Shown: one piece after another, positions 1 to 38,332 of the stretch
How the letters are laid out: each line of letters begins with the position of its first letter
Numbering within the stretch: position 1 is the first letter of the stretch
NCBI GenBank assembly: GCA_013003065.1
Contig: JABDLI010000064.1
Span: 1-38,332, forward strand
Length of the DNA: 38,332 nucleotides
Source of the DNA: Phycisphaerales bacterium
GTDB lineage: Bacteria > Planctomycetota > Phycisphaerae > Phycisphaerales > SM1A02
Reading direction: 5' to 3'
Translations under genes and position numbers: made by a program
The notes under the pieces: model-generated
The model's database searches: none
What the model was told of the DNA's origin: nothing
Seen by the model: only the letters and a program-made list of their open reading frames with translations

Positions 1-17
1 CGGCCCCGGACGCTACC

Positions 18-1013
18 ATGCCCCCCATGCCCCAAACGCCGCCCACGCTCACCACGCGTCCGCGTGGCGTTCGGTCCTCTCGAATCTCCGGTCGCATCGG
101 CGCCGCAGTGGTTGCGCTCATGCTGCTCGTGTGCCTGGGCTCGCTGCCGTTCACGCTGGCGCGGGTCGGCGGCGCGGCGCCCGGCGAGGAAGCGACGATG
201 CCGCGTCGGTTCGAGGCGAGTGATCTCGATGCGGCGTTGCGCCCGCCCTTCTGGGCGGATGGCGTGTCGGATGACGGTGGTCGTCACGTCCTCGGGACGG
301 ATCGGCTCGGACGCGATCTCTTCGTGCGCGCGTTGGCGGGCGGAGGCATCAGCCTGAGCATCGGGATCGCCGCGGCGCTCGTCGCGGTCGTCATCGGGAC
401 GCTGTACGGGAGCATCGCGGGGTTCTGCGGCGGTCGCGTGGACGAGGCGATGATGCGGATCGTGGACATCCTCTACGGTCTGCCCAACATCCTGCTCGTC
501 GTCCTTCTGGCGGTGGCCGTCGACGGGCTCACGGCTCGATTCGGGGCCGATCTCGCCCCCGGCGTGCGGCAGATCATCAACGTGGTGACGTTGCTGGTGG
601 CGATCGGCGGAGTCACGTGGCTGACCATGGCCCGGGTCATCCGCGGCCAGGTGTTGAGCCTCAAGCAGCTCCCGTTCATGGAGGCCTGCCGGGCCATCGG
701 CGTGCCGGTGCGTCGCCAGTTCACGCGGCACCTGCTGCCGAACCTGATGGGACCGATCGTGGTCTACGCGACGCTGACGGTGCCGGCCGCGATCCTGTCC
801 GAGTCGTTCCTGAGCTTCCTCGGTATCGGGGTCAAGGAACCGCTGGCGAGCTGGGGCAGCCTCGCGGCGGACGGGCTGAACGAGCTGAACGTCGTGCACT
901 CACGCTGGTGGCTGTTGCTCTTCCCCTGTGTCCTGCTGGGCGTGACGCTGCTGGCCCTCAACTTCGTGGGGGAGGGGCTGCGAGCCTGGGCGGATCCGAA
1001 GCGACGGGCTTGA
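18..1013 (+). CDS. Peptide-type ABC transporter permease (OppC/DppC-like)
   Basis: 331-aa inner-membrane permease of the dipeptide/oligopeptide/nickel ABC importer family. The N-terminal cytoplasmic tail leads into a first membrane segment at about residues 27-50, then a periplasmic loop containing HVLGTDRLGRDLF, the hallmark of OppC/DppC N-termini. Four to five further hydrophobic segments follow. The EAA loop that docks the ATPase reads EACRAIGVPVRRQFTRHLLPN, close to family consensus. Length is normal for OppC (about 300-330). The first ATG (18) is used; a second ATG at 27 is equally possible because little upstream sequence is visible. An oppB-like gene probably lies before the window. 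The partner ATPase lies 3.1 kb downstream, beyond argRGH. Its TGA stop lies inside the -35 hexamer of the argR promoter. Substrate cannot be told from sequence. Confidence 0.93.
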   Translation: MPPMPQTPPTLTTRPRGVRSSRISGRIGAAVVALMLLVCLGSLPFTLARVGGAAPGEEATMPRRFEASDLDAALRPPFWADGVSDDGGRHVLGTDRLGRDLFVRALAGGGISLSIGIAAALVAVVIGTLYGSIAGFCGGRVDEAMMRIVDILYGLPNILLVVLLAVAVDGLTARFGADLAPGVRQIINVVTLLVAIGGVTWLTMARVIRGQVLSLKQLPFMEACRAIGVPVRRQFTRHLLPNLMGPIVVYATLTVPAAILSESFLSFLGIGVKEPLASWGSLAADGLNELNVVHSRWWLLLFPCVLLGVTLLALNFVGEGLRAWADPKRRA

Positions 1014-1043
1014 CATGAATATGCATGGCGGGGTATATTCATG
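1010..1043 (+). promoter_or_regulatory. argR promoter with overlapping ARG-box-like operator
   Basis: TTGACA (1010-1015), an 18-nt spacer and TATATT (1034-1039) form a near-consensus sigma70 promoter. A perfect 9-bp inverted repeat, CATGAATAT (1014-1022) and ATATTCATG (1035-1043), is laid over it with arms 12 nt apart. The arms resemble half ARG boxes (CATGAATA in Bacillus AhrC/ArgR sites). A repressor bound here would cover the -35 end, the spacer and the -10. The first gene downstream is argR, so autoregulation by arginine is the natural reading. The -10 ends 6 nt before the argR ATG, so the transcript would begin at or next to the start codon. Confidence 0.75.
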
Positions 1044-1045
1044 CA

Positions 1046-1504
1046 ATGCCCAGCCGCCACCAACGGCACCAGCGGATCGTGGAGCTCCTGGATCACCACC
1101 GGGTCCGGAGCCAGCAGGAGATGCAGGGTCTCCTCGCCCGCGACGGCATCGAGGCCACGCAGGCGACGCTCTCGCGTGACTTTCGCGAGCTGGGTGTCTC
1201 GAAGGGCCCCGAGGGCTATTCGATCCCGCCGATGGGCGGGGCGTCCAACGGCGTCCTCCGCACGCTCGAACGCACGGTCCGGCAGGAGCTCCTCGTCTTG
1301 GATGCGGCTGGTCACACCATCGTCATCCGCACTCGTCCCGGTCATGCGAACGCGCTCGCCTTCGAGCTCGACCGGGCCCAGTGGCCGGAGGTGCTCGGCA
1401 CCATCGCCGGCGATGACACGATCTTCGCGTTGGCCCCGTCGCCGCGACAGGCCCAGGCGGTCGTCACGAGGTTGTCCAGGATGGCCGAGCTGGCCGATGC
1501 ATGA
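1046..1504 (+). CDS. argR: Arginine repressor ArgR
   Basis: 152-aa transcription factor of the ArgR/AhrC family, which binds ARG boxes as a hexamer with L-arginine as corepressor. The N-terminal winged helix-turn-helix (about residues 4-65) contains [16 protein letters not shown], the family recognition-helix region. The C-terminal oligomerisation and arginine-binding domain contains [11 protein letters not shown], matching the conserved GTIAGDDT loop. ATG 1046 is preferred over ATG 1025: the protein then starts [11 protein letters not shown] like the family, 1025 lies inside the promoter, and the -10 box predicts transcription from about 1046. No Shine-Dalgarno is present. It heads an argR-argG-argH cluster and its TGA overlaps an ATG (1501) just before argG. 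Confidence 0.95.
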
Positions 1505-1548
1505 CCGCTCTCCGCTCCCTTCCCCCAAGCTCTCAAGGTAGACGACGA

Positions 1549-2754
1549 ATGAACAAGGTTGCCCTCGCGTATTCGGGCGGGCTCGACACGTCGGTCATCA
1601 TCCCCTGGCTCATCGAGGAGTACGACTGCGAGGTCATCGCGGTCGTCGGCGACGTCGGTCAGGGCGCCGGCGAGCTGGAGGGGATCGAAGCAAAGGCCAA
1701 ACGCACGGGCGCAAGCGCGTGCTATGTCGTCGATCTCCAGCACGCCTTCGTCGAGGACTACGTGTTCCCGACGCTGCTCGCCGGCGCCGAGTACGAACGC
1801 CGGTATCTGCTCGGAACCGCGATGGCCCGGCCCGTGCTTGCCCAAGCGCAGGTGCAGATCGCCCGGGAGTGCGGCGCCGACGCGCTCGCCCACGGATGTA
1901 CGGGCAAAGGCAACGACCAGGTCCGCTTCGAGACGGCCTACGCCGGGCTCGCCCCGGATCTTCCGGTCATCGCCCCGTGGCGCGAGTGGTCGATGCGTTC
2001 GCGGGAGGAGCTGCTGGCGTATCTCGAGGCCCGGAAGATCCCATGCTCCGCCAGCCGCGAAGCGATCTACAGCCGGGACGCCAACCTGTGGCACGTCTCC
2101 CACGAAGGCGGCGAGCTGGAGGATCCGTGGAAGGCCCCGCCGGAGGAGATCTGGCTGAAGACCGTGTCGCCGGCGGCCGCGCCGTCCGAGCCCGAAGACG
2201 TCGCGATCGGTTTCGAGTCCGGTCGCCCCCGCACCGTCAACGGCGCTCCGTTGCCGGCGCACGCACTGCTGGGCACGCTCAATGAGATCGCCGGCCGGCA
2301 CGGCGTGGGCCGGGTGGATCTCGTCGAGAATCGCCTCGTCGGCATGAAGTCCCGCGGGTGCTACGAAACGCCGGGGGGCACGGTGCTGATGGAAGCGCTC
2401 CGCACGCTCGAAGAGCTCGTCCTCGATCGCGAGACGCTGCACTACCGTCAGCACCTCGGCCTTACGTTCGCCGACATCGTCTACAACGGTCAGTGGTTCT
2501 CGCCGCTGCGGGAAGCGCTCTCCGCCTGCGCCGAGAAGATCGCCGAACCGCTCACGGGCGAGGTCGTCGTGCGTCTGCATGCGGGCAAGGCCGCGCCGGT
2601 TCAGCGTCGGTCGCCGGCGAGCCTGTACGACGAGGACTTCGCCACGTTCGGCGCCGACGAAGTGTTCGACCACCGGCACGCCGAGGGGTTCATCCGGCTC
2701 TTCTCGCTCCCCGGACGCATCGCGGCCCGGCGGGCGGCGGTGACGACGCAGTGA
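1549..2754 (+). CDS. argG: Argininosuccinate synthase
   Basis: 401-aa cytoplasmic enzyme joining citrulline and aspartate with ATP to give argininosuccinate, the penultimate step of arginine synthesis. The N-terminal ATP pyrophosphatase P-loop AYSGGLDTS is at residues 7-15. [13 protein letters not shown] (about residue 116) and [17 protein letters not shown] (about 180) are citrulline/aspartate-site segments of the family. The ORF track begins at ATG 1501, which overlaps the argR stop as ATGA. I place the start at ATG 1549 because family members begin [15 protein letters not shown] and 401 aa is the usual length. The end overlaps the argH GTG start by four bases (GTGA), so argG and argH are translationally coupled. 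Confidence 0.97.
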
Positions 2755-4136
2755 GCGGGCTCTGGGGCGGGCGCTTCGAGGACGATCCGGATCCGCTCTT
2801 CCGGCGGCTGAACGACTCGTTGCCCTTCGATCGTCACCTGGTGGAGCACGACATCGCCGGTTCCCAGGCGTGGGCCCGCGCGTTGGGTGACGCGGGCGTG
2901 CTGGACGGCGAAGAGACCCGGCGTCTCGTTGCCGGTCTTCAGACGCTGGCCGATGAGGTGCGGGACGATCCCGCGGCGTTGCGGGAGGCGGGCGACGAGG
3001 ATGTCCACTCTTGGGTCGAGCGACGGCTGATCGAGTCGATCGGTGACCTGGGGCGGAAGCTGCACACGGGGCGGAGTCGCAACGACCAGGTCGCGACCGA
3101 CCTGCGACTGTGGGTGCGGGCCGCGATCGCCGAGCGGCGAAGGGAGTTGCGTGCCGCGCAAGCCGCGCTGGTCGCGCTCGGGCAACGATCGGCGGGCGTG
3201 GTCCTTCCCGGGTATACGCATCGGCAGCGTGCGCAGCCGGTCCTGTTCGGTCACTGGTGCCTCGCGTTCGTGGAGATGCTGCGCCGCGACGACACCCGTC
3301 TCATCGACGCCGCGCGTCGCGCCGACGAGTGCCCGCTGGGGTCGGCGGCGCTCGCGGGCACCAGCTTCCCCATCGATCGGATGCGGCTCGCCGCGGCGCT
3401 CGGGTTTCGCGCGCCGACGGCCAACAGCCTGGATGCGGTGTCGGATCGCGATTTCATCATCGAGACGATCGGGGTCGCCTCGCTGTGTGCATCGCACCTC
3501 AGCCGTCTCGCCGACGACCTGATCTTCTTCGCCAGCGGCGAAGCGGACTTCATCGAGCTCGACGACACGATGACCAGCGGCTCGTCGCTGATGCCACAGA
3601 AGAAGAACCCCGACGCGCTCGAGCTCGTGCGGGCCAAGGCCGGGGCGTTGCTCGGGCACCTGACGGCCGTCTCGTGCATCCAGAAGGGTCTGCCGCTCGC
3701 CTACAACAAGGACCTCCAGGAGCTCACGCCGCCCCTCTTCGCCGCCATGGACGATCTGGAGCTGTGTCTCAAGGCGGTGCCCCGCGTGCTCCAGGGCATT
3801 CGCGTCAAGAGCGAGCGGACCCGCCGCGCCGCCGAGGGCGGGTACGCGAACGCGACCGAGCTGGCCGATTACCTCGTCGGACGCGGCATCCCGTTTCGCA
3901 CGGCCCATGATCTCGTGGGACAGATCGTTCGCCACGCGATCGAGCGGGGCGAGCCGCTGGAAGCGTTGCCGCTCGAAGAGCTGCGAACGCTCGCTCCCGC
4001 GATCGAGGCGGACGTGAGCGAGCGGCTGACGCTGGAGACGTTGCTCGCGCGTCGCGATGTGCTCGGCGGCACCGCGCCCGCGCAGGTGGATCGGGCGATG
4101 ACGGCCGCGGCGGCGGAGTTCGCCGTCGGCGGCTGA
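2751..4136 (+). CDS. argH: Argininosuccinate lyase
   Basis: 461-aa cytoplasmic enzyme of the fumarase/aspartase superfamily that splits argininosuccinate into arginine and fumarate. It starts [15 protein letters not shown], as ArgH proteins do. It carries [15 protein letters not shown] (about residue 105), HRQRAQPV (about 160) and the superfamily signature [12 protein letters not shown], which holds the catalytic serine of the mobile loop. The ORF track opens this frame at 2358, but the first 131 codons only shadow argG. The real start is GTG 2751, overlapping the argG stop as GTGA, and gives the standard family length. It is the last gene of the argRGH unit; oppD follows 18 bp later with its own promoter-like box. 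Confidence 0.97.
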
Positions 4137-4140
4137 GCCG

Positions 4141-4155
4141 TATACTGCCGCCCCA
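4141..4155 (+). promoter_or_regulatory. -10-like box immediately upstream of the oppD-like gene
   Basis: TATACT at 4141-4146 lies 8 nt before the ATG at 4155, after the argH stop. No convincing -35 is visible at 16-18 nt and no Shine-Dalgarno lies between the box and the start. If used, the message starts within about two bases of the ATG. Confidence 0.45.
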
Positions 4156-5255
4156 TGACGCCAACCGCGGCCCCGTCGCGTGATCGATCCGAACCGGCTC
4201 CGGGGAGCGGGCCGCTGCTCGCGATTCGCGATCTGGCCATCTCGTTCGAAGGGGACCGGGGCGAGCGGGTGACCGCGGTCGACGGGTTGAGTCTGACCAT
4301 TCACGACGGCCAGACGCTCGCTCTCGTTGGCGAGTCCGGCTGTGGAAAATCCGTCACCGCCCTGAGCGTGCTCGGGCTGCTGGCCTGTCCGCCGGCCCGG
4401 ATCGACGGTGGCAGCATTCGCGCGAGCGGACGCGAGCTCCTCGGGCTCGGCGAAGCGGACCTGCTTGCCGTGCGTGGATCCGAGATCGGCATGATCTTCC
4501 AGGAACCCGTTTCGTCGTTGAACCCGGTGCTCTCGATCGGCGACCAGCTCGTCGAGGCGGTCCGGCGGCATCGACGCATCCCGCGGGCGGCGGCCCGCGA
4601 TCATGCTGTCGCCCTGCTCAAGCAGGTCGGGTTGCCCCGACCCGATGCCATGCTTGCGGCGTATCCCCACGAGCTTTCCGGTGGCATGTGTCAACGGGTG
4701 ATGATCGCGCTCGCCCTGACCGGAGGGCCGCGTCTGCTCATCGCCGACGAACCCACGACCGCGCTCGACGTGACGATCCAGGCGCAGATCCTCGACTTGC
4801 TCCTCGCGTTGCGGCAGCGGAACCGCATGGCCATTCTGCTGATCACCCATGACCTCGGCGTCGTGGCTCAGCACGCGGACGTGGTCTGCGTCATGTACGC
4901 CGGCCGCGTGGTCGAGTACGCGTCGGTGCGTGACCTGTTCGAGTCGCCGGCCCACCCGTACACCCGCGGGCTGTTCAGCGCGATTCCCCGGCTTGGAGCG
5001 CGACGTCCGCGGTTGCGCACCGTCGACGAGCTGATGACCGACCAGACCGAGTTCACGCGTCTGCCCGGCCATCAGTACGGTGTCGTGCCGTGGTGGCCCA
5101 CCATGCGGCCTCCCCCCGAGCTCACGGTGGATCCCGCCGATCGGCGGGCGTCCTGCCTGCATCAGATCGCGCCGATGCACTGGGTCGCGTGCTGGCGCAC
5201 CGCCTACGTGGCCGACCATCCCCAGCGTCCCCCCGACGTGCCGGCGCAACCGTGA
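4155..5255 (+). CDS. Peptide-type ABC transporter ATP-binding protein (OppD/DppD-like)
   Basis: 366-aa cytoplasmic ATPase, presumably the motor for the OppC-like permease at 18-1013. Motifs in order are Walker A GESGCGKS (about residue 59), the Q-loop [15 protein letters not shown] typical of OppD/DppD, signature LSGGMCQRV (Cys where Arg or Gln is usual), Walker [13 protein letters not shown] and the H-loop [15 protein letters not shown]. The C-terminal oligopeptide-transporter extension starts at HPYTRGLF. After it the usual short cysteine cluster is looser: only two cysteines remain, in [15 protein letters not shown], after an unusual insert. No OppF-like second ATPase follows, so this protein may act as a homodimer or the partner lies elsewhere. 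Confidence 0.92.
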
Positions 5256-5264
5256 CCCGCGCGG

Positions 5265-5279
5265 TATGCTCCCGTCGCA
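5265..5279 (+). promoter_or_regulatory. -10-like box immediately upstream of bcp
   Basis: TATGCT (5265-5270) sits 8 nt before the bcp ATG at 5279, in the 23-bp gap after the oppD-like stop. There is no Shine-Dalgarno and no clear -35. It has the same arrangement as upstream of argR and the oppD-like gene, consistent with a leaderless transcript. Confidence 0.4.
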
Positions 5280-5758
5280 TGATCGAACCCGGTCAACCCG
5301 CTCCCGCGTTCCAGCTTCCCGACCAGGATGGCTGCACGCACCGGCTCGGCGACTACGCGGGCCGCCCGTTGGTCGTGTACTTCTATCCGAAGGACGACAC
5401 CTCCGGGTGCACCAAGGAGGCGTGCCAGTTTCGCGATCTGCTGCCGAAGTTCCGGCACTTCGGCGCGGGCATCCTGGGCATCAGCCCGGATTCGTCTGCG
5501 TCGCATGCCGCGTTCGCGGCGAAGCACGACCTGAACTTCACCCTGCTGGCCGACGAGCGGGACGCCGACGACACGCCACCGGTGTGCGCCGCCTACGGCG
5601 TGTGGCAGGAGAAGTCGATGTACGGGCGAACGTACATGGGCGTCGTGCGGACGACGTACCTTCTCGATGACGACGGTCTCGTCGTCGAGCGTTGGGACAA
5701 GGTGCGGGTGGCGGGACACGCGGACGCGGTGCTCGCGACGCTCAAGACGCAGGGGTGA
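5279..5758 (+). CDS. bcp: Thioredoxin-dependent thiol peroxidase (Bcp/PrxQ peroxiredoxin)
   Basis: 159-aa cytoplasmic peroxiredoxin that reduces hydrogen peroxide and organic hydroperoxides using thioredoxin. The active-site segment YPKDDTSGCTKEACQFRD contains the peroxidatic Cys and a resolving Cys five residues later, the classic BCP/PrxQ spacing. The PGQPAPAFQLPDQDG start and the YGRTYMGVVRTTYLLDDDG segment are also family hallmarks. Length matches E. coli Bcp (156). The ORF track opens at 5090 in the oppD-like gene; ATG 5279 gives the standard N-terminus. It is convergent with the GT2 gene, with 21 bp between stops. Confidence 0.95.
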   Translation: MIEPGQPAPAFQLPDQDGCTHRLGDYAGRPLVVYFYPKDDTSGCTKEACQFRDLLPKFRHFGAGILGISPDSSASHAAFAAKHDLNFTLLADERDADDTPPVCAAYGVWQEKSMYGRTYMGVVRTTYLLDDDGLVVERWDKVRVAGHADAVLATLKTQG

Positions 5759-5779
5759 CCGTCGTCGCCGGCGGCCCGA

Positions 5780-6991
5780 TCAGCGTGGCTCCAGCACGTA
5801 CTCCCGTCCGCCCCAGGCGATCGGGCGGCGACGCTCCAGGTCATCCGCTGCTTCGCGCATGATTCCCGCGACCGCCCACGCCCCGAGCGGATAGCCGGCG
5901 ACCGCGGTGAGCGGTGCGCCGCAGAGTCGGTACATGTACAGCAGCGCGCCGAGCTGCGTGAGGAAGCCGGCCCCGGCGACGCCCATGAGGGCGACCCCGA
6001 GCGTGCGGGCGGATCCGGCCGCGAACGCGACGCCGACTCCGAAGGTCGCGATCTGCAGCAGGGGAATCCCCACGCCCACGACCATCGTGCGCCAGGCGTT
6101 CTTCCGCAGTCGATCCGGTCGGCGGTTGCACGCCTCGATGTAGATCCGCTTCCACCCCGTCCGGAACGCGGCGAACGTGTCGTACATCGAGCAGACCAGC
6201 ATGCCGTCGGCCACGAACACGCCCGTCCGGCCCCCGCTCGCATGGACGGCGCGAGCGAAGGCGATGTCCTCGAGAAGCGCCGATTTCACGGCCGCATGTC
6301 CCCCGAGCGTGTCGTAGTCCTGTCGGCGGAACAGCATGAACTGGCCATTGGCAAACGGGCGGGGGTTGCGGTCGGTGTTGACACGCTCGATGGGGTACAG
6401 CCGGATGAGGTTGATCGACGCCACCGGTTGCGCGATCCGCTCGTACCGGTGGTGCGTCGTCAGGGTGCTCAGGATGCTGAGGAGCGCGAGCGCGTGGGTC
6501 CGGGCGAGCGTGACAGCGGCGCGGATGAGGTCGGGAGCGAAGATGGTGTCCGCATCGGTAAAGAGCAGAAAATCGCCCGACGCCAGCTCGGCCCCGCAGC
6601 GAGCCGCGTTGCACTTGCCGGCCCAGTCATCGGGGCACGTCTCGTTCTCGACGAAGCGGACTCGGTCGTCCTCGGCCGCATGCCGCGAGAGGATGTTCCT
6701 GGTGTCGTCGGTGCAGCGATCGAGGACGAAGATGATCTCGAGGTTCGGATAGTCCTGATCCCGCAGCGACCGAACGCACGCGTCAACCACCCGCTCTTCG
6801 TTGTGCGCGGGAATGACCACGCTCACCGGCGGCCAGGCGGTGGTGTCGCCGATCGCGCCGCGCCCCTCACGCACGCTCGGGCGCAGCCGAGCGAGACGCA
6901 CGAGGCGTCCGGCCACGGTGAGCCAGAGCAGGAGGGCCAGCGTGGCGAGGACGAGGAGAAACCAGCCGGCGAAGATGGGGAGGGCGGGCAC
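5780..6991 (-). CDS. Membrane-bound family 2 glycosyltransferase (HpnB/CrtQ-like)
   Basis: 403-aa inner-membrane glycosyltransferase. A single N-terminal membrane anchor (about residues 5-27) precedes a GT-A domain: VSVVIPAHNEERVV, EIIFVLDRCTDDT, the metal-binding DxD in LLFTDADTIF, and the acceptor-side ED in LLEDIAFARA. Three to four hydrophobic segments (about residues 305-385) close the protein. This layout matches GT2 proteins such as hopanoid-associated HpnB or carotenoid glycosyltransferases. No hopanoid or carotenoid genes are near, so the acceptor is open. The start is GTG 6991. TACACT lies 9 nt upstream of it. Upstream of the gene lies a 21-unit hexamer array. Confidence 0.85.
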   Translation of the reverse strand: MPALPIFAGWFLLVLATLALLLWLTVAGRLVRLARLRPSVREGRGAIGDTTAWPPVSVVIPAHNEERVVDACVRSLRDQDYPNLEIIFVLDRCTDDTRNILSRHAAEDDRVRFVENETCPDDWAGKCNAARCGAELASGDFLLFTDADTIFAPDLIRAAVTLARTHALALLSILSTLTTHHRYERIAQPVASINLIRLYPIERVNTDRNPRPFANGQFMLFRRQDYDTLGGHAAVKSALLEDIAFARAVHASGGRTGVFVADGMLVCSMYDTFAAFRTGWKRIYIEACNRRPDRLRKNAWRTMVVGVGIPLLQIATFGVGVAFAAGSARTLGVALMGVAGAGFLTQLGALLYMYRLCGAPLTAVAGYPLGAWAVAGIMREAADDLERRRPIAWGGREYVLEPR

Positions 6992-7006
6992 GGGGGCGAG
7001 AGTGTA
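6989..7006 (-). promoter_or_regulatory. -10-like box next to the GTG start of the GT2 gene
   Basis: On the minus strand TACACT (7006-7001) lies 9 nt before the GTG start codon (6991-6989), with no Shine-Dalgarno in the C-rich gap. It belongs to the same start-proximal -10 pattern seen at five other genes here. Confidence 0.4.
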
Positions 7007-7010
7007 GCAG

Positions 7011-7136
7011 CACGGGCGCGGACACGGACACGGACACGGACACGGACACGGCCGCGGACGCGGACACGGACACGGACGCGGTCGCGGTCGCGGACACGGA
7101 CGCGGGCGCGGGCACGGTCGCGGACGCGGTCGCGGG
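7011..7136. repeat. Hexanucleotide array C[A/G]CGGN, 21 units
   Basis: Twenty-one consecutive hexamers with no phase slip. Positions 1 and 3-5 (C, C, G, G) are invariant; position 2 is A or G and position 6 varies (mostly A). CACGGA and CGCGGA dominate. It fills most of the spacer between the FG-GAP gene stop (7151) and the GT2 start (6991). Translation in any frame gives TRTRTR, GHGHGH or SVSVSV runs, which create the odd Arg-rich stretch of the spurious 1286-aa plus-strand ORF. Confidence 0.93.
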
Positions 7137-7150
7137 CACCCCGGATCCGC

Positions 7151-10057
7151 TCACCCCGTCCAGCCGCTCAGCACCACCAGCAGGTCGACGAAGTCCACGA
7201 CCCCGTTTCCATCGAAGTCCGCCGGACACGGATCCGGCGGCGGAAGACACGGACCCCACGCCGCGAGGAGCGCGAGCAGATCGGTGAAGCCGACGGAGCC
7301 GTCGCCGTCAACGTCGCCGGGCACGTCGCCGACCGGGCCGAAGCGGACCGTCGCGAAGATCTGCGACGGGTCGACGGGCGCCGTCACGACGTTCTGACCG
7401 GAGCAGGGATCGAGATCGATGATCAGCAGCCCGCCCGCCACGGTCAGACCGCCTTCCGAGGTCGGGCCGGCGATCGGCGAACCCCGCAGGGCGTCGACGG
7501 AGGCGACGAGCCGGTAGTGCCGGTCGGGCTGCAGCAGGATGTTGGTGGGAACGCCGAGGCGGTGGTTGCGGTTGCTCGCAGGAAGCTCCATGCCGGCGAC
7601 GACGACCGGTTCGACCGGGTTGGTCACGTCCCAGAGCGCGAGGTTGCGTGGCGTGCCGTCACAGCTCGTGCCGGGACGGATGATGCCGTCGACGATGACC
7701 TCCCGGACCCGCAGCGGCGTGGTGGCGTCGCCGGTATCCAGGTCGACCCCCACCCACGCGCCGTTGCCGCCGGCGCCGGAGGGATCATCGAGACCGCCGC
7801 TGGGATCCGGAAGCGCGAGCCCGCCGGCCGCGGTGACGAGGAGGGCGGGATCACCGTCGGGCAGATGCTCTTCACCGTCGATCAGCACTCGGCCGGAGCG
7901 GAACACGATGATCTCACGCTCCGCGAGGTCGGCGAGGTTGACATCACCAAGCGCGGAGTTGACGTGCTTGTCCACTCGGCGGAAGCCTTCGGCCGGCAGG
8001 TTGGGGAAATCGATGATCGCATCGAAGTGGACATCCTCGCCGGGGTCACCCGGCGCCGGATCGGCGGGCAACGCGAAGTGCAGCGTGTATTCGTTCTGGT
8101 TGAGGTACCCGTGACCGCTGGCGACGAACTTCTTGCGTCGCATCGAGGCCGGATCGCCGGCGACGACGAGCTCGACGGACGTCGCATACTCGGTCTCGAG
8201 TCCGGCCGGCACGGTCTCGGAGTCGCGGAGCGTTCGAACCCGCACGTAACGCCGATCGTCCATCGGGGTGGAGCCGTCGTAGAGCGTGTTCTCGTAGAAG
8301 TGTCCGACGTCGAACCAGTTGCCGAGCGCGCAGTCGAGATCACCGTCGCGATCCCAGTCGCCCCACGCCGGCGTTGCCGACGTGATGTGGCCGGCCGGGA
8401 TCGACGTCGAGGCTACGGTGAAGTGACGGTCACCGCCGGTCTCCATGAACATGTTGCGGCGGAAGACCTGTCGCGTCGTGAAGTCGATGTCGCCGTCGTT
8501 GTCCCAGTCCTCGGCCGAGAGACCCAGATTCAAACCGGTGAACGCCGAGTCGATGATGTCCCCGGCGGCGAAGTAGGTGCCGTCACCGCGGGCTTCCCAG
8601 ATCTTCACGCCCGGTCCGGTGTAGACGATGGCGAGGTCGTAATCGCCGTCGAGGTCGTAATCGAACAACGCAGCGCCCTCGTCGAGCTGTGTCGACAAAC
8701 CGATGCCCGAGCCGTTCTCCGTCATGGGGTTGAAGAGCGGCGACCCGAGCGACGAGACGTTCTGGTAGAGCGTGCCGTTGCTGTAGAGATCCATGTCGCC
8801 GTCGAAGTCGACGTCGACGAACTGAGCGCCTTCGGGCCGGGCCGCGCCGGGCGGGTTGTCGAGGCCGACCTCGTCCACCCGTTCGGCGAATCGGTACTCG
8901 CCGCCGCTCTCGCCGAGGTTCTCCAGGAAGAAGTTGCCGGAGTTGTCCCCGATCGTGGGCGGGTAGACGGGAATGAACAAATCCAGGTCGCCGTCGCAGT
9001 CGACGTCGCCCCAGCAATTCGTCTCGGCGTCGGCATTACACAGCGGCGTGTCGACGATCGTCGGATCGACCGCCACGTTGAGAAAGACGCTGTCGCCCAG
9101 GTTCTTCAGGATGTGGCAGCACTGGTCCCCCGCGCAGCAGTTCCGCGACTCCGTGGCCATGTCGAGCAGGCCGTCGTTGTTGTAGTCGCCGAACGAGATG
9201 CTGTAGCGGAACTCGGTGGGGGGCAGCTTGTCGTCGAGGTTTGCGGCCAGCACCCAGTCCGTACCGCCGAGGTTCCGCCAGAGGTTCGCGGACTGAAGCG
9301 CAAAGATGTCGATCCACCCGTCCGCGTCGTAGTCGCCGAACACGATCCCGAACGTATCGCCGACCGGCAGACCCGATGGCCACGATCCGCTGGTCCAGAG
9401 CGACAGCGGGACGTCCACGCCATCACCCGCCGACGCGCCGCCGGACGGGCCGGCACCGGCGTCCCGGTAGGAGAGCGTGAGCGACGCCGAGGCGCCCGGC
9501 AGGAGATTGTCGAGCATCCAAAGCTGACGCGCCACGTCGTCGGGGGCCTTCGTCAGGTCGGGGAGATCCCTCGGGAACGTCCAGCCCGTCGTCGGCGGCA
9601 CCCGCCACTCGCGAGAGTAATACAGGTCGGTGACGGGGGCCGCCCCGCGATTCGTGAGCGTGACGGTGACGTGCAGCAAGGTGCCGGTCGCGTCGAACCG
9701 CATGAACGACTCCATCTCGATCGCCTCGTGCCGCACCACGGCAACGGCCGTGGCAGCGCCGGCCGAGAACGACACCGGCGTGACCACGGGCCGCTCATCC
9801 CACGCCGGCTCGCTGCCGGGCGCCACGGCCGCAAAGGTCGCGCCACCGGTCCGGAAGGAGACACCGTACCACTCACCACTCCCGGCTCCGACCGTCAACA
9901 GCGGACCGTCAACGTGCTGCAGCCCCGCCTCCGGTCGTTTCGTGATCACCCCAAACTCGTTGAGACCGACCCGAAAGTGATCGGACCCGATCTCGCTGGC
10001 GTCGGTGGGGACGGTCAGGGCGAGAACGAACGGAACGCAGCAGACGGTACGGATCAT
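7151..10057 (-). CDS. Secreted FG-GAP/VCBS-repeat protein with C-terminal dockerin-like repeats
   Basis: 968-aa protein, predicted exported: the short hydrophobic N-terminus MIRTVCCVPFVLALTVPTDA looks like a signal peptide. Residues about 240-575 hold at least seven calcium-loop motifs of the form DxDxDGxxD (DYDADGWID, DYNNDGLLD, DVDCDGDLD, DVDFDGDMD, DYDLDGDYD, DWDNDGDID, DWDRDGDLD), as in FG-GAP beta-propellers. A double cysteine pair, CCAGDQCC, sits in the second blade. The region from about 640 to 900 looks beta-rich but is not recognised. The end carries two dockerin-type EF-hand repeats, GDVDGDGSVGFTDLLALL..WG and ADFDGNGVVDFVDLLVVL..W, typical of Phycisphaerales surface proteins. GGAG lies about 9 nt before ATG 10057. 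Role probably surface adhesion or binding; no enzyme motif seen. Confidence 0.85.
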   Translation of the reverse strand: MIRTVCCVPFVLALTVPTDASEIGSDHFRVGLNEFGVITKRPEAGLQHVDGPLLTVGAGSGEWYGVSFRTGGATFAAVAPGSEPAWDERPVVTPVSFSAGAATAVAVVRHEAIEMESFMRFDATGTLLHVTVTLTNRGAAPVTDLYYSREWRVPPTTGWTFPRDLPDLTKAPDDVARQLWMLDNLLPGASASLTLSYRDAGAGPSGGASAGDGVDVPLSLWTSGSWPSGLPVGDTFGIVFGDYDADGWIDIFALQSANLWRNLGGTDWVLAANLDDKLPPTEFRYSISFGDYNNDGLLDMATESRNCCAGDQCCHILKNLGDSVFLNVAVDPTIVDTPLCNADAETNCWGDVDCDGDLDLFIPVYPPTIGDNSGNFFLENLGESGGEYRFAERVDEVGLDNPPGAARPEGAQFVDVDFDGDMDLYSNGTLYQNVSSLGSPLFNPMTENGSGIGLSTQLDEGAALFDYDLDGDYDLAIVYTGPGVKIWEARGDGTYFAAGDIIDSAFTGLNLGLSAEDWDNDGDIDFTTRQVFRRNMFMETGGDRHFTVASTSIPAGHITSATPAWGDWDRDGDLDCALGNWFDVGHFYENTLYDGSTPMDDRRYVRVRTLRDSETVPAGLETEYATSVELVVAGDPASMRRKKFVASGHGYLNQNEYTLHFALPADPAPGDPGEDVHFDAIIDFPNLPAEGFRRVDKHVNSALGDVNLADLAEREIIVFRSGRVLIDGEEHLPDGDPALLVTAAGGLALPDPSGGLDDPSGAGGNGAWVGVDLDTGDATTPLRVREVIVDGIIRPGTSCDGTPRNLALWDVTNPVEPVVVAGMELPASNRNHRLGVPTNILLQPDRHYRLVASVDALRGSPIAGPTSEGGLTVAGGLLIIDLDPCSGQNVVTAPVDPSQIFATVRFGPVGDVPGDVDGDGSVGFTDLLALLAAWGPCLPPPDPCPADFDGNGVVDFVDLLVVLSGWTG

Positions 10058-10181
10058 TTCTCGACTCCGGTGGGTTGCGTGTACGCGGCCGTTTCACGAT
10101 AGCGGACGTGCGGGATGGAGGGGGCGGAATCCAGGGGGAACGATCGGCCTGTTCGCCGGGCGTTCGTGTGCGAGGACCGAA

Positions 10182-10205
10182 CGCGGACACGGACGCGGAC
10201 ACGGG
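10182..10205. repeat. Short C[A/G]CGGN hexamer run, 4 units
   Basis: CGCGGA, CACGGA, CGCGGA, CACGGG in uninterrupted phase. It is the same degenerate hexamer as the 21-unit array at 7011-7136. The FG-GAP gene therefore has this microsatellite both downstream of its stop and upstream of its start. Confidence 0.75.
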
Positions 10206-10278
10206 AGCGCTCGCTCGCGCTCGCGGTGCGTCAGCGCAAACGCGCCCATCGCGCAATCCCCCGACCCAACCTGCCCGA

Positions 10279-10296
10279 GGCGGCATGGACGCCGCC
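10279..10296. repeat. Small hairpin, 6-bp stem
   Basis: GGCGGC-ATGGAC-GCCGCC. First member of the hairpin series in this spacer; its loop resembles the AGGAC/AGGAT loops of the later ones. Confidence 0.55.
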
Positions 10297-10372
10297 GGTC
10301 CCCACGCAGCCTGCACCCGCCGGAGGCGGTGCGAAAAATAGTCCGAACCCACGCTGAAACATCCAGACGCGA

Positions 10373-10389
10373 GCCCGCAGGATGCGGGC
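10373..10389. repeat. Small hairpin with AGGAT loop
   Basis: GCCCGC-AGGAT-GCGGGC, a perfect 6-bp stem around a 5-nt loop. Confidence 0.7.
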
Positions 10390-10422
10390 GGTGTATTTGG
10401 GCGTCGGGGCCGGTTTGTGCTT

Positions 10423-10439
10423 CGCCGCAGGATGCGGCG
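10423..10439. repeat. Small hairpin with AGGAT loop
   Basis: CGCCGC-AGGAT-GCGGCG, a perfect 6-bp stem with the same loop as the hairpin 50 bp upstream but a compensated, different stem sequence. Confidence 0.7.
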
Positions 10440-10501
10440 GATCGTGCGTGGGTCGGTTGAGCGCCGGACGACTCAGCGTACAACGTGCGGTTTCTGAGGC
10501 C

Positions 10502-10570
10502 GAGGGCGGCAGGACGCCGCCCGTGGATGCGCAGGGCGTCCGGAGGTCACCGGCGTGTTTGCGCGGTTGG
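10502..10570. repeat. Direct repeat, copy A
   Basis: It begins GAGGGCGGCAGGACGCCG, contains the 16-mer CGTCCGGAGGTCACCG (10537-10552) and ends TGCGCGGTTGG. Copy B at 10701-10758 has the same three blocks in the same order with small deletions. The two copies flank the GGAATG-type array. Confidence 0.75.
10504..10522. repeat. Small hairpin with AGGAC loop
   Basis: GGGCGGC-AGGAC-GCCGCCC, a perfect 7-bp stem. It forms the left end of direct-repeat copy A. A diverged copy with a 4-bp stem (CGGC-AGGAC-GCCG, 10706-10718) opens copy B. Confidence 0.7.
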
Positions 10571-10573
10571 AGG

Positions 10574-10663
10574 AGAATTGGATTTGGAATGGGAATGGGA
10601 ATGGGAAGGGGAAGTGGAATTGGAATGGGAATTGGAATGGGAAGGCGAAGTGGAATTGGACCC
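10574..10663. repeat. Purine-rich hexamer array GGAA[T/G][G/T]
   Basis: Fifteen hexamers in fixed phase; GGAATG, GGAATT, GGAAGG and GGAAGT account for twelve of the core units. Strongly strand-asymmetric (G and A on plus, C and T on minus) and locally much lower in GC than the surroundings. Irregular GGA-rich sequence continues to about 10700. Confidence 0.85.
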
Positions 10664-10700
10664 GGAGAACGGGGACCCGGGGAATCTGAATTGGAATTCG

Positions 10701-10758
10701 GAGGGCGGCAGGACGCCGTGGAAGCACAGGACGTCCGGAGGTCACCGTGCGCGGTTGG
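10701..10758. repeat. Direct repeat, copy B
   Basis: Diverged second copy of 10502-10570, including an identical 16-mer CGTCCGGAGGTCACCG at 10732-10747 and the terminal TGCGCGGTTGG. It is shorter than copy A by short deletions near the hairpin and before the terminal block. Confidence 0.75.
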
Positions 10759-10775
10759 GGCATCCAGCCGGTCCG

Positions 10776-11114
10776 TCATCGACGTGTCCCCGATCCGTGG
10801 ATCACCCGCGGACGCCAACGGAATCGCTTCAGATCGATCCGCCCGTTCGCTTCGAATCGAACGCCTTCCGCGACCAGCCTCTCCTGCTGGCCGTGGTCGT
10901 CGCCGGTCTGCGTCCGCACGCTGACTGCTCCCTGCGCGTTGACGACCCGGTGCCACGGCACCCGATCGTCCTCGAGCGCGCTCAACGCGTACCCGACCTG
11001 GCGGGCGTGCGGGCCAAGGCCCGCGAGCTCGGCGATCTGGCCGTAGGTCGCCACGCGACCACGCGGGATGCGGCGAACGACGGCGTAGACACGAGCGTTG
11101 CGACCTGGCGGCAC
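10776..11114 (-). CDS. atl: Alkyltransferase-like (ATL) protein, MGMT family without the acceptor cysteine
   Basis: 112-aa DNA-binding protein of the O6-alkylguanine-DNA alkyltransferase family. RVYAVVRRIPRGRVATYGQIAELAG holds the helix-turn-helix and GRVATYGQ motif of MGMT. The acceptor motif PCHRVV reads PWHRVV, the Trp-for-Cys change that defines ATL proteins (E. coli YbaZ, S. pombe Atl1). ATLs cannot demethylate but bind O6-alkylguanine, flip it and hand the lesion to nucleotide excision repair. Length and lack of an N-terminal domain fit ATLs. The start is GTG 11114. A 19-bp palindrome lies 13 bp upstream. Confidence 0.9.
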   Translation of the reverse strand: MPPGRNARVYAVVRRIPRGRVATYGQIAELAGLGPHARQVGYALSALEDDRVPWHRVVNAQGAVSVRTQTGDDHGQQERLVAEGVRFEANGRIDLKRFRWRPRVIHGSGTRR

Positions 11115-11127
11115 GGTGAAGCGTCCT

Positions 11128-11146
11128 GGGTACGCTCAGCGTACCC
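11128..11146. promoter_or_regulatory. 19-bp perfect palindrome upstream of atl
   Basis: GGGTACGCT-C-AGCGTACCC, two perfect 9-bp arms around one base. It lies between the stop of the minus-strand pseudopilin gene (11168) and the atl start (11114). There is no T-run, so a classical terminator is unlikely; an operator for a dimeric repressor is the better guess. The bound protein is unknown. Confidence 0.5.
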
Positions 11147-11167
11147 GACGCTCGCCGCGGGCGGGTC

Positions 11168-11647
11168 TCACTGGATCGTCGAACGGCCCGAATACGGATC
11201 GACCACGACGGTCTCCGTGATGCCTCCCGCCCGGATCACGATCGTGCCGGCGCTGTCCGGCACTCCGTAGGCGTCGAAGACGATGTCCGTCGCCGCATCA
11301 CTCGCGTCGATCGGATTGTCACAGACCGCCGAATCCAGTCCGGCGAGATACGGGGCATCGGCGAGCTTCACGGTCACGTTCTGGGCGACGGTGATTCCCT
11401 GCACAGTGTAAGCGTCCTTCGTCAGATCGAACGCGATCTGCTTGGCCACACCGGTCGCCCGCGCTCGTTTGCGGGTGGCCTCCAGATCACCGACAACCCG
11501 CCGAGCCGCGGACTCCGCGCGAAACCGCTCGAGGGATACCACGTACCGTGGCGCCGCAATCGCGAAGAGCGTCGATGCGATGAGAAGCGTGATGACGATC
11601 TCGAGCATCGAGAACGCGCGCCGGCCCGGCCGGACGGGGGTAGCCAT
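11168..11647 (-). CDS. Prepilin-like protein, FimT/GspH type
   Basis: 159-aa predicted minor pseudopilin of a type II secretion or type IV pilus-like machine. A basic leader is followed by RRAFSMLEIVITLLIASTLFAIAAP: a prepilin peptidase site with Ala at -1, Phe at +1 and Glu at +5, then the hydrophobic helix. The rest is a beta-rich head, with AARRVVGDLEATRKRARATG as in FimT/GspH. The ORF track starts at 11761, but ATG 11647 puts the leader at normal length. A 12-bp palindrome, TTGCGCGCGCAA, lies 11 bp upstream (11659-11670). It is divergent from the three-gene pseudopilin unit that begins at 11920. Confidence 0.85.
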   Translation of the reverse strand: MATPVRPGRRAFSMLEIVITLLIASTLFAIAAPRYVVSLERFRAESAARRVVGDLEATRKRARATGVAKQIAFDLTKDAYTVQGITVAQNVTVKLADAPYLAGLDSAVCDNPIDASDAATDIVFDAYGVPDSAGTIVIRAGGITETVVVDPYSGRSTIQ

Positions 11648-11919
11648 GCGTCGGAGGGTTGCGCGCGCAAAGAGTCTCACGCGAAGGGAATCGGCTCGGC
11701 GGTTCCCCCGGCCCCGGTCGCGCTGATCCACGCGGACGGCAACGGGAACGGTGGTCCGCACAAGCGGCGCAGATGCATCGAACCAAGCCCGTTATCGGGC
11801 CGCGACCGGAGATCCCTTTCAATGGGGACGCCCCCATCGTCGATGAAGGCCCAGGACACCGCAGCAACGGTTCACAATTGTCACTTCAACTTCCATCGAT
11901 GGGTCGCTATCGCTGCGTC
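11648..11919. promoter_or_regulatory. Divergent spacer between pseudopilin genes
   Basis: 272 bp with no gene I can support. It should hold both promoters. It contains perfect palindromes TTGCGCGCGCAA (11659-11670), ACAATTGT (11874-11881) and CCATCGATGG (11893-11902). TTGTCA at 11878 could be a -35, but no good -10 lies at 16-18 nt. No confident promoter call. Confidence 0.35.
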
Positions 11920-13473
11920 ATGAGAAACCGCACGCGTCATCGCGCATCGCGCGCTCGTCACGGGTTCACGCTCATCGAGCTGATCCTCGCGACCGGGATC
12001 ACGACGCTGCTCGTCGGTGGTCTGGCCTCAGCCATCCTGCTCGCGACCCGATCGATCGACACGGGCGTGTCACCGGTTGCCGACACCCGCTCGGCCAACG
12101 ACACGCTGGACTGGATCGAGACGGACCTCGCGTTCGCCACGACGGCCGAGACATCGCCGCACGAACTGGCGCTCACCGTCCCCGACCGCAATGACGCGGA
12201 CCTCCTTCCCGAGACGATCGTCTACCGGTGGTCGGGGATCCCGGGCGATCCCCTCCTCCGCCGGTACAACGCCGACCCGGAGGTCACGATCGCGTCGGCG
12301 GTGACCGACCTGGAGTTCTTCCCGCCCACCAGGACCACCGAGCCGTCGCAGGTACCGCCGGCGCTCGATCCCAGCTCCTGGGGATACTTCGGCGGCGACG
12401 ACGGCATTCTGAACGCCGCCGTGCTCATGGTGATCACCGACGCCGCCTCGCCCTCGCTGCAGTCGGTGCAGCGGCAATCGATGCTCGAGTCGTGGTCGGC
12501 GGTGGTCACGCTGATCTCCGCGAACGCCACCAAGGCGAGTTTCGATGCGGCGATCGCGGCGGCCGACGTCGTCTACATCACGCAGGAGTGCGACGAGCTG
12601 GAGATCGGCAACAAGCTCAGGGACGCACCGATCGGGGTCGTCAGCGAGCCGACGCGTTTGCACGACGAACAGGGCTTCGCCACGACGGCCGACACGCGAT
12701 CCCAGGCCGCCGTCTCGATCATCGACACGACGCACGATATCACCGCCGGGATGGCGACGGGCAACATGACGGTCCAGGACGCCGCCCGCAAGCTCACGCG
12801 GTTGCAGGACGATCTCGCCGTGTCGTTGGTGACCCTCGGCGAGGTCTCGGGCGACCCCGCGCTCGCGCTCCTCGAGAGCGGCGGAATTCGGGAGGATTCG
12901 ACGACAAGCCCGAGCCGGCGTGTGAACCTGCCGTTCGGCGGCAGCGACTTCGATTTCGATCTGCTGAACGCGAACGGGCTCGCGCTCGTGCGGCGGTCCC
13001 TGGAGTGGGCGTCGGAACGTGTCATCTCGAAGCAATTCGGCCACACCGACATCTACACGACCGCCGCGACCAACGTGGAGAAGACGCAAGTCGGAACGCT
13101 CGCCAATCTGCCCGAGGATGGGATCGTCTCGAGCATCAGCGCATACGTCGATCCCGCCGGCAAGAAGATGCGGCTCGCCGTCTACGACGACACCGGTGGC
13201 GAGCCGGGGACGCTGCTCGTCGAGAGCGAGGTCGTTCAGCTCAGCGGGCTCGGATGGAAGACGCTGCCGATCAAACCGACCCTTCTCCCCGCGGGCGACT
13301 ACTGGCTCGCTCTCGTCTTCGAGCGGAACAACCAGTTCTATTACCACGGTGCTCCCGGCGAGCTTCGCTACGCCGATCACAATGCTCTGGATGGATTCCG
13401 CGAGACCTGGGGCATGCCCAGCGACTCGTTCAACGTGAGCGCTTCGATCCATGCAACGTACACGCCCAACTGA
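11920..13473 (+). CDS. Large multidomain prepilin-like protein (GspJ-like N-terminus)
   Basis: 517-aa protein with a textbook type III signal, RHGFTLIELILATGITTLLVGG (Gly -1, Phe +1, Glu +5), at about residues 14-35. The next 130 residues look like a GspJ/PilW-type pilin head. From about 165 to 345 comes an inserted alpha/beta region: AVLMVITDAASPS, a SMLESWSAVVTLISAN segment, AAADVVYITQECDE and PIGVVSEPTRLHDEQGF. These alternating strand/helix signatures resemble flavodoxin- or class I amidotransferase-like folds, though no catalytic triad is clear. The last 140 residues are beta-rich (SISAYVDPAGKKMRLAVYDD), a jelly-roll-like module. Typical GspJ is about 200 aa. The ORF track start (11659) is rejected; ATG 11899 is an alternative. 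It overlaps the next gene by 23 bp. Confidence 0.82.
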   Translation: MRNRTRHRASRARHGFTLIELILATGITTLLVGGLASAILLATRSIDTGVSPVADTRSANDTLDWIETDLAFATTAETSPHELALTVPDRNDADLLPETIVYRWSGIPGDPLLRRYNADPEVTIASAVTDLEFFPPTRTTEPSQVPPALDPSSWGYFGGDDGILNAAVLMVITDAASPSLQSVQRQSMLESWSAVVTLISANATKASFDAAIAAADVVYITQECDELEIGNKLRDAPIGVVSEPTRLHDEQGFATTADTRSQAAVSIIDTTHDITAGMATGNMTVQDAARKLTRLQDDLAVSLVTLGEVSGDPALALLESGGIREDSTTSPSRRVNLPFGGSDFDFDLLNANGLALVRRSLEWASERVISKQFGHTDIYTTAATNVEKTQVGTLANLPEDGIVSSISAYVDPAGKKMRLAVYDDTGGEPGTLLVESEVVQLSGLGWKTLPIKPTLLPAGDYWLALVFERNNQFYYHGAPGELRYADHNALDGFRETWGMPSDSFNVSASIHATYTPN

Positions 13474-14542
13474 TCGCCAACCCGCCACCGATCGCCGGGG
13501 CTTTACGCTGATCGAAGCGACGATCTCCATTGCGCTGGTCGGCCTGGTCATGGTCGGGGCGATGGAGCTGGCCGGCGCGAGCGTTCGGGTCCGGCACATC
13601 GGGAAGGAACGCCCCCGCGGGATCCACCTGGCCCGCGACCTGATGGAGGAGATCATCCAGACCGCCTACGCGGATCCGGACGCCCCCCCGAACTTCGGCC
13701 GCGAGGGAGAGCCCCCCGGCGATCGCTCGAAGTGGAACGACGTCGACGACTACGCCGGCGTGACGGACTCCCCGCCGACCGATCTCGCGGGCGACCCGAT
13801 CGACGGCTATGCGGGGTGGAGCCGGAGCGTGGTCGTCAATTGGGTCGCCACCGACAAGACGCACGAGACCCGCGGTACCGAGACGGGGCTGAAGAAGATC
13901 ACGGTGACCGCGACCGACCCGGCCGGGCATACCGTGTCGATCAGCACGCTGCGGGCCGAGCGTGGTGTCCTCGACACGCAACTCCCGTACGGACGCACGT
14001 TCGCCGGGCGGCTGGAGACGTCGATCCAGATCGGGGACACATCGACGCGGATGCGCTCCGCCACGACCCTGCTCAACCGTCCCGACGGTGAACACAATCT
14101 GCTCGTCAACTCGGGTTTCGAGTCGGGAACGGCCTCGTGGTTTCCCACCTCGTGTGTCCTGTCCGAAAGCGGTTCCGCCCACGGAGGACTCGCCAGCGGT
14201 CGCCTTCAGAGCCGGATGACGAGCGCCTCCGACGTCGGTCAGTCGATCCTCGGCAAGATCGAGCGGAACCAGACATACCGGGTGTCGGGCTGGGCGAAGA
14301 CGACGAGCGGCTCCGAAGGCGTCACCATCGCGATGCACGTGGACGCAACGGGAGACGCTTCCTCGAACGTCTTCGTCACTGATGCAACCACGATCGGCTC
14401 GAGCTGGACCTTCGTCTCGGGGACCTTGACGCCAAGCTGGAGCGGCACCATCACCGGCGCGTCGTTGCGGATCTCGACGTGGCCGGGCGGCGGCACGAAG
14501 GACCTCTTCCTCGACGACCTCCATTTGAGCGAGGAGCCGTGA
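13451..14542 (+). CDS. Prepilin-like protein with C-terminal CBM4/9-like domain
   Basis: 363-aa predicted pseudopilin. RRGFTLIEATISIALVGLVMVGAMELAG is a canonical prepilin cleavage site and helix (about residues 16-42), resembling GspI/PilV. A head domain follows to about 210. From about 216 the sequence NLLVNSGFESGTASWFP ... YRVSGWAKTTSG ... DLFLDDLHL matches the start, middle and end of family 4/9/22-type carbohydrate-binding beta-sandwich modules, which begin LL.N.GFE.G...W and end .LYLDDV.L. This module would project from the pilus tip or pseudopilus. The start overlaps the preceding gene by 23 bp, and the stop overlaps the next ATG (TGATG), so the three genes are coupled. Confidence 0.85.
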   Translation: MQRTRPTDRQPATDRRGFTLIEATISIALVGLVMVGAMELAGASVRVRHIGKERPRGIHLARDLMEEIIQTAYADPDAPPNFGREGEPPGDRSKWNDVDDYAGVTDSPPTDLAGDPIDGYAGWSRSVVVNWVATDKTHETRGTETGLKKITVTATDPAGHTVSISTLRAERGVLDTQLPYGRTFAGRLETSIQIGDTSTRMRSATTLLNRPDGEHNLLVNSGFESGTASWFPTSCVLSESGSAHGGLASGRLQSRMTSASDVGQSILGKIERNQTYRVSGWAKTTSGSEGVTIAMHVDATGDASSNVFVTDATTIGSSWTFVSGTLTPSWSGTITGASLRISTWPGGGTKDLFLDDLHLSEEP

Positions 14543-15861
14543 TGACGAGACGACCTCCCCGCCATCGCGTGGGATCGACCTACGTCCTCGTGCTGCTCGT
14601 CTCGGCAATGGTGGTGACGATCGGCCTGTCGTCGATGACCGTCGCGCGTCTCGGGCACGAGGAAACGGTGGGCATGGGGGACGTCATCGCCGCCCATTCG
14701 GTCGCCATCGCCGGCATCGAGCATGCGCACCACGAGATCATGCTGGCGATCGACTCCGTGAGCAGTTCGCCAACAGACTGGCGAACCGTCGTCACCGACC
14801 TCCCGCACGGCCCCTTCACGGTCGGAGGCGGATCGTTCACGTGGGTCATCTCCGATCCCACCGACGACGACCTGACCGACGACACGCGTGACCCGGTCGC
14901 CGTCACCGTCACCGCCCAGTCGGGCACGTCGACGGAGATCGTTCGGTTCACGCTCGCGCCGGGTCCGGGCGCGGCCGGCCTCAGCTGCCTCCAATCGGCG
15001 TTGCACGCCGGCGGCCAGGTCAACTTCGACGGAGCGTTCCTCTCCAGCGACGGGGTCCTCAGCACCAACGCCGACTTCGTCGCCAACGCCGACATCTACG
15101 CGAGCGTGGAGGCGTCGGGGACGGTGACCGGATCGACCTATCACCAGCCGACCCTCGCCGGCGCCGCGTCTCGGGACCTGCCCGGAACCTCGGCGCTGGA
15201 GTACTACCTCGCGCACGGCACCTATCTGCCGATGTCGGCGATGGAGCACGTCGGCTCGACCGACCAGCACTCGGATCTTCAGGACCTCGTCCTCACCCCC
15301 ACCCTCAACCCCTTCGGCCCCCCGAATCCGGAGGGCATCTACATCGTCGACTGCGAAGGTCGCCACCTCAAGATCAAGAACAGCCGCATCATCGGGACGA
15401 TCATCGTTATCAACGCCGATCCCGCGAAGCCGACCAAGATCGAGAAGTCGCTGACCTGGCAGCCGGCATTCCCGAACTACCCGGCATTGCTGGTCGAAGG
15501 CGACCTGATCTTCAAGCTCGAAGACCCCCCGCTGAACGAGGCCGCCCGCTTCACCAACTTCAACCCTGTCGGTGCGCCGTTTCAGGGATTCACCAACGCG
15601 ACGCAGACCGACGACTTTCCCAACGTCATCAAGGGGCTCTTCTACGCGACCGGTCACGTGCAGTTTCAGGAAGACAATACCAACGGCGAGCAGTACATCG
15701 AGGGCGTCATCGTTGCCGGCGGCAACGTCACGTGCACCGACAACCCCGAAGCCCACATCCGCTACGAAGACACCTGGGCCCTCGACCCGCCCCCGGGTTT
15801 CGCCGAGCCGACCGGCCCCCACGCGCTGGTGCCGGGATCGTTCGTACGCATCGTGAACTGA
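14542..15861 (+). CDS. PilX/GspK-like membrane-anchored pilus-assembly protein
   Basis: 439-aa protein with a short basic leader and one N-terminal membrane helix, GSTYVLVLLVSAMVVTIGLSSMTVARLG, as in PilX/GspK-type proteins that lack the FTLIE box. The rest is extracytoplasmic and beta-rich, including LSTNADFVANADIYASVEASGTVTGS, IYIVDCEGRHLKIKNSRIIGTIIVIN and YIEGVIVAGGNVTC, resembling polymer-forming or right-handed beta-helix turns. ATG 14542 overlaps the previous stop as TGATG, with GAGGAG 5 nt upstream; the ORF-track start at 14479 is inside the previous gene. Third gene of the pseudopilin operon. Its exact counterpart among T2SS or T4P components is not certain. Confidence 0.75.
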   Translation: MTRRPPRHRVGSTYVLVLLVSAMVVTIGLSSMTVARLGHEETVGMGDVIAAHSVAIAGIEHAHHEIMLAIDSVSSSPTDWRTVVTDLPHGPFTVGGGSFTWVISDPTDDDLTDDTRDPVAVTVTAQSGTSTEIVRFTLAPGPGAAGLSCLQSALHAGGQVNFDGAFLSSDGVLSTNADFVANADIYASVEASGTVTGSTYHQPTLAGAASRDLPGTSALEYYLAHGTYLPMSAMEHVGSTDQHSDLQDLVLTPTLNPFGPPNPEGIYIVDCEGRHLKIKNSRIIGTIIVINADPAKPTKIEKSLTWQPAFPNYPALLVEGDLIFKLEDPPLNEAARFTNFNPVGAPFQGFTNATQTDDFPNVIKGLFYATGHVQFQEDNTNGEQYIEGVIVAGGNVTCTDNPEAHIRYEDTWALDPPPGFAEPTGPHALVPGSFVRIVN

Positions 15862-15868
15862 CGGAGCC

Positions 15869-16276
15869 TCACCGGGGAGACGCCGGCTCGTCCGGCATCC
15901 ACGTCTCGTGGACCGAGACCCATTCGATCACCTCGTTCGCCGCTCGCAACACGGCCGTGCTCCGGCGGCCCCTCGGACGATCGCCCTCGGATTGCCATTC
16001 CTCGTACCGCACGATCGCGAGCGGGGACGAAGCGGCAATCGCCTCGACGCGATCGACCCAAATCTTCATGGTGGGGCACGACCCGTGCATCGAACGCAAA
16101 CGCGTGAGGAGCGGCTCACGCTCGAGAATCGCGCCGGATGGCGTCACCATCGAGAAGCCCGACGCCAGCGCCCCCTCGATGCGGGCAAACCCGGCGTCAT
16201 CGGCTCGCTCCCGACCCGCGAACCACCGCTCGAACGCGTCGTGCAGTTCGACCACTTCCGTCTGCCAACGGCTCAC
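15869..16276 (-). CDS. SnoaL/NTF2-like (DUF4440-type) protein
   Basis: 135-aa soluble protein. The pattern RWQTEVVELHDAFERWFAG ... ALASGFSMVTPSGAILEREPLLTRL ... ILAIVRYEEWQ-like strands ... STAVLRAANEVIEWVSVHETW fits the cone-shaped alpha+beta fold of SnoaL/DUF4440 proteins (helix, F...f....G......e...l strand pairs). Function unknown; such proteins range from isomerases to ligand-binding domains. The ORF track begins with TTG 16312. I prefer GTG 16276, which has GAGGGGAG spaced 4 nt upstream. It is convergent with the pilus gene, with 7 bp between stops. Confidence 0.65.
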   Translation of the reverse strand: MSRWQTEVVELHDAFERWFAGRERADDAGFARIEGALASGFSMVTPSGAILEREPLLTRLRSMHGSCPTMKIWVDRVEAIAASSPLAIVRYEEWQSEGDRPRGRRSTAVLRAANEVIEWVSVHETWMPDEPASPR

Positions 16277-16378
16277 ATCGCTCCCCTCGACGAGGAGACG
16301 GTGTCTGGACAACTTGACAGAGAGCGGCGGAGGGCGTCTGGCCCGGTACGCTCATCTCCACCCCGACGGGAGACACGC

Positions 16379-16618
16379 ATGGTCCGGGCCTCCGCCGACA
16401 CCACCAACTCTTCGACTCGAGCCGGCTCGGCCGACCCGGCCACCGTCATCGTCGATGTCGTGGCCGACCCGTCGATTCCCCGCCGGCTCGCTGCGCACGA
16501 CCGAATGCTCCGGCTCATCCGGGCGATCGAGGACGAACTGTCGGACCCGTCGATCGACGACGAACAGCGTCTGCAGAACATCGGTGAGCGGGTGGCGAGC
16601 TTCACGGACGATCTCTGA
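16379..16618 (+). CDS. Hypothetical small protein, 79 aa
   Basis: Not recognised. ATG 16379 has GGGAG 6 nt upstream and TACGCT (16347-16352) as a possible -10. The N-terminus is Ser/Thr/Ala-rich and probably disordered. The second half, RRLAAHDRMLRLIRAIEDELSDPSIDDEQRLQNIGERVASF, should form two helices with an acidic end. The ORF track opens the frame at 15908 antisense to the neighbouring gene; only the part from 16379 is credible. It could be a small regulatory or adaptor protein, but nothing in the sequence decides. Confidence 0.55.
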   Translation: MVRASADTTNSSTRAGSADPATVIVDVVADPSIPRRLAAHDRMLRLIRAIEDELSDPSIDDEQRLQNIGERVASFTDDL

Positions 16619-16772
16619 GCCGGGTCGCGCATCGGCCTCATCCTACTGCGCCACGTCCGGAACCATCCGCGGTTATCGGCTCGCGCCGCAGGACCGGCGT
16701 GACCCGAGCGCGGAACCCGCGCGGAACGGGTCTCCCGCTGGCCCCGCGTCCGGCTCGGGGCACGGTGGAGGC

Positions 16773-17108
16773 ATGATCAGCCCCTCCACCCGCCAGCGTC
16801 CGACGGACGATCCCCGCCGCACCGCCAACCGCGTCACGCCGGCCTCGCTGCGTTGCAACCTCGGATCGGTCCGCGACGTTTCACCGTGCGGTCTTCGCAT
16901 CACCGGCCGCAAAGTCGGGCGATCACGCGTCGACCTGCAGCTCTACGCGCTCGACAAGTCGGTGAACGTCCGTGGTCGCGTCGTCTGGTCGCGTTTCGTC
17001 GGCAACTTCGAGACCGAGACCGGCATCGCCTTCACGGAAGTCACGCGTCAGCAGGCAAAGGAGCTGACCCGGATCGCGTCGTCGGGCGGAGGACGCTGCT
17101 TCCTCTGA
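16773..17108 (+). CDS. PilZ-domain protein
   Basis: 111-aa single-domain protein. NRVTPASLRCNLGSVRDVSPCGLRITGRK corresponds to the PilZ R....R...G.v.DiS..Gl.i segment, which contacts cyclic di-GMP. VRGRVVWSRFVGNFETETGIAFTEVT matches the second half (V.W......tGi.F). The classical RxxxR first arginines are only partly kept (RRTANR), so c-di-GMP binding is likely but not certain. The frame in the track starts at 15732; ATG 16773 follows GGTGGAGG. Stand-alone PilZ proteins usually tune motility, pili or polysaccharide export, all of which have candidates in this window. Confidence 0.75.
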   Translation: MISPSTRQRPTDDPRRTANRVTPASLRCNLGSVRDVSPCGLRITGRKVGRSRVDLQLYALDKSVNVRGRVVWSRFVGNFETETGIAFTEVTRQQAKELTRIASSGGGRCFL

Positions 17109-17116
17109 GGTCGTGT

Positions 17117-18157
17117 TCATTCGTCGCTGGCCACGGCCGCGACGAGCGCCAGATCGCCCATCCGCACCGAGGACGTGTCGAATTTCTTTGCCGCGCTCGT
17201 CATGCGTGTGAGCGCCGCCGCGAGCGTCATCGGGGGCGTCGTGTCACCCTTCTTCGCCCGGTGGAACCGGACCGGGTTGAGTCGGGCCACGACGTACGAT
17301 CGCAAGTACGGCGACTTGAAGCCACGCTCACGCAGCTCCTCGATGATCTCCTTGACCATCGCGTCGATGTCCTCGAGCCGGGCGGCGTAGCCCTCCCGCT
17401 GGCGGAGGCTCGCCGGCAGCGTCTTGTCGGTGAAGCGGTCCAGCTTCTTCAGGAGCGGCCGGTACGCGCTGCCGGCGAAACGCCCGTTCTCCGCGTAGAC
17501 GATGCCGAGGGTGAGCAGCTCGGGCGCGTCGAACTCCGCCGCGTACGTCGACTCGCGGGTCCGGGGTCGCTGCTTGGCGAGCGCGCGGGCCATCCGGATG
17601 ACCTCCAGGCTCTGATCCTTGAGGTTGTGCGCCTTCTCCGTGTTGAGCGCGAGGATGCGGTAGGCGAGATCCTCATCGGGTGACACCAGGGCGGTGATCT
17701 GGCGGAGCCCGAGCACCTTCGCGGCGGCGAGGCGATGACGCCCGTTCGGCGTCCACAGCCGGCCGTCGGATCCGCGCACGACGATGAGCGGGTCGAGAAA
17801 CGAACCACTCTCCTCGATCTTCTGCGCCAGTCGCTTGGTGTGGGTCGGGGACAGATCGCGTTGGAACGGGGTGGGCGTCACCGACGCGAGCGGCAACGAC
17901 GCGAGCAGGATCGGACGACCCGACAGCGGCTCGCGGTAGGCTCCGATCGGCGCGCCGCCGGCCGACTCGACCTCACGCACGAGCGGCGCCACTTCCCGCG
18001 CCGTCAGGTCCAGACCGATCTCGCCGGCTTGCAGCCCCTGCTTTTCCTTTCGTGGCGTGAGACGCTTCCGCGAGTTGACCTTGCGGCTCTTCTTTTGGGT
18101 GGTCTTCTTGCGCGTGGTCTTCTTCTTGGTCGTCTTCTTCTTGGTCTTCGTCGGCAT
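17117..18157 (-). CDS. ParB/sulfiredoxin-fold protein with lysine-rich N-terminal tail
   Basis: 346-aa protein. Residues 3-40 are a basic low-complexity tail (KKTTKKKTTRKKTTQKKS) like histone H1 or HU-type tails. A ParB N-terminal-like domain follows (about 80-165): VTPTPFQRDLSPTHTKRLAQKIEESG, IVVRGSDGRLWTPNGRHRLAAAKVLGL. The chromosomal ParB box GERRxRA is replaced by NGRHRLAA, as in ParB-related nucleases and regulators outside the parABS system. The rest is helical with no obvious helix-turn-helix hit. No parA or parS is near, so this is probably not the segregation ParB. Its start has TACAAT 6 nt upstream and no Shine-Dalgarno. It may be a DNA-bound regulator or CTP-switch-like protein. 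Confidence 0.8.
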   Translation of the reverse strand: MPTKTKKKTTKKKTTRKKTTQKKSRKVNSRKRLTPRKEKQGLQAGEIGLDLTAREVAPLVREVESAGGAPIGAYREPLSGRPILLASLPLASVTPTPFQRDLSPTHTKRLAQKIEESGSFLDPLIVVRGSDGRLWTPNGRHRLAAAKVLGLRQITALVSPDEDLAYRILALNTEKAHNLKDQSLEVIRMARALAKQRPRTRESTYAAEFDAPELLTLGIVYAENGRFAGSAYRPLLKKLDRFTDKTLPASLRQREGYAARLEDIDAMVKEIIEELRERGFKSPYLRSYVVARLNPVRFHRAKKGDTTPPMTLAAALTRMTSAAKKFDTSSVRMGDLALVAAVASDE

Positions 18158-18169
18158 CGCCGGATTGTA
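18155..18169 (-). promoter_or_regulatory. -10 box abutting the ParB-like gene start
   Basis: TACAAT (minus strand, 18169-18164) lies exactly 6 nt before ATG 18157, placing the expected first transcribed base at the A of the ATG. No Shine-Dalgarno is possible. Confidence 0.5.
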
Positions 18170-18193
18170 CCGCCGTCAGCCGATTCCCTTTCG

Positions 18194-18556
18194 TCAGCCA
18201 CGCCGACCCCGGACGGCGATCAGGACGGCCACGCCGATGGCGAGCCCCAGGCCGCCGATCGCAGCCCCCAGCCCCGCGTCCGACAGCACGTGACCGACGA
18301 ACGCGTCCGGCTCGCCGACCCGATCCTCGACCACGTGCGACCGCACGTGCAATGCAACGCCGAACGCCCAACCGAGCGCCGCGCCGATCGTCAGCGTCAG
18401 CCACGGCGGTCGCGACGCGAACGCGAACAGGAGCACGCCGCCGCCAACCGTCGTGGCCGCCCCGATCGGCGGCGGCGACCAGATGAGCTGACTCGACGCG
18501 ACGACGCCGCTCCCGATGGCCGCGAGCAATCCGGTTTCGATCAGGCGTCGCCGCAT
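18194..18556 (-). CDS. Small integral membrane protein, 120 aa
   Basis: Not recognised. Three to four hydrophobic segments: LIETGLLAAIGSGVVASSQLIW, IGAATTVGGGVLLFAFA, WLTLTIGAALGWAFGVALHV and LGAAIGGLGLAIGVAVLIAV, ending in a basic RGRRG. An acidic loop (VEDRVGEPDAFVGHVLSD) lies before the last segment. ATG 18556 has TACAAT 8 nt upstream and no Shine-Dalgarno, suggesting its own leaderless transcript even though it follows the large minus-strand operon by 22 bp. Confidence 0.6.
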   Translation of the reverse strand: MRRRLIETGLLAAIGSGVVASSQLIWSPPPIGAATTVGGGVLLFAFASRPPWLTLTIGAALGWAFGVALHVRSHVVEDRVGEPDAFVGHVLSDAGLGAAIGGLGLAIGVAVLIAVRGRRG

Positions 18557-18570
18557 GGAAGGAGATTGTA
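18554..18570 (-). promoter_or_regulatory. -10 box next to the small membrane protein start
   Basis: TACAAT (minus strand, 18570-18565) is 8 nt before ATG 18556; the intervening CTCCTTCC cannot act as a ribosome binding site. Confidence 0.5.
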
Positions 18571-18578
18571 TGACAACG

Positions 18579-19703
18579 CTACGTCCGGCCCCCGTTCATC
18601 GTTGTCGCCGGCGTGCCCAAACGCTCGAGCAGTCGGCCCGTCAGCTCGCGCCAGCGTGGCCGGTAGGCGTAGAGACACGCGAGGCGAAGGCGGCTCGCGT
18701 CGAGGTACGCCGGCACGCGATCCACGACGGCGGCGTCGGGGTGGTACGTGTCGAGGAACGCATCGCTGGCCACGACCGCGAGCGATGACCGGCAGCGGCC
18801 CTGCATCACCCGCAACTCCAGATGAGCGAGCATGTTCCCGACATCGAGCGCCGCTTCCCCCCGGGCGAGCGTATCGAAATCGAGCAACCCGGGGCCGGTG
18901 CGTTCATCGAAGAAGACCTGCTTGTCGTAGAAATCGCGATGGATCAACACGCGCCGCCCCGGCGCATCGGCGAGCCGCGCTTCAACCGGTGGCAGGGCCG
19001 CCCGGCACGCGGCCGCCGCGGCCGGCGCGAAAGCGTCGAGCCGATCGATCTGTTCGGCGAGGAGGGCCCGCTCGGCCGCGGCGGCGTGGTCCGGCGCCGG
19101 AAGGTCGGCGTCGTGCAGGTGACGCAACGCGACCCCCGCCGCACGGGCGGCCGCGGGCGCGCGACCGGATTCGTCCAGCACGTCGTCCATCGAGCGCCCG
19201 GGCAACGCCGCGCACGTCACATGCCCGGCCGCCACGTCGACATCGGTCAGCGTCGGCACCCGGCATTGACCGCCGGCCAACGCGGTGGTCAACCGCTCGA
19301 GGCCGTCGACCATCGCCTCGGCCCGTCCCGGGCGCAGCACCTTGGTGAAGCGGCCCCCCGCTCGTTGCACGACCGCCCGACGCTCCGGGCGGTGCGACAG
19401 CAAGACTGTCCCGGGCTCGCGCAGAAGCGTCGGAATCCCCCGGAGCTTCCGGTCCGCGCCGCCCGGTTGCAGCAGCACGCCGGTGGATTCGATCCACTCC
19501 ACCCCCGCCTCGGGAGCGCGATCGCGGGTCGCCTCCACCCGTCGCTTCGTCTCCTCCGGATCCGCCATCCACTGGCCGGGGACGATCGCGCCCCGTTCGT
19601 CGAGGTACTCCAGGAGCAGGTGGGTCGCGCTCCGCGCCCACGCGCGTCGGAGCGTGAGCGCAATGCCCCCGGCCCGCTCCAGGTGATCGAGACGCTCAAT
19701 CAT
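18579..19703 (-). CDS. APH-fold phosphotransferase (second of pair)
   Basis: 374-aa aminoglycoside/choline-kinase-like small-molecule kinase. The catalytic loop LIHRDFYDKQVFF (about residue 252) supplies HxD, and LLDFDTLARGE the metal-binding Asp. The position normally Asn in HxDxxxxN is Gln, as in maltokinases (HGDLHLGQ), which suggests a sugar substrate rather than an antibiotic. LRHLHDADLPAPDH precedes it, as usual. Two N-lobe-like stretches occur (about 20-50 and 105-130). The ORF-track start is GTG 19718; ATG 19703 overlaps the previous stop by 8 bp and is as likely. Last gene of the six-gene operon. A resistance role is unlikely given the operon of glycosyltransferases and exporter. Confidence 0.8.
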   Translation of the reverse strand: MIERLDHLERAGGIALTLRRAWARSATHLLLEYLDERGAIVPGQWMADPEETKRRVEATRDRAPEAGVEWIESTGVLLQPGGADRKLRGIPTLLREPGTVLLSHRPERRAVVQRAGGRFTKVLRPGRAEAMVDGLERLTTALAGGQCRVPTLTDVDVAAGHVTCAALPGRSMDDVLDESGRAPAAARAAGVALRHLHDADLPAPDHAAAAERALLAEQIDRLDAFAPAAAAACRAALPPVEARLADAPGRRVLIHRDFYDKQVFFDERTGPGLLDFDTLARGEAALDVGNMLAHLELRVMQGRCRSSLAVVASDAFLDTYHPDAAVVDRVPAYLDASRLRLACLYAYRPRWRELTGRLLERLGTPATTMNGGRT

Positions 19704-21003
19704 CGGACGCACCGGCACCCGCGGCGGCGGTCTGGGCCACGCGATCGATGATCGCCGCCGTCAGCGTCGGCCACTGGGGGTGACGCAAGCGGAACGGCTC
19801 GACCGCCGACAGCAGCAGGTGCGCCGCCTCGAAGCGATCCAGCTTGCGTGTGACATCCTTGTCGCACGCGTCCCGGTAGCCGGAGACGAAAGACGACGCC
19901 GCTTCGGCCCGCACGTCCGGGGTCAGCACGCCGAGGAGCTCGTCGAACGCGAGCCGCGCGCGGAACGCGCCGAGGTCGAGGCGCGGATCGCCGCGTCCGG
20001 CCCGGTCGAGATCGATGATCGCGATCGCATCATCCTGGACGATGACCTGATCGGCGCTGAGATCACCGTGAACGGAGCGGTTGCCTCTCCAGTGTCGTCG
20101 CCGAATGCGATCGGACATGCCGGCCGCGCAGCGGCGGGCATCGGCCGCGAGCGTGGGAAGCAGCTGTGCGACCGCCTCCGCCGCCCCGTCGATCTCGTCG
20201 GCAAATCGCTCGGCGGTCCGGTACACCTCGATCTTGGCTCGCTGGGCGTGGAACATCGCGACCGCTTCGCCGACCACGCGGCACACCGGCGGCGGCAGAC
20301 GCCCGTCCCGCAGCCCCGCTTCCAGGGGCGTACCGGTCATCCACTGGACGGCGGTGGCGCGCAGCTCCTTCGCGTGGCCGACCATCGTCGGCAAGCGAAG
20401 CGGCGGGCGACTCTCGTGCCGCTCGACGTGCTCGTAGACGATGCGGTAATCGCCCTTGGTGTAGAACTTCACCGCGATCGCCGGACCGGAGTCCGGCAAC
20501 TCGACGCGGGCGACGAACCGCCGCTCGGGTTTGTACCGCAGCGGGGTCAGGACCGGCTCGGGGCCGGCGGGACGGTCGGGCCACAGTGTCGCGATGGCCG
20601 CCTGCGTGCCCGCCTCCGTCGCCAGCGTGCGCAGGGCCGGGAGCCGCCGGTCGTTCGGAAACGGGCTGACGACGAGACCGCGGGCCGCATCGATCGCGAT
20701 CGGCCCCAGCGGGCTGACCGCACTTCGTCGCACGTCCGCGTCGTCGATCTTGAGACCGACCGACGGGTTGTGCGCCTTGACCGCGGCGGCGACGACCAGG
20801 CCACCGGCACACTCGACGCGGCACCGCACGAGACAGCTCGTGCCCCGCTTGTACCGCACGTACTCGGGTGTCGCCCTGGTCACCCCGGCGGCTGGGTACA
20901 GACGAACGAGACACTCGGTCAACGCGTCGCCGTCGAGCACGAGCCCGAGGGCCGGTATCTCCGGATCGCGGCGCGCGAGCTTGGCGTCAGCTTCCGACGG
21001 CAT
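19696..21003 (-). CDS. APH-fold phosphotransferase (first of pair)
   Basis: 435-aa kinase of the APH/maltokinase-like superfamily. The catalytic loop is SVHGDLSADQVIVQDD (about residue 309) and the metal site AIIDLDRAGRGDPRLDLG. Again Gln replaces the usual Asn. The N-terminal half contains two similar lysine-site segments, YVRYKRGTSCLVRCRVE...AAAVKAH (about 48-78) and LRYKPERRFVARVEL...AVKFYTKGD (about 153-185), suggesting a duplicated N-lobe strand set. It overlaps the exporter gene before it by 17 bp and the second kinase after it by 8 bp. Only about half of the sequence aligns by eye with its sister, so the pair is an old duplication or two separately recruited kinases. Confidence 0.82.
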   Translation of the reverse strand: MPSEADAKLARRDPEIPALGLVLDGDALTECLVRLYPAAGVTRATPEYVRYKRGTSCLVRCRVECAGGLVVAAAVKAHNPSVGLKIDDADVRRSAVSPLGPIAIDAARGLVVSPFPNDRRLPALRTLATEAGTQAAIATLWPDRPAGPEPVLTPLRYKPERRFVARVELPDSGPAIAVKFYTKGDYRIVYEHVERHESRPPLRLPTMVGHAKELRATAVQWMTGTPLEAGLRDGRLPPPVCRVVGEAVAMFHAQRAKIEVYRTAERFADEIDGAAEAVAQLLPTLAADARRCAAGMSDRIRRRHWRGNRSVHGDLSADQVIVQDDAIAIIDLDRAGRGDPRLDLGAFRARLAFDELLGVLTPDVRAEAASSFVSGYRDACDKDVTRKLDRFEAAHLLLSAVEPFRLRHPQWPTLTAAIIDRVAQTAAAGAGASDD

Positions 21004-22864
21004 GCGGGTGGTCCGCCCCCGGACCGACTTCCTCCGGGCGTTGCAGCATGCACAACGCGGCGTACCGACCCCCTTGCCGGATGAGCGCCTCGTGCGTGCC
21101 TTCTTCCACGACGCGTCCCTGATCCAAATACAAGACGCGATTGTCGCGTGCGACCGTGGAAAGATCGTGCGCGATGATGAACGTGATGCGATCGGCGCTC
21201 AAGGCACGCAACGCGTCGCGGACGAGGCGATTGTTCTCGTTGTCGAGGCTCGCCGTCGGTTCGTCGAGCACGAGGATCGGGGCGCGGCGGATGGCCGCCC
21301 GCGCGATCGCGACGCGTTGCCGCTGGCCCTCCGAGAGCGTGCCCCCCCGCTCTCCGACGACGGTGTCGTAGCCTTCGGGCATGGCCGAGATGAAGTCGTG
21401 CGCCTGCGCGAGACGCGCGGCGGCGACGACGTCTTCGTCGGTCGCCCCCGGAGCGCCGTAGGCGATGTTGTCGCGGATGCTGACGGCAAAGAGGACGTTC
21501 TCCTGCGGCACGACGGCGATCTGCCGGCGGAGCGAATCGATCGTGAACTCCCGCGCGTCTCGCCCGTTGATCACGACCCGGCCAGCGCCGGGGTCGTAGA
21601 GGCGGAGCAGCAGGTTGAGAATCGTCGACTTGCCGGCGCCCGACGGGCCGGCCAGCACGACGACCTCGCCCCGGGCGGCGGTCAGCGAAAACGCGTCGAT
21701 GACGACCCGGTCGTCACGGTACCCGAACGTGACTTCTTCGAACGCGACGGTGTGAATGTCCTCGGGGGCCGGCACCGCGTCCGGGCGATCGACGATCGCC
21801 GGGGTCGTGTCGAGCACCTCGATGATCCGCTCGGCCGACGCCGACGCCTTGGCGAGCCGGCCCGAATACTTCGCGACGTTGCGAATCGGCCGGAGCGCCG
21901 CCTTCAGGTAGGACAGGAAGACGATGAGGTCGCCGGCGGACAGCTCCGCCCGCATCACCATCCGGCCGCCGAAATACAGGACCCCGGCGGTGCCGATCGC
22001 GATGAGGAGGTCGGTCGTGCTGATGAGCCGCGCCGAGAGACGCTTGGCCTTGACGCCTTCCTTCAGGTCGGACTTGTTGCGTGCGGTGAAGGTCTCGGCG
22101 TGCACGCTCTCGAGCGACAACGCCTGCACCGTCTTGATCGAGCCGATGGCCTCGGTCGCGGTGGCGCCCATCTCGCCCTTGCGTTCCCGTTGCGTGCGGG
22201 CAACTTTCCGAATGCGTTTGCCGAGGCGGCGGGTCGAGAGCGCGAACAGCGGGACGATGGCGACGGCGATCAACGCGAGCCGCCAGTCCATCCAGAACAT
22301 CACCGCCATCATGCCGACGAGCGTCACGAGGTGCGCGAGCATCGGCAGCCCGGCGGTGATCACGATCTCCTTGAGCCGGCCGATATCGCCGGTCACCCGC
22401 ATGATCAGGTCGCCGGTTCGCTTCTGATCGTGATAGGACAGCGACAGCCGCTGGAGGTGCGTGAACAGCTCGCCGCGGCACTCGGTGAGCACGCGGCTGC
22501 CCGCCAGCGCGAAGCCCACGCGGCGATAGTAGGAGCTCAACGCCCGAGCGCCGGCGAACACCGCAACGGCGATCGCGCAGAGCCCGAGCAACGTCATCGG
22601 CGACAATCCACCCCAGGTCGCCGGCGTCGCGGCCGCCGCCGTTTCCGGGAGATCATCGGCCCGCCCGACCGGCATGATGACCTGGTCGAAGACGACTTTC
22701 AGCGGCCAGGGCTCCAGCAGCCGCAGGAAAACTTCGCCAAAGAGTGCGAACGTGGACAGCGTGACGAGCTTGCGCTCCCGCCGGATCCACGGCCAGAACC
22801 GCACCAGCATCGAGTGGATCGACGGCACCGACTCCCGCATCGACTTCTTCTTCTTGCGTCCCAT
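20987..22864 (-). CDS. ABC exporter, fused membrane and ATPase domains (MsbA/ABCB type)
   Basis: 625-aa half-transporter working as a homodimer in the inner membrane. The short basic N-terminus MGRKKKK is followed by six membrane helices (about 30-330); the loop LQRLSLSYHDQKRTGDLIMRVTGDIGRLKE is typical of type IV exporters. The ATPase has Walker A GPSGAGKST (about 405), Q-loop VPQENVLF, signature LSEGQRQRVAIARA (about 508), Walker B ILVLDEPTASLD and H-loop IAHDLSTV. The ORF track opens at 23740 antisense to the next gene; ATG 22864 overlaps the preceding glycosyltransferase stop by one base (TGATG). Neighbours suggest it flips or exports a glycolipid or oligosaccharide made by the three glycosyltransferases. 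Confidence 0.93.
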   Translation of the reverse strand: MGRKKKKSMRESVPSIHSMLVRFWPWIRRERKLVTLSTFALFGEVFLRLLEPWPLKVVFDQVIMPVGRADDLPETAAAATPATWGGLSPMTLLGLCAIAVAVFAGARALSSYYRRVGFALAGSRVLTECRGELFTHLQRLSLSYHDQKRTGDLIMRVTGDIGRLKEIVITAGLPMLAHLVTLVGMMAVMFWMDWRLALIAVAIVPLFALSTRRLGKRIRKVARTQRERKGEMGATATEAIGSIKTVQALSLESVHAETFTARNKSDLKEGVKAKRLSARLISTTDLLIAIGTAGVLYFGGRMVMRAELSAGDLIVFLSYLKAALRPIRNVAKYSGRLAKASASAERIIEVLDTTPAIVDRPDAVPAPEDIHTVAFEEVTFGYRDDRVVIDAFSLTAARGEVVVLAGPSGAGKSTILNLLLRLYDPGAGRVVINGRDAREFTIDSLRRQIAVVPQENVLFAVSIRDNIAYGAPGATDEDVVAAARLAQAHDFISAMPEGYDTVVGERGGTLSEGQRQRVAIARAAIRRAPILVLDEPTASLDNENNRLVRDALRALSADRITFIIAHDLSTVARDNRVLYLDQGRVVEEGTHEALIRQGGRYAALCMLQRPEEVGPGADHPHAVGS

Positions 22865-24045
22865 CAGCGCACCGGCTGCACCGGACCCCGGCGCCGGGCG
22901 TACGACTCGATGGCGTCGAGGATGCGTCGGGTCACCGCCTCCCACGTGTGCTCGCGGCTTGCCACCCGGCGGGCCGCCTCGCCCAGCCGGCGGCGGAGGG
23001 CCGCATCTTCGTGGAGGCGGTGGATGGCGTTGGTCATGGCGTCCAGATCTCCCGGGGGATGGAGCAGCGCCGTCACGCCGTCGGTCAGCAGTTGATCGAT
23101 CTGCCCGATGGCGGCGGCGACGATCGGTCGTCCCGCTGCCATGTATTCGAAGATCTTGAGCGGCGAGAAGTAGAAATCCGGCAACGAAGGATAGGGCGCG
23201 ACCGCGATGTCCATCGAGGCGAGGAGACCGGGGATCTCTGATGGGGCCACGGCCCCGGTGAATTCGGCGGCCTCGAGACCCCGCGTGCGAGCGAGCGTCT
23301 CCAAGTCGCCACGCATCGGACCATCGCCAACGACGAGCAGCCGGCTCGGCCTCTCCGACGGCGGGCGGGCGGCCATCGCGTCGATGAGCAGATCCACGCC
23401 GTGCCACGGCTTGAGCGTCCCGACAAACCCGGTCGTGATGGACCCCGGCGCGGCCCGGGAGGCCGGAGGCATCGGCTGGAATCGGGCGGGATCGACGCCG
23501 TTCGCGTTGACCCGGACCGGCGCCGCGTCCGGATACGCGCCCGCAATCGACGCGGCCACCTGATCGGAGACGGCGAGGATCACCGACGCCGCCGCGAAGA
23601 CCCGCTCCACCGCGGCGGCCGCCTCTGCGTCGTGGACGAGCGTGCGGTAGCGTCGCTGCTCCTCCAGCAAGGGCGCGTTGACCTCGAGCACGCCGGGTAT
23701 GCCGGCGTCTCGCGCGTACTCCATGGCCGCGAAGCTCCACAACGCGTGTCGCTCGTACACCGCATCGAACGGCCCCAGCTCGAGGAGCCGGGCTCGGACG
23801 TGTTCGTTCGCCACCAGGGCCGCACGCTCCTTCGCGGCGTCGTCATCACCCCGCCGACGCGGCAGCTCGTGCCAGCCGACCGCGCTCAAGCACGGGGGCG
23901 GGTCGCCCCCGCCCCGCGCGGCGATGATCTCGACGTCCACGCCGGCGCGGACGAGGTGGCGGATGACCTCCTGGGCGTGGATCGAACCGCCCTTGCGGCC
24001 GAAGATCGGCACGCCGCGATCGGTGCACACGTACGCGAGACGCAT
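22864..24045 (-). CDS. GT4 family glycosyltransferase
   Basis: 393-aa GT-B enzyme. MRLAYVCTDRGVPIFGRKGGSIHAQEVIRHL is the acceptor-side Rossmann start with the glycine-rich G-GS-HA loop. FVGTLKPWHGVDLLIDAM and VVGDGPMRGDLE open the donor domain. FSPLKIFEYMAAGRPIVAA contains the nucleotide-sugar glutamate motif of GT4 enzymes (SPLK.FEYMA.G.P). The ORF in the track starts at 24567, antisense to its neighbour; ATG 24045 shares one base with the upstream stop. It lies between a second GT4 and the exporter, in the same coupled unit. Donor and acceptor sugars are unknown. Confidence 0.9.
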   Translation of the reverse strand: MRLAYVCTDRGVPIFGRKGGSIHAQEVIRHLVRAGVDVEIIAARGGGDPPPCLSAVGWHELPRRRGDDDAAKERAALVANEHVRARLLELGPFDAVYERHALWSFAAMEYARDAGIPGVLEVNAPLLEEQRRYRTLVHDAEAAAAVERVFAAASVILAVSDQVAASIAGAYPDAAPVRVNANGVDPARFQPMPPASRAAPGSITTGFVGTLKPWHGVDLLIDAMAARPPSERPSRLLVVGDGPMRGDLETLARTRGLEAAEFTGAVAPSEIPGLLASMDIAVAPYPSLPDFYFSPLKIFEYMAAGRPIVAAAIGQIDQLLTDGVTALLHPPGDLDAMTNAIHRLHEDAALRRRLGEAARRVASREHTWEAVTRRILDAIESYARRRGPVQPVR

Positions 24046-25280
24046 CAGCCGACCTCCAGCTCCACCGGCGGGGAGACGGCGGCGGAACCGAAAAGCGAAC
24101 GCAGGGCGGGGATCGTGCGGCGGATGTCGAACTCGGCCTCCATCAGCGACCGCGCGTTCTGCGCGAGACGGAGCCGCAGCGGCTCGTCGCCAAGCAGCGA
24201 CTCGAGCGTGTCGGCCAACGCGGCGGGGTCGTGCTGCGGCGCGATCAGACCCGTCTCGCCGTGACGAACGACCTCGGGAATGCCGGTGACGTCGGTCGAC
24301 ACGCACGGCGTCCCGAGCGCCATGGCTTCCAGGATCACGGTCGGCAGACCATCCCGGTTGCCGTTCTCGGAGATGACGCACGGAGCGGCGACGAGCGCCG
24401 CGCGACGCATCCACTCCGCCACTTCCTGGCGGGGGCGGGGGCCGAGCAGCTCCACCACGTGCCCGATGTCGAGGCGGTCGATGCGTCGTTGCAGATCGTT
24501 CCGCAACACGCCGCCGCCGACGATCGTGCACGAGAACTCGCATCCGCGATCGGCCAGCGTCACGCACGCGTCGATCAGATCGGCAAAGCCCTTCTTTTCG
24601 ACGAGCCGGCCCACGCCGAGGATGACCGGGGGCCGCCCGGACGGCGTTTCGTACGCGAAGCGATCGAGATCGAGCCCGTTGTAGATTCGCTCCACGCGGG
24701 CGGCATCGGCGCCGTAACGATCGGCGAGGTGCTTGAGGTTGAAGTCGCTGACGGTCACGACCGCGGACGCGTCACGCAGCTTGCGGCGGAGATCGTCGTC
24801 GACCACCGTCTCGTGGTAGATGTCCTTGGCGTGGGCCGTGAACGAATACGGCACGCCGGTGAGCACCGACGCCAGCCGCGCGACGGTCGTGGCCACCGTG
24901 GCGAAGTGCGCATGAAGATGCGTCACGCGATCCGCCCGGACGGCTTCGGCGAGCAGCATGGCCTGATAGACGTCGGTGGCCGACTCGCCGGCCGCGGCGT
25001 CGAGGAACGCCGGACCGCCGGGGAACGCCCGCGTCGCGGTCTGCAGGTGCGACCAGAAGACCTCGGCCTTCACCGAGGGCCCGCCGATGTAGGTCACCTC
25101 CGCCCGCACGCGGGCGAGGTCCGAGTGAAAACGCCCGTCGATCGGCGACCGCAACGAGTAGATCTGCATCGGGAGATCCGACGCCTCGTGGGCGAGGATC
25201 TCGTTGAGGATGAACGTCTCCGCGAGACGCGGGTACATCTTGAGGACGTATCCGACACGCGTGTGATCAGCCGGCGACAT
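24045..25280 (-). CDS. GT4 family glycosyltransferase (WcaL/EpsE-like)
   Basis: 411-aa GT-B enzyme of the type common in exopolysaccharide loci. MSPADHTRVGYVLKMYPRLAETFILNEIL is the characteristic start (YVLK.YPR.SETFI..EI) of colanic-acid WcaL-like transferases. HLHAHFATVATTVARLASVLTGVPYSFTAHAKDIY, ILGVGRLVEKKGFADLI and ENGNRDGLPTVILEAMALGTPCVSTDVTG (E-x7-E) follow. The track ORF starts at 25577, but ATG 25280 gives the family N-terminus. It overlaps the upstream gene by 14 bp and the downstream gene by 1 bp. Confidence 0.92.
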   Translation of the reverse strand: MSPADHTRVGYVLKMYPRLAETFILNEILAHEASDLPMQIYSLRSPIDGRFHSDLARVRAEVTYIGGPSVKAEVFWSHLQTATRAFPGGPAFLDAAAGESATDVYQAMLLAEAVRADRVTHLHAHFATVATTVARLASVLTGVPYSFTAHAKDIYHETVVDDDLRRKLRDASAVVTVSDFNLKHLADRYGADAARVERIYNGLDLDRFAYETPSGRPPVILGVGRLVEKKGFADLIDACVTLADRGCEFSCTIVGGGVLRNDLQRRIDRLDIGHVVELLGPRPRQEVAEWMRRAALVAAPCVISENGNRDGLPTVILEAMALGTPCVSTDVTGIPEVVRHGETGLIAPQHDPAALADTLESLLGDEPLRLRLAQNARSLMEAEFDIRRTIPALRSLFGSAAVSPPVELEVG

Positions 25281-26553
25281 GCGTCGGCTCCTTCGGCTCC
25301 GGCCCCATCGGAGCCATGGTGACGACGCGGCCCGGGGCGCCGATCGCCTCGCGGAGCAGCTCCGGCAGTCGCTCGACGCCGGCGAAGTCGATCGCGTCCC
25401 GAGCGGCCGGCATCGGCCGAAGTTCGGCGTCGATCCAGGCGGTGAGCGCGGGCGCCGTGAGGTCGTCCGGGTGGAGCATGTCCACCAGACCCCGCTGCGC
25501 GAAACGCGTCGCGCGAATGAGCTGTTCCGTCCGCGGCTCGATCCGGGGAACGATGAGCGCCGGCTTGCGGTACGCAAGCACCTCGCACATCGTGTTGTAG
25601 CCGCCCATCGCGATCACCTTGCTCGCGCCGGCGATCAGGGGGCGTGGATCCGTGACGAACTCACGAACCTCGACGCCCGGACGCTGCGTCGCGAGCGTGT
25701 GCAATGCGGCGCGGTCGTCGTCGGCCATGAGCGGGCCCGTTACCAGGACGCCGCGTCCCGACCACCGACCCCGGAGGAAGGCCTCCGCCAGCGGCAACCC
25801 GTCGCGGCCGCCGCCGACCAGACACAGCGTCCCATCGGTGCCGGTGACTTCGGGCGTCGACTCGTCGCCCGCGTCCCGCGGGTTCAGGTAGCCGCTGTAC
25901 CGAACCAGGCTGGCGAGGTCCGGATCGAATGCGTATTCGTGAACGGGATCGAAGACCGCCCGGTCGCCGTACACCCAGATGCGGTCGTAGTACTGCCGGA
26001 TCGCGGCAGCGTAGTCACCGCGACGCCACTCCTCGGCGACCACGGACGGAGCGTCGAGAATCTCGCGGAGACCGAGGATGATGCGGGTTCGGCCGTTGCC
26101 GTGCAGCCACGCGAGGCTCGGCACCAGCTCGTCGTAGACACCGCGTGGCACCTTGTCGACGATGAGGACGTCGGGGACGAACGACTGGAGCGCCGCGGAG
26201 ATCGACCGGCTCCGCATGGTCATGAGGTCGTCCATCGGCACGCCCAGCGACCGCGGGTAGTAGACGCCGTCGGCGTCCTTTCCCAGCGAGGGAAGCGTGA
26301 GGCAATCGACGCCGGCCGGCATCGCGAAGGCCGATGCCTCACGCAGACCCGACAACAACAGAATGATGGGGCTCGCGCCGTCCCCGCACAAGGCGTGGCT
26401 GATCAGCAGGTTCCGCCGGATGTGACCCAGCCCCTGCGTGTCGTGCGAGTACAACGCGATCCGAGGGCCGCGCGGGGGGGTCGCACCGTTCGCACGACTG
26501 CCGCTCTGGGGCCGGGCGTCGCGGGCTGGCTTGGCGTGCTCGTTCAGGTACAT
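25267..26553 (-). CDS. Predicted MurG-like glycosyltransferase (COG4671 type)
   Basis: 428-aa cytoplasmic GT-B protein. RIALYSHDTQGLGHIRRNLLISHAL holds the G.GH..R motif of GT28/MurG-like enzymes; VIAMGGYNTMCEVLAYRKPALIVPR is the GT28 C-terminal nucleotide-sugar site. This corresponds to a conserved but uncharacterised group of predicted glycosyltransferases often found beside GT4 genes. The first 30 residues are disordered-looking. Two ATGs are possible, 26595 and 26553; 26553 is chosen because GAGGT lies upstream and the first is poorly supported. First gene of the six-gene minus-strand operon; the 186-bp spacer upstream should hold its promoter, but I see no clear one. Confidence 0.85.
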   Translation of the reverse strand: MYLNEHAKPARDARPQSGSRANGATPPRGPRIALYSHDTQGLGHIRRNLLISHALCGDGASPIILLLSGLREASAFAMPAGVDCLTLPSLGKDADGVYYPRSLGVPMDDLMTMRSRSISAALQSFVPDVLIVDKVPRGVYDELVPSLAWLHGNGRTRIILGLREILDAPSVVAEEWRRGDYAAAIRQYYDRIWVYGDRAVFDPVHEYAFDPDLASLVRYSGYLNPRDAGDESTPEVTGTDGTLCLVGGGRDGLPLAEAFLRGRWSGRGVLVTGPLMADDDRAALHTLATQRPGVEVREFVTDPRPLIAGASKVIAMGGYNTMCEVLAYRKPALIVPRIEPRTEQLIRATRFAQRGLVDMLHPDDLTAPALTAWIDAELRPMPAARDAIDFAGVERLPELLREAIGAPGRVVTMAPMGPEPKEPTHVAG

Positions 26554-26739
26554 AGCCGAGTGGACCTCATGGGCTCGGATCGGGCCCCTGAGCATGAGGG
26601 GGCCAAGAGGCGGGCTGATGCACCCGGGTGCGCTTTCCTCCAGAAAACTTCAGGGCAGGCTTGGACGGAGGGCATTCGGGGGGACGGACTTCGCGCGGAC
26701 CCGGTTGCGCGACGGGATCGATTCCAGCCGATGCGTCCT
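26554..26739. other. Spacer upstream of the glycan operon
   Basis: 186 bp between the porin stop and the first operon ATG. It contains the 12-bp palindrome GCACCCGGGTGC (26620-26631). No confident promoter or terminator: no T-run follows a stem on either strand. Confidence 0.35.
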
Positions 26740-28029
26740 TCAGAAGAGGAGCTGGAGCTGGGACCGAACAACCACCTGCCCGTTCTGACCGGGCCGGTCC
26801 CGCTCCCACCCCGCTCCGGTGGAGCTGAAGAACCGATCGACCTCGTTGACGCCGTAGCCGACGTCGAACGTGAGCTTGGAGTCGTGGGCGTCGAAGTAGC
26901 AGTTGACGCCGACGGTCACCACGCTCAGATCCGGGATGACATCGTCGGCGTCGGCCCACTCGTAGCGGGCGAAGAGCTCCCACTGGTCGTTCACGAAGCG
27001 ACCGGCGTGCACCACGACGCCGTACTGGTCGACGCGTTCGCTCGTATCGCGATCCTCGTGGTTTCCGGCGATGGTGGCGAAGAGGTTCATCCCCGCGGCT
27101 CCGAGGGTCAGATCGGCCGACCACCGGAGGTTGGTCACGTCGGTTGCCGCGGGATCGGCGAAATCCGACGTCTGAAAGAGCACTGCGACGCCGATCATCG
27201 CCGCCGGCTCGTCATCCGGGAAGCTCGTGAAGTCCTCGAGCGCGTCCCAGTCGCCGGCCAGCAACCGCTCGACGCGACCGGAGAGACGCCACGACTGATC
27301 GTCGAAGTTGTCCGAGGCGTCCATGGCCCCAATCGAGACCTTCCACGGATCCGACCGGTACCGCAACGTCACACCGAGCGTGCGGGTCTGGCCGAACGCC
27401 TTGGAGACGAGCGACCGCTCGGCCAGAAGCTGGCGCTTGCTGGACACCTGCTCCTCCCGCAGCAACGGCGGTCGCGCGCGTCCAAGCAGCAGCCGCCACT
27501 CGTCGCTCAGCCGAAAACGCATGTTGTAGGATTGCAGCACGACGGCCCCGCCGTTGTCGTTCGCCGCCATCCCGATCGTGTACCCGATGTCGGGGCCGGC
27601 GATCGTGCCGTCGAGCTTGAGCTTGGTGCGTCGCAGCTCGAATCCATCTTCGGTGACGCTGCCGATGTTTCGAATCCGGCGGTTCCAGACGTGCCGGACC
27701 TGAATCTGACCCGACAGCGTCATCGAGAAGAGGCCGTCGGCGCCGGCAAGAAAGAACTCGTCGTCCCATCCGCCGGTCGCGTCACTCATCAGGTGGTGCG
27801 AGCGGCGATCGGCGTCGTCAAGGACCTCCACGACGAGCGACCGGAGCTCGGCCGCGCGGCGATCGTCGACCCACCGGGTTGCGGCTCGGTCCTGCAGCAG
27901 CCGGATCTCCGCCGCCAGCCGATCGAGCCGATCGTCATGGTCGCCTCCGGCGGCCGACACGACCCCGCCGGTGATCAGGCCGATCACGGCACCGAGGGTT
28001 GCGAGATGAGCGGCGCGGAGAACACACAT
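26740..28029 (-). CDS. OprP/OprO-like outer-membrane porin
   Basis: 429-aa predicted outer-membrane beta-barrel. A signal peptide (MCVLRAAHLATLGAVIGLITGGVVSAAGG) is followed by a short heptad-like helix (DDRLDRLAAEIRLLQDRAA) of the kind found at the N-terminus of trimeric porins. FFLAGADGLFSMTLSGQIQVRHVWNRR and TEDGFELRRTKLKLDGTIAGPDIGYTIGM match the family (phosphate-selective porin O/P, 'GFEiRRARl...G.i'). The protein ends SQLQLLF, with the terminal Phe needed for barrel assembly. Track start TTG 28035 is replaced by ATG 28029. A weak TACACC lies 8 nt upstream of it. It follows the sulfotransferase gene by 37 bp. Phosphate specificity is not proven by sequence. Confidence 0.82.
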   Translation of the reverse strand: MCVLRAAHLATLGAVIGLITGGVVSAAGGDHDDRLDRLAAEIRLLQDRAATRWVDDRRAAELRSLVVEVLDDADRRSHHLMSDATGGWDDEFFLAGADGLFSMTLSGQIQVRHVWNRRIRNIGSVTEDGFELRRTKLKLDGTIAGPDIGYTIGMAANDNGGAVVLQSYNMRFRLSDEWRLLLGRARPPLLREEQVSSKRQLLAERSLVSKAFGQTRTLGVTLRYRSDPWKVSIGAMDASDNFDDQSWRLSGRVERLLAGDWDALEDFTSFPDDEPAAMIGVAVLFQTSDFADPAATDVTNLRWSADLTLGAAGMNLFATIAGNHEDRDTSERVDQYGVVVHAGRFVNDQWELFARYEWADADDVIPDLSVVTVGVNCYFDAHDSKLTFDVGYGVNEVDRFFSSTGAGWERDRPGQNGQVVVRSQLQLLF

Positions 28030-28066
28030 CGTCAACGGGTGTATCGGCGAGGGCGGGCGGCGACCG

Positions 28067-30064
28067 TCACGATCGGCGGGGAGTCCAGTGCGCGGGCAAC
28101 GACCGCTCCTTGAAGTGCGGGTCCTTCTTGAACGCGTCTCGCATGGCGGCGGCGTGTTCGAGGCGGGAGGATGGAATGTCGGCCGCGGCTCGCGGCAAGT
28201 CCAGTTCGTCGAGCAGGTCGCCCACGATCGCCTCGAACGCCACCACGTCGTCGCTCGCCATGTCGGTGCGCCAGTCGCGAATGCCGGCCGTCACCGGTCG
28301 CCACGCCCGCTTCGCCGAGAGCGTCGGGTCGTCCTTGGTCTTCCCCACGTGGAACGAGACCATGGCGTCGTCGAACGGGATTCCCAGGAATCCGCACAGC
28401 GATCGCATCGCGGCCTCCGGGTCGGTGACGAGCGATTCGTACCGGACTTCGTGGTAGAGGTCCGGACCAAGACGCTCCCCCGCTTCCCGGCCGAGCCGAA
28501 CGAAACGCTCCCACCACAACGCGGCCGTCGAGACGCGGTCCCGTTCCCAGGTGCCGTACCGGCCCGCGGTCCGGTGCGCCCGATCCCAGTCGAGCACGGA
28601 AAGACACACGTCGCGGCCGTCGCGGATGAGATGAACGAACTTCGCCTGCGGCCACTGCTCGTTGAGCAGCGGCATGGACTGAACGTAGCCGGGTGTCTTG
28701 TCGCCGACGAGCGACTTCCCGTGGCGGCGGCCGAACCCGTCGAAGATCCGCGTGACGAATTCCGCGTACGGCATCGTCGCGCCGGCGGGAACGAGGGCCC
28801 GCACGTCTTCGGGCTCCAGCCGCAGATTGGCGAACTTGGGATACTCGAGCAGCCGTTCGGGCAGCTCGCTCGTCGCAAGCCCCTCCGGCGTGACCCCCAC
28901 CCGTTTGCGAAAGAACCGCGGGATCCAGTGCGTCTCCGGCGTGATCGCGAGATCCGGGTGCGCGTCGGCCATGCGTTTGAGGAGCGTCGTGCCCGAACGC
29001 GGACAGCCGACGATGAAGACGAACGGGTTGCGGCTCGTCCGCGTCGGGGACGGGGCGACGCGGGCGGCACGGCCGGTCGCCGGCGTTTCGTCGTCGTCGT
29101 CGCCGAGCGGGGTCGCCTCGACGTGCTCACGCCACCACTGGCGGCACGCTTCGGCCTCGACCGCGACCGACGAACAGTCGGCGACGCCCCGCGGGTAGCC
29201 GAACGCGTCGAGCGCATCCCCGGCCAGGGCATCGAAGAGGGCCAGATCGCGTTCCGACATCTGCGAGCGCCAGTCCCGCAGCCCTTGGGTCGGCGGCAGC
29301 CAGGCAGCCTTCGCGGAACGCCCCGGCTTGACGCGGGTCTTTCCTTCGTGGAAAGCGGCCATCTCGGGGGCGTCCGGCAGACCGAGGAACGCCGCCAGAT
29401 CCCGCATCGTCGCGACGGGGTCTTCCACCATCGTCTCGTACCGGACGACACGCGTGAGACCCGAGTCGATGCCCGCCGCCCCGTCCCGGCCGGCGAGCAC
29501 GTCGCGTCGCCACCAGAGCGCGCACACGGCCACGGGCTCGCGTTCGAAGAGCTCGAGCTTGGCCGCCCCCTTGCCCCAGTCCATGATGGACAACGCCACG
29601 TCCCGCCCGTCCCGAACGAGATGGATGATCCGCGCCCAGGGGAACAATGCGTTCAGATGCGGCAGATGCCGGCAGTACCCGGGACTCTTCTCTCCGGCAA
29701 ACGGCTTGCCGTGCTGCTGCGCGAACGCTTCGTACACGCCGCACACGAACTCGGCGTACGTCTCGGATCGATCCGCCGCCGCCCGGACCGCCGCCTCCGG
29801 CAACCCCAGCCGCGCGAAACGCGCGAATCCGACCACGCGATCGACGAGCCGCGGCGTCAAGGGCGGGTCGACACCGACCGCCAGCCGCTTGATCGGACGC
29901 GGAATGAACTGCGAGTCGTAGCCAACGGCAAGCTCGGGGTGATGGTCGAGCATGCGTTGCAGCAGCGTCGTGCCCGACCGCTGGCAGCCAACGACGAACA
30001 AGTACGGATTGCGGCGTCGCGTCTGCTCGTGACTCGGATTGATCTTGGTGTCGAGGGACGTCAT
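28067..30064 (-). CDS. Tandem double-domain sulfotransferase
   Basis: 665-aa protein made of two complete PAPS-dependent sulfotransferase domains. Domain 1 (about 18-300) has the 5'-phosphosulfate loop VGCQRSGTTLLQRML and the 3'-phosphate motif IIHLVRDGRDVALSIMDW. Domain 2 (about 346-640) has VGCPRSGTTLLKRM and FVHLIRDGRDVCLSVLDW. Both end with the same WR..T.GIRDWR/GLRDWR block and PRG/PRA tail, so this is an internal duplication. The linker (about 300-345) is acidic then Arg/Pro-rich. Both domains keep the cofactor residues. No signal peptide, so cytoplasmic. Acceptor may be a saccharide or a protein tyrosine; the nearby glycosyltransferase operon favours a saccharide. ATG 30064 lacks a Shine-Dalgarno. 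Confidence 0.9.
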   Translation of the reverse strand: MTSLDTKINPSHEQTRRRNPYLFVVGCQRSGTTLLQRMLDHHPELAVGYDSQFIPRPIKRLAVGVDPPLTPRLVDRVVGFARFARLGLPEAAVRAAADRSETYAEFVCGVYEAFAQQHGKPFAGEKSPGYCRHLPHLNALFPWARIIHLVRDGRDVALSIMDWGKGAAKLELFEREPVAVCALWWRRDVLAGRDGAAGIDSGLTRVVRYETMVEDPVATMRDLAAFLGLPDAPEMAAFHEGKTRVKPGRSAKAAWLPPTQGLRDWRSQMSERDLALFDALAGDALDAFGYPRGVADCSSVAVEAEACRQWWREHVEATPLGDDDDETPATGRAARVAPSPTRTSRNPFVFIVGCPRSGTTLLKRMADAHPDLAITPETHWIPRFFRKRVGVTPEGLATSELPERLLEYPKFANLRLEPEDVRALVPAGATMPYAEFVTRIFDGFGRRHGKSLVGDKTPGYVQSMPLLNEQWPQAKFVHLIRDGRDVCLSVLDWDRAHRTAGRYGTWERDRVSTAALWWERFVRLGREAGERLGPDLYHEVRYESLVTDPEAAMRSLCGFLGIPFDDAMVSFHVGKTKDDPTLSAKRAWRPVTAGIRDWRTDMASDDVVAFEAIVGDLLDELDLPRAAADIPSSRLEHAAAMRDAFKKDPHFKERSLPAHWTPRRS

Positions 30065-30135
30065 AGGGGGATCATCCGGCTTCCGAGAAACTCACCATCC
30101 GTCGGAGAAGCGGCGACCGAGTCGTTCAACGAGCG

Positions 30136-32121
30136 CTAGGGGCACCCGCCTCCGGTCCCACCCCAGTTGCTGATGAGCGACAGCAGATCGCTGAAGCCGA
30201 CCGTGCCATCGCCATTGATGTCGGCCGCGCACGGGCCCTTGGCGGGACAATCGCCCCACGCCGAAAGCAGAATGAGGAGGTCGTTGAAGCCGACCGATCC
30301 GTCGCCGTCGACGTCGCCGATGACGCTGCCTCCATCGCCGGTGATCATGAGGCGAACCGCTCCCGCCTCGTAGGTGACCTCGACGTTCTCGGGCGCGGTC
30401 ACCGTCGCAAACGTGCCGGCGACCGATGCCGCCGTCAGCACGAGGAACTCCTGCCCACAGGTCGGCTCCGATCCGGCGTCGAACGCGACATCGAGCGCGC
30501 CGTTCAGCGTCGCGGCACCGGTGACGGCGACGGCGTCCCCGCCCGTGCTGGCGAGCGTGACCTCGATCCGGCCGCCGGCGACTTGCGCGAATACGCCGTC
30601 GATCGACAGCACGCCGTCGGGTCGAAGGATGCCCCCGCTGGTCACGCTGCCCTGCAACGTGCCGTGCCCCGCGGCGACGCCCTGGGTACCGATCGTGATG
30701 AAGAGCGCCGACGCCGTCGCGCTGTCGATGAGCTGCAGCGTGCCGGCCCCGAGGTCGGCGACTGTGAGCTGCTGCGTGAAGTCGAACGACGATCCGGCGC
30801 CGCTCACCACCACAGTGCCATTCGCACCGGGATCGTCACCGATCGTGCCGAGCAGGCCGGCGACCGTGCCGCCGGCGGAGATGTTCAAGGTGCCGAGTCC
30901 GAAGTTGCCCACGAAGATCTCGACCGAGTCGGTCCAGCTCGCGGTGGGGCCGATCACGTCGACGGTACCGGTGGAGCCACGCTCGTCGGCGATCTTGACG
31001 CGGCTGGTCGTCAACGTCCCGCCGTTCGTCGCGGTGAGGGTGCCGACGCCGTTGTTCCCGACGAAGAGCTCCGCGTCCACGGTGAGGGAGGAGCCCGCCC
31101 CGTCGATCAACACGCTCCCGGTCGAGCCCAACTCGTCGCCGATGCGGCTGACCGACTCCCAGGTGACGCTGCCCCCGGAGCGAATCTCCAGGTCACCGTC
31201 GCCGAAGTTGCCGAGAAACGTCGTGCCGGTGTCGGTCCACGTCGCGCCCGCGCCCTCCACCACCAACGAACCGGAGGAACCGATGTCATCGGCCACGAAC
31301 GAGCCGCTTGTCGTGAGCGTGCCGCCGGCATCGACCGTCACCGTACCCGTGCCGCCGTTGCCGACCGACAGCGCTGCGTTCACGGTGAGCGCGCTGCCGG
31401 CCCCACTGACCGTGACCACGCCCGTGGAGCCGAAATCGTCGCCGAGCCGCACGGGCTGCTGGCACTCGGCGACGCCCGCGGCGGAAACCGCCAGCGTGCC
31501 GTCACCGGCGTTGCCGACGAACACGGCGTCCTGACTCGTCCAGGTCGAGCCCGCATCGCGGACCCGGACCAGACCGGTCGAACCGAGGTCGTCGGCGATA
31601 AAGACCCGAGCGGTCGTCGCATCGCCTCCGTTCTCGATCGTGAGCGTGCCGGCGCCGGCGTCGCCCGCGATAAGCGAGTCGGTGGCGGTCAGCGTCCCGC
31701 CGGCGTCGATCGTCAACTCCCCGATCGCGCCGAATTGCTTGCCGATCCGAGCGAACAGCGACGGCACGACCGCGAGAGCGCCACCGGAGATGATCAGCTC
31801 TGCGTCGTCCCCGTCCCCGTCGCCGACGGTGACTCCATTGACGGTGTAGGTCTGGCCGGCGAGCGTGAACGTCGTGACCTTGTCGACGACAACCGCCTGC
31901 TCGCTCGCGGCGACGCCGCCGAACGTGATGTCGAGGTCGACGCCCAGATCGAAGATTGCCGTGTCGAGGGTCCCGGGCACGCCAACGGGCGACCAGTTGC
32001 CGCTCGCGTGGAAGCTGCCGCCGCCATCCGTGATCCAGACGCGATCGACGCCGCCGGCGGAGACACTTCCGGCGAGAGCCGCAACCAGGACGAGCGCGTC
32101 GGGGAGGTGGCGATCGGGCAT
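30136..32121 (-). CDS. Secreted T5SS/PEP-CTERM-type repeat protein with dockerin-like end
   Basis: 661-aa exported protein. A signal peptide (cleavage likely near SVSA-GG) is followed by ITDGGGSFHASGNWSPVGVPG, the usual opening of such proteins. Seven repeats of about 50 residues (126-476) then follow, with core GSTG.V.V.GAGS........VGN.G.GTL....GG, the 'T5SS/PEP-CTERM-associated' beta-helix repeat. An autotransporter-like segment (GTLQGSVTSGGILRPDGVLSIDG) comes next. Two dockerin-like EF-hand repeats (GDVDGDGSVGFNDLLILLSAWG, ADINGDGTVGFSDLLSLISNWGG) close the protein; there is no beta-barrel and no PEP-CTERM anchor. AGGAGA lies 6-7 nt before ATG 32121. It diverges from the TpsB gene. Likely a surface or matrix protein. 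Confidence 0.88.
   Translation of the reverse strand: MPDRHLPDALVLVAALAGSVSAGGVDRVWITDGGGSFHASGNWSPVGVPGTLDTAIFDLGVDLDITFGGVAASEQAVVVDKVTTFTLAGQTYTVNGVTVGDGDGDDAELIISGGALAVVPSLFARIGKQFGAIGELTIDAGGTLTATDSLIAGDAGAGTLTIENGGDATTARVFIADDLGSTGLVRVRDAGSTWTSQDAVFVGNAGDGTLAVSAAGVAECQQPVRLGDDFGSTGVVTVSGAGSALTVNAALSVGNGGTGTVTVDAGGTLTTSGSFVADDIGSSGSLVVEGAGATWTDTGTTFLGNFGDGDLEIRSGGSVTWESVSRIGDELGSTGSVLIDGAGSSLTVDAELFVGNNGVGTLTATNGGTLTTSRVKIADERGSTGTVDVIGPTASWTDSVEIFVGNFGLGTLNISAGGTVAGLLGTIGDDPGANGTVVVSGAGSSFDFTQQLTVADLGAGTLQLIDSATASALFITIGTQGVAAGHGTLQGSVTSGGILRPDGVLSIDGVFAQVAGGRIEVTLASTGGDAVAVTGAATLNGALDVAFDAGSEPTCGQEFLVLTAASVAGTFATVTAPENVEVTYEAGAVRLMITGDGGSVIGDVDGDGSVGFNDLLILLSAWGDCPAKGPCAADINGDGTVGFSDLLSLISNWGGTGGGCP
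30694..31746 (-). repeat. Seven coding repeats of about 150 bp (beta-helix units)
   Basis: Units of 49, 51, 50, 51, 50, 50 and 50 codons, each starting IGD(D/E)xGSTG or IADxxGSTG. After a divergent first unit, units alternate between an A form (DAGSTWTSQDAVFVGN, GAGATWTDTG, PTASWTDSV) and a B form (GAGSALTVNAALSVGN, GAGSSLTVDA), giving a roughly 100-residue higher-order period. Confidence 0.8.
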
Positions 32122-32327
32122 GTCTGTTCTCCTCGAGGTGACTTCAGAGACCGCGCGGCTGATGGGGCAGGCCCATCGACGAAGGGCGACCCGCCCCAGT
32201 AAGGGCAGTCAGACGGCGGGAAAATACAGGGAGCAGGCAAGATTCGGTCGAGAAGAGTCGGGGTCCCGACCCGAAATCGGGCGATTGCCGGTATCCGGGC
32301 GGGAGCGGGTCACCTCGTTTGCATGGG
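32122..32327. promoter_or_regulatory. Divergent spacer between repeat-protein and tpsB genes
   Basis: 206 bp. It contains GTCGGG-GT-CCCGAC and CCCGA-AAT-CGGG small stems near 32257-32281 (plus strand). No clear -35/-10 pair is visible for either gene; AAATACAGG is the only AT-richer patch. Both promoters must lie here if the genes are independently transcribed. Confidence 0.35.
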
Positions 32328-34265
32328 ATGACGATGCCAGCGAACGCGATGCGAACGGCGGCTGCGGCCGCCGCGTGGCTCTTGATCGCCCTCGGATCGC
32401 CCGCCGCCACCGCGTCACAAGACGCCCTGCCCTCTCCCGCGATCCCGCCGGCGCACGCAGACGATGGCCCCGCCTACCCGGTCAGCGTCTTCAACCTCCG
32501 CTACCTGCACCAGGGGCACCCGGGGCACCCGAAGCGGCAGACGCTGCTCGACGTCGCCGTCACGCTCGGACGAACCTCCACCGGCTTCGTCACACCGCGG
32601 CCGGACACGCCGACCGTGACCTTCCGCCTCGCGGAGGTCGCCGACCGTCCGCTCGAACACTACCACGCGAGCGCGTTGCAGACGGTGCTCGCCCGCGTGC
32701 GTGACACGCTCGCCGCCGAGGGCCTCATCGGTCTCTACGTCGCGCCGGATCCCACGCAGATCACTCCCACGGGTCGGGATGAGCGTCCCGCCGGGCGGAC
32801 CGCGTTGCGTCTGATCATTACGACCGCGCTCGTCACCGACGTCCGCACGCTCGCGTCGGGCGAGCGGATCGACGCCGCGGATCGGCTCGATCACCCCCTC
32901 CACCGCCGACTCGCCGCGCGGTCACCGTTCGCGTCGTTCGACGAGGAGCGGGGAGATCGCCGCGACCGGGCTGACCTCCTGAACGGCGATCGGCTCGACG
33001 CTTTCTTGCGGCGTCAGAGCCGACACCCCGGCCGACGCGTGGACGCCGCGTTGTCGCCCGGCGCCGATCCGGGCACGGTCACGCTCGACTACCTGATCAC
33101 CGAGAACGATCCGCTCGTCCTCTACGCCCAGATCTCCAACACGGGGACCGCGAGCACCGGCCGGCTGCTCGAACGCTTCGGCCTCGTTCACAACCAGATC
33201 TCGAGCCGCGACGACATCCTGGCGATCGACTACGTGACGCACTCATTCGATGAGGTCAACGCCGTCACCGGGTCGTACGAGGCGCCGTTCCTCGGACTCG
33301 AGCGACTGCGGTGGCGGGTGGCGGGAAGCTGGAGCGAGTTCACGGCGTCCCAGCTCGGTTTCTTTCGGGACATCTTCACCGGCACGTCCTTCACGATCGG
33401 CGGCGAGCTGATCGCCAACGTCCACCAGGACGGCAACCTGTTCGTCGACCTCGTCGCGGGTCTCCGACGCGATCGCGAGCGGGTGGACAACGAGCTGCTC
33501 GGGCTGCGGGGCGAGCAGGACTTCGACATCGCCCACGTCGGCGTGCGTTTCGAACGGGAGGAGAAGTGGTACCAACTCGCCGGCGCGCTCACGGCGGAGT
33601 GGAACGACGGACAGGATCCGCAGCCCGACCCGACGCAGCTCAACCGGCTCGGGCGGCTGTTCCCCGATCCGAACTTCGGGATCATCCGGTGGGACTTCGG
33701 CGGCTCGGTCTATCTGGAGCCGCTCTTCGATCGCGTCGCGTGGGAGGACCCGAGCACGCCGGAGTCATCCACGCTGGCGCACGAGCTGGTGGTGGGCTTC
33801 CGCGGTCAATACGCTTTCGACAACCGGCTCGTCCCCCAGTTCGAGCAGGTCATCGGCGGTTTTCGATCGGTGCGGGGTTACCCCGAGTCCGCCGCGGCCG
33901 GCGACAGCGTGATCATCGGCAGCGTGGAGTACCGCTACCACCTGCCCCGCGCCCTCGCGATCGAGCCCACGCCCGCCGAGCTGTTCGGAAAGCCCTTTCG
34001 CGTCGCCCCGCAGAATGTCTACGGCCGGCCGGACTGGGATCTCATCCTGCGGGCTTTCTGTGATGTTGGACGGACGTTCATCAACGACGCGCTGCCGTTC
34101 GAGGCGGAAGAGACTTTCATCGGCGCCGGAATCGGCATCGAGCTCCTCGTACAACGCAATTTGAACCTGCGGGTGGACTGGGGGTTCGCCCTGAAGGACG
34201 GCAACGCGGCCGACGTCTCGGCGGGATCGAATCGGGCATCGTTCGTCGCGACGCTTTTCTTTTGA
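32328..34265 (+). CDS. Two-partner secretion outer-membrane transporter (TpsB; FhaC/ShlB type)
   Basis: About 645 aa. A signal peptide (MRTAAAAAAWLLIALGSPAATAS) is followed by a region with POTRA-like pattern (about 40-230), then PGTVTLDYLITENDPLVLYAQISNTGTASTG, the classic entry into the TpsB barrel. The barrel ends RASFVATLFF with terminal Phe. GGFRSVRGYPESAAAGDS carries the VRGY motif of the plug loop L6, conserved in Omp85/TpsB proteins. FhaC-type proteins are about 550-600 aa, so this one is slightly long. The ORF starts with TTG 32319; ATG 32328, 32334 or 32349 are all possible and none has a Shine-Dalgarno. Its TpsA partner begins 50 bp downstream. Confidence 0.9.
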   Translation: MTMPANAMRTAAAAAAWLLIALGSPAATASQDALPSPAIPPAHADDGPAYPVSVFNLRYLHQGHPGHPKRQTLLDVAVTLGRTSTGFVTPRPDTPTVTFRLAEVADRPLEHYHASALQTVLARVRDTLAAEGLIGLYVAPDPTQITPTGRDERPAGRTALRLIITTALVTDVRTLASGERIDAADRLDHPLHRRLAARSPFASFDEERGDRRDRADLLNGDRLDAFLRRQSRHPGRRVDAALSPGADPGTVTLDYLITENDPLVLYAQISNTGTASTGRLLERFGLVHNQISSRDDILAIDYVTHSFDEVNAVTGSYEAPFLGLERLRWRVAGSWSEFTASQLGFFRDIFTGTSFTIGGELIANVHQDGNLFVDLVAGLRRDRERVDNELLGLRGEQDFDIAHVGVRFEREEKWYQLAGALTAEWNDGQDPQPDPTQLNRLGRLFPDPNFGIIRWDFGGSVYLEPLFDRVAWEDPSTPESSTLAHELVVGFRGQYAFDNRLVPQFEQVIGGFRSVRGYPESAAAGDSVIIGSVEYRYHLPRALAIEPTPAELFGKPFRVAPQNVYGRPDWDLILRAFCDVGRTFINDALPFEAEETFIGAGIGIELLVQRNLNLRVDWGFALKDGNAADVSAGSNRASFVATLFF

Positions 34266-34283
34266 TCGCGGCCCGCCCCGCGT

Positions 34284-34289
34284 CATACT
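34284..34289 (+). promoter_or_regulatory. Possible -10 box upstream of tpsA
   Basis: CATACT between the tpsB stop and the tpsA ATG, giving a leader of about 20 nt with GGAG at 34301-34304. Weak; tpsA may simply be co-transcribed with tpsB. Confidence 0.25.
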
Positions 34290-34315
34290 CGACGGAGTCC
34301 GGAGATCGACCCCCC

Positions 34316-37300
34316 ATGAAACCCCTGCTTCATCTCGCAGCGACGATCGCCGCCTCGGCCGCGGCATTACTCGGCCGACCGGCGTCCGGGCAATCGCTTC
34401 CGAGCGGCGCGGACACCGACTGCGCCGACGTGACGGTCGACGGCCACACGATGACGATCACGCAGCTCACGCCCGGGTGCATCATCGACTGGGCCGCCTT
34501 CGGTATCGGCGGTGGCTACGCGGTCGAGTTCATCCAGGGCGATGCGTGGCGGGTGCTCAACCGGGTCTCGGGGGCCGACGCATCGGAGATCGCCGGCGTC
34601 TTGAACGCGTCGGGCACGGTGTACTTGGTCAACCCCGCCGGCGTCGTCTTCACCGGCTCCGCCGTCGTCAACGTCGGCGGGCTCTACGCCGCGGCCGCGT
34701 CGCTCACCGACGACGATTTCGCCGCCGGCATCGATCGGTTCACGAACCCGACGGACAAAGTCGTCAACCAGGGCTCGATCACGGCGTCGGCCGTTCACCT
34801 GATCGGTGACCGGATCGCCAACTTCGGTGAGATCTCCGCCGGGGACGGCGTGGTCACGTTGCTCGCGGGCGAGAACGAGGTGTTCATCGGCGAGGCCGAC
34901 GGTCGGGTGCTCGTTCGCATCGACGGCGTCGAACTCCGGGACGACACGAGCGTCGCAACGGGACCGGCCGTCCCCACCACCGCCGGGCTGGCCGGCGTCG
35001 AGAACAGCGGTACGATCGACGCCGCGGGTGGAGAGGTCATTCTGGGTGTGGGCGACATGTACGCGCTGGCGATCCGCAGCGCGGGCACCATCAACGCGGC
35101 CGGCGGATCAACCCAGCTCGCCGCCCTCGGCGGCACCGTGCACCATCGGGGAGCACTGCAGACCGGCACGCTCAACGTCACGGGTGAAGCGATCTTTCTC
35201 GAGTCGGACATCCACGCCGACACTGCGCGTTTCAACGATCCCGTCATCATCGGCGCCGACGTCCGCATCGACGGGGAGGACGGGGATGCGGCCGACAGCG
35301 TGCACTTCGCGTCCACCGTCGACGACGCGGACGATGCCACGCACCGACTGGAGATCGACGCAACGCAGAGCACGTTCGACGGAGATGTCGGTGGCGAGCG
35401 CCGGCTTCACACGCTCGAGACAACGGGCGGGGCGACGATCGCCGGCGATGTCGACACGGCCGCGGGCATCGTCGTCGGCGGCTCCGCGCTGCTCACCGGG
35501 TCGGAGACGCAGACGCTGGATGCGGGCGCCGGGCATCTCCAGATCGGTGGCAACGCGAGCAAGGTCACCGGCGGCGACCTCGTTCTCCGCGCCAGCGACA
35601 CCGTGGCCGTCGGCGGAACCGTCAGCGTGACCTTCGGATCGGTGACCGTGGACGGCGATGCGGTGATCGGCGGCGACGTGACGGCCGGCACCGACGTCAT
35701 GGTGACCGGAGCGGCCGACATCGACGGCGACGCGTTGGCCGGCCGCGACGTGATCATCGACGGCGACGCGACGCTCGCCGGCGACGTGCTGGCGGGCCGC
35801 GACCTGACGCTCGGGGGCGACACGACGCTCGACGGCAGCAGCGCCCAGGCGATGCGGGCCAGCACCGGCCGCATCGACGCGAGCGGCGACATCCGGAAGA
35901 TCGGAGGCGGGACCCTGCTCGTGCAGGCCGCCGACGCGATCGACGTTGGCGGCGACGTCACCGTGGCCACCACGAGCGGCAGCGGCAACCTGAGCCTCGC
36001 CGCCCCGGTCATGGCGATCGGCGGAGACGTCAGCGCGACCGGCACCGTCCTCACCAGTGGCGCTCTCGACGTCGGCGGCAATCTCAGTGCCGGCGTCGAC
36101 GCACGTCTGAACGGCGATGCCATCGTGGGCGGCAGCGTCACGACGGGCGACGACGCGCTCTTTTTCGGTGCGGCGAACGTCGGCGGCGACGTCACGGCCA
36201 ACGGCGACGTGACGTTCGCGGGGTTGACCGCGGTCATCGGCAGCGTCGACGCCGGCTCCGATGCGAGCTTCTCCGGCACCACGACGGTCGCCGGCGACGT
36301 GAGCGCCGGCCGCGACGTCGAGTTCGCCGCGGACGCCACCATCGGCGGGAGCGTTCACGCCGGCGACGATGCCATCTTTTTCGGCGCCGCCGACGTGGGC
36401 GGCAACGTCACCGCCATCGCCGACGCCGAATTCTCGGGCGCTGCCGTCATCGGCGGCGACGTGACCACCGGCGAGGACCTGGACTTCCTGGGCGCGGCCG
36501 ACATCGGCGGCAACGTCGCGGCGGGCGAGGACGTGATCTTCTCGTCCGCGGCCGACGTCGGGGGCGATGTCGCGGCGGGCGATGACGCCACGTTCTTCGG
36601 CGCCGCCTCCATCGGCGGTTCGCTGAACACCATCGGCGACATCGAATTCCACCGTGTGGCGGAGGTGGGCGGGTCGGTCTCGGCGGGAGAGGACGTCGAT
36701 TTCTTCGACGATGCCGTCGTGGGCGGCGACATCGTCACGGGTGACGATGTCCTCTTCGCCGCCGGCGCCGACATCGGCGGCAGCATCACGGCGTTCGATG
36801 ACGTGGAGTTCTTCGACGACGCCACCGTGGGAGGGAGCATCACGGCCGGTGACGACATTCAGTTCTTCGGCGAAGCCGAGGTCGACGGCGATCTCGTCGC
36901 GGGTGACGACGTCGAGTTCGCCCAGCGGGCGTTGCTCGGTGGCAGCATCACCGCGTACGACGACGTGAAGTTCGACGGCCCGGCTGTCTTTCTCGGTACG
37001 GGCACCCAGCGCATCGAGGCGGTGACCGGCGTGCTCCGCGCCCGTGGCGTGATCCGGAAGACGACCGCCGGCACGCTGGAGCTGTTCGGCCCGAGGCTCA
37101 TCCTCAACGGCGGCGAGGTCACGGCGCTCGACGACGTGCTTCTCAATCCCGCCGGCCGCGTCGTCCCATCGCCGGTCGCCACGATCACCGCGCAGTCCAA
37201 CCTGATCATCCGTTCCGAGCTGGGCCACGTGCGAATGGGCGCCGGGGAGAAGCTCGCCGTCCAGGGCGACCTGACGATCGAGGCCGGCGGCACCGCCACG

Positions 37301-38191
37301 CTCGGCGATGTGAGCACGCGTGGCGACATGACGGTGCTCGCGCAGGAGATCGTCCTGCTCCGCCGCGCGGCGGCGAGCGTCCTCGATGCCGGTGGATCGC
37401 TCGTGCCCGACGACGGCGTGGACTACGTCGCCGGGGGCCGGTTCTTCTTCAGCGTGATCCCCTCCCTCGGCGGCGGCGGCCCCACGCCGGTCTTCGGTTC
37501 ACGACGCGTCGATGCGGACGCCCTGGGCACGCTCGGCGCTTTCCGGCTGCGGATCATCGTGCCGTTCGGCAACGACCTGTTCCGTTCCGGCGACACGCTC
37601 CTCGATCTGCGGGCCACCGGCCCGACCGTGAGCGATCTCGCCGTCGCGTACTCCGCCGGCGCTGGTGACCCGGCCGCCGGGCGACGCGTCCGCACGGCGG
37701 CCACGGATGCTGCGTCCGCGCAGGCCAGCCTCCAGCCGCTGGGCGTCGCGGTGCGTGCGCTCGACCCCGCCGCCCCGACATCGATCGTCGATGATCTGCC
37801 GGCCAGCGCCGAGTGGGCGACGGCATCACCGAGCCTCTCCGTTCTTCGGCTCGATGCGGACGCCGTGACCGCCGTGGTCGACGCGTACACCGCCCTGCTG
37901 GGAACGCCGGCGGAGGCGGCATCCGCCCGCGCGGCACTCGACGCGGCCTGGGCCGCCTACCGACGCACCGAGCCTTCGCCCGACGGGCCGGGCTTCCGCC
38001 GTTTCGTGACCAACCCCGCTCACGCCGACGCCGCGGCGACGCTCGACCGATTGGCGACGCTCTCGCGGGCCATGCTGGTGATGGGCGCGAACCAGACCGA
38101 GATGATCTCGGCCCGCCGCCGGCTGCTCCGGGTGTTGCGGCCCGAGGCGATACGCCGGCGTGATCTGGAGACCGCAATCGACGCCGGTTGA
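34316..38191 (+). CDS. Two-partner secretion exoprotein (TpsA; filamentous-haemagglutinin type)
   Basis: 1291 aa. Signal peptide MKPLLHLAATIAASAAALLGRPASGQ; then the TPS domain that TpsB recognises: ITQLTPGCIIDWAAFGIGGGYAVEFIQ, RVSGADASEIAGVLNASGTVYLVNPAGVVFTGSAVVNVGGLYAA (the NPAG form of the usual NPNG motif). A beta-helix core follows (about 150-1080), including three (451-504) and then eighteen (568-891) 18-residue repeats of consensus [IV]GG[DSN]VxAGDDxxFFGAAD, very acidic. The C-terminus (about 1130-1291) turns helical (TAVVDAYTALLGTPAEAASARAALDAAW) with no barrel, lipobox or sorting signal. The track start (34262) overlaps tpsB; ATG 34316 fits the signal peptide. Likely a surface-released or tethered adhesin; cargo role beyond adhesion unknown. 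Confidence 0.92.
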   Translation: MKPLLHLAATIAASAAALLGRPASGQSLPSGADTDCADVTVDGHTMTITQLTPGCIIDWAAFGIGGGYAVEFIQGDAWRVLNRVSGADASEIAGVLNASGTVYLVNPAGVVFTGSAVVNVGGLYAAAASLTDDDFAAGIDRFTNPTDKVVNQGSITASAVHLIGDRIANFGEISAGDGVVTLLAGENEVFIGEADGRVLVRIDGVELRDDTSVATGPAVPTTAGLAGVENSGTIDAAGGEVILGVGDMYALAIRSAGTINAAGGSTQLAALGGTVHHRGALQTGTLNVTGEAIFLESDIHADTARFNDPVIIGADVRIDGEDGDAADSVHFASTVDDADDATHRLEIDATQSTFDGDVGGERRLHTLETTGGATIAGDVDTAAGIVVGGSALLTGSETQTLDAGAGHLQIGGNASKVTGGDLVLRASDTVAVGGTVSVTFGSVTVDGDAVIGGDVTAGTDVMVTGAADIDGDALAGRDVIIDGDATLAGDVLAGRDLTLGGDTTLDGSSAQAMRASTGRIDASGDIRKIGGGTLLVQAADAIDVGGDVTVATTSGSGNLSLAAPVMAIGGDVSATGTVLTSGALDVGGNLSAGVDARLNGDAIVGGSVTTGDDALFFGAANVGGDVTANGDVTFAGLTAVIGSVDAGSDASFSGTTTVAGDVSAGRDVEFAADATIGGSVHAGDDAIFFGAADVGGNVTAIADAEFSGAAVIGGDVTTGEDLDFLGAADIGGNVAAGEDVIFSSAADVGGDVAAGDDATFFGAASIGGSLNTIGDIEFHRVAEVGGSVSAGEDVDFFDDAVVGGDIVTGDDVLFAAGADIGGSITAFDDVEFFDDATVGGSITAGDDIQFFGEAEVDGDLVAGDDVEFAQRALLGGSITAYDDVKFDGPAVFLGTGTQRIEAVTGVLRARGVIRKTTAGTLELFGPRLILNGGEVTALDDVLLNPAGRVVPSPVATITAQSNLIIRSELGHVRMGAGEKLAVQGDLTIEAGGTATLGDVSTRGDMTVLAQEIVLLRRAAASVLDAGGSLVPDDGVDYVAGGRFFFSVIPSLGGGGPTPVFGSRRVDADALGTLGAFRLRIIVPFGNDLFRSGDTLLDLRATGPTVSDLAVAYSAGAGDPAAGRRVRTAATDAASAQASLQPLGVAVRALDPAAPTSIVDDLPASAEWATASPSLSVLRLDADAVTAVVDAYTALLGTPAEAASARAALDAAWAAYRRTEPSPDGPGFRRFVTNPAHADAAATLDRLATLSRAMLVMGANQTEMISARRRLLRVLRPEAIRRRDLETAIDAG
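35666..35827 (+). repeat. Three 54-bp coding repeats in tpsA (first block)
   Basis: IGGDVTAGTDVMVTGAAD, IDGDALAGRDVIIDGDAT, LAGDVLAGRDLTLGGDTT. Same 18-residue unit as the large block, separated from it by about 190 bp that contain related but out-of-phase beta-helix turns. Confidence 0.85.
36017..36988 (+). repeat. Eighteen uninterrupted 54-bp coding repeats in tpsA
   Basis: Eighteen copies of an 18-codon unit with no length variation. Examples are IGGSVHAGDDAIFFGAAD, VGGNVTAIADAEFSGAAV, VGGDVAAGDDATFFGAAS and VGGSITAGDDIQFFGEAE. Each unit should be one coil of a beta-helix. The GDD/GED positions create an acidic ladder along one face, which could bind divalent cations or basic partners. 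Confidence 0.92.
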
Positions 38192-38221
38192 CGAGGTCCT
38201 GTCTGACGGCTCAGAATACGC

Positions 38222-38332
38222 ATGGGCACGATCACTTCCGCCGTGGACTTCGTCGTCGAATCCTCGCTGTATCGTCAAGTACGGCGTCGGTTCGACTCCT
38301 TGCCACGACGCAAAGCATCGCACTCATGCGAA
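38222..38332 (+). CDS. Possible start of a further gene, cut by the window end
   Basis: From ATG 38222 the frame stays open for 37 codons to the end of the window, reading MGTITSAVDFVVESSLYRQVRRRFDSLPRRKASHSCE. No family recognised, no Shine-Dalgarno, and the region is less GC-rich than the genes around it. It could equally be non-coding downstream sequence of tpsA. Confidence 0.25.
   Translation, partial: MGTITSAVDFVVESSLYRQVRRRFDSLPRRKASHSCE

Follow-up and report, generated by a model that had tools for sequence, protein, structure and literature searches.

How very long exoproteins stay on the surfaces of planctomycetes is a question raised by two genes of a Phycisphaerales bacterium (GTDB Phycisphaerae; SM1A02). 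The stretch of DNA that was analysed, referred to as the window, is 38,332 nucleotides long and represents an entire contig (C159) from a draft assembly that comprises 385 contigs. Near its end, tpsB and tpsA lie on the forward strand and form a complete TpsB/TpsA pair. The novelty of this locus is not the pair itself, but the tail module of the exoprotein together with a clean split between constant ends and a free stalk.

Regarding two-partner secretion (TPS), a survey of outer-membrane protein families named it for Proteobacteria and Chlorobi only (PMC4827864), and the sole mention of Planctomycetes in another survey concerned T1SS, not TPS (PMC4793230). In the literature that we searched, eight papers mentioned both TPS and planctomycetes, never jointly in the title or the abstract; no paper combined TPS with Planctomycetota. 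TPS in planctomycetes is under-reported in this literature, yet common in genomes: the TPS domain was found in 36 of the 392 sampled genomes of the phylum, the TpsB profile of this locus was found in 86 of the 298 sampled genomes of the class, and the host genome carries three tpsB/tpsA pairs in all. A first-pass annotation of this DNA had described such systems as best known from Proteobacteria and cyanobacteria; by these counts, a TPS pair is nothing unusual in the present lineage.

Results

The same annotation had described a complete pair of genes 50 bp apart, and both reading frames and their coordinates were borne out, with matches to PF05860 in TpsA and to the ShlB family PF03865 in TpsB (Table 1). 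The latter match had an E-value of 3.9e-6 and scored above the Pfam cut-off. The AlphaFold2 model of TpsB (mean pLDDT 85.8) has 16 barrel strands and an N-terminal POTRA-like region, and its best matches among PDB folds were FhaC (2e-23) and then CdiB (1.4e-21), with TamA and BamA behind them; a search of the TpsB profile against PDB sequences returned nothing at 0.01, although the fold search matched. The borders of the POTRA domains are our reading of the modelled secondary structure, and the model fits two such domains; the POTRA_2 profile of Pfam had no match in TpsB. The columns of the VRGYPES motif were invariant or nearly so in 23 relatives and belong to the most conserved stretches of TpsB; we take this motif to correspond to the one that is conserved in loop L6 of Omp85/TpsB proteins. 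Judged by its predicted fold and the ShlB match, the protein is a genuine TpsB. The genes that precede tpsB (dockerin, sulfotransferase, and porin) are not kept beside it in relatives.

Table 1. Features of the tpsB/tpsA locus, with positions given in the window.
Feature	Residues	Position	Strand	Basis
tpsB, outer-membrane transporter	645 aa	32328..34265	+	PF03865 ShlB, AlphaFold2 model, fold search
Periplasmic part of TpsB, compatible with two POTRA domains, of which the first carries an inserted hairpin	~45-260	32460..33107	+	model
Predicted TpsB barrel, 16 strands	263-645	33114..34262	+	AlphaFold2 model
VRGYPES motif of TpsB	515-521	33870..33890	+	alignment of 23 relatives
Intergenic stretch of 50 bp (tpsB stop to tpsA start)		34266..34315	+	coordinates
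tpsA, predicted secreted exoprotein	1291 aa	34316..38191	+	PF05860 (5.5e-27), TIGR01901 (2.6e-18)
Signal-peptide-like start of TpsA, MKPLLHLAATIAASAAALLGRPASGQ		34316..34393	+	by eye from sequence
TPS domain of TpsA, including an NPAG motif	32-267	34409..35116	+	PF05860, TIGR01901
Short first array, roughly four units of 18 residues	~445-506	35648..35833	+	sequence, repeat analysis
Main array (18 units, 54 bp each)	568-891	36017..36988	+	repeat analysis, model
Conserved end of the beta-rich part	~930-1104	37103..37627	+	alignment A1, 15 relatives
Conserved C-terminal helical module	~1110-1291	37643..38188	+	alignment A4 (27 members), helices in model

TpsA contains two arrays of the same kind of unit. 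The first, with approximately four units, was overlooked by the first-pass annotation, and is parted from the main array by an interruption of 61 residues. The main array had been described as 18 strictly 54-bp repeats, and it does consist of 18 consecutive, gap-free units of 18 residues: identity at a lag of 18 was 0.45, whereas the maximum at any lag among 1000 shuffles was 0.19. The acidic site ascribed to every unit stood only in part, because an exact G[DE]D is present in no more than nine of the 18 units, while Asp occupies position 10 in 17 of them and 11 have an acidic residue at position 9. The whole array has 59 acidic versus five basic residues. The only cysteines of TpsA, at residues 36 and 55, lie outside it.

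The amino-acid identity between units was flat with distance (0.45 at a distance of 1, 0.50 at 3, and 0.46 at 8), and fourfold synonymous sites in near units matched at 0.49-0.58 versus 0.47 expected from codon usage. The near randomisation of synonymous sites, together with an identity that is the same near and far, indicates that the units were not copied recently. On this evidence from the sequence, the array is old and its pattern is maintained by selection on the protein, so that rapid strain-to-strain changes in unit number through slippage are not expected.

The structure of the passenger was predicted with AlphaFold2 from residues 440-1291 of TpsA and 14 related sequences, and the model had a mean pLDDT of 82, with values of 94-98 across most of the array. 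A three-residue strand recurs every six residues in the modelled array, giving three strands per 18-residue coil; the proposal of one coil per repeat was thereby reproduced in the form of a predicted three-sided beta-helix, in which each unit supplies a three-strand coil. In our mapping of the unit onto this model, strands fall at positions 17-1, 5-7, and 11-13, and turns at 2-4, 8-10, and 14-16, such that V1, V5, A7, V11, F13, and A17 would face inward. Acidic residues occupy the turns, and the steadiest column is found in the turn at positions 8-10. The part at residues ~930-1104 is mostly composed of predicted strands. A Foldseek search of the TpsA model against the PDB gave no match below 0.001, and the weak best folds included RsaA with bound calcium and an antifreeze protein that depends on calcium (E-values of at least 0.04).

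These two weak matches, the Asp that is nearly constant at position 10, and the excess of acidic over basic residues are the features in favour of an RTX-like beta-roll that binds calcium or magnesium, with calcium driving folding outside the cell. The RTX beta-roll has two strands per 18 residues. The TpsA array resembles it in having 18 residues per turn and turns rich in acid, and differs from it in having three strands per turn in the model; moreover, no GGxGxDxU motif was found in TpsA, and no RTX family in Pfam matched the array at E<=10. With the motif and profile absent and three modelled strands instead of two, the RTX reading of the repeats was rejected, and the earlier suggestion that the acidic ladder binds calcium or magnesium gained no positive evidence. 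Since Asp in a turn is able to cap it without metal, the acidic residues could simply serve in turn capping. An effect of cations on them is conceivable, but we consider a calcium-driven beta-roll to be unlikely.

Another resemblance came to light when the array was searched in isolation: it matched the bactofilin family (PF04519) at 3.7e-10, above the cut-off, and at 4.4e-12 with the first array added. The match was gone in six column-permuted versions of the array, and, thus, reflects the order of the residues rather than their composition. Considering that true bactofilins are encoded in the host genome, the stalk might be a captured bactofilin through which rods polymerise end to end outside the cell. 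However, full-length TpsA had no bactofilin match at 0.1, and single stretches were below the cut-off in the genome scan; we, therefore, call the array bactofilin-like, but do not file it as a bactofilin. The likeness lies in the three-sided beta-helix pattern and order-specific profile match, whereas bactofilins are small and cytoskeletal and the array comprises 324 residues inside a predicted secreted TPS-domain protein of 1291 residues, with no obvious free end for polymerisation. LpxA-type left-handed beta-helices also share the six-residue strand spacing and 18 residues per coil, and gave weak profile matches, with scores far under the curated cut-offs. Convergence on a shared hexad pattern is, therefore, equally likely, and capture of a bactofilin appears to be quite improbable.

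The C-terminal end of TpsA had been described as helical and not recognised, and both points hold; what escaped notice was that this end is a conserved module of ~185 residues, which is not unique to TpsA and which, across the whole family, is conserved more strongly than any other part outside the TPS domain. Homologues of TpsA align with it over the TPS domain and over residues ~928-1291, but differ in between. Pfam searches with 27 module members revealed no convincing family (best single E-value 0.0038), and a search of the C-terminal profile against the PDB yielded chance-level matches only (E-values of at least 0.066). The stalk is exchangeable: some relatives have repeat units that are 59, 75, or 94 residues long, Gly/Asn/Ser or poly-Pro linkers take its place at four loci (L083, L086, L087, and L158), and in C370 of the host genome a long poly-Asp tract is followed by two module copies in tandem. 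Downstream of tpsB, both L083 and L084 have a short gene that encodes a signal-peptide-like start and the module, without a TPS domain. The helical module is new to databases, and is constant across the group as the rod varies freely.

When 84,980 species genomes were scanned with TpsB patterns, 204 relatives were recovered. The best 80 of these were titled as planctomycetes, mostly Phycisphaerae, except for four draft genomes that, by their record titles only, belong to Cyanobacteria, Acidimicrobiales, Proteobacteria, and Myxococcales. A TPS frame directly follows tpsB in 67 of the 77 loci with room downstream, and the other ten have an overlapping open frame (three), a TPS frame further downstream (two), or no TPS frame (five). 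The module was matched in 60 of the 298 class genomes before filtering and in 54 after the exclusion of six matches weaker than 1e-5. Three of the excluded matches were to M16 peptidases (G552, G609, and G636) and were regarded as false because, in our reading, the open reading frames resemble those of peptidases, and because the alignment is confined to a helical stretch of 60 residues. Fifty of the 54 module-positive genomes fall among the 57 with the TpsB type of this locus (Fisher 3e-44), while the 24 genomes that carry another, diverged type of TpsB yielded no reliable module match; outside the class, the module was detected in two genomes of the phylum only. The two TpsB types sit in non-overlapping families, and, thus, common descent can also explain the co-occurrence of the module with one of them.

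Discussion

The locus shares with the type Vb systems FHA/FhaC and HMW1/HMW1B the adjacent tpsB and tpsA genes, an N-terminal TPS domain, a predicted beta-helical passenger, and a TpsB with 16 predicted strands and a POTRA-like region (PMC3297439), and differs from them in that TpsA adds an undescribed cysteine-free C-terminal helical module and a strict 18-residue acidic array. We read it as a type Vb (two-partner) secretion system that is ordinary apart from its lineage-specific tail.

In the established TPS pathway (PMC3297439), TpsA would enter the periplasm via Sec, its N-terminal TPS domain would be recognised by the periplasmic part of TpsB, and the chain would be threaded through the TpsB barrel and fold outside. 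The exported protein is predicted to be a long, stiff, three-sided beta-helix with acidic residues stacked in its turns, in which the stalk may serve as a lineage-specific spacer that is freely rebuilt. The module may fold as a compact helical bundle, as modelled, at or below the outer membrane and keep the rod attached. The secretion of TpsA, its retention by the module, and the display of the rod as a surface fibre are steps that we infer. The account as a whole, namely, type Vb export of a beta-helical rod that the conserved C-terminal module retains at the outer membrane, is the one that we tentatively prefer, at a little short of an even chance. Since the module stays constant while the passenger changes, it should act on a constant partner, either the transporter or the envelope, which suggests that the group keeps such rods attached to the cell in one common manner.

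HMW1 provides a precedent for a C-terminus that is held in the periplasm, in that case via a disulphide-bonded loop (PMC3297439). The proposed job, an exoprotein held by its C-terminal end, is the same (PMC3297439), whereas the module region of TpsA has no cysteine and would perform the work of the HMW1 loop without one; a sequence relation between the module and the HMW1 anchor was not found, and none was expected. If the module does retain the rod, the problem that HMW1 is known to solve would have a second solution, one without cysteines. It is possible, although we hold this with some doubt, that the module is a new cysteine-free retention domain that ties type Vb exoproteins of Phycisphaerae to the outer membrane and functions independently of the passenger, and that its stand-alone copies are periplasmic partners in this anchoring.

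A serious rival to retention is that the module is exported and sits at the far end of the rod as its functional tip, in which case Phycisphaerae would share a head that binds ligands or matrix. The C-terminus of FHA is distal from the cell surface (PMC3297439), and several relatives carry the module behind flexible linkers, while the host genome has it in duplicate, as is often the case for binding heads. However, a head facing varied targets is expected to be variable, whereas the module is the constant part. The module-only genes also lack a TPS domain and, hence, an obvious exit through TpsB; with no known route through the transporter, their products should stay periplasmic, and a periplasmic version without a TPS domain favours retention from below. 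We consider a distal binding head to be doubtful, but well worth keeping in mind. The position of CdiB as the second-best fold match of TpsB might also point to a contact-dependent inhibition or polymorphic toxin system, the C-terminus of which would be a toxin. The C-terminus is variable in such systems, whereas that of TpsA is conserved across relatives and also occurs as two tandem copies. No toxin family was matched by the module, and the contig extends only 141 bp past tpsA, which leaves no room in the window for a downstream immunity gene. The toxin reading was rejected as highly improbable.

Several considerations weigh against the account that we prefer: descent may account for the co-occurrence of the module with its TpsB type, a constant tail is compatible with roles besides retention, five of the 77 loci lack a TPS frame, and the pair of POTRA domains is a prediction of the model. 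Because it persists as passengers are rebuilt, the module serves as a marker of the family in genomes and offers an experimental handle.

Concerning the stand-alone module genes, L084 has tpsB and a module-only gene, with no TPS gene within the 8 kb covered, an arrangement that the retention model leaves unexplained. A comparison of the TPS-less module gene between L083 and L084 gave a dN/dS of 0.32, with 0.22 for tpsB, and this purifying selection suggests that the gene is functional.

The C-terminal module and TpsA ends in other loci

Regarding the helical C-terminal module of TpsA, the module genes in two relatives' loci, L083 and L084, lack a TPS domain and encode a signal-peptide-like start, a CHxPPGNP segment and the module. 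Both are under purifying selection, and no TPS gene was found within the 8 kb of sequence at L084. In the exoprotein end on C370, another contig of the host genome, an unbroken run of approximately 40 Asp residues precedes two copies of the module, a region in which the assembly may have collapsed repeats. The TpsA end in L046 carries acidic 18-residue units of the same kind as those of the window TpsA, and its joining to a methyltransferase may represent either an assembly chimera or a genuine fusion.

Relatives and neighbors of tpsB

Close relatives of TpsB (43-46% identity) occur at L096, L098, L136, and L154. The draft genomes concerned bear the titles Cyanobacteria, Acidimicrobiales, Proteobacteria, and Myxococcales, which may reflect either wrongly labelled bins or transfer. 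The divergent neighbor of tpsB encodes seven T5SS/PEP-CTERM-associated repeats and, at its C-terminal end, a type I dockerin; this adjacency is not kept in the tpsB loci of relatives. Elsewhere in the window, the first of two short tandem repeats adjoins FG-GAP repeats on the - strand.

Coordinates of features in the window and in other loci
Feature	Position	Strand	Remarks
Six-base tandem repeats	7011-7139 and 10571-10660		CGGACG and GAATGG types; region of + strand reading frames
Single reading frame	28067-30064	-	two sulfotransferase domains
Secreted-looking protein, divergent neighbor of tpsB	30136-32121	-	repeats TIGR04393, 4e-67; dockerin
PrmC/HemK-like methyltransferase and TpsA end	L046 11-2227		one reading frame
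Gene 3' of tpsB	L083 10268-11224		C-terminal module
Gene 3' of tpsB	L084 10189-11079		C-terminal module
Exoprotein end	L197 3-1382		contig C370
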